Part shown: piece by piece, positions 1 to 64,000 of the stretch | Layout: each line of letters starts with the position of its first letter | Position numbering within the stretch: the first letter of the stretch is position 1 | Source: Oligoflexia bacterium | Lineage (GTDB): Bacteria > Bdellovibrionota_G > JANQFH01 | Assembly (NCBI GenBank): GCA_028277945.1 | Contig: JANQFH010000066.1 | Span: 1 to 64,000, forward strand | Reading direction: 5' to 3' | Length of the DNA stretch: 64,000 nucleotides | Notes under the pieces: model-generated | The model's database searches: none | Seen by the model: the letters and a program-made list of their open reading frames with translations, nothing else | Told to the model about the DNA's origin: nothing | Position numbers and translations under genes: made by a program

Positions 1-78
1 TACCACAGACCCCATGGAGGACTTCATGGACAAACACCCTACGAACGATTAAAAGAAAAAACTCAGACCGCTATGTAA
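1..78 (+). CDS. C-terminal fragment of an integrase-core (IS3/IS481-type) transposase, 5' cut by window edge
   Basis: Frame 1 is open from the first base to a TAA at 76-78 and encodes 25 residues containing HRPHGGLHGQTPYERLKEK. A terminal H-R-P-H-(G/S)-x-L-x-G-x-(T/S)-P-Y-E stretch is typical of the end of DDE (rve) transposases of the IS3 and IS481 groups. The body of the gene lies outside the window, so I cannot say whether the element is complete. The terminal inverted repeat should lie shortly after position 78, but I cannot recognise it without the other end. Confidence 0.72.
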   Translation, partial: YHRPHGGLHGQTPYERLKEKTQTAM

Positions 79-264
79 TCCATCTGTTTAAAGAGTACAG
101 GTTCGCAAGTTCAGCCTCAAGGATTCATCATTAAGACTTGGCCTTATTCCTAACCTCTTGATTCTCAAAGACCAAGCCACCCCTAAAGAGCATTTGCCTT
201 GAGAGCATTTATTTGATATTCATAACGCGATGTATTATTTAGATAGAACCCCTTGGAATACTTG

Positions 265-2115
265 ATGAAAACCTCAAAAATCCAAAAATGGTGGCTCTTT
301 GGTTTTTTAGCCTTGCTGCCATTTGCCTATTCTGTCGCCGAATCCCAAACATCTGTTATGGATGATCTGCGCGAACGAGCCAGTGACGCCATGTCCAGGG
401 GAGAGTGGGGTCAGGCCAGCGAACTGCTAAGCCAGATTTTAAAAGACTCGCCTGAAGATACGACCACGCTTATAGACCTTGCCCGCTGCCGCTATATGCA
501 AGACGATTTCGTCGGAGCAATCGATTGTCGTGAACAGGTGCGTGCCCTAGAATCTGAAAACGCCCTTAACCTTTGTTGGCTTGCAAGTTATTACACAGAA
601 ATCGAAGATTGGCAGAAAGCGCTAGATATTGGCTATGAGGGATTAGAGGTTCATGGGTCAAAACCGGATCAACGGATTGGTCTTGACCATTACTGGTATT
701 TGATTGGTCGATGCTTGAGTCGTTTGGGACGAATCGAAGAAGGCTTTCAAGCAACTCGGCGTTCGTTAGGCCTAAATCCAAAAAACCTAGGGGCCGCATA
801 TACTTTAGATGAGTTACTGTTTAGAAAATGGTTTACCAACCACCCCGTACCTGCTGAGGAACGGCAGCGTTTTGCAACCTACCAAGCTTCAATGGTCTAC
901 TTAGAATTTCACTATCCTGACAATGAGCGCTTTTCACAGAGCGGCTTTCTGTTTGATGGCTTTAAAATGTTTACAACGTGGCATGATTTTACCGTCGTAT
1001 CGGAAGGCGCCGATCTTACTGTTTTGCTTCCGGATGGAAAGAAGTATCCGCTCTATCAGCACGTCCAAAATGCAAAGGCTAAAAACGGGTACAATTTTTT
1101 CGCTTATGGCGATCGGTTTGGTGACTTTGCCGCTTTCGATATTGCTGTTGACCCTGAGGGACTCTATCAGCTTGAGAGCACAACCATCCGACCGGATGTT
1201 GGAGATACTGTGTTCATTCCATTGAATAACACATGGTCCTCAAGATTAGATCAAAGTGTCATAAAGGGCAGGATTTTATCCTTGGAACAAAGAGGTCCTG
1301 CCGAGGTTTTCTATATTGAGGGGCCAGGATCCTCCGGGCTTAGTGGGAGTCCTGTCTTAAACAGCGACGGGAAGCTTGTGGGTATCTTAACCGGTGGGGA
1401 CCGGGTGAGCCACCATTGTTTGGAACAGCGGATTCCCGCTCGCGCAACCCTCTTGGTCGATGATCCGGGGAAAAACGAAAAAACACAGAGTCGTGAGCTT
1501 CCCAAGTGGTTACTCGCCTATCAACCTGCTGCGATTGACGAATTAAAGAAAAGTATACAAGAATTAGAAGAAGGAGAGGTTGAGGGGGCGATAACAAGGT
1601 TAAGGAACTACACGGATCTTTGGCCCAAGGATTATTCTGGTTGGCTAGCGTTAGCGCTTGCGCAGTCAAAAGCGGGTAGGTCTGATGAGGTAGAGGAGAG
1701 CCTAGAGGAGGTGTTTGCCATCCAAACGGAGTTTCCAGAGGCTCGAACCTATGAGTGGCTAGGCGAGATCATGATGGCCCAGGGAGAATATGCGGCAGCG
1801 ATTGGTTATTTTCGTGATCTCCTTGCTATCGTTGGCTGTGCACCCGAGATTCGTTTGGAAATTATTGCCAGCTATGTCGCTTCCGAGCAGCGGGACGAGG
1901 CCATTGACGAGGCCCATGCTCTTGTAGCCGAAAGACCTGAATTCGCTCCTGGCTACTTAAAACTCGGGCAGCTCTACTTTGAGAAGGGTGATTTTGCCAA
2001 GGCAAAAATCCACCTAGAAAGTGGATTGACGCAGGCACTTAAACCTCCCGACGATCCAGAGATCTTGAATGCTCGTAGACTCCTTGCAAGCTTAACCGAG
2101 GTAACGTCGGAGTGA
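265..2115 (+). CDS. Exported protein with trypsin-like serine protease domain flanked by TPRs
   Basis: The protein starts with a signal peptide (about residues 1-27) and then has TPR-like helices to about residue 190. The segment at about 220-395 looks like a trypsin fold. His is in TTWHDF (about 240), Asp in FDIAV (about 292) and Ser in GLSGSPV (about 360), followed by GKLVGILTGG as in trypsin/DegP folds. A second TPR array fills 415-615. All three triad positions are occupied, so it may be active, but the domain call rests on motifs only. I chose ATG 265 over the in-frame TTG 253 because it directly precedes a normal signal peptide. It probably acts in the periplasm or outer envelope as a protein-binding peptidase. 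Compare the degenerate relative at 17176-18996. Confidence 0.72.
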   Translation: MKTSKIQKWWLFGFLALLPFAYSVAESQTSVMDDLRERASDAMSRGEWGQASELLSQILKDSPEDTTTLIDLARCRYMQDDFVGAIDCREQVRALESENALNLCWLASYYTEIEDWQKALDIGYEGLEVHGSKPDQRIGLDHYWYLIGRCLSRLGRIEEGFQATRRSLGLNPKNLGAAYTLDELLFRKWFTNHPVPAEERQRFATYQASMVYLEFHYPDNERFSQSGFLFDGFKMFTTWHDFTVVSEGADLTVLLPDGKKYPLYQHVQNAKAKNGYNFFAYGDRFGDFAAFDIAVDPEGLYQLESTTIRPDVGDTVFIPLNNTWSSRLDQSVIKGRILSLEQRGPAEVFYIEGPGSSGLSGSPVLNSDGKLVGILTGGDRVSHHCLEQRIPARATLLVDDPGKNEKTQSRELPKWLLAYQPAAIDELKKSIQELEEGEVEGAITRLRNYTDLWPKDYSGWLALALAQSKAGRSDEVEESLEEVFAIQTEFPEARTYEWLGEIMMAQGEYAAAIGYFRDLLAIVGCAPEIRLEIIASYVASEQRDEAIDEAHALVAERPEFAPGYLKLGQLYFEKGDFAKAKIHLESGLTQALKPPDDPEILNARRLLASLTEVTSE

Positions 2116-2343
2116 GGTAAGAGCCGTTGTTGCCGTTTTAACAGCGGCGGCAAAGAGGCATGTTTATACGATGCGTTAATTGCTTTCATCAAATTACACC
2201 AAAGAGCCTAATCTGACTGATTTTCTCAATAACGCGAAAAGTCAATAAAGCTTTTCAGTTCCAATTCTTTGTGAAAAACATTGTCAAAACCCTTCGGGTA
2301 GATTAGTACCTGTTTTCACGGGTAAAATATTACCCTGGTTTAG

Positions 2344-5300
2344 ATGGTTATGAAACAGGCATCATCCCTGCTGTTCATCATCCCGCTTCTGGGACTACTT
2401 TTGTCCAACGGCGTAAGCTCCCAAAATTCCGCTACTAAGAATAATAAGAACAATACAACCAGTGTTATCGATGTTTCGCTCGCTGGCAAGCGAGTGCCCT
2501 TTGTACCTAACCTGGGCCAGTGGGAGGACGATAGTTTTGATTATCTAGCTAAGTTTGGACCGTTTAGTGAGATAGCCTTTGATCCCAAAGGTTGGCGTCT
2601 TGCGCTGCTCAATCGTCACCTTCGGCAAGACTCAAGTGGTACAGATCCTGAGATCATACCACCGGATGGTGTGTTACTTAGGTTTCAAATTGTTGGACAA
2701 AAGTCGGCAAGGTTGCAACCTGGCAATCAGCTGCCTGGAGCGTACAACTACTTTGTTGGCGAGCCCAAGCGCTGGCGTACTCAGGTACCGCTCTATGCCT
2801 ATGTAGAATACGTTAGTGATAATAATGTTACCGTACGCCTAACCAGTCAAGACCGCCGGCTGTTCTACATGCTCGATGCTAAACCAGGCGCTTCGCTATC
2901 GCAACTCAAACTTCGCGTCGACGGCGTTAACGCAATGGAAGTGGCGAAGAACGGTGCGCTGCTCATGCACACCCCGGTTGGTACCATTGTGCATTCGCCA
3001 CCGGTTGCTATTAATAATGATGGCAGTAAGGCCGATACACAAGCGTGGCACTATGTTGTGGATAACCTGAGTTCAAGTTTTAGTGTGCGGCCACGCAGTG
3101 GCGGCAGTGGTGCATCGATTGCGGCATCCGCTTCTGGTACTCAGGTAGCCTTCTCCACTCTTTTTGGTGGTGGTGATCTAGACCAGATTAACGCTTCAGC
3201 CGAGCATGTACCTGGGGTGGTTACTAGCGTCGGCATTACCTTTGCGACGCTCTTTGGGCTGGACGCTTTTCCAACAACGCCAGGAGCTTTTTTAGCTACG
3301 CACAAACCGTGGACAAAAGCCTCGGGGCTTAACAACTGGCCAATTACTCATGATCAGGCGGTAGCCCTGGATGGTAGCAGCAAGAAAGCGGTTGATGGCT
3401 TTATTACGCAGATCCGTTTCGACAACAAAGAGCCATTAGGCTATGGGTTGGGTGATGATTCAGGATACGGAGGACCAGGAGTTCCATTCTTTGGCAACCC
3501 CCACTCACCATTCGGGACAGCCTCGCTTCCTGAACCGCCTGTTGCTGAAATGCTCTTTTCAACCTTTGTGGGTAGTAAGGCTAACGACTATCTTGAGGCG
3601 GTGGATGTCCAAGATGATGGCTTAATCACGGTGGCTGGTTATATTGAACACAATCCATTTGATCCTGGTGCGCCGGACAATGATTACCCACTGACCTCAA
3701 ACGCTGCTCAAAAAGTCTTTAATAAGACTTATGGCGACTCTGTGCTAAAATTTGCGTTTCGAGAGGGGATTGTTAGCCAGTTCGATCCTACTAAATTCGG
3801 CAATGACCAACTGCTCTACTCTACCTACTATGGTGGCACCTACCATGACGATATACGTAGCGTTGTTGCTCATGGTAAAGCTCATATGACGATCAGTGGA
3901 CTGACCTCGAGCCACGACCTTCCAGGCATTGGTAGCTATTCATTCGATACAACCTTGGGAATCACCGGTGCTCCTAAGGTTACCGCCTTTCCCCAGGTCA
4001 TCTCTAACGAATATGATGGCTTTATTGCCCGTATTAAGCCGATTGAACAAGAGAAGGGTGGTAGTGCGTTTACCTACACTGGTTTTGATGTAGGCACTGA
4101 ACCACCTACCAAGGTCGCATGGGCAACCTATCTCGGCGGTGGCGATAACCCCTTTCCTGGCACCTTTGATATGATTACCGATATGCATATCGCCAACAAC
4201 TCTCCAACCGGCAAAATTACCGTGGTTGGCCGTACAGACTCTAAAGACTTTCCCGTTAAAAACCCGATACAAGCTCAGCTGCAGTTTGAATCGGATGCAT
4301 CCCTCAACTGGGATGCATTCATTGCGCAAATCCGGCTAGATGATGACAAAATGGTTTTAGAGTTTTCAACCTACCTGGGTGGGGATCACTTTGACATTGT
4401 CGAGGGGGTAGCCGTCGATGCGAAAACAGGTTGGATCTACATCGTTGGTAATACTCTGAGTGCCCATGTAGGACCATCATTCATTCCTGGCTTTTATCCA
4501 TCGACGAAACCATTTCCAACCACCCCTAATGCGTTTGATAAATATATTAACGACTTTTCAGCGGATGACTTTTACATCCCCTCTTGTTTCCCCACATCAC
4601 CGCCTTTCTTTGATAGCTTTGTCTCTATTATTGATCCGGAAACGCCAGCGCTTGTGGCTTCAACCTACTTTGGTGGTGTTAGGGACGAGATTGGTACAGA
4701 CATTGCGGTGTCGCAAACCGGTTTAGTGACCATTACCGGTTGGACCCACTCACCGGGTAAATTTTCTGTAGCCGGCGCCTCCATACCCAATGGATCTTTG
4801 CCAGTAACTATGAACGCTTATGACAGCAGCTTCAACGACGGTGGCCCGGTTCTCTTTGATATATGTGGTGTGGGTACGAGTACCGAAGCAGCTGACATTT
4901 TTGTTGCCCGCTTCAACAAAGATCTAAGCCGACTCCTCTATTCAACCTATTTAGGCGCTAAACAGGGTGATTTTGTGCGCGATCTGCACATGTCGGATCG
5001 GGGCACTGCTGTAATCGCGGGTCACACCTATTCTAATGACTCAGGCATCGATGGATTCCCATTCGTCGGTAGCCCTTGGAGTTACGAATCGTTTCCAACC
5101 ACCCCAGATGCTTATAACACCAATTACACCAATGCAAACGAGGCTTGGGGCATGCATGTCAATACTTACATTGGTAACGAGCGCTTCAACCTAGGCGAAG
5201 CCTATGTCGCTGCTATTGAGGCCCCCACACAGGGAATTGTAAGATACGGCCAACCTTCGAAAAACTGTGGTGAGCAACTGGTAACTATTGATGTTATGGA

Positions 5301-5619
5301 TCAACCTCTAGCAGGTAGCAGCGACTTCGAGCTCTCCGTGGTCAATGCGCCAGAGCTTGAGAGTGGTTTTTTCTGGGTCTCTACGCAAGGCCCACAAATT
5401 CCACCCTTATCTTGGAATGATGTCAAACAGTGGGTTAAGAACCCCATCACCGTTCCAGCCGTGACCGATGCCAACGGCATCCATATCAGCGCTTTCGATC
5501 TTTCTACCTACCTTCCTGATGATCAAATCTGGGTGCAGTTTGTATCTCCCAACCCAGGTTGCCAAGCCTATGCGGGAAATTTTGTATCCAGCGGAGCCCT
5601 TGAGATCACTTTACAATAA
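2344..5619 (+). CDS. Secreted SBBP-repeat beta-propeller protein (DUF7948 N-terminus)
   Basis: A signal peptide (about 1-26) is followed by FVPNLGQW, the hallmark of the DUF7948 domain that begins SBBP proteins. Propeller blades are marked by recurrent ATYLGGG, STYLGG, STYFGG, STYYGG and STFVGS strands, each followed by a Gly-Val-Thr type strand such as KITVVGRT or LVTITGWT. The last ~120 residues form a separate beta-rich module, possibly for surface attachment. Such proteins are secreted or surface-bound and of unknown ligand. It stands alone, 228 bp after the previous gene, and is followed by a TPR protein with its own RBS. No sorting signal is obvious at the C-terminus. Confidence 0.8.
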   Translation: MVMKQASSLLFIIPLLGLLLSNGVSSQNSATKNNKNNTTSVIDVSLAGKRVPFVPNLGQWEDDSFDYLAKFGPFSEIAFDPKGWRLALLNRHLRQDSSGTDPEIIPPDGVLLRFQIVGQKSARLQPGNQLPGAYNYFVGEPKRWRTQVPLYAYVEYVSDNNVTVRLTSQDRRLFYMLDAKPGASLSQLKLRVDGVNAMEVAKNGALLMHTPVGTIVHSPPVAINNDGSKADTQAWHYVVDNLSSSFSVRPRSGGSGASIAASASGTQVAFSTLFGGGDLDQINASAEHVPGVVTSVGITFATLFGLDAFPTTPGAFLATHKPWTKASGLNNWPITHDQAVALDGSSKKAVDGFITQIRFDNKEPLGYGLGDDSGYGGPGVPFFGNPHSPFGTASLPEPPVAEMLFSTFVGSKANDYLEAVDVQDDGLITVAGYIEHNPFDPGAPDNDYPLTSNAAQKVFNKTYGDSVLKFAFREGIVSQFDPTKFGNDQLLYSTYYGGTYHDDIRSVVAHGKAHMTISGLTSSHDLPGIGSYSFDTTLGITGAPKVTAFPQVISNEYDGFIARIKPIEQEKGGSAFTYTGFDVGTEPPTKVAWATYLGGGDNPFPGTFDMITDMHIANNSPTGKITVVGRTDSKDFPVKNPIQAQLQFESDASLNWDAFIAQIRLDDDKMVLEFSTYLGGDHFDIVEGVAVDAKTGWIYIVGNTLSAHVGPSFIPGFYPSTKPFPTTPNAFDKYINDFSADDFYIPSCFPTSPPFFDSFVSIIDPETPALVASTYFGGVRDEIGTDIAVSQTGLVTITGWTHSPGKFSVAGASIPNGSLPVTMNAYDSSFNDGGPVLFDICGVGTSTEAADIFVARFNKDLSRLLYSTYLGAKQGDFVRDLHMSDRGTAVIAGHTYSNDSGIDGFPFVGSPWSYESFPTTPDAYNTNYTNANEAWGMHVNTYIGNERFNLGEAYVAAIEAPTQGIVRYGQPSKNCGEQLVTIDVMDQPLAGSSDFELSVVNAPELESGFFWVSTQGPQIPPLSWNDVKQWVKNPITVPAVTDANGIHISAFDLSTYLPDDQIWVQFVSPNPGCQAYAGNFVSSGALEITLQ

Positions 5620-5705
5620 CAATGATTTCAATAGGTTATTTTTGTACCTAGCATTTGACGCAATTTGACATAGATAAGGGCGATATAGTAAGGAACAATC
5701 TAGTG

Positions 5706-7349
5706 ATGAAGTCATTTCAGAGAACAAGGGGCTTAGCACGCTTTACGCCCATCCTGATTGCAGTGCTTCTGCTTTGTATTACTACCAATGCCAGGGGTTA
5801 TGTTGACGAAAAATGGGATCAAGTAGACACACAAGTAGAAAAAGCAGCCGAGCTGATACCAGGATCCGATGGTACGCATAGGTTCTTTCTGTCTGATACT
5901 GAAGGGCGAAACGTGCGCAGAGCGCGCAAGAAGCTTAACCAAATACTTGCTGATCACCCAGACTATCCGGACGAATTGAAGGTCCTTTGGCATCTACAAC
6001 GATGTCCGCTGCTGCTTGCTGAGAATCTTAAAAACCGTGGAAAGGTTGAGGATTCGCGCCCACTATACGAGGAAAATGCGCAGATATTAAACAGGGCCAT
6101 TGATATTGATCCTGACTACTTTTGGAACTTTTATAAACGGGGTGTTGCAAGCTATAACCTCGGGCACTATCAGGCTGCATTAGAGGATCTAAGTCAAGCC
6201 AAGCAAATGGCAGAAAATGACGAGGCAAAAAAAGCGGAGGCTGATGCACTCCTAATGAACATACGATACTATCTTGCCGCCTCTCAGATGCGTGTTTATG
6301 CGACGGATGCAGCCATAGCTAGCCTTGCGAGTTATCACAGCGACTACCCATGGGAAGGTGGTGGCGAGAAATGGGTTGACTGGAACCAACTTGATGCCAA
6401 AGCAAACGTCTTTCTGCACGCAAGAGACTTTGCTGCTGCTGCCAGTGCCTATCAAGAAATCACCGAGCACGACGATTATCGGAGAGACAATTTTGTTCAT
6501 AGGGCACATGCAAATCGTGGTTATGCTCGCGGTTTTGTAAATGATACCGCTAAGGCCATAGAGAGCCTGGATGCCGCTTTAAAGTTCCGATTCGATCATA
6601 ACGATGCCCTCTACCCACTGCTGTGGAAGTCAATAATTGCACCAGATGCGGCTACAAAGTCTGCGGCAGAAGATGAGCTGATAGAGCTTCTGCAAAAGGT
6701 CGACGGCATATCTAGCTGGGAGCGTACGTTGATAACCTTTGTCCTCTGGCCACAGCTCGAGAAAAAAGCACGCCCATTAAAAACGCGGGCTCGCGGACTG
6801 AGGTTGGGTAGTGATGACGAGTTTATTAAAGAGGCCGAAGCGACGATAAAACGCGAAAGAGAGGAAGGCAGGCCAGCATACTACCTTATGAGTGAGGTGT
6901 GGTTTTACATTGGTCTGCGCCATGAACGCGTTGCTGAAGAGTTAGTAGCTGAACCTCGGCAGGATGAGCTAGAGCGTGCCTTAGAAGCTTATGAAAATGC
7001 CCTGGGCATCTGGCTGCAGAATTTTTCCTGGGAATGGGAGTATGCCCGTAAACACCTCAACCGCGTCGCTAAAAAGCTTGGGCGCGCGGCCGATCTTGGC
7101 TTTACGACTGCAGGAAACGAAATCACCAAGGTTAGTAAAGCGAGTATTGCAGACCGCCTCGGTCTTAAACCCGGAACCATAAAAAGCCTACGGCTACACC
7201 GTATACCAGATCAGCAGGTTGTAACCAATGACCTTGAACTCACGGAGCTTGCCTTTGAGCCTGGCGATCTCTTACAGCTGGAGGTTGCGAACGAAGCTGG
7301 CATAAGCCGCTACTTCAATATTGTCGTGGGTACTAAAAAAGGTGCATGA
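5706..7349 (+). CDS. Exported TPR-repeat protein with PDZ-like C-terminus
   Basis: I place the start at ATG 5706, preceded by AGGAA at 5691-5695; the in-frame TTG 5655 would put 17 residues before the signal peptide (MKSFQRTRG, then a hydrophobic core ending in NARG). The mature part is almost entirely helical TPR repeats, for example NRAIDIDPDYFWNFYKRGVA and AYQEITEHDDYRRDNFVHRA. The last ~85 residues include ITKVSKASIADRLGLKPG, which resembles the ligand-groove part of a PDZ domain, but this is suggestive only. It is likely a periplasmic scaffold. It may be co-transcribed with the SBBP gene upstream (86 bp gap). Confidence 0.68.
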   Translation: MKSFQRTRGLARFTPILIAVLLLCITTNARGYVDEKWDQVDTQVEKAAELIPGSDGTHRFFLSDTEGRNVRRARKKLNQILADHPDYPDELKVLWHLQRCPLLLAENLKNRGKVEDSRPLYEENAQILNRAIDIDPDYFWNFYKRGVASYNLGHYQAALEDLSQAKQMAENDEAKKAEADALLMNIRYYLAASQMRVYATDAAIASLASYHSDYPWEGGGEKWVDWNQLDAKANVFLHARDFAAAASAYQEITEHDDYRRDNFVHRAHANRGYARGFVNDTAKAIESLDAALKFRFDHNDALYPLLWKSIIAPDAATKSAAEDELIELLQKVDGISSWERTLITFVLWPQLEKKARPLKTRARGLRLGSDDEFIKEAEATIKREREEGRPAYYLMSEVWFYIGLRHERVAEELVAEPRQDELERALEAYENALGIWLQNFSWEWEYARKHLNRVAKKLGRAADLGFTTAGNEITKVSKASIADRLGLKPGTIKSLRLHRIPDQQVVTNDLELTELAFEPGDLLQLEVANEAGISRYFNIVVGTKKGA

Positions 7350-7650
7350 CGTCGATCTTCCTTAATACATGAGCCTTTGCATCAATCAAAAAGTCGGGCT
7401 CAGAGGGAAGCTAAAAAGGCGATAGGGCGGACTCTCCTGCATGTGCGGCAATAGCCTCTTCAATAGAGCAGGCAGTGACAGTGACCCATTTTTGGGTCGA
7501 TTTAGCTTTCGTACAGCTCAATCTCCACCTTCAGGGTGAGCAATATCAAGCAGTTGCTTCTGGTACGTATTTTGCGTCGACCTAGGTGAAGGTGAGTCCT
7601 TAGTAGAGAGAGACATGAGGCCTTTTGAATCATCGAGGGGATTAACGTCA
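7350..7650. other. Intergenic stretch with one short hairpin
   Basis: About 300 bases without a supportable gene. It contains a perfect 6-bp hairpin, GACCCA-TTTT-TGGGTC, at 7483-7498, with no T-run after it on either strand. A minus-strand ORF near 7380-7500 gives a ~36-residue peptide with no recognisable family. The 3' end holds the RBS (GAGGGG, about 7633-7638) of the HEAT gene. Confidence 0.4.
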
Positions 7651-10014
7651 ATGAAAAAACTACCTCTGGCACTGCCAACCTTCCTGCTGTTGGTGCTAGT
7701 GCTGTTCATTTCCAGCGCTTTTGCCCAGGAGGCCGAAGAGAAAGAGATAGGGGCTGAGGAACTTGCTGCGCAAAAGCTCGAGGAATTTCATGAAGCGCTT
7801 AAAGATGCTGTGAGAGATAGCCAACCTAGTTGGCGTCCTTATCTGTATGTGGATATCGAGGAGCCGGATAAAATTTACAATAATTTAAATGGGTACTTCG
7901 ATCTTATGAAAGCGTTCGATGCTTACCATGAGGCGACCGTAGGAATAGAAATTATAGGCGGTGATAGAAAATACTCTAACTGTAGCCCACTTGCCACTCA
8001 ACTCCTCTTGAAGCTCTTTGCAAATGACGATCCGATTGTTCGTTTTGCCGCCAATATCTTACTGAACCACCGCGACTCTCATTTTATATCCGATGATCAT
8101 ATCCGTCTTATCAATGACCCACACGACGAAGTGCGTGTTGGTGCCTTGCTTCTACTTTCCTATGACCTGGGTGCTTTTTTTATGCAGTATAACATACCGT
8201 TTGCGCATATAGGTAACGATGAAGTTAAGTACTTAAAAGACGAGGAATACACCGAGCCTTTCGAAGAGACAATTAACGGGATTGAATATTTGAACTTTAC
8301 AACGAGCGTCGCCATACACACAAAAAAACTACAAAGAAACATGGACGCGGTAATCGAACGGTTAGAAGAAGATAGGTCAGCACGCGTACGTTTAGCAGCT
8401 GTTACGACCCTACCACGGATCATGGATGCTGAAAGTAGAGAAAAACCACAGAAGAAAACTGATACTGTAGGTGTAAGACGTCGCCAGCCGTCCATCGTAT
8501 ACTATCAGGCCGGCATTGAGGCTTTACGTGGGGTGGCTGAGAATGCGGCGGAGGAGGAATCGATTCGCTTTATAGCCATTGCTGCCCTGGGTTCTTTCTT
8601 GGCGCCAACGAGAGAAGAAGAAAAAATGATGAGAGACAATGTTGCATTTCTCATTTCATTGCAGAATGATCGATCTGCGCAGATCCGTGAGGCAGCTGCC
8701 CTAGCTTTGGGCAATGCCACAGCTGTGATTAAGTCCGGCAATCTGTTTGAGATGCCGGTTACAGAGACGCTCGTTGCGATGTTGGGGACCGATTCAAGCC
8801 CTCAGGTGCGTGCTGCGGCGGCCCGAGCCATGGGAAGATTTATGGGACACCATTTTACTATGCCTGTTGAAGCTCTAGAAAAGAGAGTGCGTCTTAGTGA
8901 GGGTAGGGATGCCTTAGTCAAGGCGCTCGACGATAAAGATGATACCGTGGTTTTGGGGGCACTTGCCGGTCTTAGAGCATTAGCGAGACTGGATAGGACT
9001 GAAGAGGAAGAATCAGCAGTAGCGGGGATCATCAAAGATCGACAGAGTTCGCCAGATGTTGTAAAGGCTGCGCTTCGCGTCCTAGCAACAGGAAGTATTT
9101 TAGATCCTCAATTTATTCCCACGCTAAAAGAAGCTGCTGCATTTCATTCTGATTTTGAAATGACACAGTTGGCGACGGCCGCTATGGGTGCGGCCGGGGA
9201 CGAAGAATTTGGCCGGATTTTTCGACACGCCTATTTTGCAAACCAAGCAGCGGTGGAAAAGATACATAGGGACCCACAGAGAACGGCAGATCTTAAAGAG
9301 GCTGCGCTTAGCGCCATTGCAGATGGCAATGTCCTAGATCCTCGATTTATTCCCACGCTAGAAGAAGCCGGCGTGTTTTATTCTGACTCTGAGATTGTAC
9401 GCTTGACCATTGCTGCCTTGGGCGCCACCCGGGACGAGCGAGCCATTGCACCGATGTTTCGACTGAGAAAGAGATTTCCTGGACTTGGTTCTGTCAACAA
9501 AGCGGTAGTTTCTGGCCTGGGAGGTATTGCTGTTGGAAGGGACGAGGAAGCAAGAGACATTTTTAACTATCTTGATTTATTGGCGTTTGATCAGACGCTT
9601 CAGGATCTTAGCAGCTATAATAGCCGTTTTGTACGCTTCTCATTAGGGCGGCGAGAGGAGAGCAGGACCGGTCTTCCTTCGTTGATTGATGTGATGAATC
9701 AGGCTGCAGTACATAGCATACCGGAAGTGAGACTGAGTGCGGCGCGGATCTTGTTGGATCTTGAGGACGAAAATAACCGTGAGTTCTTCGTTAGCATGGT
9801 GACAAACGGCATGGCAGAAACTCCTGAGCAGGATCCAAAAAAAGATATAAATGCGCAGATCGATACCTTGATGTCAGGCAAGAAGCCGGAGCTGCGCACC
9901 ATACTGGAAGAACTCAGCAAGGACGCCGATTCATCTGTGAGGCGTGCAGCCGAGCAAATGCTACAGGTACTATCAGAAGATGCAACAGAAGGTCAGAGCG
10001 CTGCGAAGAATTGA
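7651..10014 (+). CDS. Exported HEAT-repeat protein
   Basis: The ATG at 7651 follows a GAGGGG Shine-Dalgarno and begins a clean signal peptide (MKKLPLALPTFLLL...SAFAQ). The rest is helical HEAT repeats with the usual VR-A-A-LG signature, for example AQIREAAALALGNA, PQVRAAAARAMGR and PEVRLSAARILLDL. Two units near 9099-9140 and 9333-9374 share LDP(Q/R)FIPTL and nearly identical DNA, a recent internal duplication with a 78-residue offset. HEAT proteins of this type bind other proteins; the partner is unknown. The 3' end overlaps the convergent diguanylate cyclase gene by 22 bp. Confidence 0.75.
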   Translation: MKKLPLALPTFLLLVLVLFISSAFAQEAEEKEIGAEELAAQKLEEFHEALKDAVRDSQPSWRPYLYVDIEEPDKIYNNLNGYFDLMKAFDAYHEATVGIEIIGGDRKYSNCSPLATQLLLKLFANDDPIVRFAANILLNHRDSHFISDDHIRLINDPHDEVRVGALLLLSYDLGAFFMQYNIPFAHIGNDEVKYLKDEEYTEPFEETINGIEYLNFTTSVAIHTKKLQRNMDAVIERLEEDRSARVRLAAVTTLPRIMDAESREKPQKKTDTVGVRRRQPSIVYYQAGIEALRGVAENAAEEESIRFIAIAALGSFLAPTREEEKMMRDNVAFLISLQNDRSAQIREAAALALGNATAVIKSGNLFEMPVTETLVAMLGTDSSPQVRAAAARAMGRFMGHHFTMPVEALEKRVRLSEGRDALVKALDDKDDTVVLGALAGLRALARLDRTEEEESAVAGIIKDRQSSPDVVKAALRVLATGSILDPQFIPTLKEAAAFHSDFEMTQLATAAMGAAGDEEFGRIFRHAYFANQAAVEKIHRDPQRTADLKEAALSAIADGNVLDPRFIPTLEEAGVFYSDSEIVRLTIAALGATRDERAIAPMFRLRKRFPGLGSVNKAVVSGLGGIAVGRDEEARDIFNYLDLLAFDQTLQDLSSYNSRFVRFSLGRREESRTGLPSLIDVMNQAAVHSIPEVRLSAARILLDLEDENNREFFVSMVTNGMAETPEQDPKKDINAQIDTLMSGKKPELRTILEELSKDADSSVRRAAEQMLQVLSEDATEGQSAAKN

Positions 10015-10970
10015 TGCTGGTTTTTCCCTTGTGATTTAGCAGCATACATCGCCTTATCAGCCAGAGCGATGAGTTTTTTCGGGTTGGTTTCATCCGTTGG
10101 ATAGAGGCTAATGCCAATGCTCGCGCTTAACTTGAACTCATGTCCAGCAAACTCAAAGGGTTCTCTGCAGGCATCGGCGATGGTTGAAGCTACCTTGGCG
10201 GCATGATCTTGGTTGGTGATGTCTACGAGAATGACGACGAACTCATCACCACCCAGACGGGTTACGGTGTCTTCTTCGCGCACCAAATTCTGCAGGCGAT
10301 TGGCAACTTTTTGTAGCAGCCTATCTCCCGTGGCATGACCCAAGGAGTCGTTTATCTCCTTAAAGCCATCGAGATCAACATAGAGTACGGCTACCAAGTA
10401 CTCTTTGCGCTTAGCATGAGCCACTGCCTGTTTCAGTCGATCCATACAGAGCAGTCGGTTTGGTAGTCCCGTCAAACTGTCGTGATAGGCGAGGTGGAGC
10501 AGTTGGTCTTCAGAGATTTTTTTGACGGTAATATCTGTAAACACACCCAGGTAGTTTGTTATCTGTCCATGTGGGTCTTTTATAGCCGTAATCGTTAGGA
10601 GTTCTGGATAGAGTTCGCCGTTCTTACGTCGATTCCAAATCTCACCGTGCCAGAGGCCCTTATGTTGAATAGAGGCCCACATCTCTTGGTAAAATTTCTT
10701 ATCGTGGCGGCCTGATTGCAGCAGGCTGGGAGTCTTGCCGATGACCTCTTGTTTGCGATAACCGGTAACAGCAGAAAATGCTCGGTTTACGCTGATAATC
10801 TCCGTACGCACATTGGTGATGACCACTCCCTCGACCATGTTGTCAATGATTGTTTGTGATGAGAGCGTTGACGCATGTTTTTGCTGGGCGCAAGAGTCGT
10901 CGTGGGCAAAGGGATGGAGGATTTTGCCAAACCGACCTAGGTTGCGAGAGTCCGTGGTTTTGTCAATCAT
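9993..10970 (-). CDS. PAS-GGDEF diguanylate cyclase
   Basis: Residues about 40-150 form a PAS domain (IIDNMVEGVVITN, AFSAVTGYRKQEVIGKTPSLLQSG, GEIWNRRKNGELYPE). Residues 160-325 form a GGDEF domain (DSLTGLPNR, YVDLDGFKEINDSLGH). The active-site GGDEF is intact at 240-244, so it should make cyclic di-GMP from GTP. REED at 231-234 is a canonical RxxD inhibitory I-site five residues before GGDEF, implying product feedback. No membrane segment is present, so it is probably cytosolic. It is the last gene of the minus-strand envelope operon (46 bp after the TSP3 gene), suggesting c-di-GMP signalling is linked to that surface cluster. Confidence 0.92.
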   Translation of the reverse strand: MIDKTTDSRNLGRFGKILHPFAHDDSCAQQKHASTLSSQTIIDNMVEGVVITNVRTEIISVNRAFSAVTGYRKQEVIGKTPSLLQSGRHDKKFYQEMWASIQHKGLWHGEIWNRRKNGELYPELLTITAIKDPHGQITNYLGVFTDITVKKISEDQLLHLAYHDSLTGLPNRLLCMDRLKQAVAHAKRKEYLVAVLYVDLDGFKEINDSLGHATGDRLLQKVANRLQNLVREEDTVTRLGGDEFVVILVDITNQDHAAKVASTIADACREPFEFAGHEFKLSASIGISLYPTDETNPKKLIALADKAMYAAKSQGKNQHQFFAAL

Positions 10971-11016
10971 TGGCCTAATAAAGCTAGACCATCCTACGAT
11001 ACTTTGGCTTTTGCCG

Positions 11017-12534
11017 TCAACAACCCCTTCTAACTGTATGAGAATAGCGACAAAGCAGCAGTAGGCTCATAGCGATGAGAAGCAACAGTGTTGTTGCAGC
11101 TGGTCTGCCTGCAGCTACACCACAGCCGCCACCGCCTTCAAAGCCGATATCAAAGGTAGGGTTGGTGGCTGCTGCCGTTGTAGTTTCGCTCTCCTCTTCT
11201 GTTGCAGCAAGGCAGCTTGAGGAGTCGAAATCCACGTGGTCGGCTTGGCCGTCGCCATCGCAATCAAGAGGTGGCTTGGTTGGGTCACACGTCTCTGAAT
11301 TTGCAGCCGCTGCCGAGTCGTCAACGCCATCGTTGTTGCTGTCGCGATCACGGTAATCAGGCACGCCGTCCAAGTCGGAATCTTGCGCCGGTGTCTCTAA
11401 GTTTGCATCGCCAGCCTCATGGACATCGCAGATACGATCCCCATCGCTATCATTATCAAGGGCATCGATCGTGCCATCGCCATCAGTGTCGCGAGGCTCA
11501 TCAAAAACCTCCCCCACTTCCTCACCATCGAGAATGGTGTCGTCATCGCTATCGCGGCCTTCAGGGTCTGTGCCGATACTGAGTTCAACGTTTTCTGGCA
11601 AGCCATCGCCTTTAAAATCAAAAAACCCTTCGTCTGGAACATCTGCATCCAAAGAGATCTGCTCAAAGTCATCAAAGATCGTGCCGTTGGTAAATACGGG
11701 CGGACCATCGCCACAATCGGGCAGCTCTCCTGGACCAGGTGGTACGGGACAACTGCCAAGCCCAAAAGCCCATAGTCCCACCTTGCCGGTGAGAATGGGA
11801 TCGGGATCAATCACCTGAGCCACTACCGTGCCATTCACAAAGGCGACAATGGTGGTCTGATCATCCAAACTACCGTGGGTGATAACATCCACCCGCAGCT
11901 CATTCCAATAGTCTTTATTGTACGAGAAGGTGTCTTCATCAATAAGCTTGGCAACACCATCCTTGACCCGGATCAACACCGAGCGCGGCAGGCCAGAGAC
12001 GATAATCCCAGGTGTGATGCCAGGACCAGCATCAAGCGTCACATAAAAGAGAAAGAAATTGTCCTTATCTTTTTGACGAAAGACAATGCCGGCAGCATCG
12101 TCATCCCAGGTAATAAAGTTAAAACGTACGCTGTAGTCTTGCAGGGTTGGTTCGCCATTGGTGATCCAGCAATCAAAGGGATCATCTAGGCCACCGAGAT
12201 CGCCGGCCTCTGTTTGCACGTTGTTGATGGGCTGCACCCCTTGGAAGAGTCCAATGCCGAGATCGTCATCTAAATCCGTACGCCAACCATCATCGCTGCA
12301 ACCAGCCATCCAGCCATCCTTGTTGGGGGCAAAGGGTGCGGCATCGCTGAGATTAAAATCTGCAAAGATGGTTTCAATGATACTCACCTTAGCCTGCAAT
12401 TGTGGTAAAGGCAGAGCATCGGCGCTTGTCTGCTCATGGGCTTGCTCCTGCGAGCTACAGCCAACAAACAGCACCATCATGCAGTTTATGACGAAAAACT
12501 TAGCCGTTCTTTGTTCTTTCCTTGCTGAGTTCAT
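11017..12534 (-). CDS. Surface lipoprotein-like protein with laminin-G-like domain, TSP3 repeats and C-terminal sorting tail
   Basis: The N-terminus ends its hydrophobic core in LFVGC, a lipobox. Residues ~50-260 look like a concanavalin/LamG-type jelly roll (ITWDDDAAGIVFRQKDKDNFF, WNELRVDV, GKVGLWAFG). Residues ~310-440 contain Asp-rich calcium-binding thrombospondin type 3 repeats (DTDGDGTIDALDNDSDGDR, DSDLDGVPDYRDRDSNNDG). The C-terminus has GGGGCGVAAG, then a hydrophobic helix and an Arg-containing tail, the layout of MYXO-CTERM/JDVT-CTERM sorting signals. Having both a lipobox and such a tail is unusual. It lies 12 bp behind the OmpA gene, so the two are co-expressed. Confidence 0.78.
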   Translation of the reverse strand: MNSARKEQRTAKFFVINCMMVLFVGCSSQEQAHEQTSADALPLPQLQAKVSIIETIFADFNLSDAAPFAPNKDGWMAGCSDDGWRTDLDDDLGIGLFQGVQPINNVQTEAGDLGGLDDPFDCWITNGEPTLQDYSVRFNFITWDDDAAGIVFRQKDKDNFFLFYVTLDAGPGITPGIIVSGLPRSVLIRVKDGVAKLIDEDTFSYNKDYWNELRVDVITHGSLDDQTTIVAFVNGTVVAQVIDPDPILTGKVGLWAFGLGSCPVPPGPGELPDCGDGPPVFTNGTIFDDFEQISLDADVPDEGFFDFKGDGLPENVELSIGTDPEGRDSDDDTILDGEEVGEVFDEPRDTDGDGTIDALDNDSDGDRICDVHEAGDANLETPAQDSDLDGVPDYRDRDSNNDGVDDSAAAANSETCDPTKPPLDCDGDGQADHVDFDSSSCLAATEEESETTTAAATNPTFDIGFEGGGGCGVAAGRPAATTLLLLIAMSLLLLCRYSHTVRRGC

Positions 12535-12546
12535 GATGCCTCCTCC

Positions 12547-14301
12547 TTATCGGCGTTCGGTCTCCAAGACGACAATCTCAACGCGACGGTTTTTCTGGCG
12601 TCCCGACGGTGTTGTGTTTTCAGCCACGGGTTTAGACTCGCCATAGCCTTTGGTTTGGATACGGCTAGATTCAACACCCTTTGTCACAAGGTAGCGCTTT
12701 ATAGAGGCTGCCCGCCGTAGTGACAAACCGAGGTTGTACTCCTCTGGACCCGTGGCGTCAGCATGGCCTTCGAGTTGCACCAAACGTATTGCCGGATGCT
12801 CCACCAGGTATTTGGCAATGGAGTCTAAGTTCGCATGATAGCCAGGTGGCACCACATCCGAGTCAAAGTCAAAGCGCGAGGTGAGCTTGTGATGCACAAA
12901 GGTGATCAACGGATCGATTTTGTCTTTATCCTCTGCTGGAACCATGATGACATCGAGCGTGACGAGATAGTCTGTGGGTTGCACCACCACCTGCAAGCTA
13001 CGACTACGATAGTTCTCTGCAGTCACATCAAAGCGGTACTTTCCAGGACGCGGTACTTCAAAGAGCGTCTCCGCTGCCACGGACTCTGCTAATGCAGCGA
13101 TGCTCGATTTGGTCGTGAGCTGTGCCGGCAACGGTTTGCGGTTTTCGTCAAAGGTGCGGATCCGAATCCAGTAGTCTTCTGGGCAGCCGTCTTGGTCGAG
13201 AACGCCATCCTTATCTTCAGCCTCTTGCGGACAGGCATCAAGCCGGTCAACAATGCCATCTCCATCACTGTCTTTATCTGGAGGGTATTCAGGGCGCTGG
13301 CGCTTTGCCTTGGGGCTATACTGAATACCGGCAAAGAAACGTACATCAGAGATACCAAAGCCGTTAATCAGACCAAAGCTGCTACCCAACGTGGCGATAA
13401 TGCCGCTAACAGAGAAGAGTTTGCCCGCAACCAGGACCTCTAGTGGTGACTGCTCTGTAGTCTCAAAGAGGTCCTCGGCGGTGGTTCGACCACGCGCTTC
13501 AGTTAAGAGCACGACATCGTCATTGAGATCAAAGCTCAAACCCGCTCCGTAGACCAGTTGATCGTCTATATTAAGGTTAAAGTGTTGCAGGCTTCTCAAG
13601 GTCTCATAACCAAAGTTACCGGTGAGGTGAAACCGTCCCCAGGAACGTCCCAGCAACAGAAAGCCACCGCCTTGGACATTTTCATCACCAAGAAAGAGCG
13701 CTTCATCACCTGTAGGGAGGATGACGATTCCGAGCACGCCAACATTAAGCGCGTGGTGTTGTTGATCCATGAGCATAATGCGTATGGTGCCGTTGATATT
13801 GCCCATGATCCAGTCCTCCCGCTCGCCGAGCAGAGAGAAGCCCGTGGTCTGATCAAAGCCAAAGTCAAAGCCGAGCGGATGGAAAGCAACATCAAGACCA
13901 AAGGCGAGCCAGTCGGTCGCCTCTATGGATGCAAGGAAATTGCCCGAGAGCAGATCGGTGTTGTTGGGCGAATCCCCCAAAGTGTTGGTACCGGTGCTGC
14001 TGATAAAGGCGTCGTTTTGGTAGTTGAAGATGAGGCCTAGTTGCCAATCCCAAGTGAGCTCATGGTTGGAACGGTAGAGCGAGCGTTCGCCTGTAGGGTA
14101 GAGAAAGAGGGTTTTGCCGTAGAAGGGTGAGGGTCTAAATAGCTGAACATTAAAGCCGTCTTGGGAAAAGCCCGGTTGCTCTAGCAACAGCGAGCTTGAG
14201 AGAAACAACAGCAGGCTCTGGAACCAAAATAACCACCTGATTTTTATCGTGTTATTCTGGAACGTCGCTGTCGGTGCCGCTGTCAACATCTGCTCTACCA
14301 C
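12547..14301 (-). CDS. OmpA-family outer membrane protein with TSP3 linker
   Basis: An N-terminal signal sequence ends near GFSQDG. Residues ~50-340 are amphipathic beta strands consistent with an outer-membrane barrel. A short TSP3 linker (DKDSDGDGIVDRLDACP) follows, and then ~100 residues of uncertain fold. Residues ~480-580 are an OmpA/MotB peptidoglycan-binding domain: LEGHADATG, LSLRRAASIKRYL, GYGESKPVAENTT, QKNRRVEI, with the Asp and Arg that contact diaminopimelate. It should anchor the outer membrane to peptidoglycan. It is the third gene of the TIGR02147 operon, 59 bp after the lipoprotein gene. Confidence 0.9.
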   Translation of the reverse strand: MVEQMLTAAPTATFQNNTIKIRWLFWFQSLLLFLSSSLLLEQPGFSQDGFNVQLFRPSPFYGKTLFLYPTGERSLYRSNHELTWDWQLGLIFNYQNDAFISSTGTNTLGDSPNNTDLLSGNFLASIEATDWLAFGLDVAFHPLGFDFGFDQTTGFSLLGEREDWIMGNINGTIRIMLMDQQHHALNVGVLGIVILPTGDEALFLGDENVQGGGFLLLGRSWGRFHLTGNFGYETLRSLQHFNLNIDDQLVYGAGLSFDLNDDVVLLTEARGRTTAEDLFETTEQSPLEVLVAGKLFSVSGIIATLGSSFGLINGFGISDVRFFAGIQYSPKAKRQRPEYPPDKDSDGDGIVDRLDACPQEAEDKDGVLDQDGCPEDYWIRIRTFDENRKPLPAQLTTKSSIAALAESVAAETLFEVPRPGKYRFDVTAENYRSRSLQVVVQPTDYLVTLDVIMVPAEDKDKIDPLITFVHHKLTSRFDFDSDVVPPGYHANLDSIAKYLVEHPAIRLVQLEGHADATGPEEYNLGLSLRRAASIKRYLVTKGVESSRIQTKGYGESKPVAENTTPSGRQKNRRVEIVVLETERR

Positions 14302-14360
14302 GTTGAAGCCCGAAACTGCTATAGCACTATCGCGAGAATTTCACCAGCTTTAGAGCGGTC

Positions 14361-15194
14361 TTAGCTATCTTCTCCTTCCGCCAGTACCAGATCGTCATCG
14401 ATCTCGCTATCGTTTAAGAGGCTGTCACCGTCAAGGTCCTTTAGCAGATTTGCTGAGAACTTGATGTTGTCAACGATCTTGGCATGCAACGCTTCGTTGT
14501 TGTCTTCGTCAATGAGGATAACCCCCTGACCCTCCGAGACGTTGTCGAAATCGACATTGGCGAACCAGAGATCGAGATCAAAGACAATAAAGAACTGGTC
14601 CAAGTTGGTGTTGCCGCCAATGGCAAAGCCGTTCTGCTTATTTTCCAAACGAAACTCATCGTTGTCTTCAATAAAGACATGGAAAGGTCTGCCGCCCTGA
14701 GTGGTGCCGCGCAGAATCACTGCTTGATCAACAATGGCATCGCTAGCATCAATACCGTTTGGGATCACATCGTCATCAAGATCATCGAGTTTAAGCTCGA
14801 CTCGGCAATAGCTTCCTGCGGGAAGCTGTACGTTATCCGTAGTGGGAATCGAAGTGTTGCTAAGAAGATCGACCACAAAAGGCCCATCGAAATCAAAGTC
14901 ATCCTCCTCTACTTCACTCTCGCCAGCTTGACAAAACGCCAGCGGGCGGAAGCGAATACTGCTGATAACCACCCTGGCTTCGGTCAAATCAATACCATTA
15001 GCAAGCAACTTACTGTCAACTTTTGCCGTTGTTGTGTTGTTGCTCGTGCCGATAATTTTTACCGCAACTTCAGGAGAAAAGGGATTGCCTGTGTTGGTAC
15101 CGGCAACAGAACCTGTACCGTCTGTTTGCCCACAACTGCTAAGGCTCAACGCTAACAACACAAACGATAGAGCAGCCAAATTTGTTCGCCACAT
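14361..15194 (-). CDS. Acidic lipoprotein of unknown function
   Basis: A signal peptide with lipobox LSLSSC gives a lipidated Cys near residue 21. The mature chain is very acidic and beta-rich, with a cluster of Asp/Glu (ESEVEEDDFDFDGPFVVDLL and DLDDDVIPNGIDASD) that could bind calcium. The later part, ILRGTTQGGRPFHVFIE, recalls DUF4382-type lipoproteins, but the match is weak and I leave it unnamed. Its start overlaps the regulator stop by one base (TAATG), so it is translationally coupled to the TIGR02147 gene. Confidence 0.7.
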   Translation of the reverse strand: MWRTNLAALSFVLLALSLSSCGQTDGTGSVAGTNTGNPFSPEVAVKIIGTSNNTTTAKVDSKLLANGIDLTEARVVISSIRFRPLAFCQAGESEVEEDDFDFDGPFVVDLLSNTSIPTTDNVQLPAGSYCRVELKLDDLDDDVIPNGIDASDAIVDQAVILRGTTQGGRPFHVFIEDNDEFRLENKQNGFAIGGNTNLDQFFIVFDLDLWFANVDFDNVSEGQGVILIDEDNNEALHAKIVDNIKFSANLLKDLDGDSLLNDSEIDDDLVLAEGEDS

Positions 15195-16030
15195 TACCGA
15201 CGACCCTTCCTCTTGGTTAACGGAAACAGTTGAATGTTCAACTGATAGATACGTTCCGATGGTTTGTCCGCAGCCTCAATGGTTTTTAAGAGCTCCTCGC
15301 GAAAACGCTCGATCCTCTTCTTCACTCCAGGAAGCTGTCTTTGGGACACTCCAACAGTTACTGATGTGACATCACGCTCTGATCTTGGTACGGTCATCAG
15401 TGAAAGTGCTGCAATGTTCATCATCTCTTTGTGAAAGTTGCTTACGGCAAGGGATTGGACATCTGCGGCCGTAGAGACGATGGGGTTTACCTGATGCAGG
15501 CGTTTTGCGCCGTCACGTTCCAACATTTTTAGCTTCATCAGTACCTTGAGCGCTTGGGCTGCCTGTTGCGGTGAGATGGTTGGTTGCAGGTTGTCGGCAA
15601 TCCAGCGTGGATCTTCTTGAAAGTCTGTTAGGTTCACCATTTCCCGAATGGCAACATAGTACCAGTTAGAATAGTATTTAAAAATCTCTTTTTCAAGCTG
15701 CCGCACTTCGCGATAACGACGACAGCGAGTCATCTTTTGATAGCATTCATTCTTCTCTACCGTTGAAGTCGCCTGATTAAAGAGAACTAGGCACTCAAAG
15801 AACTCGCTCTCTTGATTGTTAAGGTCCAAGGCATGGGCAAACTGTTTGATGCTCTTGAGCGTGAGGTTGCGCTTGCCATCAATGACGAGCTTGAGAAAGT
15901 TGGGTGCACGAAAGCCCGCCTTACGGGCAAAGAAGCGATAGGAGAAAGAGGGTTTGTTGGCCTTGAGGTAGGCATAGAGTTCCCGCAGGTAGATGCGGTA
16001 ATTCTCATAGGCAAAGATGTTGGGCTTCAT
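15194..16030 (-). CDS. TIGR02147-family transcriptional regulator
   Basis: The protein has the family layout: an N-terminal helix-turn-helix-like segment (MKPNIFAYENYRIYLREL, FSYRFFARKAGFRAPNFLKLVI, GKRNLTLKSIKQFAHAL) and a C-terminal helical domain containing SNWYYVAIREM. TIGR02147 proteins occur mainly in Fibrobacter and Bdellovibrio-like bacteria and typically sit beside secreted or surface genes, as here. It is the first gene of a five-gene minus-strand unit. A GTATTC site lies only 23 bp upstream of its start codon and four more copies follow within 160 bp, so autoregulation is likely. Confidence 0.88.
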   Translation of the reverse strand: MKPNIFAYENYRIYLRELYAYLKANKPSFSYRFFARKAGFRAPNFLKLVIDGKRNLTLKSIKQFAHALDLNNQESEFFECLVLFNQATSTVEKNECYQKMTRCRRYREVRQLEKEIFKYYSNWYYVAIREMVNLTDFQEDPRWIADNLQPTISPQQAAQALKVLMKLKMLERDGAKRLHQVNPIVSTAADVQSLAVSNFHKEMMNIAALSLMTVPRSERDVTSVTVGVSQRQLPGVKKRIERFREELLKTIEAADKPSERIYQLNIQLFPLTKRKGRR

Positions 16031-16052
16031 GATAAGCGTCCTTGATTCTACT

Positions 16053-16211
16053 GTATTCTCTGGTGCGGCACGCGGTCAATGGTTGAATACAAAAAGGGTA
16101 TTCTATGGAATACATATTAGTTTCTATATACACTATAACTACATGTATTTAAAATAATTTTGTTTTTAACGCACGACTACTCAAGTAAAATTAGCTTAGT
16201 TTATGAATACA
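16053..16211. promoter_or_regulatory. Array of five GAATAC/GTATTC half-sites in a divergent promoter
   Basis: The half-site GAATAC or its complement GTATTC occurs at 16053-16058, 16085-16090, 16098-16103, 16108-16113 and 16206-16211. The central pair forms an inverted repeat GAATAC-N7-GTATTC, followed 4 bp later by another GAATAC. The array lies between the divergent TIGR02147 and PP2C genes in a very AT-rich stretch. The simplest reading is an operator for the TIGR02147 protein. Confidence 0.55.
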
Positions 16212-16237
16212 GCACGGTCATGATAAGCTAACAAGCT

Positions 16238-17053
16238 GTGAGCCGGGGCCCTGAGTCGAAGATCTGTCTTGAAGCAGAGATGCAGGCAGCAGAGGTGCAC
16301 GATCTGCTGTTTGGCGAGTTAGTCCTCTTTTCTACCCGCGCTCCAGATAAAACAGCTCCAAATGAAGACGCCGCCACTTTCATTACCGTAGATGAAGGAC
16401 AAGCCGTGCTTGCCGTTGCCGATGGTATGGGCGGTAGTCCGGCTGGTCGGCGCGCATCTAAGTTGGCCCTGGAAGAACTGTTGGCTGCTATTGTTGCGGG
16501 ACGGAAAGAAAACAAAAAATTACGCAATGCAATTCTCAATGGTTTTGAAAACGCCAATCGGGCGGTGCAGGGGCTTGGAGTAGGAGCAGCCACAACGATC
16601 GCAGTGGCAGAGATCGACGGTAACAAACTGCGTACCTACCATGCTGGTGATTCCAAGGTGCTGTTGGTAGGGCAGCGAGGTAAATTAAAGTGGCAGACGA
16701 TCGGCCACTCGCAGATCGACTATGCGGTGGAATCCGGCATGTTGGCGGCAGCCGAGGCGATGCATCACGAGGATCGACACCTGGTCCTGAGTGCGGTTGG
16801 CTCTACAGAGATGCGTGTGGAGATCAGCTCCGTGATCAAGTTGGCCAGTCGGGATACCTTGATTTTGGCGACAGATGGCCTCTTTGATAACCTCCATCTC
16901 AATGAAATTGTCGATGCCGTTCGTAAGGGCAAACTCAACGATGTTGCTGCTGACCTAGTCTCCCAGACGCTCGCACGTATGCAGGGGGTGGATGAGGCTG
17001 CCCCGAGCAAACCCGATGATCTTACCTTTATCGTCTATCGGCCCACGGCGTAG
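16238..17053 (+). CDS. PP2C-family protein phosphatase
   Basis: The conserved PPM motifs appear in order: PNEDA, VADGMGGSPAG (metal-binding Asp-Gly), GATTI at GVGAATTIAV, HAGDSKVLLV, DTLILATDGLFDNL and KPDDLTFIVY. It should dephosphorylate Ser/Thr phosphoproteins in a Mn/Mg-dependent reaction in the cytosol. The GTG at 16238 gives the longest frame. ATG 16280 is an alternative that still keeps the whole domain, and neither has a strong RBS. No Ser/Thr kinase gene is nearby. It diverges from the TIGR02147 operon and may share its operator array. Confidence 0.88.
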   Translation: MSRGPESKICLEAEMQAAEVHDLLFGELVLFSTRAPDKTAPNEDAATFITVDEGQAVLAVADGMGGSPAGRRASKLALEELLAAIVAGRKENKKLRNAILNGFENANRAVQGLGVGAATTIAVAEIDGNKLRTYHAGDSKVLLVGQRGKLKWQTIGHSQIDYAVESGMLAAAEAMHHEDRHLVLSAVGSTEMRVEISSVIKLASRDTLILATDGLFDNLHLNEIVDAVRKGKLNDVAADLVSQTLARMQGVDEAAPSKPDDLTFIVYRPTA

Positions 17054-17175
17054 ATATTAACGCAGCTGCGGCGCTAACCCCTTTTATCCTCAACCTATTT
17101 CCTTGACTCGACGCAATAGCCTAGGGTATAACGCATTTAGTCAATCGAGCGGTAGCGACAAGAGGGAGACAGACA

Positions 17176-18996
17176 GTGCAGGTAAAAATAAACCCCCTAC
17201 AGGCAGTTAAAATTTTCAGTGTTCTCCTATTAGTTCTTTTGCTCTTTTTGTATCCTAAGTCGTACGCCAACCCCTCTATGCAGCAGAGTCAAACCGACAA
17301 ATCCAAAGACGGTAGGGTTCGTTCCGTGGTTAAGGTGATTGCTCATGCTGGCGAAGCTGGCGTATCGCCTTCGGTAGGTAGAGGCTTTATTCTTACGCAT
17401 GCTGTGGCTGAGAGGGAACTGGGTGTCAGACTGAATACAGCTGAAGCTGAAGACGAAGGGGTTCTCATCACAGCGGGCAGTGTAATTGGTCATCGCCATT
17501 CTCTGGAAATCGAATTTTCCAATGGCCACAAGATGATCCAAAAAAACCCCGTGCGCTACGCAGAGCACTTGGAGGCCACCCTGGTTGCTATTGTTGTTCC
17601 GCTGAAAGGAGTTCCACCTATAGAAGAAACTTACCCATGGGCTGAGTCGCCAGCGAACTTGTTAACTAATAAAGACGAAGTCAACGAGATTTATTTTGTT
17701 GACATAGGAGTAACTGGTGGCGAGTACGAAGTTACCGCTGAACGAACCAAGTTTTTTGGCGAGGGGCCTACAGAAGTACTGTATCTGGAGTGTGATGATC
17801 AACCCCGGCGGTTTTCTGGGATTGCTGAGCATTTTGGTGCGCCCGTCCTAATATACAGACAAAATTCACATGCTCCGAATGCAGCACCAGAGAAGGAGTT
17901 GGTGGGCTTTTTAGTGGCACGTGACCCTGATTCTCCTTCTCTCTATGCAGTGGGCAAAGAATCGGTTCGACAGATGCTGTTGCAGCCTGACTTGCAACCG
18001 CTTGCAGAGCGTGCAGCTGGATCTATAGGTGCCTACTATCGTCAATGGGAGGAAGAGCAAGAGCTACTCGAGCAGATGCGCGCTCACTGTTGCAGAGATC
18101 AGTGTCCGCAAGCCGTTGCCCTCTTTGAAGAGAGGACCGGCGAAGAGGAGGTGTCTTTTACCAATGCGGCACTGCAGTTTCAGTACGCATCATGTTGTCG
18201 GGAATCAATTAGTTTCGATTCTATGCAACCCGAGAAAATTGCTGCGGCGCTAGAACTTCTTGAGGGAGCTGAGGCAGCGTTTTTTCAAGCAGCTGTCCAC
18301 CAACCAACTACTGTTGCGGAGTTGTCTGATGTCCCACTCTGGGCACTATGCGCTCTGGCAGATAACTTTCTTTTGCAATTACGGACACAGAGATATGTAG
18401 TAGATAGGCTTATTGCTGCCTCTTCAGGCAAACCGCGACCCGAGACGCTTAACATAGGTGGTAGCAGCCAGAGTATTGCTAAGGCCGAGCAATTCAATCA
18501 GCTGATTCAAACAGCGCAAACACTACTAGCAGAAGACCCATCTGAAGATGATGAAGACCTCTTGCGGGCAGCCTTAGGTATTTTTGCTGCTCTGTCAGCA
18601 AATACCGATTTAGTTGCAGATCAAATGAATTATTTTTGGGACAGATTGCACGCGATACTGATAACTCAACTGGATAGCGCTGGTATTGCTTATAATGAAC
18701 CTACTTTTGGAATCTTCTCATCAGAGGAGTTAGACAGACTACAAGGAACCCTTGTTAAAGAGTTGCCGTATTCTGCCCAAAACACTGATAAAGACGCACA
18801 TCGTCGTCTTGCTCTCATTATTGTCTACTTTCTCCTTGATCAAGATCAATTGGCTCGTAACGATTTGGTTCGATTTAAAGATCCCCGGTATGCAAGTTCG
18901 AACGAGGTGATGGCAACTCGTAACCGAATATGGTCACAATTACCACGCGCTTTTGTCGCCTATGTCGACTTGCTAAGCCTAAATGCCAGTCAATGA
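17176..18996 (+). CDS. Exported protein with a degenerate trypsin-like domain and helical C-terminus
   Basis: GTG 17176 follows a strong GAGGGAG (17162-17168) and starts a signal peptide ending near SYANP. Residues ~47-265 look like a trypsin fold: VGRGFILTH (67-75) resembles the strand carrying the catalytic His, and FGAPVLI (220-226) sits where active enzymes have SGAPV, so the Ser is replaced by Phe220. The usual Asp is also not evident (EATLVAIVV, 133-141). Residues 285-606 are helical without a named repeat. If the alignment is right this is a pseudoprotease, perhaps a binding module; the assignment is tentative. It resembles the layout of the protease/TPR protein at 265-2115. Confidence 0.55.
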   Translation: MQVKINPLQAVKIFSVLLLVLLLFLYPKSYANPSMQQSQTDKSKDGRVRSVVKVIAHAGEAGVSPSVGRGFILTHAVAERELGVRLNTAEAEDEGVLITAGSVIGHRHSLEIEFSNGHKMIQKNPVRYAEHLEATLVAIVVPLKGVPPIEETYPWAESPANLLTNKDEVNEIYFVDIGVTGGEYEVTAERTKFFGEGPTEVLYLECDDQPRRFSGIAEHFGAPVLIYRQNSHAPNAAPEKELVGFLVARDPDSPSLYAVGKESVRQMLLQPDLQPLAERAAGSIGAYYRQWEEEQELLEQMRAHCCRDQCPQAVALFEERTGEEEVSFTNAALQFQYASCCRESISFDSMQPEKIAAALELLEGAEAAFFQAAVHQPTTVAELSDVPLWALCALADNFLLQLRTQRYVVDRLIAASSGKPRPETLNIGGSSQSIAKAEQFNQLIQTAQTLLAEDPSEDDEDLLRAALGIFAALSANTDLVADQMNYFWDRLHAILITQLDSAGIAYNEPTFGIFSSEELDRLQGTLVKELPYSAQNTDKDAHRRLALIIVYFLLDQDQLARNDLVRFKDPRYASSNEVMATRNRIWSQLPRAFVAYVDLLSLNASQ

Positions 18997-19031
18997 TTGA
19001 CAGACATTTTCATCGACGCAGGCGGTGCCCA

Positions 19032-19742
19032 TCAAAGCGGTAGGTTGGCCATTTCCGTGAGCTTGGCGGTGTTTAGTAAGGTAATCTGGCGACGATCAAC
19101 CTGGATAGTACCCTCCTGCTTAAACTCGCTGAGCAGACGTACAACAGATTCTTGTGTGGTACCGATCATATTTGCCAGTTCTTGACGGCTTAACGACAGA
19201 TCTAGTTTGATACCTTGCGGGTCTTGTTGGCCAAATTTCCCTTTAAGCAACAGTAGAACCTCGGCGAGCCGCTCGCGCGTGTTCTTATGGGCCAGGTTGA
19301 TCACCTGGTCTCCTGATTGGCGCAGCTCCTTGCCCAAAGATGAGGTGACGCGAAAGGCGGTTTTTGGATGTCTTTCAAAGATGTGCAGAAAGGTGGCTTT
19401 GTCGATAAAGCAGATCTTTGCCTCTTCCATGGTCTCTGCAGTGACGGAGTGGGGCTCTTGTGCGACCACACTGCGGTAACCAATGACGTCACCATTTCCT
19501 GCCAGCCTAAGAATCTGTTGGTGGCCTTCAACGTCTGTCTTGTAGAGCTTTACTTTGCCTCGGGCAACACAGTAGACCCCGAGCGGATCATTGCCTTCAT
19601 AGAAAATGATCTGTCGTGGTTTGTACTGGTTGGTAGACTTGGCCTGGTCGAGCTCTTCAACAAACTCGGCACATAGATCGCAAAAAAGGCTGCTGCTACG
19701 CACCGTACAATTCTGGCAGTGTTGCGGAGCTAAACGTCTCAT
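19032..19742 (-). CDS. Crp/Fnr-family regulator with N-terminal cysteine pairs
   Basis: Residues ~30-145 are a cNMP-type beta roll (IIFYEGNDPLGVYCVARGKVKLYK) and ~150-230 a winged helix (LSLSRQELANMIGTTQESVVRLLSEF). The recognition helix keeps E and R in ESVVR, the FNR residues that read TGA half-sites. Cysteines at 9, 12, 21 and 24 form CxxC-N8-CxxC, with further Cys at 58 and 111; FNR uses three N-terminal Cys plus one central Cys for a 4Fe-4S cluster. An iron-sulfur or redox sensor is therefore plausible but not proven. It diverges from hsp20, whose promoter has a matching box. Confidence 0.85.
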   Translation of the reverse strand: MRRLAPQHCQNCTVRSSSLFCDLCAEFVEELDQAKSTNQYKPRQIIFYEGNDPLGVYCVARGKVKLYKTDVEGHQQILRLAGNGDVIGYRSVVAQEPHSVTAETMEEAKICFIDKATFLHIFERHPKTAFRVTSSLGKELRQSGDQVINLAHKNTRERLAEVLLLLKGKFGQQDPQGIKLDLSLSRQELANMIGTTQESVVRLLSEFKQEGTIQVDRRQITLLNTAKLTEMANLPL

Positions 19743-19829
19743 CTTGGTTTATTTGCGGCTGAGGCAAGCTAAGAGATTTAAACCTTTCTGTCAACGGTGA
19801 CCGAAACTTGTCGTATTTCATCTCTGTTT

Positions 19830-19871
19830 TTGATCACCGTCATACCTCTTTGTGAGCATTTCCGCTATATC
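19830..19871 (+). promoter_or_regulatory. FNR/DNR-type class II promoter of hsp20
   Basis: TTGATCACCGTCAT at 19830-19843 matches the TTGAT-N4-(A/G)TCAA consensus except in the last bases. A TATATC hexamer at 19866-19871 lies 23 nt after the TGAT-N4-GTCA core, the spacing expected when the box is centred near -41.5. The RBS AGGAGG and ATG of hsp20 follow. Confidence 0.55.
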
Positions 19872-19912
19872 GGAATTAAAGAGATAGCCAAATAAAAATA
19901 GGAGGTTAGCTG

Positions 19913-20398
19913 ATGAAAAGAGAAGCGCTGAGCAAGGGGCCAACCCTAACCCCTTGGACAAGCCCGTTTATGGGGTTGCGTGAATCCATGGACCGTCTGT
20001 TTGACGAATGGCTAGACGATTGGCAGCCGTTTCGACCTCTTAAGCTAGGCAGCAATGGCGTACGTTTTGTACCGCGTATCGATCTCAGCGAGACTGACAA
20101 AGCGTTGGTGGTTACTGCCGAACTGCCAGGTATGGAAGAGAAAGACATCGAAGTGAGCCTGACTGAAAATCGTCTGACGCTGAAAGGTGAGAAGACCACG
20201 GAGAAAGATACGACAGAAAAGGACTTTCACCGTCGTGAACGCTATTACGGCTCGTTCCAAAGGTCTATTCTGTTGCCCTGCGAAGTGGACAAGACGGCGA
20301 TCGCAGCAAACTTTAAAAACGGTGTGTTGACCGTACGTCTACCAAAGACGGAGCGGGTCCAGGCCGAGACACATAGGATTCCCATTAAGCACATCTAG
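19913..20398 (+). CDS. Hsp20/alpha-crystallin small heat-shock protein
   Basis: The alpha-crystallin domain spans ~45-150 with FVPRIDLSETDKALVVTAELPGM, IEVSLTENRLTLKGEK, RRERYYGSFQRSI and the signature NGVLTVRLPK. A C-terminal HRIPIKHI carries the I-x-I motif used for oligomer assembly. It is a cytosolic ATP-independent holdase that keeps unfolding proteins soluble. A perfect AGGAGG (about 19900-19905) precedes the ATG. The promoter has an FNR/DNR-type box, suggesting induction by oxygen limitation or nitrosative stress rather than only by heat. Confidence 0.95.
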   Translation: MKREALSKGPTLTPWTSPFMGLRESMDRLFDEWLDDWQPFRPLKLGSNGVRFVPRIDLSETDKALVVTAELPGMEEKDIEVSLTENRLTLKGEKTTEKDTTEKDFHRRERYYGSFQRSILLPCEVDKTAIAANFKNGVLTVRLPKTERVQAETHRIPIKHI

Positions 20399-20564
20399 TG
20401 CCTGTTTCCCCGGGCAGTGGGGCGCGGCCTTATGGGTTTGTCGTGAAGGAAGTTCAGCAAAGCCTCACTGCCCACCCCCTCCTCCTTGCCAGCAACGTGG
20501 AGCGGCCTTTTCTGCCAAGCGCTGGTAATCTGTTTGCTATTTTTTCGTAGCACGCTAGGGTTGC

Positions 20565-22322
20565 ATGGTGAAAAAACGGCAGTTGCGCATACCTCCTAAG
20601 CCTCTAGGAGAGTGGTCGGCCACCGCCATCTGCGGCAACGACATCATGTCCTCCTGCCTCTATGTCTCGGCACTGGCTATCATCCAAGCGGGTAAGTGGG
20701 CACCCTTCATTCTATTGATGATTGCGGCAGTTCTCTATCTCTTCCGCAGTATTTATGCTGAGGTGGTGGGTGCCTTGCCGCTTAACGGCGGTGCTTACAA
20801 CGCGTTGCTCAATACCACCAGTAAGGCAAAGGCGTCGCTGGCGGCTTGTCTTACCATTCTCTCCTATATGGCGACCGCTGTGATCTCTGCTAACGAGGCG
20901 ATCCACTATCTTCACTCTCTTTGGCAGGGCATTCCAGTCAAAGAGGTCACTGTGGGTTTGCTCGCTATCTTTATGGTGCTGACCATCGTTGGCATTACCG
21001 AGTCCGCAATAGTTGCCATTGCTATCTTTGTCTTGCATCTTTTCTCGCTGACCTTGCTCTTATGTGTGGGGGGCATCTTTCTCATGCAGAGTGGCTGGAC
21101 CCTGTTGAGTGAGAACTTTCTCTCTGTGGTGCCCGTAAACCTGGGACAAGCGCTGTTCTATGGTTTTGCAGCAGCGATGCTGGGAATCTCTGGTTTTGAG
21201 AGCAGTGCCAACTTTGTTGAAGAACAGGGACGTGGTGTCTTTCCAAAGACTTTGCGTAACATGTGGCTCGGGGTGACGGTTTTCAATCCGGCCATTGCGC
21301 TGTTGGTACTAGCCACGGTGCCCGTGGATAGCGTTAGCGGACACAAAGAGGCGTTGCTATCCTATGTGGGTGGCGTTGTTGGTGGTAATTGGTTGGCAAC
21401 ATTGATCTCCATCGATGCTGCGATTGTCTTGAGTGGTGCTGTACTCACCGCCTTTGTTGGCGTCAACGGTTTGGTTCGGCGTATGACCTTAGATCGCTGT
21501 CTGCCGCAGCAGCTGTTGCAGACAAACCGTCGTGGTACCACGCATCGAATCATCGTCGGTTTTTTTATTCTCTGCGCGTCCATTCTCTATTTGACCGAGG
21601 GTGAGCTGACAGCCCTTGCCGGGGTTTATACGATTTCGTTTTTAGCGGTGATGGCACTGTTTGCATGGGGCAACATGCTGCTCAAGGTACGGCGGGCACG
21701 GCTGCCGCGTCCCAGCTATGCGAGCTGGCCGGTTGTGACTGTGGGTTTGGTTGCGGTTTCAGTGGGCCTGCTTGGTAACATCTTTCGGGAACCAGCCTAT
21801 TTGCGTGTATTCCTTATCTACTTTGTGCCGACGGTTTTGGTAGTTGCTATCATGCTCAATCGCACCGCTATTCTCAAGGGCATCCTCTTTGTCATTCGTT
21901 CGATCAATCGGACCATTGCCGGTATCAGCCGTGACTCCTCCAAGAAGATCCAAAAGTGGCTTGACGATATCAACTCGTTGCAGGTGGTCTTCTTCACCCG
22001 AGGTGATAACATTGCCAACCTCAATGAGGCGATGCTCTATGTCAAACGCAATGAACACACCAATCGCATTAAGATTGTTACCGTCGTGAAAAACAAGCAA
22101 GAAGTACCGCCGCGGCTTAAAAAGGATCTGCAGTTTTTGGATGAAGCCTATCCGCAAATTGATATTGAGTTCTTAATCCTCTACGACAATTTCGGTCCTG
22201 AGCTGATTGAGCGTCTCTCTAGGGAGTGGAAGGTGCCAACGAATTATATGTTTATTGGCTCTCCTGGAGACCACTTCCCCTATCAGATTGCCGATTTGGG
22301 TGGCGTGCGCTTGATTATTTAG
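20565..22322 (+). CDS. APC-superfamily permease with cytosolic C-terminal domain
   Basis: The first ~430 residues contain about 12 hydrophobic helices of the amino acid-polyamine-organocation type. PLNGGAYNALLN is the conserved TM3 region, and FYGFAAAMLGISGFESSANFVEEQ the TM6 region. After ~R440 comes a ~135-residue soluble domain with VVFFTRGDNIANLNEAMLYV and NRIKIVTVVKN, reminiscent of a universal-stress/Rossmann-like regulatory tail. The substrate is probably an amino acid or related amine but cannot be fixed. The next gene, an aldehyde dehydrogenase, follows 66 bp later, which would fit uptake and oxidation of an amine-derived compound. Confidence 0.82.
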   Translation: MVKKRQLRIPPKPLGEWSATAICGNDIMSSCLYVSALAIIQAGKWAPFILLMIAAVLYLFRSIYAEVVGALPLNGGAYNALLNTTSKAKASLAACLTILSYMATAVISANEAIHYLHSLWQGIPVKEVTVGLLAIFMVLTIVGITESAIVAIAIFVLHLFSLTLLLCVGGIFLMQSGWTLLSENFLSVVPVNLGQALFYGFAAAMLGISGFESSANFVEEQGRGVFPKTLRNMWLGVTVFNPAIALLVLATVPVDSVSGHKEALLSYVGGVVGGNWLATLISIDAAIVLSGAVLTAFVGVNGLVRRMTLDRCLPQQLLQTNRRGTTHRIIVGFFILCASILYLTEGELTALAGVYTISFLAVMALFAWGNMLLKVRRARLPRPSYASWPVVTVGLVAVSVGLLGNIFREPAYLRVFLIYFVPTVLVVAIMLNRTAILKGILFVIRSINRTIAGISRDSSKKIQKWLDDINSLQVVFFTRGDNIANLNEAMLYVKRNEHTNRIKIVTVVKNKQEVPPRLKKDLQFLDEAYPQIDIEFLILYDNFGPELIERLSREWKVPTNYMFIGSPGDHFPYQIADLGGVRLII

Positions 22323-22388
22323 GTTCCTCTGGTAATTCAGGTGGTTCTGTTATAAGCAGAACCCAGCTCCATTTTTGTGAGGCGAGTC

Positions 22389-23750
22389 ATGCAGATACAA
22401 CCTATCAACCCCAATGATGGTAAAGCCCTCGATCCCATCACCTCCACACCTACAGAGAGAATCGGTGAGTTTGTCGCCAAGGCAGCAGAAGCTGGGAAAG
22501 CCTGGGCAGAGCTGGCCTATGGGGATAAGCGCGAGATATTTCGTCGCATAGCTGCTGACTTTGAGGCACGCTGTGAATCCATAGCCAAGCTCATGCACGC
22601 AGAGATGGGCAAGCCACTCTCTCAGGCAAAGTCCGAGCTGTTGCACACTACTGCGAACATCTCTCAAGTAATCGACACCATGGAGAAAGCGCTGCAGCCA
22701 GATCTGTTGGACTTTGAGGGTGGTCGCACCACAGTCCACTATGTACCCTTGGGTGTTGCTGCAGTCATCACCCCATGGAACTTTCCCTTTGCCATGCCGC
22801 TCTCTTTGCTGTTGCCGGCTCTACTTGCTGGCAATACCGTTGTCTTTAAGCCATCGGAGATCACCACCTATACAGGTTTGGCACTTGCAGAGATCATGAT
22901 GCAGCATCTACCTGCGGATGTTTTACAGGTTGTTGTTGGCGATGGCGTTCAAGGTAGGGCCATGGTGACAAGCGATGTGGATCTTATTGCCTTTGTCGGT
23001 AGCCGTGCTGTTGGCAAAGAGATTATGCAACAGGCGAGTCGACGCACCTGCCGTATTATCTTAGAGCTCGGCGGCAAGGATCCGATGATCGTGGGTAAAG
23101 ATGCTGATCTCGATAAAGCGGCACAGTTTGCTGTAGTAGGATCTCTACGTAATAGCGGCCAGGTCTGTTGTGCGGTAGAGCGCATTTATGTAGAGAAAGA
23201 GGCTTGCCAACCCTTCTTGGAGAAGGTTACCGAAAAGGTGCAAGAGGTCTCTGTTGGCGATGAAGTTGAAAACCGGCTCTGCATTGGGCCGATGGCGAGC
23301 AAAAAGCAGCTAGAGCATGTGCTAAAGCAAATAGAGGCAGCCGTAGGTTCAGGGGCTACGCTGCACGCAGGGGGTAAACAAATATCGCGGGATGGCTATT
23401 TTATCGAGCCAACGGTCTTAAGTGGGTTGACTCCGGAGATGGCGATTATGCGTGAGGAGACTTTTGGGCCGGTTGTCTGTATTCAGACAGTGGACTCGGT
23501 AGACGAGGGTATTGAATTGGCCAACAACACGCGCTACGGCTTGGCGGCATCGATCTGGATGGGCAATCAAGCTGAGGCTGAAAAACAGGCATTGCGCCTG
23601 CAGGCCGGTTTGGTCGGCGTCAACCGTTCTTTTGGCGGCGCACCTGGCACTCCATGGGCAGGCGCCAAGGAGAGTGGTTTTGGTCATACCGGTGGCGTCT
23701 CTGGTATGCGCTCTTTTTTGCAGCCGCGCTCGATCACGCGCACAACCTAG
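22389..23750 (+). CDS. NAD(P)-dependent aldehyde dehydrogenase, succinate-semialdehyde type
   Basis: The ALDH landmarks are all present: TPWNFPFAMPLSLLLPALLAG, VVFKPSE (cofactor), LELGGKDPMIV (catalytic Glu) and GQVCCAVERIYV (catalytic Cys), with the late motif EETFGPV. The short length (~453 residues) and short N-terminus resemble the succinate-semialdehyde dehydrogenase (GabD/Sad-like) branch. I place the start at ATG 22389 after GAGG; a GTG at 22377 is in frame. It is likely co-transcribed with the permease upstream. The precise aldehyde cannot be told from sequence. Confidence 0.88.
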   Translation: MQIQPINPNDGKALDPITSTPTERIGEFVAKAAEAGKAWAELAYGDKREIFRRIAADFEARCESIAKLMHAEMGKPLSQAKSELLHTTANISQVIDTMEKALQPDLLDFEGGRTTVHYVPLGVAAVITPWNFPFAMPLSLLLPALLAGNTVVFKPSEITTYTGLALAEIMMQHLPADVLQVVVGDGVQGRAMVTSDVDLIAFVGSRAVGKEIMQQASRRTCRIILELGGKDPMIVGKDADLDKAAQFAVVGSLRNSGQVCCAVERIYVEKEACQPFLEKVTEKVQEVSVGDEVENRLCIGPMASKKQLEHVLKQIEAAVGSGATLHAGGKQISRDGYFIEPTVLSGLTPEMAIMREETFGPVVCIQTVDSVDEGIELANNTRYGLAASIWMGNQAEAEKQALRLQAGLVGVNRSFGGAPGTPWAGAKESGFGHTGGVSGMRSFLQPRSITRTT

Positions 23751-23780
23751 AGCAGAGCACAGTTTTTTCGGAGAGCTTCT

Positions 23781-25091
23781 TTGTTAGCCACAGCAGTTGG
23801 AACGCCTGTTTCCATGAATCCCGTTCGAATTAAGCAGACGTTTCTTACCATTAATTTTGGTTGGATGTTTCTGATGGCCTTTTACAACAATACCATGTTG
23901 TATTCGCTCTCTAAAACGCCTCAGGGATTAAGTCTGGCGATTTGGGCATTTATTCTCCATCACCTCTCCGATGCCGTTGGCGAAATATCCACCGGTCATT
24001 TTGCCGACCGCTACGGACACCGCCGCTCTATCCTGCTTGGTTTATTTGTTATGGCATTTGGAGGAGGAACCTTATTTTTTGTCGCATTTACTGCAGCTAG
24101 TCTCTCCTACGTCTCCAGTCTCGCGCTGGTTGCTCTTGGCGAGATTACCTTTCTCCTTGGTAATGGTTTTGTTTCCGGCGCGCTAGAAGCGTGGGCAGTT
24201 GAGTCCTTGAAGCAAGCACAAGATGGTGACGTAAACCTAGAATCACTGTTTGCATCGCAAAACATTATCTTCAATGTTGCATTTCTGGTTGGCGGGACAG
24301 CTGCCCTCATTACCATACTGTTGATCGAGCAGTACTGGGTGTGTTGGGCCATTCTCGCGTGGGGATTTTTGTTAACTGGAGGTTATGCCACCTATACTGT
24401 GCATAAGCTGGTTTTACCGCAAAGAAGAAAGATAGGGTTTGGCAAACAAATGAGGGAATTGTTTAACAGTTCTATAGGGGTCTTAAAGATCAGGGAGATT
24501 TTGTTAGCCAATGGTCTTCACTATGTCCTGACCATGACCCTCTCTCTATTTTGGGTGAAAATATTTGTGGACCTAATCAGCGATGCCAAACTGGCGGCTG
24601 AGAGAGTTGCCATCTATGTCTGTGCGGGATGGATTCTATTCTCTATATTGAGAGTAGCAGCGGCTTATCTTGCTAAACTCATCATCCATCGTTTTCCTGA
24701 GAACACAAACCGTGCCCTGGTAGTGACCTCGCTAGTCATTCCTGTACCGATATTGGTATTTTCTTTTAGGTATCTCAATCAACCGAGCAGCCTGCTTGTT
24801 ACAGGTGTTACTTTTCTCCTGGCTTTCTTTCTCACCCGTGCTACGGAAATAGTGGCCGTTCCCATCCGTATGGCTCGTCTAAATGAAGCAATCAAAGACT
24901 CGCACCATCGTGCCGCGTGTATTTCCATGTTAAACGCTATAGGCGGCATTCTAATTGTCCTTCTCTTTTTTGTATACCGCCTTTTGTTTGGTTCATTCCC
25001 CACAAACACTTACGAGATGATGCGCTTTGTTTGTTTTAGTGGAGTTATTGCGCTTGCTGCACCTTATCTTTATGCAAAGGCACTTAAGTAA
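23781..25091 (+). CDS. Major facilitator superfamily transporter
   Basis: About 12 hydrophobic helices fill the protein. The loop between TM2 and TM3 reads GHFADRYGHRRSIL, a clear MFS motif A (G-x-x-x-D-R-x-G-x-R-R). The SGALEAWAVESL stretch in TM4-5 is typical of the MFS branch with many uncharacterised efflux-type members. TTG 23781 has GGAGAG just upstream; ATG 23814 is an alternative without an evident RBS. It lies 30 bp after the aldehyde dehydrogenase and may share its transcript. Substrate unknown. Confidence 0.85.
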   Translation: MLATAVGTPVSMNPVRIKQTFLTINFGWMFLMAFYNNTMLYSLSKTPQGLSLAIWAFILHHLSDAVGEISTGHFADRYGHRRSILLGLFVMAFGGGTLFFVAFTAASLSYVSSLALVALGEITFLLGNGFVSGALEAWAVESLKQAQDGDVNLESLFASQNIIFNVAFLVGGTAALITILLIEQYWVCWAILAWGFLLTGGYATYTVHKLVLPQRRKIGFGKQMRELFNSSIGVLKIREILLANGLHYVLTMTLSLFWVKIFVDLISDAKLAAERVAIYVCAGWILFSILRVAAAYLAKLIIHRFPENTNRALVVTSLVIPVPILVFSFRYLNQPSSLLVTGVTFLLAFFLTRATEIVAVPIRMARLNEAIKDSHHRAACISMLNAIGGILIVLLFFVYRLLFGSFPTNTYEMMRFVCFSGVIALAAPYLYAKALK

Positions 25092-25176
25092 AGTTTACTG
25101 ACAGAGTTTGGCCCATCTTGACAATTTCCTCCGATAAGATAACAAGTTGGCTGAATAGATTAGGAGGAATGCGACG

Positions 25177-25677
25177 ATGAAACACCTCACTATTTCCATT
25201 CTTTTCTTGTTAGTCATGTCAGGTAGTTACGTTAATGCAGAGCCCCATCGGGTCTATTGTGGGAGCGTGTCGGAGGTTATCTCATTGAATGGTCCGCGAT
25301 TTTTAGGTTGTCCTTTATTGGACAGTTGTGAGGATAAAGTAAGACAGTATATGGTCGACCGAATTGGCTGGACAGCAACCGACGACCTTTTCCAGGCAGA
25401 GGACAATCTTGATGGTGGAGTCTTTATTAGCTCGGCCTATACGCCCACGACTTTGGATGCCGGAGATACTATTACCGAAGCGTGTGTCGTAATTGGTTTT
25501 GATCCGTCTATCATAGACGCCATCAAACGAATCAGAGCCCTGGAGGCCGCGATGCAAGATGGCTATTTTGGGTCCCAACGGCGGCGGGCAGACGAGATAA
25601 AAATGGATCTACGGAACGAGGTAAACGCCAAGTTTCTTGAGCTTGCCCGCGAGTCATTGAACGCTGAAGAGCGTTAA
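25177..25677 (+). CDS. Small exported protein of unknown function
   Basis: ATG 25177 is preceded by a strong AGGAGG (about 25162-25167). A classical signal peptide (MKHLTISILFLLVMSGSYVNA) leads to a ~145-residue mature protein with four Cys (VYCGS, LGCPLLDSCED, EACVV), probably paired as disulfides, and a Lys/Arg-rich helical tail. I recognise no family. It is monocistronic, bounded by the MFS gene and a degenerate toxin remnant. Confidence 0.65.
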   Translation: MKHLTISILFLLVMSGSYVNAEPHRVYCGSVSEVISLNGPRFLGCPLLDSCEDKVRQYMVDRIGWTATDDLFQAEDNLDGGVFISSAYTPTTLDAGDTITEACVVIGFDPSIIDAIKRIRALEAAMQDGYFGSQRRRADEIKMDLRNEVNAKFLELARESLNAEER

Positions 25678-25722
25678 GTCTAGCTGGCAACTATACTGTT
25701 CATTTAGCGCCTCCTAGTTGCA

Positions 25723-25842
25723 TTAACGCTTGCGGTAGACTTCAACGCCGGTGGCCAATTTTCACAACCAAGATCACTAATCGGCGATCCTGTATCTGAT
25801 AATTGTGGCGTCTGTGTCCCAGGCTCTCGACTCTTCTGGAAA
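25723..25842 (-). pseudogene. Remnant of a RelE/ParE-type toxin gene (C-terminal part, frameshifted)
   Basis: On the minus strand, from about 25842 down, the frame reads GHRRHNYQIQDRRLVILVVK followed by IGHRR and then a TGA. Removing one T just before that stop gives GHRR-EVYRKR-stop, ending at 25723. GDYR(I/V)IY-x-I-x-D-x-(R/E)LV-x-LV-x-(K/R)IGHRREVY is the C-terminal signature of RelE-family mRNA-interferase toxins. The GDYR position is mutated to GHRR here, the 5' two thirds is missing and no antitoxin gene is visible, so it is a dead fragment. Confidence 0.62.
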
Positions 25843-25934
25843 AAACAGTTTATATTACGACAAGTTATGCGTTCTAGGAGTATGGTATGGGGTTTGCGTT
25901 CTTAGCCGGGATGGATACTTTGAAGAGGAGCGAC

Positions 25935-26861
25935 ATGCGACACATCCATCTTACTGGCGTGGCCTTGGCCTGCATGGTCGTTTGCGGCTGCACCGAATCC
26001 CAAGAGATCGTTCGTCCCCTCTTAAGGGATCAGGTTCCGCTCGTCTTGAGTTCCGAGGATTTTCTTCCAGAAGAGAGCGACCATTACCTCGAGGCAGACT
26101 TTGATGGCGATGGTGATTTGGATTATGTTGTTGGCGTTGTTGAAAAGGTGCCTCCGACAGAGCCGGAAAAAGAATTTCCCAGTTCATTCACGGGCATGCT
26201 TTTTAAACTAAAGCTCTATCGCAATGTTGGTACTAATAAAGGTTATATAGCAGAGGCCATAGAGGACATTTCCTATTCTGTATTGGAAGAGGAAATGCCC
26301 GCCATAAGTCTCACAAAGCGCAATTCCAATGGTGATAACCGCGCCGATTTCGTCGTTGAAATTGGTGAATCCGCGGGGACACTTCATGTTTTTGAAAATG
26401 ATCCAAGAGGCAAGCTTTCCTATTTTGGTGAGTATCTAAAGGCTAAACGTGTCATGCGGGATGTCTTTTGTAGCACAGCAAATGTTAAAGACGCGGGTAT
26501 TAGCGTTACGATTACCTCCCCCTTTACCTTTGCAGACGAAGACGGAAAATCTATAAGATCAGCAGGTCTGTATGACGCTGATCTTGGTAGGATAACCTTT
26601 AGTGGTACGGTACCCATGGGCACAATTCGTGTCCAAAGCCGGGTAAATCGGCGCAGCTTAGAGCTTCTATTTGAACAGGTTACTGCAGACGAAAGCCTTT
26701 CTGAGATTAGGCTTACCATTCGGATTAAGGGGGTAGGAGCAGGTTCTTCTCATTTTGGTGCTTTGAGCGGCATGGTTGATGATGAGTCCATTGGTGGAGA
26801 TGGATTTCGTTTGGCGTGCGACGTCCGTGCACGCTTGCTTGCCGATCTTAACCTCAGATAG
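25935..26861 (+). CDS. Lipoprotein with FG-GAP/VCBS-like calcium-binding motif
   Basis: ATG 25935 follows GAGGAG (25925-25930). The signal peptide ends in a lipobox, MVVCGC, so the mature protein is probably lipidated near residue 18. DFDGDGDLDYVVG (about residues 50-65) is a typical Asp-rich calcium loop of FG-GAP/VCBS propeller repeats, and RNSNGDNRADFVVEIGES looks like a second one. The rest is beta-rich without a named family. It is monocistronic and converges on the SCO1 gene with a 13-bp gap. Function unknown; probably cell-surface binding. Confidence 0.66.
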   Translation: MRHIHLTGVALACMVVCGCTESQEIVRPLLRDQVPLVLSSEDFLPEESDHYLEADFDGDGDLDYVVGVVEKVPPTEPEKEFPSSFTGMLFKLKLYRNVGTNKGYIAEAIEDISYSVLEEEMPAISLTKRNSNGDNRADFVVEIGESAGTLHVFENDPRGKLSYFGEYLKAKRVMRDVFCSTANVKDAGISVTITSPFTFADEDGKSIRSAGLYDADLGRITFSGTVPMGTIRVQSRVNRRSLELLFEQVTADESLSEIRLTIRIKGVGAGSSHFGALSGMVDDESIGGDGFRLACDVRARLLADLNLR

Positions 26862-26874
26862 CGTTTGCAAGTCG

Positions 26875-27468
26875 TTACTTTGACGTTAGCTCAGTAACGG
26901 CGGTGACGATGTCCTTGATGGGTTTGTTAAGGCTGTCAAAGTGCTTGACGACAACACCTTGCGAATTAACGAGGTTGATGATGGTGGAGTGGCTGTACTC
27001 GCCATCCTCAAGCTTCTTGTACTTGATACCTAATACCGCGGCAATCTCACGCACATTCTCCTTTGCAGCGCTGGTGAAGCGCCAGCGTTTGGCATCGGCT
27101 TTGTAGCGTCTCGCCACCTCGTTAAGCACCTTGGGCGTATCCTCCTTGGGATTAAAGCTGATGAGCAGAAAACGCAGCTTGTTACGACTCTTTTTGGGCA
27201 GGTCTCTCTCAACACTTTTCAACTTGCCAAGCAGCATGGGGCAGGCGTAAGGGCAGGAGGCATAGAACATGCTGACAACCACGGGATGGCCGCGGTAGAG
27301 ATCTAGCTTGGTGGTTTTTCCACGCTGATCGGTCAACTGAGTGTCCAGTTGATAGATAGAGTCACCGGGCACCTTTTTGTTGTTTTTGCCTTGGACTGTC
27401 ACGCTCCAGAAGAGGGCGACCGTGACAGAGAGAACTACGGAGATGCCAAGAGTTTTAACGGTTTTCAT
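26875..27468 (-). CDS. SCO1/SenC/PrrC-family copper chaperone-thioredoxin
   Basis: An N-terminal membrane anchor/signal is followed by a thioredoxin-like fold. The copper-binding motif is CPYACPM (CxxxC) and the third ligand is His in YSHSTIIN, with FISFNP-type strand FLLISFNPKEDTP. SCO proteins deliver copper to periplasmic cupredoxin centres such as cytochrome oxidase CuA. Here it is the last gene behind nirK, so it most likely metallates the copper nitrite reductase. It overlaps the upstream SUMF1-like gene by 14 bp, indicating tight coupling. Confidence 0.92.
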   Translation of the reverse strand: MKTVKTLGISVVLSVTVALFWSVTVQGKNNKKVPGDSIYQLDTQLTDQRGKTTKLDLYRGHPVVVSMFYASCPYACPMLLGKLKSVERDLPKKSRNKLRFLLISFNPKEDTPKVLNEVARRYKADAKRWRFTSAAKENVREIAAVLGIKYKKLEDGEYSHSTIINLVNSQGVVVKHFDSLNKPIKDIVTAVTELTSK

Positions 27469-28270
27469 ATTTTGCTCCTACATAGTCTTTGGCACAACGG
27501 AAACCGAGGTTGGCGGTAGTGTAGTTGGCTTCCAGCGAACTGCGAAAGGCAATACGCATAAAGCTAGCGTAGTCCTCTTTTTCAGAAGCGCTTAACGAAC
27601 CAGAACCACAAAAGCCAATCTTGTTGGCATCGCCTTCACTACGATTATCCACACTAAACATGGTGCTGTTGAACTCAAGCACCCACTCCCAAATGAGGCC
27701 GTGTAGATTATACACGCCCCAAAAGTTCGCTGGGCTTTTGCCAACGTGTGCGAGCTCCTTGGGATTGGGGCGGGCATACCAATCGAGGATGCGCTTTCTC
27801 CATATTGGGTCCTTGCTTCCATCCACAGTAGTCTCGGTTGCTAGGGCAGCAAACTCCCACTCCTCTTCTGTGGGTAGGCGTTTGCCACGAGCTTTGCAGT
27901 ACGCCTTAGCAGCAAACCAGCTAATGAAGACTACGGGTTGCTTGGGATAGCTGTTGGGTCCGAGTTTAAGAGGCTGCTGCCAGTGTGAGAGGTAGTTTTT
28001 ATCTGCAAACAGTGAGGTGAGGCGGCCACGCTGCCATTTTGGCTCGCTTTTGACAAAGGCGAGAAAGTCACCGTTGGTTACCGGTAGTCGATCGAGCGAA
28101 AATGCGGCTACCGCAACCTCTTTTTGTTTTGGCGTGGCAGGATAGAAGGGTCGTAACGTGCCTGGACCGACCTTGACCATGCCATTGTCAATCTTGCTTT
28201 GTGCCAGAACCGATTGTATTGTGGTGCTACCAACGACCAAGAGAGCAATCAGCTTACAAGCGTAAATCAC
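27455..28270 (-). CDS. SUMF1/formylglycine-generating-enzyme-like exported protein
   Basis: A signal peptide precedes an FGE-sulfatase fold: [63 protein letters not shown] and a C-terminal GFRCAKD. The fold is shared by formylglycine-generating enzymes and by non-catalytic accessory proteins. The paired active-site cysteines of true FGE are not evident (one Cys in FRCAKD, one in FCGSG). It overlaps nirK by 4 bp (ATGA) and the SCO1 gene by 14 bp. Genes of this type recur next to nirK, so an assembly or electron-transfer role is the likely job. Confidence 0.83.
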
Positions 28271-29742
28271 TCAGCTGCACCAGGAGGTCTTTTGGTGCCA
28301 AGACGAATTCCTCGTACCTCGTCGGCACTGACAACTTGTCCCTTGTTACCCCAGGCGGTGTTTACGTAAGTGAGGATGTTGGCAATCTCATCATCATTGA
28401 GCTGACTCATGGGCGGCATAACGGAGTTGTACTGCTCATTGTTGACAGTTATCGGTCCAGTAAGGCCGTTTAGGATCACCTCAATGGCGCGCCGTTTGTC
28501 AGCAAGCAGGTAGTCGGCTTTTGCTAGTGGTGGGAAGACACCTTTCAGACCTTCACCGTTGAGTTGATGGCAGGTCGAACAGGTTCCCTTGTAGAGGTTT
28601 TCGCCGGCAGCGATCTGCGCCTCTTTGGTGAGTTTACCAGCCTGTAGTTTTTTTGCCGCCGCTGCCACAGCAGCCGTCTCTTCAGCCTTATCTGCTAGGT
28701 AGACAGAGTCCACCTCCTTGCCAGAGTAAACCGCTAGGTTGTCATCCCCCACAGACTTGAGCATACCGAGCGCACCCTTGTTAAAGGCACGAAAGATCGA
28801 GTGGTCCACGAGAATGTAGGTACCGGGTACCTCAAGAAGAAATTCAACAATCGCCGCACCACCCGCTGGAATGAGCGTTGTCTGGACGTTTTCTTGAAAT
28901 CTCGTGCCGCCTTCGTAGTAGACCTTGTCGAAGATTTCCCCAATCACATGAAAGCTGCTCACTAGGTTGGGCCCGCCATTGCCAACAAAGAGACGGATTG
29001 TCTCTCCTACTTTCGCGGGCAGGGCATTGTCACCCACCAGGGCCCCTTCAGAGCCGTTAAAGACAACGTAAGTGGCATTCTCTTCAATGGCCTTTTGCAT
29101 GTCAAAGGGTTGCAGACCCTTTTCACGGTACTTACCAACCGTGTAGAAGTCTCCCTGCATGACGTAGTACTCGCGATCGACCGGTTCAAGCCCCTCTGGC
29201 GGTTCGACGAGAATCAAGCCATACATGCCGTTGGCAACGTGCATGCCAACCGGCGCTGTGGCACAGTGGTAGACGTACAGTCCCTGGTTAAGCGCCTTGA
29301 AGGTGAATTGCGATTCATGCCCAGGCGCAGTAAAGGAGCTGGTGGCACCGCCACCAGGTCCAGTCACAGCGTGCAGGTCAATGTTATGAGGCATCTTGCT
29401 GTCAGGGTGGTTGCGTAGATGAAACTCTACCGTATCTCCTTGACGCACACGGATAAACTTTCCCGGCACCTTGCCGCCAAAGGTCCAAAAGGTGTAGTCG
29501 ACACCGTCGGAGATGGGCATCACCACTTCGCGCACTTCTAGTTCAACCACGACTTTAGCTGGAGCTTGACGGTTTATCGGTGGCGGCACCTCTGGTGCAT
29601 ACGTTAGCTTGGCGGTGATAGGTTTGCCCTGTGGTGGCCCCAACTCGCCCTTTGCTGATCCGCCGGTTTCCTGCGGTTGTTGCACACAGGTTACCAAGGT
29701 CGTAAGAAAAATTACCATCATGGACAGGCTAGTTAACCTCAT
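28267..29742 (-). CDS. nirK: Copper-containing nitrite reductase with C-terminal cytochrome c domain (lipoprotein)
   Basis: I place the start at residue M of [10 protein letters not shown], preceded by a perfect GAGGAGGTGG; the longer frame to 29880 overlaps usp. A lipobox LVTC19 suggests lipidation. Copper ligands follow the NirK pattern: type 1 His119, Cys160, His168, Met173; type 2 His124, His159, His314; catalytic Asp122 and His265. CSTCH (388-392) plus a late VMPPM give a C-terminal class I cytochrome c, so the protein carries its own electron donor. It reduces nitrite to nitric oxide in the periplasm. It is co-transcribed with Usp and CBS genes upstream and SUMF1/SCO1 downstream. Confidence 0.95.
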
Positions 29743-29768
29743 ACCACCTCCTCTTTTGACGGCTCCTC

Positions 29769-30668
29769 TTACTTTAGTGTGAGCACAGGGCAGGGTGCCG
29801 TACGAAGTACACGTTCGGCAATGCTGCCAAGAAACAGCCGTTTCACTCCGGTACGGCCATGAGTTGACATGACAATCCAATCGGCTTTGTTCTCTTCAGC
29901 AAACTCACATATCTTGGCGGCGGCGTTCCCATGGCAGAGCTCAAGAGTGGACTTTACGGGATAGTCCTGCCTTATCTTTTCTACGTACTCGTCGAGGTCC
30001 TTGATGGCACGTTCACGAATCTTTTCATGGAGGGGTTCATCCTGAACTATGGGATGAGTATAGAGTAGGGCAACGTGGGTATCATCAATTACGTGCAGGA
30101 CATCCAGCTTGGCATCGAGTTTACCGCAAAGCTTTATGGCCATCTTAGCCGCCTTTTCCGCCTCGGTTGAGAAGTCGGTCGGATGCAGCAGCAGATCGAC
30201 TTTCGCCTTGGACGTGGATTTTAGGAAGGTTTTTCCCAGGGTGAGCACCGGGCAGGATGCCTGTCTTACCACCTGCTCCGCCACGCTACCCATCAACACA
30301 CGGTTGACGCCAGTACGACCGTGTGTTGACATGACAATCAAATCAGCCTTTTGTTCTGAGGCTGTCTCACAAATCGTATCCGCAACAGAGTCTGTAGTGA
30401 CGACGTTGTGGCCGGTTATCGGTGCTTTGTTACCGAATTCGCGAATCAAAGCGTCCATCTGCTTTTCAGCGCTTGTTTTGATTTCATCGGCAACGTTCAT
30501 GCGTTGCCAGCCGGTGTATTCACCATACATAGCATAAGGGTTGGCATCGATAGCATGAACAAGGTAGGCACTGGCATCAAAAACCTTACATAAGCCCATG
30601 GCGTATTGAGTAGCCTGCTTGGCGGGGTCGGAAAAATCTGTAGGTAATAGTATATTTTTAATGTTCAT
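29769..30668 (-). CDS. Tandem universal stress protein (two UspA domains)
   Basis: Two UspA domains (1-145 and ~150-299) each start with (I/L)L-x-PTDFS and end with the ATP-binding signature: [20 protein letters not shown] and [20 protein letters not shown] (G-x2-G-x9-G-S). Both halves therefore look competent for ATP binding. It is a cytosolic stress-survival protein, and tandem Usps are commonly induced by oxygen limitation or nitric oxide. It sits 26 bp before nirK and 18 bp after the CBS gene, so it shares their FNR-box promoter. Confidence 0.95.
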
Positions 30669-30686
30669 ATCTATGGACCTCCTTAA

Positions 30687-31124
30687 TCATTTGTTTGCAG
30701 GCAGCTGGAAATTTTCATCGAGTTGTTCCCAGACCAATTTAAGGAAATCTGCTTCTGTGATGATACCGACAAGGCGATGGTCTTTCACTACCGGAAGGCA
30801 GCCAATCTTCTCCTCGATCATCTTTGCAGCTGCGCGACGTAGCGTTGTTTCAGGCGTTACCGTGACTACGTCGGTGGTCATGACCTCACTTACGGGGATG
30901 CCGCGGTAGATGTCACGCTGCTCGCTCTCTGAAATTTCTGCCAGCGATGAGATCGTCGCTTTCAGAAGGTCGCGGTGGGTTACCAGGCCGACCAAGCGCT
31001 CATTCTCGTCGACGATAGGAATGTGGCGAATTGCCTGGAAGTTCATGATATCGTCTACCAGATCTAGCCTGTGGTCTGACCGCAGCGAAAAGACATTTTC
31101 GGTCATGATATCTTGGACACGCAT
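30687..31124 (-). CDS. CBS-domain pair protein
   Basis: The protein is a single Bateman module: CBS1 (VQDIMTENVFSLRSD, IRHIPIVDENERLVGLVTHRDLL) and CBS2 (VSEVMTTDVVTVTPETTL, IGCLPVVKDHRLVGIITEADFL). Such stand-alone pairs sense adenine nucleotides (AMP, ATP or SAM) in the cytosol. It is the promoter-proximal gene of the nirK operon, with RBS GAGGAG about 9 nt upstream, so an energy-status sensor is expressed together with the nitrite reductase. Confidence 0.93.
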   Translation of the reverse strand: MRVQDIMTENVFSLRSDHRLDLVDDIMNFQAIRHIPIVDENERLVGLVTHRDLLKATISSLAEISESEQRDIYRGIPVSEVMTTDVVTVTPETTLRRAAAKMIEEKIGCLPVVKDHRLVGIITEADFLKLVWEQLDENFQLPANK

Positions 31125-31160
31125 GGGTTAGTCTCCTCTTTGGATCCGTTCTATACTCTT

Positions 31161-31202
31161 TATATAGGCAAAGGACAATGGATAAGAAACTGATATACAT
31201 CA
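31161..31202 (-). promoter_or_regulatory. FNR/DNR-type class II promoter of the CBS-usp-nirK operon
   Basis: On the minus strand TGATGTATATCA (31202-31191) is a perfect TGAT-N4-ATCA core. TATATA at 31166-31161 follows after 24 nt, close to the 22-23 nt of class II FNR promoters. The CBS gene ATG at 31124 is 37 bp further on. The same core sequence, TGATGTATATCA, recurs at 34522-34533. Confidence 0.6.
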
Positions 31203-31266
31203 TGTATTGAGCTAAGATCGATCATTTTTTTGCTACCCCATCTCCTATAAATTGCATGCTAGGACC

Positions 31267-31662
31267 ATGGCACCTGAAGACCCCTGCTGCCAAATAAGTT
31301 CCTATGAGAAAAGAGTTTTTGCTAAAATTCAGGGTCGTATGTCAAGCTTAGCCGCGGCTGGACAAAGACTCTGCTATCAACAGAGCCAGGTGCTCTTTTA
31401 TGAGGGTCACGATCCCTGTGGCCTCCACCTGCTTGAGCGCGGTAGTATCCTCCTATGCAGCCATCGTCCGCTGGTCGGTGAGATCTGCCAGAGTGTATCC
31501 TCGAGCTCCCAACCACTAGGGCTGTTTCACCTTATCGCGGGAACGCCCTACTGTGCCACGGCTACAGCCGCAACCGAAGTCGAGGTCATCTTCATTCCCA
31601 AAGCGGTCGTTGTACAACTCCTTGCCGAGCCAGACAAAGGCCGCCAAGCAAGCTATTTCTGA
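31267..31662 (+). CDS. Short protein with a cNMP-binding-like beta roll and no DNA-binding domain
   Basis: ATG 31267 follows TAGGA; the in-frame TTG 31252 is less likely. Residues ~40-125 resemble the effector domain of Crp/Fnr proteins: SQVLFYEGHDPCGLHLLERGSILL parallels IIFYEGNDPLGVYCVARGKVKL of the regulator at 19032-19742, and VEVIFIPKAVVVQLLA parallels the end of that roll. No helix-turn-helix follows. The frame runs into, and overlaps, the glycosyltransferase gene. Cysteines cluster near the N-terminus (PCCQ). It may be a sensor or partner subunit, or the stub of a once longer regulator; the function is unknown. Confidence 0.58.
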   Translation: MAPEDPCCQISSYEKRVFAKIQGRMSSLAAAGQRLCYQQSQVLFYEGHDPCGLHLLERGSILLCSHRPLVGEICQSVSSSSQPLGLFHLIAGTPYCATATAATEVEVIFIPKAVVVQLLAEPDKGRQASYF

Positions 31663-33100
31663 GCGTTCGCAACATATTTACGAGGTTCCTTTTCGTACGG
31701 TGGATCCAGGGCGATTTCGCCAAGTCCTAGATGAAGGATTGTGGCAAGAGTTGAGCGCAAATTTCGCTAACGCTAGAAGCCTACTGCGGGGACGGACAAT
31801 CTGGCATGTCAACTCGACTCCAGCTGGCGGTGGGGTGGCCGAGGTCTTTCGTGCCATGTTACCTTACTGTCGCGGTGCGGGGTTGGATGTACGCTGGGTA
31901 GTTATATCGGCGGATCCCGAGTTCTTTGTGCTTACCAAGAGGCTGCACCACTTCTTGCATGGAAGTTGTGGTGATGCGGGCCCTTTAGGCGTCCAGGAAC
32001 GGCGAAGATACGATACCCACCTGGCTCTTAACGCCGCTGAACTCACAGCGCTCGTACGCGCGGATGATATTGTGGTTCTGCATGATCCACAGACAGCTGG
32101 GCTGCTGCCTTGGATCAAGAAACGCGGCGCACGTACGGTCTGGCGCAGCCATATTGGCACGGATAAAACCAATGACTATGTCAAAGCAGCATGGAAGTTT
32201 CTCTTGTCTTACATTGATGGAGCCGACGCTTTTATCTTTAGTCGCAAGCAGTTTGTACCTGGATCGATAAGACAGCAGCCTGTTAAAATCATTCCGCCTT
32301 CTATCGATCCTTTTTCAGTGAAAAACCAGTCCATACCTCGAGAAATTGTTCAAGCCATACTTCACCGCGTCGGCATCTGCCACGGTAGCGTGAAATCCAA
32401 CCTCTCTCCTACCTTTAAATACAACGATGGAACTTTAGGCCATGTCACCCATTTAAGCGACATAGTTCAGTCAGGTCCGTCTCCTGACTTTGACACACCC
32501 CTTTGTGTTCAGATCTCTCGCTGGGACAGTTTAAAGGATCCACAAGGAGTTATGTGCGGTTTTGCTCAGCATGTTGTGCCCAACTGTGCCGCCCATCTTG
32601 TTCTGGCAGGACCAACGGTCCATTCCGTAGTCGATGATCGCGAGGCAGCTGGAGAGCTTGATGCCTGTGTTCGGGTGTGGCGGAGCCTGTCGCATACTCA
32701 GCGAAATAGAATCCACCTTGCCTGTCTGCCGATGCACAATTTTGAAGAAAACGCCGCGATTGTAAACGCCCTACAGAGACATGCTACGGTAATTATCCAG
32801 AAGAGTTTGCAGGAAGGCTTTGGGCTAACGGTTACGGAAGCCATGTGGAAGCAACGAGCTGTCGTTGCTAGTGCCGTGGGCGGCATTCGTGATCAAATCG
32901 ATACTGGCAAGAATGGCATACTGCTTGAAGATCCCAAGGATCTCGAAAGTTTTGGCAAGACCTTGGTGGCGATGCTCGCAGACTCTAAGGAGGCTCTCCG
33001 CCTAGGAAACGAGGCACAAGAGAAGGTGCGACAATGCTTTCTGATGAATCGACATCTCAATCAGTACCTTCAATTGTTTACTGAGCTCAGTCACAGATAA
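31622..33100 (+). CDS. GT4 glycosyltransferase of the trehalose synthase/phosphorylase (TreT-like) group
   Basis: The N-terminus, IYEVPFRTVDPGRF, leading to TIWHVNSTPAGGGVAEVFRAM and LDVRWVVIS, closely follows archaeal TreT. C-terminal motifs include VQISRWDSLKDPQGVM, LVLAGP and QKSLQEGFGLTVTEAMWK (nucleotide-sugar E-x7-E). TreT-type enzymes form trehalose from NDP-glucose and glucose, or run the reverse; exact substrates are not determined here. The frame opens at GTG 31553. I annotate TTG 31622 because it shortens the overlap with the previous gene; GTG 31700 would remove the conserved YEV. The 3' end overlaps the cardiolipin synthase gene by 10 bp. Confidence 0.83.
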   Translation: MPSQTKAAKQAISERSQHIYEVPFRTVDPGRFRQVLDEGLWQELSANFANARSLLRGRTIWHVNSTPAGGGVAEVFRAMLPYCRGAGLDVRWVVISADPEFFVLTKRLHHFLHGSCGDAGPLGVQERRRYDTHLALNAAELTALVRADDIVVLHDPQTAGLLPWIKKRGARTVWRSHIGTDKTNDYVKAAWKFLLSYIDGADAFIFSRKQFVPGSIRQQPVKIIPPSIDPFSVKNQSIPREIVQAILHRVGICHGSVKSNLSPTFKYNDGTLGHVTHLSDIVQSGPSPDFDTPLCVQISRWDSLKDPQGVMCGFAQHVVPNCAAHLVLAGPTVHSVVDDREAAGELDACVRVWRSLSHTQRNRIHLACLPMHNFEENAAIVNALQRHATVIIQKSLQEGFGLTVTEAMWKQRAVVASAVGGIRDQIDTGKNGILLEDPKDLESFGKTLVAMLADSKEALRLGNEAQEKVRQCFLMNRHLNQYLQLFTELSHR

Positions 33101-34512
33101 GGTGAGAATAACTTGGCCGAAGCATCTCGTAGTTTGACGAGAAAGTGTCGACTGCTTAACGTCTCTGACGTCACTCGGGTTGATCTTTTACGTTTGTCAT
33201 CGACGATGGTTCGAAGTTTTGCTGCTAGCTCTGTATCGTAACATTCGAGGTTGAATTCAAAGTTGAGCCGCAAACTCCTTGCATCCCAATTGCTTGAGCC
33301 AATGAAAGACCAGTAGTCATCGACAATAAAAATCTTGGTATGGTCAAAGGGAGGTGACGAAAGATAGACTTTGCATCCGTGCTCTATAAGTGAATTGAGG
33401 TTTGCAGTTGCTGCCCACTGAACGAGTTTCAGGTTGTTGACTTTTGGCAGAATGATCTCAACGTGAACGCGAGACATCGCAGCAACGGTAAGCAAAGTCA
33501 TCAGGCCGAAGTCCGGAAGAAAGTAAGGTGTGACAATGTGAATGGAGCGGCGGGCGCTGGTAATGGCGCCGCAGATAGTCCAGCGTATGGTTTCAAAGTC
33601 TGCATCAGGGCCATCGGCAATACCACGTGCCCAAGCTTCTCCTACTGTGGCTATTTCTTGGAACCACCGTTCGGTTGTCAATCGTTCGTTGGTTGTAAAG
33701 GCCCAATCCTTGGCAAACACACGCTGTATTTGCTCTACCACCGGCCCTTCAACACGAAAGTGAAGGTCTTCAATGGCATGTTTGGGGCCCTCTTTTATCA
33801 TATGACCCTGGCGGATGTTCATGCCGCCAACAAAACCGATCTTACCATCCACGACCATGATTTTTCGATGGTTACGCAGGTTCATGTAAGCCAGTCGCCA
33901 AGGAAGTCTTGTCGGTAGGAACCGAGCTGTAGCAATGCCTTGACGTCTTAATAGCGAATCTATGGACGGCCAAGAGTAGCGGGCACCCACGTCGTCAACG
34001 AGAACTCTTATCGCGACACCACGAGCCTTAGCACGACTGAGCGCGGCAAAAAAGCGTTGGCCGGCGGCATCGTTATCAAAGATGTAAGTCATCAGACAGA
34101 TCGACTGAGTTGCCGTGTCGATGGCGGCAAGCATCTTGGCGTAGGCTACCTCCCCATTCTGTAATGGGGTGATTTGGTTGCCTCCGGCGATGGGATTCGG
34201 AACAATATGGTTGACGTAGTTGACGAGGTTCGTGCGTTTCTTCACCACTGCAGGAACGGGGGTTGCGAATGCCTCAGTTTCTGTCGTCGACGCCTGCATG
34301 GAAGTCAGGCGTCGATCGATACGGTTGACTCCGAAAATGCAGTAGAGCAAGGTGCCAACAAAGGGAGAGAGCCAAATGAGCGCCACCCAGCCAAAGGCGG
34401 CACGCGGATTGCGCTTATGCAAAATGGCGTGAGCAGAGGCGATGGTGGCGGTGCCGACGATCGCTACGATCGTCAAGTAGGGCCATAAATTCATTAGTTT
34501 TTCAGGCATCAT
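33091..34512 (-). CDS. cls: Cardiolipin synthase (phospholipase D family)
   Basis: Two N-terminal membrane helices (LWPYLTIVAIVGTATIAS and FGWVALIWLSPFVGTLLYCIFG) precede two PLD domains. The HKD motifs are HRKIMVVDGKIGFVGG (first) and HTKIFIVDDYWSFIGSSN (second), both with the catalytic His and Lys. The enzyme condenses two phosphatidylglycerols, or PG and PE, into cardiolipin at the inner membrane. It diverges from the class II cytochrome gene over a 50-83 bp region with an FNR-type box, and converges on the TreT-like gene. Confidence 0.93.
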   Translation of the reverse strand: MMPEKLMNLWPYLTIVAIVGTATIASAHAILHKRNPRAAFGWVALIWLSPFVGTLLYCIFGVNRIDRRLTSMQASTTETEAFATPVPAVVKKRTNLVNYVNHIVPNPIAGGNQITPLQNGEVAYAKMLAAIDTATQSICLMTYIFDNDAAGQRFFAALSRAKARGVAIRVLVDDVGARYSWPSIDSLLRRQGIATARFLPTRLPWRLAYMNLRNHRKIMVVDGKIGFVGGMNIRQGHMIKEGPKHAIEDLHFRVEGPVVEQIQRVFAKDWAFTTNERLTTERWFQEIATVGEAWARGIADGPDADFETIRWTICGAITSARRSIHIVTPYFLPDFGLMTLLTVAAMSRVHVEIILPKVNNLKLVQWAATANLNSLIEHGCKVYLSSPPFDHTKIFIVDDYWSFIGSSNWDARSLRLNFEFNLECYDTELAAKLRTIVDDKRKRSTRVTSETLSSRHFLVKLRDASAKLFSPYL

Positions 34513-34521
34513 CGATTATGC

Positions 34522-34533
34522 TGATGTATATCA
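34522..34533 (+). promoter_or_regulatory. FNR/DNR-type box upstream of the class II cytochrome c gene
   Basis: TGATGTATATCA is a perfect TGAT-N4-ATCA core and is identical to the minus-strand box of the nirK operon. It lies 10 bp before the cls start codon, too close to activate cls, but is well placed for the cytochrome gene in the plus direction. A -10 is not clear (a weak GATAGA about 24 nt downstream). A second palindrome TTGATCAA lies at 34543-34550. Confidence 0.5.
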
Positions 34534-34595
34534 TATTTTCAATTGATCAAGGTTGTCGATAGATGATTCAGCTCCTGGAATTTTGTATAGGTAGG

Positions 34596-35021
34596 ATGCG
34601 TAAAGAACAGTTGTACGGATTTTTACTCTTTGTCGCCTTTGTTGCTATAGGTTGTTCTGGTAAGATCAGACAGTTCACCTATCCCCTTGACTTTAACTAT
34701 ATCGAAAGACAACAGCTCTCTGCTGCCATGTATCGTCTGGCCTTTGGCGCAAACCGTTTGGAACGCCTAGTCAGTGGTCAGGAGGCGGGTATGTGGAACC
34801 GCCAGAAGGAGATTGTTAACGAACTAAAAGCTATGGAAGCGGCTGTCCGTTCTCTCGGCGCTGCAGGTACTCACGCCAATCATCCGCTCTTAGGAGAGAA
34901 TCGCGACGCCTTTATTCTTGACTTAAACCAAGCTCAACGTGAGGCCGAAAGGGATCCGCCTAACTACTTTTGGGCTGGTCAAATTCGCGGAAGCTGTATG
35001 AGTTGTCACCAGCAACGCTGA
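34596..35021 (+). CDS. Cytochrome c' / class II-like lipoprotein
   Basis: I prefer ATG 34596 (MRKEQLYG) to ATG 34563, because the promoter geometry and the lipoprotein signal (FVAIGC) fit better. The mature chain is mainly helical and ends in CMSCHQQR, a C-terminal CxxCH haem site as in class II cytochromes c of four-helix type. Such cytochromes bind nitric oxide or carry electrons in the periplasm. The FNR/DNR-type box upstream, identical to that of nirK, supports a link to nitrite/NO metabolism. The low sequence identity typical of the class leaves the subfamily open. Confidence 0.68.
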   Translation: MRKEQLYGFLLFVAFVAIGCSGKIRQFTYPLDFNYIERQQLSAAMYRLAFGANRLERLVSGQEAGMWNRQKEIVNELKAMEAAVRSLGAAGTHANHPLLGENRDAFILDLNQAQREAERDPPNYFWAGQIRGSCMSCHQQR

Positions 35022-35034
35022 AGTCAACGGCGCT

Positions 35035-35730
35035 TCACCAAGGAAGTTCTTGACCGTTGTAGTTGAAAAACTTGCCACGATCACTCTCTTGCAAGTTGCA
35101 GATCAACTCTATCATCGAGCGGATACTAGTTTCTGGGCCGATCAAGGCATTTGGGCCACCCATATCGGTTTTTACCCAGCCGGGATGGAGCGAGACTACG
35201 GTTATACCCTTAGGAGCCAAGTCGATAGAGAGGCTTTTCATCGCCATGTTGACGGCAGTTTTACTCGATCGGTAGAGGTAGCGGCCACCACTGCTATTAT
35301 CGGCAATGCTGCCAACCTTGCTGGAGATGATTACAATCAATCGTTTGTCGCTATGAGCAACATGATCGACAAAGGCTTCGATGAGTTTGACAGGCCCAAG
35401 GACGTTGATACGCAACGTCTTCTCCCAGGCTTTATAGTCCAGTTCGCCAAACTTCATGTGGCGATCGATATAGATGCCAGCGTTGTTTAATAGGAGATCG
35501 ATCTTCTCTTGACGTAGCTCTTCGGCTAACGCCTCGATTTGGCTATGGTCGTCCACATCCAGCTTGTGCGGGGTGACATGACCATGGGCCGCTGTAGCGA
35601 CTTGGTTGAGTTCAGCGGCTCTCTGTGGCTCGCGACAGCAGGCAAAGACCCGCCAACCAGCGGCGGCAAACTGTTTAGTGAACTCTAAACCGAGGCCGCG
35701 ATTGGTACCAGTGATCAGAACTGTTGGCAT
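35035..35730 (-). CDS. Short-chain dehydrogenase/reductase
   Basis: Rossmann motifs TGTNRGLGLEF (T-G-x3-G-x-G), NNAGIY and the catalytic YRSSK (Y-x3-K) with upstream Ser in IISSKVGS identify a classical SDR of ~230 residues. The later SLHPGWVKTDMGG is typical of the C-factor/sniffer-like branch. It is an NAD(P)-dependent oxidoreductase with unknown substrate. It lies 21 bp after the TIGR01777 epimerase on the same strand, so the two are probably an operon. Confidence 0.88.
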   Translation of the reverse strand: MPTVLITGTNRGLGLEFTKQFAAAGWRVFACCREPQRAAELNQVATAAHGHVTPHKLDVDDHSQIEALAEELRQEKIDLLLNNAGIYIDRHMKFGELDYKAWEKTLRINVLGPVKLIEAFVDHVAHSDKRLIVIISSKVGSIADNSSGGRYLYRSSKTAVNMAMKSLSIDLAPKGITVVSLHPGWVKTDMGGPNALIGPETSIRSMIELICNLQESDRGKFFNYNGQELPW

Positions 35731-35751
35731 GGATAGACTCCTTGGCTCATT

Positions 35752-36687
35752 CTATTCATTTTGTTGCTGCAGCAAAGCAGCGTTTAGAGCCGCCTCAAGC
35801 TGCGGCAGCTGAAAACGAAAACCACTCTGTAATGCCTTGCTCGGGATAATCCTCTGACTGGCAAGCATAGCAGGAGCAATTCTGCCATACAATAGTTTGA
35901 GCACAATCTTTGGAATGGTGAAAGGGGCCCTACGCTTTAGCGCGGTTGCCAGCATTCTTGTAAAATCTCGATTACGGACGGGGTTAGGAGTGACAACATT
36001 CACAGGGCCCTGGATGCTAGGGGTGTCGACTAGATGCAAGATCAGCTGAATGAGATCGTCTATGTGGATCCAACTCATCCACTGCCTACCGTCTCCTAGC
36101 TTAGCGCCGAGACCAGCACGAAAAACAGGGATAAGCTTAGCGAGCATGCCGCCGTGCGCTCCAACCACAACACCCATACGCAGCAACACAAGGCGATCGA
36201 CCATCTCGCTTGCCTCTTCAGCTGCGGCCTCCCAATCTTGACAGAGACGCGCGAGAAAGTCGCTGCCTGCCTTGGCGTCTTCATCGACTGGATGGTTACG
36301 GTCACCGTAGAAACCAACGGCAGAGGCAGAGACAAAGAGTCTCGGTTTTGCAGAACGACTGGCTGCCAAAGCACGAACGAGGTTGCGGGTGCTGAGTATT
36401 CGCGAGTTGTAGAGGATCTGTGCCTGAGCTTTGCTCCATACGGGCTTACCGATGTTCTCTCCAGCGAGGTGAACTACGACGTCGACATCGGTAAACGCTT
36501 GCAGAGGTGGTGTGGCGTCACTGGGGCGCCAAGGATAGACGTCACAGGCAAAAGGGAAGCGCTTCTCAAAGCCGTGCAGCTGCCGAGTTAACACGGTGAG
36601 CTGGTAGTTTTGCTCGAGGACAGACTGGGCCAACCGCTTACCGATAAAACCCGTTGCCCCCGTGAGGAGAAACCTTCGAGAACGCAT
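35752..36687 (-). CDS. TIGR01777-family NAD-dependent epimerase (YfcH/SDR39U1-like)
   Basis: The N-terminal Rossmann motif is TGATGFIGKRLAQ. VVHLAGENIG, FVSASAVGFYGD, MSWIHIDDLI and NVVTPNPVRNRDFTR are the successive signatures of the TIGR01777 family, and the length (311) matches. The substrate is unknown in any bacterium. It diverges from the LexA-like gene across 96 bp holding an ACTTACGG tandem repeat, so it may be under that regulator's control. Confidence 0.9.
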   Translation of the reverse strand: MRSRRFLLTGATGFIGKRLAQSVLEQNYQLTVLTRQLHGFEKRFPFACDVYPWRPSDATPPLQAFTDVDVVVHLAGENIGKPVWSKAQAQILYNSRILSTRNLVRALAASRSAKPRLFVSASAVGFYGDRNHPVDEDAKAGSDFLARLCQDWEAAAEEASEMVDRLVLLRMGVVVGAHGGMLAKLIPVFRAGLGAKLGDGRQWMSWIHIDDLIQLILHLVDTPSIQGPVNVVTPNPVRNRDFTRMLATALKRRAPFTIPKIVLKLLYGRIAPAMLASQRIIPSKALQSGFRFQLPQLEAALNAALLQQQNE

Positions 36688-36751
36688 GCATGGGTAGACT
36701 CGCTTCCGCAGCCATTGAGGGCAAATAAAATCTGCTCCAGGCAGTCATTTG

Positions 36752-36770
36752 ACTTACGGATAACTTACGG
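36752..36770. promoter_or_regulatory. Tandem ACTTACGG sites, candidate operator of the LexA-like regulator
   Basis: ACTTACGG occurs at 36752-36759 and again at 36763-36770, an 11-bp period that places both on the same DNA face. They end 14 bp before the lexA-like ATG, where a repressor would block transcription or initiation. The assignment is positional. Confidence 0.42.
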
Positions 36771-36783
36771 TTAGACTGAGTTT

Positions 36784-37377
36784 ATGTCACTTACGCCAAA
36801 ACAAAGTCAAGTATTTAATTTTATTGATAATTTTATCGAAAGAGAAGGTTTTGCGCCTACCCAGCGACAGATTGCCGACCATTTTGGCTTCCGCTCGCTT
36901 GGTACGGTGCAAGACTATTTAGGACGACTTGAGCAACAGGGTTACCTAACCCGAGTTTGGAACGGTAAACGATCGTTGAAAATCAAGCCAGCAAAACGAC
37001 GTGTACCCCTGCGGGGACGGCTACGGACAGGTCAGCCACTTGAGCGGCTGACGCATCCATCAACAATAGAGGTGCCGTCATCCATGAACCGAGAGAGTAG
37101 CGGATTCTTTGCGCTTGAGGTGGCTGATGAAACCCTGCGTGAAGAGGGAATTTGCAAGGGAGACTATATGGTCGTGCGCGAACAGCAGATCGCTCAAAAT
37201 GGCGATAGGGTGATTGCCTGCATCGATGATGCTATCTTAGTTAGACGTCACTTCCAGCATGGCCGGCGTATCGAATTGCGCCCTACCAATTCTACACAGA
37301 CACCAATTTTTATCGGTACGGCCCAGCACATCAACATACTCGGCGTCTTGTATGGCGTCATCCGTTATCTACAATAG
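36784..37377 (+). CDS. LexA-like repressor lacking the self-cleavage residues
   Basis: Residues 1-66 align with the LexA winged helix (FIDNFIEREGFAPTQRQIADHFGFRSLGTVQDYLGRLE), and 74-197 with the S24 dimerisation/protease domain (VPLRGRLRTGQPLE, GDRVIACIDDAILVRRH, GVLYGVIR). Against E. coli LexA, the Ala84-Gly85 cleavage site becomes Thr82-Gly83, the nucleophile Ser119 becomes Thr117 (EVADETLRE) and the general base Lys156 becomes Arg154 (ILVRRHF). Autocleavage should therefore be lost. It would act as a non-SOS repressor, or be inactivated by another route. No recA lies in the window; a true LexA may exist elsewhere. It abuts the convergent pilin gene with no gap. Confidence 0.86.
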   Translation: MSLTPKQSQVFNFIDNFIEREGFAPTQRQIADHFGFRSLGTVQDYLGRLEQQGYLTRVWNGKRSLKIKPAKRRVPLRGRLRTGQPLERLTHPSTIEVPSSMNRESSGFFALEVADETLREEGICKGDYMVVREQQIAQNGDRVIACIDDAILVRRHFQHGRRIELRPTNSTQTPIFIGTAQHINILGVLYGVIRYLQ

Positions 37378-38007
37378 CTATTGAAAGTGTCTCATGCTTA
37401 TGACGTTTTCGTATTGGTGTGTCAGCACCTCATTGGTAACAGGGTCTCTTGCGTCTGTTGCCACGGTTAACATCACACGTGCCATGCGAATATCTTTCAG
37501 TTGCTTAGGCGCAGTAATCTCTTGACCTCTTACCAGGAGATAGCTCAAGCGAAAATCGTAGACGTTAGTGATGTACGTCACATCCCCAGTTGACGTTGTA
37601 CGACGTATGGTATCCTTTCCTGGAATCGTTGGGTCTGTGTCGACGTATTCATAGGTTATGTCTTCATCGACATCATCAATATCACGATCGGCATTTAGAT
37701 CAGCAAAAATACGAATACGTTGAGACTCTGCAACACCAAAGGGAATGGGCACACCCATATCGTAGCCATGTACTCCTACAGGATTGGCGCCAGCACGTCG
37801 GATATCGCGTCCAATGACAAAAAACCCAATCGACCCGACAGTTTCTTTGTCGGCAGCAAGGCGCTGCGGCCCTACCGTGTCCTGCATGCGGCGATACAGA
37901 AATACCATGGTTGACATCATCATGGTTGCCATAACTAGAGCTACCAGGATTTCTGTTAAGGAAATGCCTTGATGGTTTGTTTGGCGTTGTTTTACAAGCA
38001 ACTTCAT
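37378..38007 (-). CDS. Minor type IV pilin, PilW-like
   Basis: The prepilin site is HQG/ISLTEILVALVMATMMM: Gly(-1), then a hydrophobic N-terminus with Glu at +5. PilD would cleave and methylate it, and the helix would enter the inner membrane. The C-terminal domain (DIRRAGANPVGVHGYDMG, TYITNVYDFRLSYLL) resembles PilW-type minor pilins that prime pilus assembly. No other pil genes are in the window; it is a lone copy with its own 250-bp upstream region. Confidence 0.8.
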   Translation of the reverse strand: MKLLVKQRQTNHQGISLTEILVALVMATMMMSTMVFLYRRMQDTVGPQRLAADKETVGSIGFFVIGRDIRRAGANPVGVHGYDMGVPIPFGVAESQRIRIFADLNADRDIDDVDEDITYEYVDTDPTIPGKDTIRRTTSTGDVTYITNVYDFRLSYLLVRGQEITAPKQLKDIRMARVMLTVATDARDPVTNEVLTHQYENVISMRHFQ

Positions 38008-38209
38008 GGTTAGACCGTTCCGTTGAAATTGCCGAGAGGTGCAGGTTCGCTATCTCTTCTAAAGATACTACTGGATCACGAAGATAGCTAGCTTCTGAGT
38101 TAACAAACATCGGACGGGTTCACGGGATGACAAAGGTAGAGATTATCGCCGCTTGCCATCGTAGTCAGCTCTACCCGTTAATTTTAACCCGTGCTTCAGA
38201 TTGAGATGA

Positions 38210-38251
38210 CAACGCCCACCGGCTTCGACATCAAGAAAACGGTGGGCGTTG
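38210..38251 (-). terminator. Strong hairpin just after the histone gene
   Basis: CAACGCCCACCG (38210-38221) and CGGTGGGCGTTG (38240-38251) are perfect 12-bp inverted arms with an 18-nt loop. The hairpin starts 8 nt past the histone stop codon on the minus strand. No T-run follows, so it may protect the mRNA 3' end or serve a Rho-type terminator rather than be a classical intrinsic one. Confidence 0.5.
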
Positions 38252-38258
38252 CAGATAC

Positions 38259-38507
38259 TTACATGCTGATAAAGTCGTGAGCGCGTACGGTCTTACGGCC
38301 GTTGGCTTTAGCACGGCTCGCGGATTGGTCCACTAACCAGTGTAGCCACATGTTGAGTCCGCTGATAGCATCACCGCCCGTGTTACAGCCGCGCTTTTTG
38401 AGTAGCGCCTTCACTTTGGAACCGACTACCAGCACTTCGCCAGTTTTCTTCGAACCACGAGTTGTTTTTCTCCTTGCTGCTGTCTTCTTTTTTGCCTTTC
38501 TTGCCAT
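38259..38507 (-). CDS. Bacterial histone-fold protein with Lys/Arg-rich N-terminal tail
   Basis: ATG at 38507 follows GGAGGAG; the longer frame to 38639 adds 44 residues without support. The 82-residue product has a basic tail (residues 1-22, Lys/Arg/Thr/Ala-rich: ARKAKKKTAARRKTTRG) and a compact helical core. Its VLVVGSKVKALLKKRGCNTG, GDAISGLN and RAKANGRKTVRAHDFI correspond to the alpha1, alpha2 and RTVxxHD(F/L) end of Bdellovibrio Bd0055-type bacterial histones. It should form dimers that coat or bend DNA. The unstructured tail is like that of H1/AlgP proteins rather than the tail-less Bdellovibrio protein. It is monocistronic with a strong 3' hairpin, consistent with high expression. Confidence 0.85.
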   Translation of the reverse strand: MARKAKKKTAARRKTTRGSKKTGEVLVVGSKVKALLKKRGCNTGGDAISGLNMWLHWLVDQSASRAKANGRKTVRAHDFISM

Positions 38508-38653
38508 GACTCCTCCATGGAAATATTTAGGGTTTAAAGTAATTTTCTTCGCCAATGGCGGTCGCAATATAGCAAGATTGCTGAGTAAAGGAAACAGTTC
38601 TTGCCAGCCATGACGGGGTATACAGAGAGGAAAAGACACTCTAAGATGAGCAG

Positions 38654-40846
38654 ATGACGGCGGAGCACCGCTTCGGCACCTTTAAGGGTGTCTACATTCC
38701 CAGTGTCCTGACGATCTTAGGCGTCATCATGTACCTGCGGCTTGGCTGGGTAGTTGGTAATGTCGGGCTCATTGGCAGTATCCTTATTATTACGCTCGCT
38801 TCCGCCATCACCTTTGTCACTGGTCTCTCCATTGCAGCCACGGCTACCAACATGCAGGTTCGTGGCGGCGGTGCCTATTATATGATTTCCCGCTCATTTG
38901 GTGTGGAGACCGGGGCTGCTATAGGCCTGCCACTCTACCTGGCGCAAGCGATTGGGGTCTCATTCTATATCGCCGGTTTTGCCGAATCCGTGCACTCGCT
39001 ACTGCCTGGGGTGCCAACACCCTGGATTGGTGTGGTCAGCCTCTGTGGTTTGGGAATTTTAGCCTATATTTCCGCAAACCTGGCGCTGAAGACGCAACTG
39101 CTCATCTTTGTCGTTATTCTCAGCTCACTGGTCTCGTTCTTCCTAGGATCGGCGCCACAGCCTGATCCTATGGTAAGCCCAACAGGGTTACCGAGAGAGT
39201 CTTTCTGGGTGGTTTTTGCTGTCTTCTTTCCAGCGGTGACCGGCATTGAGGCCGGCATCTCCATGTCTGGCGATCTCAAAAACCCAGCTCGCTCGCTACC
39301 GTTGGGGACGATTCTTGCGGTGATCAGTGGCTATGGCGTGTATATCGCCATTGCAATTTTTCTCTACGTTGTGGTTCCCCAAAACCTATTGCTTGAAGAC
39401 AGTATGATCATGCGCCGGGTGGCTGTCATTGGCGAGCTCATCTTACTAGGTGTTTGGGGAGCATCGCTTTCCAGTGCGTTAGGAGCGCTCTTGGGAGCGC
39501 CGCGCACCCTGCAGGCGCTTGCGCGGGATCATGTGGTGCCGAATTTTTTCGGCAAGGGTCATGGTGCCAGCGATATGCCACGTCTAGCGACAATGCTATC
39601 ATTTTTGATCGCCTTGACCGGGATTATCCTTGGTGATCTCAATGCCATCGCCGCGATTCTGTCGATGTTCTTTCTTACCAGCTACGGTTTTCTCAATCTT
39701 GCTGCAGGCATAGAAGGCTTGATCGGCAACCCATCGTGGCGTCCGAAATTCCGCACACCATGGCCTCTCTCTTTACTAGGAGCGCTCTCCTGTCTTCTAG
39801 TCATGCTGATGATCAATGCCGGCGCGACCATCATCGCCACTATCTTTGTGGTTGGCGTATTTCTTATCATGAGGAAACGGCGGTTGAACGTCGGCTGGTC
39901 TGATATGCGCCGTAGCATGCTCATGGCGCTGGCACGCTACTCCATCTATCAATTATCTCAGGCGGAGTCTGATCCAAGATCGTGGCAGCCTAATATTTTG
40001 GTACTCAGTGGTTCACCGAAAACAAGATGGTATCTGATTGAACTTGCCGACGCCATGACCCATGGCAAGGGTTTTTTAACCGTAGCAACGATTTTGACCG
40101 AAGATGATGTTGATGTGGATAGAAGAATGCAAATGCAAAAGTCGATCAGGGACTTTCTCAAAAAGCGTGCCGTACCAGCGCTGGTTGAAGTAGAGGTGTC
40201 CGCTACAAAGATCGAAGGTATGCAACATCTGGTCAACAACTACGGCCTTGGGCCAATTGCGCCCAATACCGTTATTCTAGGAGAGACAGAACAACAGGAG
40301 AACTATACCGACTATGTCAAACTGCTGATGACGATCTACCGTGCCAAGAAAAATCTTATCATTGTACGCGAGGGGTTTGAACCGGCAGCGCAGCAGGAGG
40401 CGAGCATCCATCGTCGCGATGGCAACATTGATATCTGGTGGGGCCGACAACGCCAGAATGCCGGCCTGATGTTGGCTGTTGCCTATATGGTGCAGACGAG
40501 TTCCGAGTGGCAGGGTGCCGAGCTAACCTTAAATACCACCGTAGCCGTAGAAGATGAGCGTGACAATGCTACTCGCTATCTAAACGACTACATTGCCAAA
40601 GGCCGGGTGCCAGCAAAGGTCAACGTCGTCGTTTCAAAAGAAGATGAAGACATCTTTCATACTATTCGTGCGCATTCAAGTGATGCCTCGCTGCTGTTCA
40701 TAGGGATGCGGCCTCCAGAGGAAGAGGAGTCTGTAGACGATTACTGTCGTTATTACCAAAGTATTCTGGCGCGCACCCAAGAGATGCCGCTAACAGCCAT
40801 AGTGGTGGTAGCAGAGGACATCAAGTTTAACGAGATTTTTGTCTAG
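38654..40846 (+). CDS. SLC12-type cation-chloride cotransporter (APC superfamily)
   Basis: The first ~440 residues have 12 hydrophobic helices. GTFKGVYIPSVLTILGVIMYLRLGWVVG is the SLC12 (NKCC/KCC) TM1 signature, and FAVFFPAVTGIEAGISMSGDLKNPARSLP the TM6 region. The last ~270 residues form a soluble domain (NILVLSGSPKTRWYLIELADAM, SDASLLFIGMRPPE) like the cytosolic SLC12 C-terminus. It probably couples Cl- with Na+ or K+ for osmotic or volume control. The ATG 38654 has no strong SD. Downstream lies a fold-back element. Confidence 0.87.
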   Translation: MTAEHRFGTFKGVYIPSVLTILGVIMYLRLGWVVGNVGLIGSILIITLASAITFVTGLSIAATATNMQVRGGGAYYMISRSFGVETGAAIGLPLYLAQAIGVSFYIAGFAESVHSLLPGVPTPWIGVVSLCGLGILAYISANLALKTQLLIFVVILSSLVSFFLGSAPQPDPMVSPTGLPRESFWVVFAVFFPAVTGIEAGISMSGDLKNPARSLPLGTILAVISGYGVYIAIAIFLYVVVPQNLLLEDSMIMRRVAVIGELILLGVWGASLSSALGALLGAPRTLQALARDHVVPNFFGKGHGASDMPRLATMLSFLIALTGIILGDLNAIAAILSMFFLTSYGFLNLAAGIEGLIGNPSWRPKFRTPWPLSLLGALSCLLVMLMINAGATIIATIFVVGVFLIMRKRRLNVGWSDMRRSMLMALARYSIYQLSQAESDPRSWQPNILVLSGSPKTRWYLIELADAMTHGKGFLTVATILTEDDVDVDRRMQMQKSIRDFLKKRAVPALVEVEVSATKIEGMQHLVNNYGLGPIAPNTVILGETEQQENYTDYVKLLMTIYRAKKNLIIVREGFEPAAQQEASIHRRDGNIDIWWGRQRQNAGLMLAVAYMVQTSSEWQGAELTLNTTVAVEDERDNATRYLNDYIAKGRVPAKVNVVVSKEDEDIFHTIRAHSSDASLLFIGMRPPEEEESVDDYCRYYQSILARTQEMPLTAIVVVAEDIKFNEIFV

Positions 40847-40882
40847 CTTTTGCACAATAGTTTTGTCTTGCTATTCACGTCT

Positions 40883-40979
40883 GCGTTAGTGATGGTGTGA
40901 CAACCTTCGAGAAATGGCTCGTCGGCCTCCGGCCTCCTGCGCTTTATTTTCTCTCAGGTTGCCTCACCATCACTATAGC
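40883..40979. repeat. Fold-back element: ~23-33 bp imperfect terminal inverted repeats
   Basis: The segment starting at 40883 (GCGTTAGTGATGGTGTGACAACC) and the end at 40957-40979 are inverted copies, 19 of 23 positions matching; an 11-bp core TAGTGATGGTG / CACCATCACTA (40887-40897 and 40965-40975) is exact. Pairing continues inward through GAGAAA / TTTTCTC. The loop contains CGGCCTCCGGCCTCC. With ~97 bp and no ORF it looks like a MITE-type or other palindromic repeat. Confidence 0.55.
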
Positions 40980-41080
40980 GGAACGCACAACAACACCCGA
41001 AAATCATTTTAAATACTGACACACCAAATAGAGGAGACGTTAGAAGAAAAAAGTGTCTATAAAAATTCTTGTGTAGTGCA

Positions 41081-41860
41081 TTACTTGCTGAGGCGGCGGG
41101 TGGGGCCGAAGCTTTCGGTACGCAGCTGATCTTTGGGTATACCAAGTTGCAAAAAACCTTGCTTGAACGCATCGATCATCGGCCTTGGGCCGCAGATGTG
41201 TATGCGGCAGGAGTTGACAGTGGGCACGCTCTTGACGGTCTCTTCAACACTCAAGCGGCCACGTCTACCTTGCCAGGAAGAGCCAGGTTCCCGTGTCAGT
41301 GTCGTGAGCAGGTGAAGCCCCTCATGCTCTTTGTCAAGCGTCTCAAGCTCTTGTTGGTAGAGGTATTCGGATACATTGCGAAAGGAGCAGAAGAGATAGA
41401 TGGCTCCCTGCCAATCCATAGCGGTCAGATGCCGTGTAATGCCCATCAGCGGTGAGACTCCCACGCCTCCGCCAATAAGGACAATAGATTCAGCTTCGCT
41501 GCCGGTGAAGGTAAAGAATCCATAGGGTGCGGTGACAGGCCAGAGATCACCTACTCTTGTTTGGCCGAAGGCAAAGTGTGATAGAATGCCTCCCTCCTCC
41601 AACTTCATGGTTATGTCGACATGGTCTTTTTGCAGTGGCGACGAAGCAAGCGAAAAGGACCGTCTTACAGATTTGCCGTCCACCTGCACAGTAAGCGTAA
41701 GAAACTGCCCAGGTAGAAAGGTAAAGGGCAGCTCTTTATTTTGTGGATGTACCAAGCGAAAGGTTTTTACCGTAGGTGTTTCATCGACGATGTGGTCAAC
41801 TCGTAATTTACCACTCCAACGTTGCACAGGTTTGGAATTTTCATGTTTTAGCATCGACAT
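41081..41860 (-). CDS. Ferredoxin-NAD(P)H reductase-type FAD oxidoreductase
   Basis: RRSFSLASSP is the FAD-binding RxYS-like motif, IGGGVGVSPLMGI the NAD(P) nucleotide-binding loop and HICGPRPMIDAF the C-terminal CGP motif of the FNR superfamily. No ferredoxin domain is attached, so it needs an external electron partner. It lies 73 bp after the DCC-LMF1 gene on the same strand. Possible roles include an oxygenase or desaturase reductase; the partner is not visible. Confidence 0.88.
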   Translation of the reverse strand: MSMLKHENSKPVQRWSGKLRVDHIVDETPTVKTFRLVHPQNKELPFTFLPGQFLTLTVQVDGKSVRRSFSLASSPLQKDHVDITMKLEEGGILSHFAFGQTRVGDLWPVTAPYGFFTFTGSEAESIVLIGGGVGVSPLMGITRHLTAMDWQGAIYLFCSFRNVSEYLYQQELETLDKEHEGLHLLTTLTREPGSSWQGRRGRLSVEETVKSVPTVNSCRIHICGPRPMIDAFKQGFLQLGIPKDQLRTESFGPTRRLSK

Positions 41861-41933
41861 ATTCCCATAGAGGTAACAGACAGGATTAAAAAAGGCAATT
41901 ATGACCAGCGGTCGTTTCTGCCATACTTGGGTT

Positions 41934-43790
41934 TTAATCTAGTGGTTTGGTTAGACTCAGTTTCGGACTGTACTCGCGTATAAAACGTCGTTGCCACCAC
42001 TGGCCGAGGCTGTAGCGCTCGGCAAATTCGCTAAAGTCATAGCGGTACAGCTGTGCCCGAATGAAGCGGGGTGGTTGATCAGCAAATGGGTTGTACTGCA
42101 GCAGTGCAAGCACTTCCTGTTCTCCTTTTAGCAAACGATAGAGAAAGTTTTGTATCCACGGCGCTGTAGAAAAGGAGCGCAGCGCTGCAAACCACATTTG
42201 CCAGTCAAGGCGTGGCTGATGTGGCGCTACAAAGGCAGGAGCACGCGTGATGTCACCTGGCTTCCATTTGAACTCATACGCCTGCCAGTTTTTGCCATCA
42301 TGGCTGCCCTCAACAATGATCTCATTGCGAACCGTGGTCATCACTGCAAAAAGGCCGTAGTTACCAACAAGATAAAACTGTCTACCGAGGCCCGCTAACT
42401 GGCGTAGGGACAGGGGTGGTTGGGCAGAGCGGTTCAGGGTCAGCCAGAATAGCGTGCTGCTGCTGATAAATAAAAACAGTGCCACAGCTGCATAAGCTGC
42501 TTGGCTTCCCCATCTCTTATTGCAGCTCTGGCTTGCTGATACCGCACTTTTTTGCCGTAGAGCGTGTGGTACCCATCGGTTTAGCTGGCCATCGTCTAGA
42601 AGAAAGAGACAGAGCGCTATGGTCAGCAGGTTAAAGAAACAGTAGTTGCCCGTGAGCAAGATAAGCAGCTGCAAAAGTAACAAGATGATGCAGCCGATGT
42701 AACGCAACCGTCTCGGCGCAAAGATTAGAAAAGGCATCACCAACTCCAAAAATAACACGGTAAAGGTGCTGACCGTATGAAATGAGGCTGGGGCGTGATG
42801 GAAATACCAGGAAACCACGTTTGGTAGTGGCTGCGTTTCATAGTGGTAACGTAAGGCTGTGAGTCCTTTCCACGTGGGATCCCCGCTTAATAGCTTGACC
42901 ATACCCGATGAAAACATCAGACGAAAGAGCAGCCACTTTGCCAGCCAGACAAAGAGCTTGGCTGGCGGCTGCGACGTATAAAAACCAGACAGCGCCTTGG
43001 CGGGCGTAAGAAAAATAGCGAGAAAACCCGCCTCGAGCAGAAGAATGTCCCACTGGTAACTTAGGAAGACATCGCCAGCCACGGTCAACGATAGATAAAG
43101 CAGCCAAGTTGCACCTGCCGCTACTCTTGGCAAAATATTGAAAAGCAGCAGCAGGGCAAAAAGTGTACCGCCAATACAAAAGAGATTCAGCGCAATATCG
43201 GTAGGGTTGAGCCACAGCAGCGTTGGTAGCTTCCACAAGGCACGGCTTCCCAGAGAGGCCTCGGCGGTTTTTAAGAGGTTTTGCAGTGGTAAAATACCAT
43301 TTTCACCAACAAGCCCAGTGATCTGAGTGCCTAGCGACACAAAGGCGATGAGATAGACGGCAGCGAGCAGACGCAAAAAGAGCCAGGTTGCTAGTTGATA
43401 GTTTGGTACTGTTGTCTCTCTGCCAACAAACCAACGTGTGAGTATGGAGAAAGCCCGCCGGTGTCTGGCAACAAAACCATAGAGTCTTTCGCTAAGCCAG
43501 GCAAAGCCAGGAAGTTTTTTGTAAGCACGAATCCACCAGCGATGATACTTCACCTTGGCGAGCGAACGAAAAACGGCTTCTGCTCCGCGATAGGTTTGGC
43601 CGTCGGCGTCCACAAAGTGAATGAGCCGGGCAAGCTCTTCTCTAGTGATGTGCGGATACTGCTCAGCGACCTCTTGATAGGGTAGGTACTTGACGGTCTC
43701 ACCAGTTAACCGTTGCCAACGCGCAACCCAGTGTTTGCAGAAGGTGCAATCACCGTCGTAGAGTAGCCTCGCCCGATTACTGTCTGACAC
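41934..43790 (-). CDS. DCC thiol-oxidoreductase / lipase maturation factor 1 fusion
   Basis: Residues 1-120 are a DUF393 (DCC) domain: LLYDGDCTFCKHW carries the D-x-x-C-x-x-C motif. The rest is a multi-pass membrane protein of the lipase maturation factor family (LLLEAGFLAIFLTPA, LLFRLMFSSGMVKLLSGDPTW, LRYHYETQPLPN), ending in a soluble ~150-residue domain containing FKWKPGDITRAPAFVAPHQPRLDWQMWF. In animals LMF1 helps fold lipases. Bacterial DCC-LMF fusions are known, with presumed redox-assisted folding at the membrane. No lipase gene is nearby. Confidence 0.88.
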   Translation of the reverse strand: MSDSNRARLLYDGDCTFCKHWVARWQRLTGETVKYLPYQEVAEQYPHITREELARLIHFVDADGQTYRGAEAVFRSLAKVKYHRWWIRAYKKLPGFAWLSERLYGFVARHRRAFSILTRWFVGRETTVPNYQLATWLFLRLLAAVYLIAFVSLGTQITGLVGENGILPLQNLLKTAEASLGSRALWKLPTLLWLNPTDIALNLFCIGGTLFALLLLFNILPRVAAGATWLLYLSLTVAGDVFLSYQWDILLLEAGFLAIFLTPAKALSGFYTSQPPAKLFVWLAKWLLFRLMFSSGMVKLLSGDPTWKGLTALRYHYETQPLPNVVSWYFHHAPASFHTVSTFTVLFLELVMPFLIFAPRRLRYIGCIILLLLQLLILLTGNYCFFNLLTIALCLFLLDDGQLNRWVPHALRQKSAVSASQSCNKRWGSQAAYAAVALFLFISSSTLFWLTLNRSAQPPLSLRQLAGLGRQFYLVGNYGLFAVMTTVRNEIIVEGSHDGKNWQAYEFKWKPGDITRAPAFVAPHQPRLDWQMWFAALRSFSTAPWIQNFLYRLLKGEQEVLALLQYNPFADQPPRFIRAQLYRYDFSEFAERYSLGQWWQRRFIREYSPKLSLTKPLD

Positions 43791-43837
43791 GACCTGATAG
43801 TAACCAATAATCCCGCTCAGAGCCAGAGGTCGAGAGC

Positions 43838-45241
43838 TTAGTTGGCAACCAGGGGATATCTTAAGCGGCGCCAGCGTGATTTGAGAATTTCTATAAAAAT
43901 CCTCACGATCCTGTTGATATTTGCAACCCGACTGCTACCAAATGCGCGCATAAAGGGTGTGATCCACACTCGTTCAAAGCCAAGACCTTGACAATAGAAT
44001 TCCTGTAGCATTTCAAAGGGAAGCACAAAGGTGTTTGCAGCAATGCGCTCTGGGTTTATCCGCGCATAGCGCTCACGTGGAAAAATATAGACGCCGTCCA
44101 ACTTTACTTTGAAGCCACCAAAGAGACGCAAGCAAAAGCGAAAACCATAAGAGAGCCATTGGCGTTTTAGCCCAGAAGGCGGTTTGTTGTAGTCGATGAC
44201 GATCACTTTCTTAGGTTGGATGCGAGGCAGTGCCGTGATGAGCGATTGCGCGCGTATTTGCCGGTCAGCCGGCAGATGTACGACATGCTCTTTGGTGGCG
44301 GCGTTGTAGCCGGTGCGCATGGCTGCTCCCATGCCAAGGTTTTGCTGATGGCGTAGCAGTTTCAGGTCGCCTTGATGGTGCTTTTGTGCGATTGCTGTAG
44401 TGGCATCGCTGCTGCCATCATCGACGACAATGATTTCGTAATTCGGTACGTAATGCTGACAGAAGGCGCGTGTCTCCGAGATTGCCTCTGCGATGGTTGC
44501 CGCTTCATTGTAAGCGAGCAGTACAATAGAGAGCGATGATTGAATCGGTTCAGTGAGGACAAAGTCTGCGGCTTCGTTGAGATCAACAGCCAGATAGGCT
44601 GCCCCTTCCTTTTCCATAGCGCGGTCATTTTCATGAGTACTGCGTAGGCCAATGGAGACAACCTTGCATCGTTCGTCTCTTGCAGCTGTTTTCTCAATAG
44701 ACCTCTGAGTTGAGGTTGCAGCACGAATATCATAGGGCTGATCGCCGATCATGAAGAGTCGTTTGGGAGGGTGCTCACAGGCGGCAAGTATTTTTAATAG
44801 CGGTTCTGCCGCTGGTTTCAGCGATGCAGCGGCTTCTCTTGCTTGGATGGAAAAAAACCGTTCCGTTCCAATATCCGTATGTTGCAGTGCCTTGACCACC
44901 GCGGCTCGGCTGTTGTTAGAGTAGAGGGCTAGCGGTATGCCCGCACACCGTTCTAGAAAGCTCTCCACGCCATCACACCGTGTTGCTGTTGTTGCCCGTT
45001 TTAGCTCGGCTGCATCGATGAGCTGCCAGGCGTGGGCTCTTAACCTCTGCGCAGCCTCCTGGTTCCTCTCAGCCAGCTCGGCACAGGCGGCCTCGACCTG
45101 TTTAAACAGCGGGATGAAGTTACGATCGACACCGACCTTAAGAAACTCATCACGAATTCGCTGCCGCAGCTCTGGTCTGTTGAGGTTGAGGCGCAAAAGC
45201 GTGCTATCCATATCGACAACGATGACTTTTTCTCCAGTCAT
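43838..45241 (-). CDS. HAD-like phosphatase / GT2 glycosyltransferase fusion
   Basis: Residues 1-215 form a HAD hydrolase: VVDMDSTL (nucleophile motif I), LALYSNNSR (motif II) and MIGDQPYDIRAA (motif IV). Residues ~235-467 are a GT2 glycosyltransferase: LSIVLLAYNEAATI, IIVVDDGSSDATT and NLGMGAAMRTGYNAA, as in dolichol-phosphate-mannose synthase-like enzymes. The canonical DxD region is less clear (LPADRQI), and the tail is Arg-rich without obvious TM helices. Substrates unknown. The fusion suggests sugar transfer and dephosphorylation in one pathway. It lies 47 bp before the LMF1 gene. Confidence 0.85.
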   Translation of the reverse strand: MTGEKVIVVDMDSTLLRLNLNRPELRQRIRDEFLKVGVDRNFIPLFKQVEAACAELAERNQEAAQRLRAHAWQLIDAAELKRATTATRCDGVESFLERCAGIPLALYSNNSRAAVVKALQHTDIGTERFFSIQAREAAASLKPAAEPLLKILAACEHPPKRLFMIGDQPYDIRAATSTQRSIEKTAARDERCKVVSIGLRSTHENDRAMEKEGAAYLAVDLNEAADFVLTEPIQSSLSIVLLAYNEAATIAEAISETRAFCQHYVPNYEIIVVDDGSSDATTAIAQKHHQGDLKLLRHQQNLGMGAAMRTGYNAATKEHVVHLPADRQIRAQSLITALPRIQPKKVIVIDYNKPPSGLKRQWLSYGFRFCLRLFGGFKVKLDGVYIFPRERYARINPERIAANTFVLPFEMLQEFYCQGLGFERVWITPFMRAFGSSRVANINRIVRIFIEILKSRWRRLRYPLVAN

Positions 45242-45303
45242 GATACCTCTTTGCTGTTGATACCTGAGAAGGGTGCAAGGATCAAAGTTAAGCGCATAGC
45301 TTT

Positions 45304-45978
45304 ATGGATAGTCTAGCCAAGCTAGAGAAAAGCATCATTCGCTGTCGTCGCTGTCCGCGTCTGGTCCAGTGGCGACGCCAGGTAAGCCAGCAGAAACGCG
45401 CGGCGTTTCTTGAGCAAGCCTATTGGGGTCGTCCACTGCCAGGCTTTGGCGATCCACAGGCCCGTCTGCTCATCGTTGGCTTAGCGCCTGCTGCCCACGG
45501 CGCTAACCGTACCGGCCGCATGTTTACGGGTGACCGCTCTGGAGATTGGCTTTACCGTGCTCTCTTTAAAGCCGGCTTTGCCAACCAGTCGACCTCGACA
45601 AGTCGCGACGATGGTTTGCAGCTCAAGCGCGTTTACATCAGCGCTGTGGTTCGCTGTGCACCCCCAGCCAATAAGCCCCTGCCCACAGAGCGTGACAACT
45701 GCCTGCCTTTCTTATGGCAGGAGCTACAACGACTCCATCGTTGCCAACTGATTGTCGCGCTTGGTGGTTTTGCCTGGGATGGCGTGCTACGTATGCTCCA
45801 TAGAGTAGGGCACACAAAAAAACCCAAACCGCGTTTTGCCCATGGCCACCTCGTCAGCATAGGCCCCTACCAACTTATTGGTTCCTACCATCCAAGCCAA
45901 CAAAACACCTTTACCGGTAAGTTGACGCAGCCGATGTTTGATGCGATTTTCGTACAGGCTAAGATCGCGCTTAGATAA
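45304..45978 (+). CDS. udgB: Type 5 uracil-DNA glycosylase (UdgB)
   Basis: IIRCRRCPRLVQWR and the later VVRCAPPANKP plus TERDNCLPFL supply the cysteines for the 4Fe-4S cluster of family 4/5 UDGs. GLAPAAHGANRTGRMFTGDRSGDWL is the family 5 motif 1, and GSYHPSQQN the motif 2 with the catalytic-site His. Type 5 enzymes remove uracil, and also hypoxanthine or ethenocytosine, from DNA. It starts at ATG 45304 and is followed 6 bp later by the HD gene, forming a two-gene unit. Confidence 0.93.
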   Translation: MDSLAKLEKSIIRCRRCPRLVQWRRQVSQQKRAAFLEQAYWGRPLPGFGDPQARLLIVGLAPAAHGANRTGRMFTGDRSGDWLYRALFKAGFANQSTSTSRDDGLQLKRVYISAVVRCAPPANKPLPTERDNCLPFLWQELQRLHRCQLIVALGGFAWDGVLRMLHRVGHTKKPKPRFAHGHLVSIGPYQLIGSYHPSQQNTFTGKLTQPMFDAIFVQAKIALR

Positions 45979-45984
45979 CGCACG

Positions 45985-46569
45985 ATGACGACAGCAACAC
46001 CAACTCGTGAACAGGCGTGGGAGCTACTCTGCGAGTACACCAAGAATCCCTCTTTACGCAAACACGCTCTTGCAGTTGAGGCGGCCATGCGCGCTTACGC
46101 GCGTAAGTATCATGAAGACGAAGAGCTCTGGGGGTTGACCGGCCTGCTGCACGACTTTGACTATGAGGCCTATCCAACGCTTACGGAGCATACCGTGGTC
46201 GGTGGCAACATCCTGCGTGAGCAGGGCTATCCTGAAGCTCTCATTCACGCCATCCAGGCGCACAATCAAGGCAACGGTCTTGGTTGTCAGCGAGAGTCAT
46301 TGCTCGATAAGGCGCTGTTTGCTTGCGACGAGCTTGCCGGCTTTATTACGGCAGTGGCACTGATTCGACCGAGCAAGAGCATCTTGGATGTCAAACCCAA
46401 GAGCGTGAAGAAGAAGTTCAAGGAGAAGGCCTTTGCCGCCGCAGTCAAGCGCGAGGATATCTTTCAGGGGGTTGCTGAACTCGGCGTGGAGATGGATGCG
46501 CATTTACAAGTGATGCTTGAGGCCATGGGCTCCATTGCTAAAGAACTCGACCTTGCGGGTCCCAGTTAG
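45985..46569 (+). CDS. HD-domain hydrolase
   Basis: RKHALAVEAAMRAYA, GLLHDFDYE and TVVGGNILREQG, ending in AIQAHNQ, give the metal-binding His/His-Asp/His pattern of HD phosphohydrolases of the HDIG type (~190 residues). The substrate is probably a nucleotide but is unspecified. It is co-directional with udgB, 6 bp after its stop. The stop codon TAG (46567-46569) lies inside the first copy of a tandem 13-bp repeat, so the repeat includes the end of the gene. Confidence 0.88.
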   Translation: MTTATPTREQAWELLCEYTKNPSLRKHALAVEAAMRAYARKYHEDEELWGLTGLLHDFDYEAYPTLTEHTVVGGNILREQGYPEALIHAIQAHNQGNGLGCQRESLLDKALFACDELAGFITAVALIRPSKSILDVKPKSVKKKFKEKAFAAAVKREDIFQGVAELGVEMDAHLQVMLEAMGSIAKELDLAGPS

Positions 46570-46587
46570 GTACTCCCAGTTAGGTAC
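46561..46587. repeat. Tandem 13-bp direct repeat overlapping a stop codon
   Basis: CCCAGTTAGGTAC occurs at 46561-46573 and 46575-46587, separated by one T. The first copy contains the TAG of the HD gene; the second runs into the left arm of the adjacent palindrome. It could be a target-site or slippage duplication tied to insertion of the palindrome. Confidence 0.6.
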
Positions 46588-46634
46588 GGCCTTACTTTTA
46601 GGGAATGGACATTCCCTAAAAGTAAGGCCGTACC
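46583..46634. repeat. Perfect 25-bp palindromic element
   Basis: The left arm 46583-46607 (GGTACGGCCTTACTTTTAGG...) and right arm 46610-46634 are exact reverse complements with a 2-nt GA loop. A further AAAAGTAAGG copy follows at about 46647. It lies between the HD gene (plus) and the Cys-rich gene (minus), so it may act as a bidirectional terminator. No T-run is attached, and the perfect arms suggest a REP-like or MITE-like element. Confidence 0.75.
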
Positions 46635-46657
46635 TTCTGGGGAACGAAAAGTAAGGA

Positions 46658-47182
46658 TCAAAACAGTGGCTTTTGCCCTTTTCCTGGTAGCTCACACGGG
46701 CCACAGCTTACTCTCACGGCGACACGATCAAGTAGACAGTTGACCGCGGTAATCGTCATCTCATTACCTGAGCCATCGAGCTGTTTACCCTTGCCGGCAA
46801 CTTCACACTGTGCAGTCGAAAGCAGGCTAGCGAAGGAATCGAGAACCGCCGGCTCTTGTGCGAAGCAGGAAAATTCTGGATAGCCAATGCACTGCTCGCA
46901 GTCACACTTAAAACGAGAGAGCAACTCTAGCTTATTGGGTTGCAAGCACTGGGCAACGGCGTCACCATAGCTATCCCCATAGGTCCAATTACTCAGAGCA
47001 TAGCACTTAGCTGCGGTTTCAATGGTTTCGCTTTCGCCACAGGGGATGACAGTTTCAGGCAGACACTGATCCACGTTATAGGAGTAACTGTAGATGAACT
47101 GGGCTCTGGCCTCGGTGATGAAAACGCTACTGATTAAAACAGCTGCCAAATAGAGAAATGTTTTGGTGTTGCACAGGTTCAT
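46658..47182 (-). CDS. Cysteine-rich secreted protein
   Basis: ATG at 47182 follows AGGAGA; the longer frame to 47248 adds residues before the signal peptide. The signal peptide (MNLCNTKTFLYLAAVLISSVFITEARA) precedes ~147 residues with 12 cysteines, many in CxC/CxxC patterns (CDCEQC, CGPC). An even number suggests disulfide-stabilised structure. I recognise no family. It is monocistronic and diverges from the large gene at 47477. Confidence 0.7.
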   Translation of the reverse strand: MNLCNTKTFLYLAAVLISSVFITEARAQFIYSYSYNVDQCLPETVIPCGESETIETAAKCYALSNWTYGDSYGDAVAQCLQPNKLELLSRFKCDCEQCIGYPEFSCFAQEPAVLDSFASLLSTAQCEVAGKGKQLDGSGNEMTITAVNCLLDRVAVRVSCGPCELPGKGQKPLF

Positions 47183-47423
47183 GGGTGGCTCTCCTATGTT
47201 TGTTGCAGGCTCTCTAGCCATGCCCCTACAGAGCAAGTCGTGTACCAAATACAGAAACTGAAAATATCAAAATAATAGAAGGGTTAGCCTAGATGGCCGA
47301 TCGGCACGGAACCTTTGTTGGCGCAAACTTTTCACGACATAACCGAGATTCAAATAGGCCCTAGTTGAGGAGGGCTTTACTTTCCAATAAATCAACAGGT
47401 TAACAAGCCTAAGTTCTATGTCG

Positions 47424-47444
47424 TGCAAAATTTAACGTTTTGCA
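47424..47444. promoter_or_regulatory. Hairpin/operator-like palindrome before the large orphan gene
   Basis: TGCAAAA-N7-TTTTGCA (47424-47444) is a perfect 7-bp inverted repeat 32 bp before ATG 47477. It overlaps TATGTCGTG (47417-47425), which is inverted with CACGACATA at 47333-47341. These could be operator halves in the divergent promoter of the Cys-rich and large genes. Confidence 0.35.
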
Positions 47445-47476
47445 TTAAAAACTGACTTTTGTTAAAACAGCTGTCC

Positions 47477-50400
47477 ATGACATCACCTCGGATTCTCACC
47501 CATGGCCCTCTGGTTAGGCTCCTAGTCTGCTGCTTAATGGGTCTAGTTGCCGCACCACCGCAGCTGTTCTCTGTCGACCGTGATCAGCGAGATGAATCAG
47601 TGGCAGCAAGTGGTTATGAGCCCTTGGCGCCCTTTTTGCCGCTAGATTGGGATGAGTTGGCTACCCTGCCTGCAGAAGAGGCGCAAGAGCGGCTTATTTC
47701 GTTTTGCACCGGTATAAAGAGTCATGGTGAAGGCCTTCTTGTGAAGGCAAGCATGGAACCAGACTTTAAAAGGCGTGGCCGCATCGGGGAGATGGGGCTG
47801 CAGAATTTTCTTAACGGCACCGCCATATGTAATGCCTATGCTCCTACCCGTGAAATAGCGGAGAGTATGTTCGAGCAGATCGATCCAGCTCGAACTTTTG
47901 TTGCGGAGAGCTACGGTATGCTGGCTGATGCGGTTGAGAGTGACTTTTTTACTGCCCGCACCACCCTGCTTGGTTTGAATCCAGATCATACCTTTGAAGA
48001 GGCTCTTCATACCTTGCAGGAAATTCGCGACCAGACAGATTATAAGTACGAAGAATTGCAACAGAGAAGCATCCAACTCTTAGATGTCTTTAACCTTGAG
48101 GAAAACCGTATAGCAGTGTCGCTGAATCTACTTGGTTATTGGTTCCAGCTTTTGCGACGAGAGGTGTTTGAGCACGAAACAATCTGGGTAACAGAAAGGG
48201 ACAAAGAAGAACGTATTCCCCCTGTTGTGGGTCTGATCTTTCAGTTGTCTTGGTACATCCTCACTGGTCAGGCAGACAGTATTCGGTCGGCTTTTTACTA
48301 TCTTATGCAGCGCTATGAAGAGATACAAAACAACCCTGATTTTTCTATCGCCGACCTGCCCGGTCAGCCGGTTCTCAACGGCCACATTGTGCGCTTTGAT
48401 GCGGAGGAACAAAAGAGAGAACAGACCGTGCACGTCCGATCGGGTGGTGGCACGGTGATCATGGAGGAGGTTAAAGTCACGCATGGTCTGTATACGATGA
48501 CAAAACATTCAGAAGAGTCGTTTGAATTTTCTGGTGATGAGGTAGGCGAGGTAGTCTTTAAGGATCGTAAAATTATTTCCAAAAAATTGGTGCCGTACAA
48601 GATTCCAGCAGAGTTGGAACTGCCTGGGGGTGTGATACATCTAACGCGAACCAAAGAGTATGAAACTGCGGTAACCATAACCCCGGGCGGTGGTGATGTC
48701 TGTGTCGGCCCATATGGCGACAGCAAGGAAGACCCATGGCTTGCTGCCGCGACCAAAGGGTCTGTGCGATACACCGCGCAGAAGCCGCAGGTGTGCCACC
48801 ACTATTCTGGTGAAGAGGTTGGCAGGGTGGTCTTTAAAAACGGTGAGATTGTCTCGTCTGACCTACAGTCTCATACAGACGAATCCTACGGTATCTTTTA
48901 CACCGCCATGAGTCCGAGTGCTTATCGAGAGAAGTGGCTCGGCACTCTATTTCATGAGGTGTTTTGGAGCTCAAATAGCGATGCGACCTTTCGGCCTGCA
49001 CTGGTTACCTTCAACACGCTTATCCAACTAGAGGAGCTGGGAGAGGAGCAGCATAGCGAAAGAGCCGAACTCCTTCTCAGCTTGGCGGAGAATCTACTCG
49101 AAAAACGTCTCTTTGGGTCAGCCGCCTTTATTTTAGAAGACCAACAGCTTGGCGCCATGGGGGCGCAAGCCACAGCCCTGTTAGCAGAAATTCCAGAAGA
49201 TGTACGGCTCGCTGCCATCTACGATTTTGCATTAACAGAATTACTAGGCATCTTCATTCCTTTTGGCATAACGCGTTCTTTGTTGGGGCGGCTTTCTACT
49301 TACCTAATTGCAGGAAAGTGGATCGCTGAGCCAACCAAACGCGCGGCAATTCTCTTCTCCTTTCTTTCCAGAGCAGCAATCACCGCTTTTCCAGTGACGT
49401 TTAGCTATCGAGAGGTCAACAAGATGGCTGGCAAATCCGTAGCAGAGAGCTTTTGGGAAGACTACATGTTTATAGGATCTGCCATGCTTTTGATGGAGGG
49501 TGTCTACATACTACACGGAAATGGATTTGCCCGCATGGTCACACAAAACCGATGGGGCTTTGGCCGATTTAAGCATTCACTAGGCGGCACCTATCCAGGA
49601 ATGAGTTTTGCTGGATATACCGTCGACCTCCCTAATTTGAGTATTGCTGGCTCCATGCTTAGTAGTAGCTCACTGCTGATGTCACAGGGGCTGCTGTTCG
49701 CGGTAGCGGATATAGACGATGCCATGAAAAGTGAAAAGGGCCTGCCCGATGAGGTCGGTGGCTGGTTCAGCATTTGGATACAGGGCATTCTTAGGGCCAT
49801 AGCTTTTTCGACGCGGCCGAGAATGGGGTTGGCATCGAGACCGCAGACGCCTCGCGCCGTGCCTCGTGGCGGCATACCTCGCGATATTCGCAGACAGTGG
49901 GCTCGAGCGTTGTCTCCAGAGGGTTTGCGAGCAATCGGTCAAAGTGTGCAGGCGCATGCGCTGCGGAGAGATTTTGGTGAGCTCCTCATGTATCTTATAG
50001 CGTTTTCTATCGTAGCTAAGAGCATCCCGGAACATCTCCCTGGTGGTCCACAGCTAATAGAAACTCGATCCTCGGGAAGACGTACGGGAGCATCCCGAGC
50101 GCGTCAAAGACAACAAGACCCAACCGCCACTCTTCCTGATGCGGAGTTTTTAGCTAGATACTTTCAACAGCTCCGTTGGGGGAAGGACATGGATGCGTTA
50201 AAAAGCCAATTGCATGATTCAATCTTTGTTGAGCGTCCATGGCAGATTAATGATGAACAAATTCAAGCAGACCAGTTTGTTCGCTTCGTCTGGGAGGGAC
50301 AAAACGATTCGTTGGTTACAGAATTTACCGCTAACGGCAAGTTCAAGGGGTTTTTGCAGCTAGCCAGTGGTAAGAGCTACCTGGTTTTTGAAATCCCGGA

Positions 50401-50515
50401 AAACAAGTGGCACGCACGATTTTGGCAAGATGAAATATACGTAACTCGTCCGCCACAGAATTTCACTCGACAACACTTTGCTATACCTGAGGCTGGCATT
50501 AGCCTATTCGAGTGA
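47477..50515 (+). CDS. Large exported or membrane-associated protein of unknown function
   Basis: ATG 47477 (MTSPRIL) follows the hairpin; the frame also opens at TTG 47459. The first ~30 residues are hydrophobic (LVCCLMGLVAAPPQLF), a likely signal peptide. The N-terminal ~330 residues are helical. A middle region carries two related modules, FSGDEVGEVVFKDRKIIS and YSGEEVGRVVFKNGEIVS, about 90 residues apart. Residues ~580-700 hold several hydrophobic stretches (ELLGIFIPFGITRSLLGRL, ILFSFLSRAAITAFPVTF, IGSAMLLMEGVYILHG). An Arg-rich linker (RSSGRRTGASRARQRQQ) leads to a ~120-residue C-terminal domain. No family is recognised. Confidence 0.65.
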   Translation: MTSPRILTHGPLVRLLVCCLMGLVAAPPQLFSVDRDQRDESVAASGYEPLAPFLPLDWDELATLPAEEAQERLISFCTGIKSHGEGLLVKASMEPDFKRRGRIGEMGLQNFLNGTAICNAYAPTREIAESMFEQIDPARTFVAESYGMLADAVESDFFTARTTLLGLNPDHTFEEALHTLQEIRDQTDYKYEELQQRSIQLLDVFNLEENRIAVSLNLLGYWFQLLRREVFEHETIWVTERDKEERIPPVVGLIFQLSWYILTGQADSIRSAFYYLMQRYEEIQNNPDFSIADLPGQPVLNGHIVRFDAEEQKREQTVHVRSGGGTVIMEEVKVTHGLYTMTKHSEESFEFSGDEVGEVVFKDRKIISKKLVPYKIPAELELPGGVIHLTRTKEYETAVTITPGGGDVCVGPYGDSKEDPWLAAATKGSVRYTAQKPQVCHHYSGEEVGRVVFKNGEIVSSDLQSHTDESYGIFYTAMSPSAYREKWLGTLFHEVFWSSNSDATFRPALVTFNTLIQLEELGEEQHSERAELLLSLAENLLEKRLFGSAAFILEDQQLGAMGAQATALLAEIPEDVRLAAIYDFALTELLGIFIPFGITRSLLGRLSTYLIAGKWIAEPTKRAAILFSFLSRAAITAFPVTFSYREVNKMAGKSVAESFWEDYMFIGSAMLLMEGVYILHGNGFARMVTQNRWGFGRFKHSLGGTYPGMSFAGYTVDLPNLSIAGSMLSSSSLLMSQGLLFAVADIDDAMKSEKGLPDEVGGWFSIWIQGILRAIAFSTRPRMGLASRPQTPRAVPRGGIPRDIRRQWARALSPEGLRAIGQSVQAHALRRDFGELLMYLIAFSIVAKSIPEHLPGGPQLIETRSSGRRTGASRARQRQQDPTATLPDAEFLARYFQQLRWGKDMDALKSQLHDSIFVERPWQINDEQIQADQFVRFVWEGQNDSLVTEFTANGKFKGFLQLASGKSYLVFEIPENKWHARFWQDEIYVTRPPQNFTRQHFAIPEAGISLFE

Positions 50516-50550
50516 GCCAGCTAACAGCTGCTTGCTAGTAGGACCCCTCT

Positions 50551-51249
50551 CTACCGATTCTCCCTGTAGTCTGGTCGGAAGAACGGAAGTTGGCGCTGGC
50601 GGCTGGGATCGTCTTTAAAGCGGGCGTCCCAGACCACAAGGGAGTAGTGACGAAAACCAAGGCGCACCGCCTGTCGTAGCCCACGCTGCGCCGTGGTTTG
50701 ATTGATACCACCGCCTCCTTCGTACATAAGCCCTAAGTAGAGATTGGCAAAGGGGTTGCGTGGATCGGCATTCAGGGCATTTTTTATCGCCCTTCTTGCC
50801 TCGTTTTGTCGCGACCGAGCGAGATGGACGGCACCCATACCGGCGTAAGCGTTGCTTACCTCATCGCGCAATTCAATGGCCTTTTGAAAGTGTCGTTGTG
50901 CATCGTTGAAGTTGTCCAAACAGACTAACGTCCAGCCGAGGTTTGTATGTGCCGATGCATTGTAGGGGTGGTTTTCCAAAACCCGGTAAAAATGAGTTTG
51001 GGCTTCGCGCAGATTTCCCACAATGGCATCGAGCCGCCCTAATTCATAGTGTGCAGCTGGGTCGCTCGGATTTTTTAGTAGTGCAGCTTGCAGCTCAGAT
51101 CGCGCCAGCTTGTAATAACCAAGCTGTGTCTGTGTAGAGCCAATACGTACGTGGTCGGTGGTTTTTGTTTGATAAGTAGTGGGTGCACAGCCAGCTGCTA
51201 AGACTGATCCTAGCAAGACCAAAATGTGACTTAACACTCGATACTTCAT
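50551..51249 (-). CDS. TPR lipoprotein
   Basis: ATG 51249 (MKYRVLSH) has AGGTGA upstream; the frame to 51258 adds three residues. The lipobox is LAAGC. Residues ~40-190 are TPR units (YYKLARSELQAALLKNPSDP, AAHYELGRLDAIVGNLREAQ, NASAHTNLGWTL). It is probably an inner- or outer-membrane scaffold, similar in layout to PilF/BamD-like helpers, but no partner genes are close. It starts just after the TAXI gene (10-bp gap), so the two form an operon. Confidence 0.82.
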   Translation of the reverse strand: MKYRVLSHILVLLGSVLAAGCAPTTYQTKTTDHVRIGSTQTQLGYYKLARSELQAALLKNPSDPAAHYELGRLDAIVGNLREAQTHFYRVLENHPYNASAHTNLGWTLVCLDNFNDAQRHFQKAIELRDEVSNAYAGMGAVHLARSRQNEARRAIKNALNADPRNPFANLYLGLMYEGGGGINQTTAQRGLRQAVRLGFRHYSLVVWDARFKDDPSRQRQLPFFRPDYRENR

Positions 51250-51259
51250 AAATGTCACC

Positions 51260-52228
51260 TCACTTCAAGCCTTTTTCTTTAAAGTACTTTACGGCACCCC
51301 GATGCCAGGGTACGGGCAAAGCTCTTGTCATGCTCTCCGCAGTCAGCCCTTCGTAAATGGGGTGAAGGTCTTTAAACTCCTGCAGATTATCGAAGATCGA
51401 CTTCACGAGATGATAGACAACTTGTTCTGGAACCGCTTTTGAAGCTAGCAGGGTCGCCCTGGTACTGATGGTCTCGACTTCGTTATCAACGCCACGATAA
51501 GTGCCTGCTGGAATCGTTGCCTTAACGTAAAAAGGTCTCTCTGCAACCAGTTTATCAATGCAAGACCCACTAATATCGACGAGGTCGATATCCGTGAATG
51601 TTGCGGCAGATTCGATGTTGGGAGATGGGTGACCAACAAAATGGAAGTATGCGTCCAGTCGATTATCTAGCAGGGCGTTGGTGACCTCATCGGCGTGCAA
51701 GGAGCCGGCTTTGGCAAGCTGGCGTTGCTTTAAACCGCAAGCCTTTAAGAGATGTAATACCGACTGCCGTGGTCCAGAACCAGGGTTGCCTAAGTTGACC
51801 CGCTTGCCTTTAATGTCTGCTAGCTTTTGAATTCCTGCGCTCTTAAGCGCCACAAGCGTGAGCGTTTCCGTATGCAGTGAGAAGACACTGCGCAACTGCG
51901 CCGCTTTCTCAGCAAACGGTTCTACCCCTGCAAAGGCGTTATAGCCGACATCGGATTGCACCACGCCAAACTCGAGTTTGCCGGCTTCGATCATTCGGGC
52001 GTTGTATTCCGAGCCAGCGGTGTTCTCAATGCGACAGGCAATGCCATGTTTGGCTTTATGAGAGTTGACCATATAGCAGATCGTACCGCCGGTTGGATAA
52101 TAGATACCGGTGAGAGCGCCCGTGCCAATCGTCACTGAGGTTGGGTGGGCTGCGTCCAATGTGGCAACAAACAAGGTAGCCACGGTAACAGTGAGGCCGA
52201 CAGCAAGAGTGAGGTTTATTCTGCGCAT
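51260..52228 (-). CDS. TAXI-family TRAP transporter solute-binding protein
   Basis: ATG 52228 follows AGGAG; the longer frame to 52294 precedes the signal peptide. After the signal peptide comes TSVTIGTGALTGIYYPTGGTICYMVN, the TAXI signature, then GSEYNARMIEAGKLEFGVVQSDVGYNA and VNLGNPGSGPRQSVLHLL. TAXI proteins feed small substrates such as glutamate to TRAP permeases in the periplasm. No TRAP membrane genes (DctM/Q-type) are in the window. It is co-transcribed with a TPR lipoprotein. Confidence 0.9.
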   Translation of the reverse strand: MRRINLTLAVGLTVTVATLFVATLDAAHPTSVTIGTGALTGIYYPTGGTICYMVNSHKAKHGIACRIENTAGSEYNARMIEAGKLEFGVVQSDVGYNAFAGVEPFAEKAAQLRSVFSLHTETLTLVALKSAGIQKLADIKGKRVNLGNPGSGPRQSVLHLLKACGLKQRQLAKAGSLHADEVTNALLDNRLDAYFHFVGHPSPNIESAATFTDIDLVDISGSCIDKLVAERPFYVKATIPAGTYRGVDNEVETISTRATLLASKAVPEQVVYHLVKSIFDNLQEFKDLHPIYEGLTAESMTRALPVPWHRGAVKYFKEKGLK

Positions 52229-52369
52229 TGCAATCTCCTGTAAAATTTTGGGACGAGATCTGATAGCCTTAACGCAACGGTGCTGGAACCTCAACCCAAA
52301 AGCCTTGGCTTGGTTCCAAGGGGGCTGTTTCGTTCCCGGTGTCGAATTTAAATATTTGTTTTTTTTGAT

Positions 52370-54205
52370 TTATTTGGGTTTTCCCAAGGCGCGGTCGAGG
52401 TTGAAGGCAGCGCTGATGAGTGCCAAATGGGTAAAGGCCTGTGGAAAGTTGCCGAGAGCCTCACCGCTTGAACCGGTCTCTTCAGCATAGAGTCCGAGGT
52501 GGTTGGCATAACCGAGCATGCGTTCAAAAATCAGACGGGCGCTCTCCAACATGTCGCGATGCACGCGACCAGCACGGGTCATGGTCTCCACCAACCAAAA
52601 GGTGCACATGTTAAAGGTTCCCTCTTCACCAACAAGACCGTCGTCGGTCTCTTGCACGTTGTAACGATAGACTAAGCTGTTAGAGACCAGACCGCCCTCT
52701 TTTGGCGACCGGTAGATCGCTTCCAAGGTTTTCAACATGCGTGGATCTGTGGGTGAGACAAAAAAGACTAGCGGCATGATGAGATTGGCTGCGTCTAGAG
52801 AGTTACTGCCATAAGATTGCACAAAAGATTGGCGCTTTCGGTTCCAACCCTTAGACATGATCTCTTCGTAGAGCTTGTCGCGTTGTTTTTGCCAGCGGCT
52901 GCGGTCTGCGGGAAAGGAGCGTTTCTCAGCCAAACGCAGGGCACGATCAAGGGCCACCCAGCACATGAGCTTGGAATAGACAAAGTGTTGGTGGCCACCA
53001 CGCACTTCCCAAATGCCGGCATCTTTTTTGTCGGCGTGATCACAAGCCCAGTTGATGAGACGGCGCAGTTCGCGCCAAAGATCGTAAGAGATCGGGCTGC
53101 CGTACTTATTATAAAGATAGACCGAGTCCATCATTTCACCATAGATGTCCAGCTGCAGTTGGTTGTAGGCGTCGTTGCCGATACGCACCGGCTTGGAGCC
53201 ACGGTAGCCTTCAAGGTGATCGAGGCTGGTCTCGGAGAGATCGTGATGGCCGTCAACACCATACATGATCTGTAGGGAGCCATCTCTACCGAGCTCATGG
53301 CAGCGGGCCTCAAGCCAGTTCATGAAGTGGGCCGCTTCTTCGGTAAAGCCAATGCGCAAAAAGGCATATAGGGTAAAAGCGGCATCGCGAATCCAGGTAT
53401 ACCGGTAGTCCCAATTCCTAACGCCACCGATAGTCTCTGGTAGGCTGCAGGTGGGCGCGGCGACGATGGCACCGGTGGGTTCGTAGGTCAACAGTTTGAG
53501 CGCCAGTGCCGAGCGGTGCACCATCTCACGCCAGCGACCGGTATAACTACACTTGCTCAACCAGCCACGCCAATACTGCACGGTGTTTTTGAAAAGCTTT
53601 GTCGCCTCCTCCGTGCTCAGCAGGGTAGCGTGAATATTCTCCTGCTCGCTTACCGCCAAATCAAAGACCGCCGTCTGTCCTTCGTGCAGGGTAAAGTGAG
53701 CATGAATACTCTCACCCTCTCTCTCAAGGGGTACAGAGGTTGCCAGACCAGCACTGCGGCCAGCAGCGTGAAAGCAGACACCTTCCTTGGTAAACTCGAT
53801 CTCGTGCGAATCCCTAGCGTAGTTAAACGCTGGATAACACTCCATACGAAAAGGCATGCTACCTCGCACAACCGTGACCCGCCGAATGATCTGGTAGTCG
53901 CCGTTGGTCGTCATGGCAGTTTTGACCGGCATGTAGTCAGTGATTTCACCAACGCCTTCAGGGGCGAGAAAACGGGTGATCAAGATGTTGGTGTCTGGCC
54001 AGTAAAACTGTCGGTTGCTGGTAACCCGAATGGTTGGCGCGATTTTGAAGTGCCCGCCCTTGTTGCTATCGAGGATAGCCGCGAAGATGCTTGGCGAGTC
54101 AAAACGGGGATAGCAGAACCAGTCAATCGAACCGTTCTTACCGACGAGTGCCACCGTATGCAGGTTGCCGATGATGCCGTAGTCTTCGATGGGTTGGTAG
54201 CCCAT
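52370..54205 (-). CDS. Glycoside hydrolase family 15 protein (glucoamylase/trehalase-like)
   Basis: The N-terminus, [44 protein letters not shown], and the catalytic-domain motifs [26 protein letters not shown] and [18 protein letters not shown] match bacterial GH15 enzymes of ~600 residues. The two expected acidic residues lie in the RDAAF and EEGTF regions. The substrate is an alpha-glucan or trehalose. A TreT-like gene is 20 kb away, so a shared trehalose pathway is possible but not shown. No signal peptide is seen, so it is cytosolic. It diverges from the ECF sigma operon. Confidence 0.92.
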
Positions 54206-54379
54206 GGGATTATTTTGGGTTAAGTGCCTAAAATAGCAAGAAAAAGTTTTTTTTGCCGACAGTAGGGCAGCTGCAATAAATCGTCTGGCTCAAGCGTATT
54301 CCCAGTGAGATGACGCTGCTGAGAAGGGTTGCCAAGGTGGTGGCGGCATGCTTTGTGACAGCGTGGGGAAACGGATTTG

Positions 54380-54934
54380 ATGGTTTCAGCACAGTGGTTA
54401 CAAGCGTGCCAACGGGGCGACTTCCAAGCCTTTGCCTGGGTCGTGCGCACATACCAGCAGCGGCTCTTTGTCTACATAAAAAAATTAACCGGCAACCATC
54501 ATTTGGCTGAGGATATTGTGCAAGAGACCTTTGTGAGAGCCTTCAGGAAAATAGAGCAGTACGAGCCAAGCAAGGATCTTGGCAGCTGGCTCTATCGCAT
54601 TGCCCACAATCTGGCGATGGATAGCTTTCGGCGTGATGCTAGGAACGAGCAAGTGCAGCAGCGTCAGGCGTGGACAAGCAAACCAATCGACATTCCGATC
54701 GGAGCACACCAGCAACTAGAAAATAGAGATCGTGCCCAACGGCTAGAGGCCGCTTTGGCAGAGCTGCCAGACCGCACTCGGGAAATTTTTCTATTACACT
54801 ACTTTAGCGACAAATCCGTACGGCAGATCGCTTATATTCTCGACATACCTGTTGGTACGGTCTTGGCACAGTTGAGTCGTGGCCGTAAGAAACTCCGAAC
54901 GATTTTGACAGAGGCAAAAGATGAACTGTCCTAA
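54380..54934 (+). CDS. ECF RNA polymerase sigma factor
   Basis: Region 2 (FAWVVRTYQQRLFVYIKKLTGNHHLAEDIVQETFVRAFRKIEQYEP, WLYRIAHNLAMDSFRR) and region 4 (ALAELPDRTREIFLLHYFSDKSVRQIAYILDIPVGTVLAQLSRGRKKLR) are complete. I choose ATG 54380; TTG 54377 is adjacent and in frame. As the first gene of a four-gene overlapping operon it probably directs its own promoter. A clear ECF -35/-10 pair cannot be picked from the upstream ~175 bp. Confidence 0.94.
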   Translation: MVSAQWLQACQRGDFQAFAWVVRTYQQRLFVYIKKLTGNHHLAEDIVQETFVRAFRKIEQYEPSKDLGSWLYRIAHNLAMDSFRRDARNEQVQQRQAWTSKPIDIPIGAHQQLENRDRAQRLEAALAELPDRTREIFLLHYFSDKSVRQIAYILDIPVGTVLAQLSRGRKKLRTILTEAKDELS

Positions 54935-55472
54935 AGAAGAGATTCGTTTTGCCTATCTGCATGATGTCGTCGATGCGCTGTTGCCGACAGCGGAAGCGGA
55001 GGCCGTAAGGCAACACTGTAGTCGCTGCACTCTCTGTCAGCAGTGGCTAGCTAGAGAGAGAGGTTTTGATCAGGCCTTGAGTCGCTTGGCATTAAGCGAA
55101 GACCAGCTGGAGGTGGATCTCCTTACCGCTGTGCAAAAACAGCTTACCGCTCGCAGACGTTGGTTGAAGTTTGCCTTGCTCTTTGGCTTTGTAGCTTTTA
55201 GCGGCCTCTTTTGTTTACTACTTGCGCTCACCACTTTTTCACTGCTGCACTTTGGCTTGCCCAAAGTCATTGTCAACAGCGTCGCGGTCATCGTATTGCT
55301 AGTGGATAGCATGCAGGTAGTAACATTATATCTGCAGGCGATGCTGCCAACCTTTGCTAGCCTGGCAAAGTTCATCATAACTATTTGGTTATTTATCCTG
55401 TTACCATTTTTGCTACGTAAAATGCATTCGCTGCCATTTGGCTATGCCATGGAGAAAGGAAGTCGACTATGA
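54921..55472 (+). CDS. Zinc-finger (ZAS/zf-HC2) anti-sigma factor with transmembrane segments
   Basis: The N-terminal ~60 residues carry the ZAS motif H-C-x2-C-x2-C in RQHCSRCTLCQQW, which binds zinc and the sigma factor. Three hydrophobic helices follow (ALLFGFVAFSGLFCLLLAL, VIVNSVAVIVLLVDSM, IITIWLFILLPFLL), so the protein is an inner-membrane anti-sigma factor. It overlaps the sigma gene by 14 bp and the next gene by 4 bp. The signal that releases the sigma factor is unknown. Confidence 0.9.
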   Translation: MNCPKEEIRFAYLHDVVDALLPTAEAEAVRQHCSRCTLCQQWLARERGFDQALSRLALSEDQLEVDLLTAVQKQLTARRRWLKFALLFGFVAFSGLFCLLLALTTFSLLHFGLPKVIVNSVAVIVLLVDSMQVVTLYLQAMLPTFASLAKFIITIWLFILLPFLLRKMHSLPFGYAMEKGSRL

Positions 55473-56476
55473 AAACAAAACCTGTTGTAAACCTATTGCT
55501 AGGTCTTGCTATCGCCTTTGGTCTGTGTCACGCCGCTCTGGCGCAGACACCACCGTCTGAGAGTAACACCAAGACTCTGCAGGTGGATATCCACGGCGAC
55601 ATCAAGAGTGATCGCGACCGCGTTACCTTTTGGAACGATATCACCATTGGTAAAGAGGAGAGTTACAACGCCATTGTCGTTATGTTGGGCAGTGTGGAAT
55701 TCTATGGTGAGACCAACGACATGGTTATCCTTGGTGGCTCTGTGCATCTCTATCCTGGATCGAAGGTTAACAACGAGCTGGTGGTGTTGGGGGGTAAAAT
55801 TGTTCGTGATGAGGGTTCCTATGTTGCAAAGGATGTGGTGAGCATCGGTTCCAGCTTTGAGCCAGATATCGATGTACACATCGACGTTGATGAGCCCTTC
55901 GACCGTCTGGAGAGGTTTTGGCATCGTACTACCGGCTTCTTTGGCTCGCTACCATTTCTGATTATTTGGTCGTTTACGGTTCTGGCGATCGTTTTCGGTT
56001 TTGGTTTTCTCATCATCTACGTGGCGCCGCTACTGGCGAAAGATTCACAGAGTTATCTGCGGCAGCACCTGCCGCACTCGTTTGCGTGGGGTGTTTTGTT
56101 CCTCCTGGCGATTGTGCCCACAGCGGTTCTTCTAGCCCTGTCGATTATTGGCATTCCCTTGATACCGCTCTTTGTACTTTTCTGTTTGCTGTTACTGTTT
56201 GGCGGCTTTGTCCTGGCCGCTCTACAGGTAGGACGGCTGTTGCCCTTTGCCAAGGCAGCAGGCCGCGAAGGTTGGGCGCTGTTAACAGGCCTCCTACTGT
56301 TGTGGCTAATTAAATGCGTTCCCTTGTTCGGCAAGTTACTATTCCTCGTCGTTGTCGTTACCGGTACGGGTGCGGTGGTCAAGGTGCTCATCGATCGTCT
56401 TACAGACAGAAGGAAAACCAAGCAGGAGATAACGCCAACAGAGCGGACCAAAAAAGAAGAAGGAGAAAAATCATGA
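55469..56476 (+). CDS. Exported bactofilin-like beta-solenoid protein with transmembrane domain
   Basis: A signal peptide (ends ALAQ) leads to ~110 residues of short beta strands (GDIKSDRDRVTFWNDITIG, AIVVMLGSVEFYGETNDMVILGGSVHLYPGSKVNNELVVLGG) that resemble bactofilin/polymer-forming cytoskeletal repeats. At least four TM helices follow and a charged cytosolic tail. It therefore exposes a solenoid to the periplasm. It overlaps the anti-sigma gene (ATGA) and the next gene (ATGA), so the operon is tightly coupled. Polymer formation is not demonstrated. Confidence 0.74.
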   Translation: MKTKPVVNLLLGLAIAFGLCHAALAQTPPSESNTKTLQVDIHGDIKSDRDRVTFWNDITIGKEESYNAIVVMLGSVEFYGETNDMVILGGSVHLYPGSKVNNELVVLGGKIVRDEGSYVAKDVVSIGSSFEPDIDVHIDVDEPFDRLERFWHRTTGFFGSLPFLIIWSFTVLAIVFGFGFLIIYVAPLLAKDSQSYLRQHLPHSFAWGVLFLLAIVPTAVLLALSIIGIPLIPLFVLFCLLLLFGGFVLAALQVGRLLPFAKAAGREGWALLTGLLLLWLIKCVPLFGKLLFLVVVVTGTGAVVKVLIDRLTDRRKTKQEITPTERTKKEEGEKS

Positions 56477-57309
56477 AAACAAAGAGCATGGTATGGATGA
56501 TGTTGTTTGCGGTTCTAAGCTTGACCGTTTGGGCAGATGAACCGCCGCTCTATAAAGAGTTCGACGCCAGCGACGTGCAACGGCTAAGCATTCACAACGG
56601 TTCTGGTCAAACCTATGTAACTGGTGGCAAGAGCACAAAGATTAAGATTACCGCCGTGCGTATTCGCGGGAAGTGTAACTTAGAGATCGAGAAGGATGCT
56701 GGTGTGGTACGCATCGAAGTAGAGCGACGCAGAGGCCGTTCTTGGGATAATTGCAGGCACAACATATCTATTGAGGCTCCATCACAGATAGGCTTTACCG
56801 ATGTGCACGTTGGCAGCGGTAATGTCTTAATCAAGCATCTCGATTCGACTTTTGATCTTAAGGTCGGGTCAGGAGATAGCCATCTTGACGGTCTTGGTGG
56901 GCAGCTCCATGCCGCTACGGGCAGTGGTAACCTCACGGGTAACCTTATGGCCAACAGAGTTAAGCTCAAGACCGGTAGCGGGGATGTGGATTTAAAACTT
57001 AACGATCTGGTTGCGAACTTGGACATGAAATCAGGCAGTGGTGATATCAACTTACTGTTGGCAAAAGGAGCCAAGGATGTGCGTATCAAAACCGCTAGCG
57101 GCGATATCGATTTGACATTCGCTGCGATTACCGCAGATGGCGATGCTGATGTGAAGTTGGTTTCTGGAGATGTCACCGTCAAACTGCCAAAAGATGTGAG
57201 TGTGAATGTGCTCGGCAAGAAACGCTATACTTTTAGAGACGCTGAGAACAAAAAGTTTGATTTTCGTGTCCGTTCCATTAGTGGCGATGTGCGGGTGATC
57301 AACCCATAG
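56473..57309 (+). CDS. DUF4097-family exported beta-solenoid (putative adhesin)
   Basis: ATG 56473 overlaps the previous stop (ATGA) and has AGGAG upstream. A signal peptide (ends VWAD) is followed by eight near-repeats of the form (V/T/S)-x-SG(D/N)-x (VGSGNV, VGSGDS, TGSGNL, TGSGDV, SGSGDI, TASGDI, VSGDV, ISGDV), the DUF4097 parallel beta-helix signature. Members are surface or periplasmic structural proteins. It is the last gene of the sigma-dependent operon, so it is probably an envelope-stress effector. Confidence 0.87.
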   Translation: MKTKSMVWMMLFAVLSLTVWADEPPLYKEFDASDVQRLSIHNGSGQTYVTGGKSTKIKITAVRIRGKCNLEIEKDAGVVRIEVERRRGRSWDNCRHNISIEAPSQIGFTDVHVGSGNVLIKHLDSTFDLKVGSGDSHLDGLGGQLHAATGSGNLTGNLMANRVKLKTGSGDVDLKLNDLVANLDMKSGSGDINLLLAKGAKDVRIKTASGDIDLTFAAITADGDADVKLVSGDVTVKLPKDVSVNVLGKKRYTFRDAENKKFDFRVRSISGDVRVINP

Positions 57310-57379
57310 AGCCGACCGTTGGGTGGTTGTCTTTCTGCGCTGCCTCTGGTAAGGGGTCTGCCTGGCCAGGAGGCAAAAG

Positions 57380-58399
57380 TTGGCGAAAACCAGCAAAATC
57401 CATGCGAAGGGGGTGCGGCTTGTTCATCCCGAACGCGGCCGTGAACCCGACGACAAACGCCAGCGCAATGCCGGTATACCGCTTGAGCTCGATTGGTTGA
57501 AACAGGTGCAGGTCAATCGCAGTGCCGTAGAGCGTCGTACGGCGACGTTGATTCGGCGACGATCTGTGAAAAAGCAGTGGCAGGCAGCTTGGCTCCTGCG
57601 GGCAGTCAGCTGTATCGATCTCACCACGCTGGCCGGGGATGACACCCCAGGTTACGTTCAGCGTCTCTGTGCCAAAGCCATCCAACCCGTGCGTCGTGAC
57701 CTGCTGCAAGCCTTGGGCCTGTCGCAGCTCCAGGTTGCCGCGGTCTGTGTCTACCATCGTCTTGTTGCTGCAGCCCTTGAGGCGCTCAAAGAGAGCGCTA
57801 TTCCCGTTGCTGCAGTTTCCACAGGTTTTCCTGCGGCCCAGTCTCCTTTGGCACAACGCTTAGAGGAGATTCACGCATCCGTTGCCGCCGGTGCCCATGA
57901 GATCGATATCGTCATTACTCGGGCGCATGTGCTGCGGGGCAACTGGCAAGCGCTCTACGACGAGGTTACGGCTTTTCGCCAAGCGTGTGGCGTGGCACAC
58001 ATGAAGACCATCCTTGCCACAGGAGATTTGGCGACACTACGCAATGTCATGCGCGCCAGTTTAGTCTGTATGATGGCAGGTGCCGACTTTATCAAGACCT
58101 CAACTGGTAAAGAGAGTGTTAACGCCACTCTGCCCGTGGGTTTGGTTATGGTACGAGCGATTCGTGAGTATGAAGAGCGCACAGGTTTTACCGTGGGTTT
58201 TAAAGCCGCCGGTGGTATTCGCACGGCCCGACAAGCCATGGATTGGTTGCTGTTGATCAAAGAAGAGCTCGGTTCATCGTGGTTATGTCCTGAGAGATTT
58301 CGTTTTGGTGCCAGCAGTCTACTTGGTGATATCGAACGGCAATTGGAGTACTATGTTACCGGACGTTACTCTGCTGATTTCCACCATCCAATAGGATAG
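57380..58399 (+). CDS. deoC: Deoxyribose-phosphate aldolase, long form
   Basis: TTG 57380 is supported by AGGAGG at 57368-57373. The DeoC motifs are ISCIDLTTL-like AVSCIDLTTLAGDDT, EIDIVITRA (Asp), DFIKTSTGKE (Schiff-base Lys) and GFKAAGGIRT (second Lys). The long N-terminal extension resembles the eukaryote-type DERA. It cleaves 2-deoxyribose 5-phosphate into glyceraldehyde 3-phosphate and acetaldehyde. It lies 2-5 bp before the ALDH16 gene, which would oxidise the acetaldehyde. Confidence 0.94.
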   Translation: MAKTSKIHAKGVRLVHPERGREPDDKRQRNAGIPLELDWLKQVQVNRSAVERRTATLIRRRSVKKQWQAAWLLRAVSCIDLTTLAGDDTPGYVQRLCAKAIQPVRRDLLQALGLSQLQVAAVCVYHRLVAAALEALKESAIPVAAVSTGFPAAQSPLAQRLEEIHASVAAGAHEIDIVITRAHVLRGNWQALYDEVTAFRQACGVAHMKTILATGDLATLRNVMRASLVCMMAGADFIKTSTGKESVNATLPVGLVMVRAIREYEERTGFTVGFKAAGGIRTARQAMDWLLLIKEELGSSWLCPERFRFGASSLLGDIERQLEYYVTGRYSADFHHPIG

Positions 58400-58404
58400 T
58401 CGTG

Positions 58405-60834
58405 ATGAAGTCTAAAAAGCCCACGCCAATCAACGTTGCCAAGATCTTTACCAGCATGGAGTATGGCCCAGCGCCCGAGAGTTCCGAGCAGGCGTTGGCA
58501 TGGCTTGCACAGTTCGGCGGACGTTTTTCGCTCTTTATCGATGGCAAATGGTGCAAGCCAAAATCAGGGCGCTATTTTGAGAGTATCAACCCAGCCAATG
58601 CCAAACCACTGGTGGACATTGCTCAAGCTGACAAACGCGATGTTAACGCGGCAGTAAGAGCCGCACAAAGAGCACAGCCCGAGTGGTGGAAACTCGGTGG
58701 CCACGCACGCGCACGTTATCTCTATGCCCTGGCCCGCCAGATCCAGAAGCATCAACGTCTGTTTGCCGTCTTAGAGAGCTTAGATAATGGCAAGCCGATT
58801 CGTGAGAGTCGTGACATCGACCTACCGCTGGTGGCTCGCCACTTCTATCATCACGCGGGTTGGGCACAGTTGATGGCGAGTGAGTTTAAAGATTACAAGC
58901 CGGTAGGTGTTGTTGGCCAGGTGATTCCCTGGAACTTTCCGCTGTTGATGTTGGCATGGAAGATTGCACCCGCACTAGCAATGGGCAATACCGTTGTCTT
59001 AAAGCCGGCAGAATTTACATCGATCACGGCATTGGCGTTTGCGCAGCTCTGCCAAGAGATCCATCTGCCACCCGGAGTTGTGAATATTGTCACGGGTGAT
59101 GGAACCGTTGGCGAACTAATCGTCAAACATCCGGACATTAACAAGATTGCCTTTACCGGATCGACTGAGGTCGGACGCATCATCCGCCAGGAGACCGCCG
59201 GTAGTGGTAAGAAACTCTCTCTTGAACTGGGTGGCAAATCACCTTTTGTGGTTTTTGAAGATGCTGACTTAGACAGTGTGGTTGAAGGTCTGGTTGATGC
59301 CATCTGGTTCAACCAAGGACAGGTCTGCTGTGCTGGCTCGCGACTACTGGTACAGGAGAGCGTTGCCGATCGTCTTATTGCAAAGGTCAAAAAGCGCATG
59401 GAGCGTCTGCGTGTTGGCGATCCTCTTGATAAGGGTATTGACATGGGTGCGATTATCGCACCGGTGCAGCTGCAAAAGATAGAGGCGTTGGTCGAGCAGG
59501 GCCGGCAAGAGGGGGCAAAGGTGTGGCAGCCTTCGTGGGCATGTCCCAAAGAGGGTTACTTCTACCCGCCAACGCTGTTTACCGATGTAGCACCGGCAAC
59601 TACCATCGCTCAGGTCGAGATCTTTGGCCCGGTGTTGGTGTCTATGAGCTTTCGTACGCCGGCCGAAGCCGTGCGTCTTGCCAACAACAGCCGTTACGGT
59701 TTGGCCGCAAGCGTATGGACCGAGAACATCAACTTAGCGCTTGATATCGCCCCGCAGATTAAGGCGGGTACAGTCTGGATCAACTCGACCAACCTCTTCG
59801 ACGCCGCCTCAGGTTTTGGCGGTTATCGCGAGAGTGGTTTTGGCAGAGAGGGTGGACGCGAAGGTCTGTGGGAATATGTCAAGCCGAAAACCAATGGTAA
59901 AAGCACAACTGGGTTGTCTGGAGATAAACAGACTTCGAAGCGAAGAAACAGCAAATCCACGCAACTTGATGAGAGCGCACAGCTACCGCAGATTGATCGC
60001 ACCGCCAAGCTTTTCATTGGCGGTCGCCAAGTGCGACCGGATTCGGGTTACAGCCGTAGAATCTACGATAACAACGGTAAACTGGTCGACCTTGTTGGCG
60101 AAGGCAACCGCAAGGACATCCGCAACGCCGTCGAGGCAGCACACAAGGCGACTGGTTGGGCCAGCACCACCGCACATCAGCGTGCCCAGGTGATCTACTA
60201 CATCGCCGAAAACCTCAGTCGACGGCAGCAGGAGTTTTCTACACGCATCCAACAGCTAACCAATAGCTCCAAAAAGGTTGCGACCAGGGAAGTTGAGCTG
60301 TCTATTCAACGTCTTTACCACTGGGCGGCTTGGGCAGATAAACATGATGGTCGGGTGCATGCCACGCCACTGCGTAATGTGACGCTTGCCATGCATGAAC
60401 CGGTTGGGGTTATTGGCATCGCCTGTCCCGAACCGCTACCTTTACTCGGTTTTGTCTCCACGGTCATGCCCGCGGTTGTGTTTGGCAATCGGGTGGTTGC
60501 CATTCCATCGCCAACCTATCCACTTGTAGCCACCGACTTTTACCAAGTGCTTGAGACCTCAGATCTTGCGGACGGCGCCATCAACATTATTACAGGAGAG
60601 CGTGACAAGCTTAGCGAGGTGTTGGCGCTTCACGATGATGTGGAAGCGATGTGGTACTTTGGCTCCCAGGACGGCAGTGCCCTGATCGAGCGGTGTGCTG
60701 CAGGCAACATGAAGCGCAGCTGGGTCGACTATGGCGAGACGCGTGATTGGTTCGATTCCATACAAGGAGAGGGTAGTGAATTTCGCTACCACGCCACTGA
60801 GGTCAAGAACATCTGGATTCCCTATGGCGAATAA
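58405..60834 (+). CDS. ALDH16-type fused aldehyde dehydrogenase (active plus degenerate domain)
   Basis: The protein (~809 residues; GTG 58402 directly precedes ATG 58405) has a first ALDH domain with WNFPLLMLAWKIAPALA, ELGGKSPFVVF (catalytic Glu ~275) and GQVCCAGSRLL (Cys ~309). A second ALDH-like domain after ~residue 520 (IGGRQVRPDSGYSRRIYD, GVIGIACPEPLPLLGF, VDYGETRDWFD) has no catalytic Cys motif. This two-domain layout is the ALDH16 family, known from animals and some marine bacteria. It probably oxidises the acetaldehyde released by DeoC to acetate with NAD. Confidence 0.9.
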   Translation: MKSKKPTPINVAKIFTSMEYGPAPESSEQALAWLAQFGGRFSLFIDGKWCKPKSGRYFESINPANAKPLVDIAQADKRDVNAAVRAAQRAQPEWWKLGGHARARYLYALARQIQKHQRLFAVLESLDNGKPIRESRDIDLPLVARHFYHHAGWAQLMASEFKDYKPVGVVGQVIPWNFPLLMLAWKIAPALAMGNTVVLKPAEFTSITALAFAQLCQEIHLPPGVVNIVTGDGTVGELIVKHPDINKIAFTGSTEVGRIIRQETAGSGKKLSLELGGKSPFVVFEDADLDSVVEGLVDAIWFNQGQVCCAGSRLLVQESVADRLIAKVKKRMERLRVGDPLDKGIDMGAIIAPVQLQKIEALVEQGRQEGAKVWQPSWACPKEGYFYPPTLFTDVAPATTIAQVEIFGPVLVSMSFRTPAEAVRLANNSRYGLAASVWTENINLALDIAPQIKAGTVWINSTNLFDAASGFGGYRESGFGREGGREGLWEYVKPKTNGKSTTGLSGDKQTSKRRNSKSTQLDESAQLPQIDRTAKLFIGGRQVRPDSGYSRRIYDNNGKLVDLVGEGNRKDIRNAVEAAHKATGWASTTAHQRAQVIYYIAENLSRRQQEFSTRIQQLTNSSKKVATREVELSIQRLYHWAAWADKHDGRVHATPLRNVTLAMHEPVGVIGIACPEPLPLLGFVSTVMPAVVFGNRVVAIPSPTYPLVATDFYQVLETSDLADGAINIITGERDKLSEVLALHDDVEAMWYFGSQDGSALIERCAAGNMKRSWVDYGETRDWFDSIQGEGSEFRYHATEVKNIWIPYGE

Positions 60835-62398
60835 GGCACCAACAGAGAAAAAGGTTAATGCCAAGCTTGCGCGGTTGCTGGAGCTCTGTCGCGACTACGC
60901 ATTTCTAAACATCGGCCACGATCTGCTCGTTTGGGACCTGCGTACCAAGATGCCCGCTTCCGCAGGGGAGGTAAGAAGCAAGGCCCTTAGCCTATTTGCC
61001 GGTTTAGAGTACGACCACGTCAGCAGCGACGAGTTTGCTGAGCTTGTTGAAGAGCTCAGCCAAAGCGACGTTCAGAGTGACCTCTCTTCTGTAGCTCAAG
61101 CGCAAGTACGTGAAGCAGCCCGCCTTTTGTATCTGGTAAAGAGAATCCCCAGAGAGCTGACCAAAAAGATGACTGAGGTCCATGCCCGCGCCCAAGAGAC
61201 CTGGGTGGTTGCGAGAGAGAAGGCGGACTATGCGATCTTTCAACCGCATTTGCAAGAGATCTGGGAGCTAAAACGCGAGGAAGCACGGATCGTGTCACAA
61301 AATCTACCGCCAGGGGGACATATCTACGATGTGCTTCTTGACGTGTTTGAGCCGGGAATGACTGTAGCAGTTCTAGACCCTGTTTTTGCCGATCTTGGTG
61401 AATTCCTGGCACAGATGATTTCAGCGGTCAGGGATCTGGATAGACCTATAGGCTTGAATACCGCGGAGGCCTTACGCCGATGCCAAGGCAAGTCGCTATT
61501 TCCCAAGTGGAAACAGAAAGATTTTTCTATGGATATGGCAAAAACGCTTGGCTTTGATTTTGCTAAAGGCCGTCTCGATGAAACCGTACACCCGTTTTGT
61601 CTGGGTATGCCACAGGATACACGCCTGACCGTGCGCTATGATGAGGACGATCCCTTTAACTGTATTTTTTCGTTGATTCATGAAACAGGTCACGGCCTCT
61701 ATCACCAAGGCCTACCTGAAGAGCTAGAGTGTACGCCGGCGGGAACTTTCCGCTCTCTGGCCATGCACGAATCGCAGTCGCTGTTGTGGGAAGATTTGGT
61801 CGGGCGTAGCCATGGCTTCTGGGAGTTTTTTCTGCCGAAGCTAAATCGCGTTTTTCCTGGAGTCTTTGACAGAGTCGGTGTCGATGACTTTGTCGCCTAC
61901 ATCAATCGTGTCACTCCTGATTTCATCCGTGTTGATGCGGATGAGGTGACGTATGTCCCACATATCATTATCCGCTACGAATTGGAAAAGAGTCTGCTTG
62001 AGGGCGGCCTTACGGTTGTGGATTTGCCTGCAGCGTGGAACGACGCCTATGAAAAATACCTTGGTATTCGTCCGCGAAATGATGTCGAAGGCGTGTTGCA
62101 AGATGTGCACTGGAGTCATGGTAGTATTGGCTACTTTCCCACTTATGCGCTCGGCAAGTTGATTGGTGCCCAGCTCTATGCAACTGCGAGACAGCAATTG
62201 GATAATCTAGACACGGCATTTGCCCGAGGGGATTTTTCTACTCTCCTGCAATGGACACGTCAGAAGGTGCATCAGCATGCTTCGTTGAAACGGACGCGCG
62301 AGATTCTCCAAGAGGCTACAGGAGAGGAGCTGACGGCCGCGCCGTTTAAACGGCATATAGCCGGCAAAGTTGCCACGTTCTATGGGGTTCAAGTTTAG
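60824..62398 (+). CDS. M32-family metallocarboxypeptidase (Taq-type)
   Basis: HETGHGLYHQG is the zinc HExxH motif and HESQSLLWEDLVGRS the third-ligand Glu region. DTRLTVRYDEDDPFNCIFSLIHE, YVPHIIIRYELEKSL and LQDVHWSHGSIGYFPTYALG complete the M32 signature. It is a cytosolic zinc or cobalt carboxypeptidase of ~525 residues. I chose ATG 60824 (MANKAPT); the start overlaps the end of the ALDH gene by 11 bp, so it is translationally coupled, although no strong SD is seen. Confidence 0.93.
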   Translation: MANKAPTEKKVNAKLARLLELCRDYAFLNIGHDLLVWDLRTKMPASAGEVRSKALSLFAGLEYDHVSSDEFAELVEELSQSDVQSDLSSVAQAQVREAARLLYLVKRIPRELTKKMTEVHARAQETWVVAREKADYAIFQPHLQEIWELKREEARIVSQNLPPGGHIYDVLLDVFEPGMTVAVLDPVFADLGEFLAQMISAVRDLDRPIGLNTAEALRRCQGKSLFPKWKQKDFSMDMAKTLGFDFAKGRLDETVHPFCLGMPQDTRLTVRYDEDDPFNCIFSLIHETGHGLYHQGLPEELECTPAGTFRSLAMHESQSLLWEDLVGRSHGFWEFFLPKLNRVFPGVFDRVGVDDFVAYINRVTPDFIRVDADEVTYVPHIIIRYELEKSLLEGGLTVVDLPAAWNDAYEKYLGIRPRNDVEGVLQDVHWSHGSIGYFPTYALGKLIGAQLYATARQQLDNLDTAFARGDFSTLLQWTRQKVHQHASLKRTREILQEATGEELTAAPFKRHIAGKVATFYGVQV

Positions 62399-62483
62399 AA
62401 CTCTTTGATTTAAATGGCGGAATCGCTCTCTTGACCTTTTGCAGCAGTCTCAGTAGACTCGGCCAGCTGGGGGTAGAAGAGCT

Positions 62484-63200
62484 ATGAGAACAGAGAAGAG
62501 TAAAGCGGGATCACTGTCATTGCAACGGGCGTTGGATGGGACGATTGCGGCTCATGCCATGTTAGAGCATCCTTTCTACAAACTCTGGAGCGAGGGTAAA
62601 CTGAGTCGTCACACCTTGGCGGAATACGCCAAGCAGTACTATGCTCAGGTGCGCGCCTTTCCTGCCTATGTGAGTGCTGTCCACTCCCACTGCGAGGAGT
62701 TAGACATTCGTCGGCTACTACTAGAAAACCTCATTGAAGAAGAGCAGGGGGTGAACAACCATCCTGAACTCTGGTTACGTTTTGCTGAAGGCCTTGGTGT
62801 CGGGAGAAGTGAGGTAGGTTCGGCGGAACTCCTGCCAGAGACCATAGAGTCTGTAAAGCGCATCAAAAAGCTCACCCAGAGTGAAGACTATCTAAAAGGG
62901 CTGGCCGCTCTCTACGCTTATGAGTCGCAGATTCCAGAGGTTTCGCGCACCAAGCGTGAAGGCTTGAAAAAGTTTTACGATATTGACGACCGCCGTACGG
63001 TCTCTTTCTTCACCGTGCATGAGAAGGCAGATCTGGAACACCGCCAGGTCGAGCTGGATATTTTAGAGCAGCACTGTACCAGCACTGCTGCAAAGCAGGG
63101 TGTGCTGCGTGCAGCCGAGAGCGCAGCCAAGGCACTGTGGCTCTTCTTGGATGGCGTCTACGCCGCCTACGTCGACAAACGCGAGACAACAGTTCACTAA
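62484..63200 (+). CDS. CADD-family iron enzyme, candidate pABA synthase
   Basis: The TENA/PqqC-like helical fold is recognisable from MLEHPFYKLWSEGKLSRHTL and LIEEEQGVNNHPELW. Metal ligands of Chlamydia CADD (E81, H88, E142, H174, D178, H181) correspond to E86, H93, E147, H179, D183, H186, a constant offset of 5. The self-sacrificed Tyr27 and Lys152 of CADD are retained as Tyr32 and Lys157. It should therefore make 4-aminobenzoate for folate from its own side chain with O2. No pab genes are in the window. RBS is weak (GTAGAAGAGCT). Confidence 0.88.
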   Translation: MRTEKSKAGSLSLQRALDGTIAAHAMLEHPFYKLWSEGKLSRHTLAEYAKQYYAQVRAFPAYVSAVHSHCEELDIRRLLLENLIEEEQGVNNHPELWLRFAEGLGVGRSEVGSAELLPETIESVKRIKKLTQSEDYLKGLAALYAYESQIPEVSRTKREGLKKFYDIDDRRTVSFFTVHEKADLEHRQVELDILEQHCTSTAAKQGVLRAAESAAKALWLFLDGVYAAYVDKRETTVH

Positions 63201-63208
63201 AGCCTAGC

Positions 63209-63787
63209 CTAAGGTAGGTCCATTTTTCTGAGAATCTCTGGTAGGGGTTTCTCGTTTAGGGGATAGGAGACCTCTTTACAGTGGTTGGCTCCCTTAGGAG
63301 AGAGCGTGCTGGAGTAGAGGTGGAATTCATCAACGCAGAAGCTGTCGCTCTGAAACAGACTGTGGTTTTGCAAGAACTGTCCAATCTTGGAGATAGGAGT
63401 TCCCTTCAGACGTGCTAAGGTGATGTGCGCAGAAAACTTGCGGCCTTCCGCAGGCAGGCCAAGTTTTACCAGCTCTCTTTCAATGCGGTGGTGTAGTTGC
63501 GTGAGGTTGGTGCTTGGTTTTAGTCCAACCCAGAGGATTCGTGGGTTGCCACGTGGCGGGAAGTGTCCCACACCTTGCAATGTCAGCTCAAACGGTTTCG
63601 CAGAAATATCGGCAAGTACGGAGGCGATGTCCTCAAATAACGTACCATCCACCTCACCAATAAAGCGGAGAGTGAGATGAAGCTGTTCTGCGTCGACCCA
63701 TTTAGCGCCGGGAACACCAACGCAGATCCACTCAAGTTGGCTTTTGATGGACTCGGGTAGGTCAATGGCGACAAAGAGCCGGTACAT
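63209..63787 (-). CDS. thpR: RNA 2',3'-cyclic phosphodiesterase (2H family)
   Basis: The two H-x-T-x catalytic motifs are HLTL (about residue 42) and HITL (about residue 125), and the length (192 residues) matches ThpR/LigT-like enzymes. RLFVAIDLPESI and FPPRGNPRILWVGL are the other family blocks. It hydrolyses 2',3'-cyclic phosphate at RNA ends. It converges on the CADD gene with an 8-bp gap. Confidence 0.93.
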   Translation of the reverse strand: MYRLFVAIDLPESIKSQLEWICVGVPGAKWVDAEQLHLTLRFIGEVDGTLFEDIASVLADISAKPFELTLQGVGHFPPRGNPRILWVGLKPSTNLTQLHHRIERELVKLGLPAEGRKFSAHITLARLKGTPISKIGQFLQNHSLFQSDSFCVDEFHLYSSTLSPKGANHCKEVSYPLNEKPLPEILRKMDLP

Positions 63788-63890
63788 TAATATTAGTTAA
63801 GAATTTATGAGATAGTTTCTAGCAGGAGTGTGTGGTTTTGCCTATGATAAAACTTGTCGGCCAGCGTTGTTCGCGGTAGGGAGTCTAGGC

Positions 63891-64000
63891 ATGGCCAAGC
63901 CACGCAAACATGTCTTTGTCTGTATTAACGAACGGCCGCCGGATTCGCCCAAGGGCTGCTGCGCCGCACGGGGTGGCTTGGAGTTGGTGCGTCTGTTCAA
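63891..64000 (+). CDS. Thioredoxin-like 2Fe-2S ferredoxin, 3' cut by window edge
   Basis: The frame starts at ATG 63891 and runs to the window end for 36 codons. It begins KPRKHVFVCINERPPDSPKG and continues CCAARGG, the H-V-F-V-C-x-n-RP-x-n-C-C start of thioredoxin-like [2Fe-2S] ferredoxins. These carry one cluster and serve as cytosolic electron carriers. The C-terminal half is not visible. Confidence 0.82.
   Translation, partial: MAKPRKHVFVCINERPPDSPKGCCAARGGLELVRLF

Follow-up and report, generated by a model that had tools for sequence, protein, structure and literature searches.

The window, a stretch of 64,000 nucleotides from an Oligoflexia bacterium, carries a histone gene on the minus strand at 38259..38507 (stop codon 38259-38261). 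Translation of this open reading frame from 38507 to 38259, including the stop, gives a protein of 82 amino acids, MARKAKKKTAARRKTTRGSKKTGEVLVVGSKVKALLKKRGCNTGGDAISGLNMWLHWLVDQSASRAKANGRKTVRAHDFISM, in which all the core motifs quoted in the initial annotation are present. It comprises a basic N-terminal tail (residues 1-23, 38439..38507, minus strand) and a histone-fold core (residues 24-82, 38262..38438, minus strand). Its calculated pI is 11.6 and its calculated charge +16.7. The gene is solitary. On one side lies a minus-strand gene (37378-38007) with a weak prepilin-like N-terminal motif (N_methyl, E 0.025, below the cut-off), and on the other a divergent plus-strand gene (38654-40846) encodes a permease of the SLC12/amino-acid permease type. 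Comparison of seven neighbouring genes with the loci of relatives revealed none in common with the window, and synteny among the relatives' loci was found only within one group of Elusimicrobia loci, among themselves.

The ATG is preceded, 2 nt upstream, by the Shine-Dalgarno sequence GGAGGAG (38510..38516, minus strand; ccatGGAGGAGtcATG), which had been noticed before and is real. Close to the core, the GTG at V25 is the sole alternative start in frame, and the sequence upstream of it contains nothing resembling a Shine-Dalgarno. Since the ATG has such a sequence and the GTG does not, the tail is very probably translated. If V25 were the true start, the tail would lie outside the protein, which would then begin near the start of its short-tailed homologues. 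In the alignment, the core of most close relatives is indeed preceded by no more than about 7-10 residues (MAKKMEP and similar), and the tail codons are more AT-rich than those of the core (G+C 43% versus 56%). Such a start, however, would ignore the strong ribosome-binding sequence and delete the N-terminus of MAKK/MARK type found in the short-tailed relatives, and tails with their own Shine-Dalgarno recur in other lineages; we regard it as extremely improbable. Thus, the objection foreseen in the initial annotation, untailed homologues combined with a downstream start, holds in part for the family, most of whose close members are short, but not for the window gene.

A hairpin (38209..38252, minus strand) begins 6 nt past the stop codon. 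It has been rightly described as strong, having 13 uninterrupted outer pairs, a folding energy of -28.7 kcal/mol and a z-score of -4.9. It has no U-tract and was not called as a terminator by intrinsic-terminator scoring. The hairpin as a whole occurs once in the genome. The idea of a special element was rejected, because hairpins at z < -3 trail 29 of 76 related histone genes; the structure probably serves as a common type of 3′ end or terminator.

Searches of Pfam, NCBIfam, PADLOC and PHROGs with the window histone returned no family, and the assignment therefore relies on PDB matches, signature residues and a structural model. In a phmmer search of the PDB, HLp of Leptospira perolatii ranked first (E 2.7e-11) and HBb/Bd0055 second (E 1.2e-7). 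The AlphaFold2 model, a monomer built with 48 relatives, contains the three helices of the histone fold (29-38, 47-68 and 76-79), of which α3 is truncated to four residues. The block means of pLDDT are 93-96 over residues 31-80 and 57-62 over residues 1-20. The best Foldseek match was again HLp (TMt 0.95-0.96, rmsd 0.6-0.7 Å), while HBb scored 0.84-0.89 and the archaeal FtF histone HTkC 0.86. The model and the PDB matches bear out the earlier recognition of a bacterial histone with the α1-α2-α3 arrangement.

According to PMC11390915, FtF histones form tetramers and conserve R48, N52, R54, T56 and D61, whereas dimers of the HBb type lack R48 and N52. All five residues are present in the window histone, as R65, N69, R71, T73 and D78; in the alignment, HLp has R, N, R, T and D at the same positions, and HBb has S, D, R, T and D. 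The three last residues (R71, T73, D78) make up the RxTxxxxD motif of FtF histones, helix 76-79 agrees with their α3 of 3-4 residues, and the DNA-binding lysines of α1 (K31, K33 and K37) are common to the window histone and HLp. One of the two patterns used in the genome scan that supplied most relatives was R[AT]K[AG]N, so that the search itself partly accounts for R65 and N69 being invariant in these proteins; this bias does not touch HLp, HBb or the relatives obtained by a separate genome search. A tree of the core, based on 57 columns, poorly supported in general and rooted by choice on HBb-type rows, placed the window histone among FtF relatives and separated it from HBb and from a second histone of the same genome by a branch with support of 85.

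That second histone (G000:C10:105850-106044; L002 1489-1683) is the only further one in the genome, an assembly of 2.86 Mb that is 96% complete. It has no tail, and the interface pair is replaced in it by N and D, which places it in the HBb, or dimer, type. Its gene comes after one that looks PilZ-like by eye, and two histone classes are thus found in one bacterium.

The initial annotation took the core to be of the Bd0055 type, which would make the protein a dimeric, DNA-bending histone with an acquired tail. The truncated-α3 fold and the RKTV loop are shared with HBb, and both the sequence match and the structural match to it cited above are significant or close. Nevertheless, HLp is clearly ahead in sequence and fold scores, the tetramer-interface arginine and asparagine missing in HBb-type dimers are present in the window histone, and the genome already possesses a separate, true HBb-type histone that is tail-less. 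A tailed dimer of this kind is unlikely. The window protein is an FtF histone of the α3 type, and it is likely that it is closest to Leptospira HLp and forms a DNA-wrapping tetramer with a tail that contacts DNA.

The 22-residue basic tail ahead of the fold, reported at the outset, is genuine. Of residues 2-23, 11 are Lys or Arg and the other 11 are small or carry a hydroxyl group (A, G, S, T); Asp and Glu are absent. The segment is predicted to be unstructured and contributes +10.5 to the computed charge. Among the 20,280 overlapping 22-residue segments from window ORFs of at least 150 aa, the maximum was 10 Lys/Arg, so the value of 11 is unmatched among them. The likeness to H1/AlgP drawn previously does not extend to the long AKKPAAK-type repeats of linker histone H1 and AlgP-like tails: the window tail has no proline and no evident repeat in 22 residues. 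Repeats of this type do occur in the relative L044. Three of the four arginine codons of the tail are AGA/AGG, a share that is 20% across the genes of the window (p 0.03). As these codons are also enriched in the first 24 codons of the window's genes (22 of 73), this bias is only weak evidence for a recent gain of the tail.

According to PMC11390915, bacterial FtF histones commonly bear tails, most of which are positively charged, and the basic tail is therefore not a novelty. The search for tailed homologues proposed in the initial annotation found comparable or longer tails in several phyla. At least 12 residues ahead of the core with a net charge of at least +3 occur in 15 of 90 aligned sequences, the window histone included. 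The tails that most resemble or exceed that of the window belong to MAGs of Krumholzibacteriia (L044; 41 residues, +18), Bacteriovoracaceae (L042; 39 residues, +13) and Chloroflexi (L032; 22 residues, +10). On the core tree the tailed state calls for 11 changes, of which the well-supported branches require at least three. This indicates repeated gain or loss of the tail among these sequences, with a rough count because the tree is poorly resolved. Histone tails have been reported as easily gained and lost (PMC10919886), and the scattering of basic tails across phyla fits this view. The FtF histones L042 2908-3192 and L044 2884-3177 have K/R/T/A-rich tails of 39-41 residues, with P repeats in L044; they are more similar to H1/AlgP than the window tail and are better test cases for tail function.

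Regarding the mechanism, HLp is tetrameric and has about 60 bp of DNA wrapped around it, and Hu et al. located the signature arginine and asparagine in a hydrogen-bond network of this tetramer (PMC12701072). By analogy with HLp, two handshake dimers of the window histone would probably be joined through two equivalent interfaces into a ring-shaped tetramer, with R65, N69 and R71 of one dimer probably facing the α3 end of the other. Around the basic rim of this tetramer, DNA of any sequence would be wrapped, over a length that is about 60 bp in HLp. The tail, unstructured and made up largely of Lys, Arg and Thr, most likely provides further electrostatic contacts of a non-specific kind, either with the wrapped DNA or with DNA nearby, a role inferred without direct precedent; such contacts may raise affinity and perhaps bridge DNA segments. 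The different mode of DNA binding suggested initially is likely as far as the contrast with Bd0055 is concerned, but its cause would be the FtF core rather than the tail.

The Lys/Arg/Thr/Ser/Ala composition is loosely reminiscent of H3 or H1 tails, and the tail might be imagined as a regulated signalling platform with acetylated or phosphorylated Lys and Thr, as in eukaryotic histones. The lack of recurrence of the seven compared neighbours at relatives' loci, the absence of an evident writer or reader among the identified neighbours, and a tail sequence that is unconserved among relatives (in the alignment and according to PMC11390915) make this very unlikely. The broader proposal that tails were gained repeatedly on FtF cores across phyla and act in a eukaryote-like way, by particle linking or modifications, beside HU and a tail-less histone, seems rather improbable too.

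The genome encodes four proteins of the HU/IHF family. Together with the tail-less HBb-type histone, this means that a sole or dominant chromatin role of the window histone is not implied. Histones were found in four of the five genomes examined from the same phylum. The FtF-type proteins of two phylum mates (G001 and G002) are 34-46% identical to that of the window, while its relatives in Elusimicrobiota, Myxococcota and Bdellovibrionota reach 67-74%. The higher identity with other phyla hints at horizontal transfer of the window histone but is no proof of it.

The viral collection contains three more distant relatives (31-50% identity), two of them weak, and a phage origin is unsupported by them. 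One viral contig of 64 kb (L099, IMG/VR) encodes an FtF-type histone 50% identical to that of the window over the core. The phylum mate G002 also encodes a histone with a cysteine-rich N-terminal domain (L017, G002:C173), very likely a zinc-finger histone of the ZZ type treated in PMC11390915. Tandem double histones with FtF-like motifs in their halves were observed in a Euryarchaeota MAG (L050), a bacterial MAG (L058) and a Myxococcales MAG (L078). They are natural fused FtF-like doublets, of which the passages on doublets and fusions in PMC11390915 make no mention.

The locus provides a clear tailed histone of the tetrameric class beside a tail-less histone of the dimer class and four HU/IHF proteins in a sparsely sampled bacterial phylum. 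Comparison of tail deletions in this family would probe tail function outside eukaryotes. The presence of HU/IHF proteins sets this genome apart from L. interrogans and L. perolatii, in which HU is reported to be missing (PMC12701072). HBb/Bd0055 of Bdellovibrio bacteriovorus (8CMP, 8FVX, 9EZZ) resembles the window histone in the short α3-type fold, the RKTV loop and the RD clamp, but it is dimeric, nearly tail-less and has S and D in place of R65 and N69. The archaeal HTkC of Thermococcus kodakarensis (9F2C) belongs to the same FtF fold class (TMt 0.86) at about 30% identity; archaeal FtF histones are generally without tails (PMC11390915). HLp (PDB 9QT0-9QT2) shares the fold (TMt 0.95, rmsd 0.6 Å), the truncated α3, the R/N/R/T/D signature and the α1 lysines. 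Its chain of 65 residues, however, has a core from residue 9 with few residues before it, whereas the window histone has 22 that are rich in basic ones, as well as W54 and W57 in α2, two tryptophans common within its subgroup, and a short extension at the C terminus, ISM. Tailed FtF histones have already been described: those of bacteria shown in Supplementary Fig. 13 of Schwab et al. (2024, PMC11390915) combine the same FtF core with a positive, unconserved N-terminal tail. No difference in kind was found, and the window protein differs from them in its particular sequence only.
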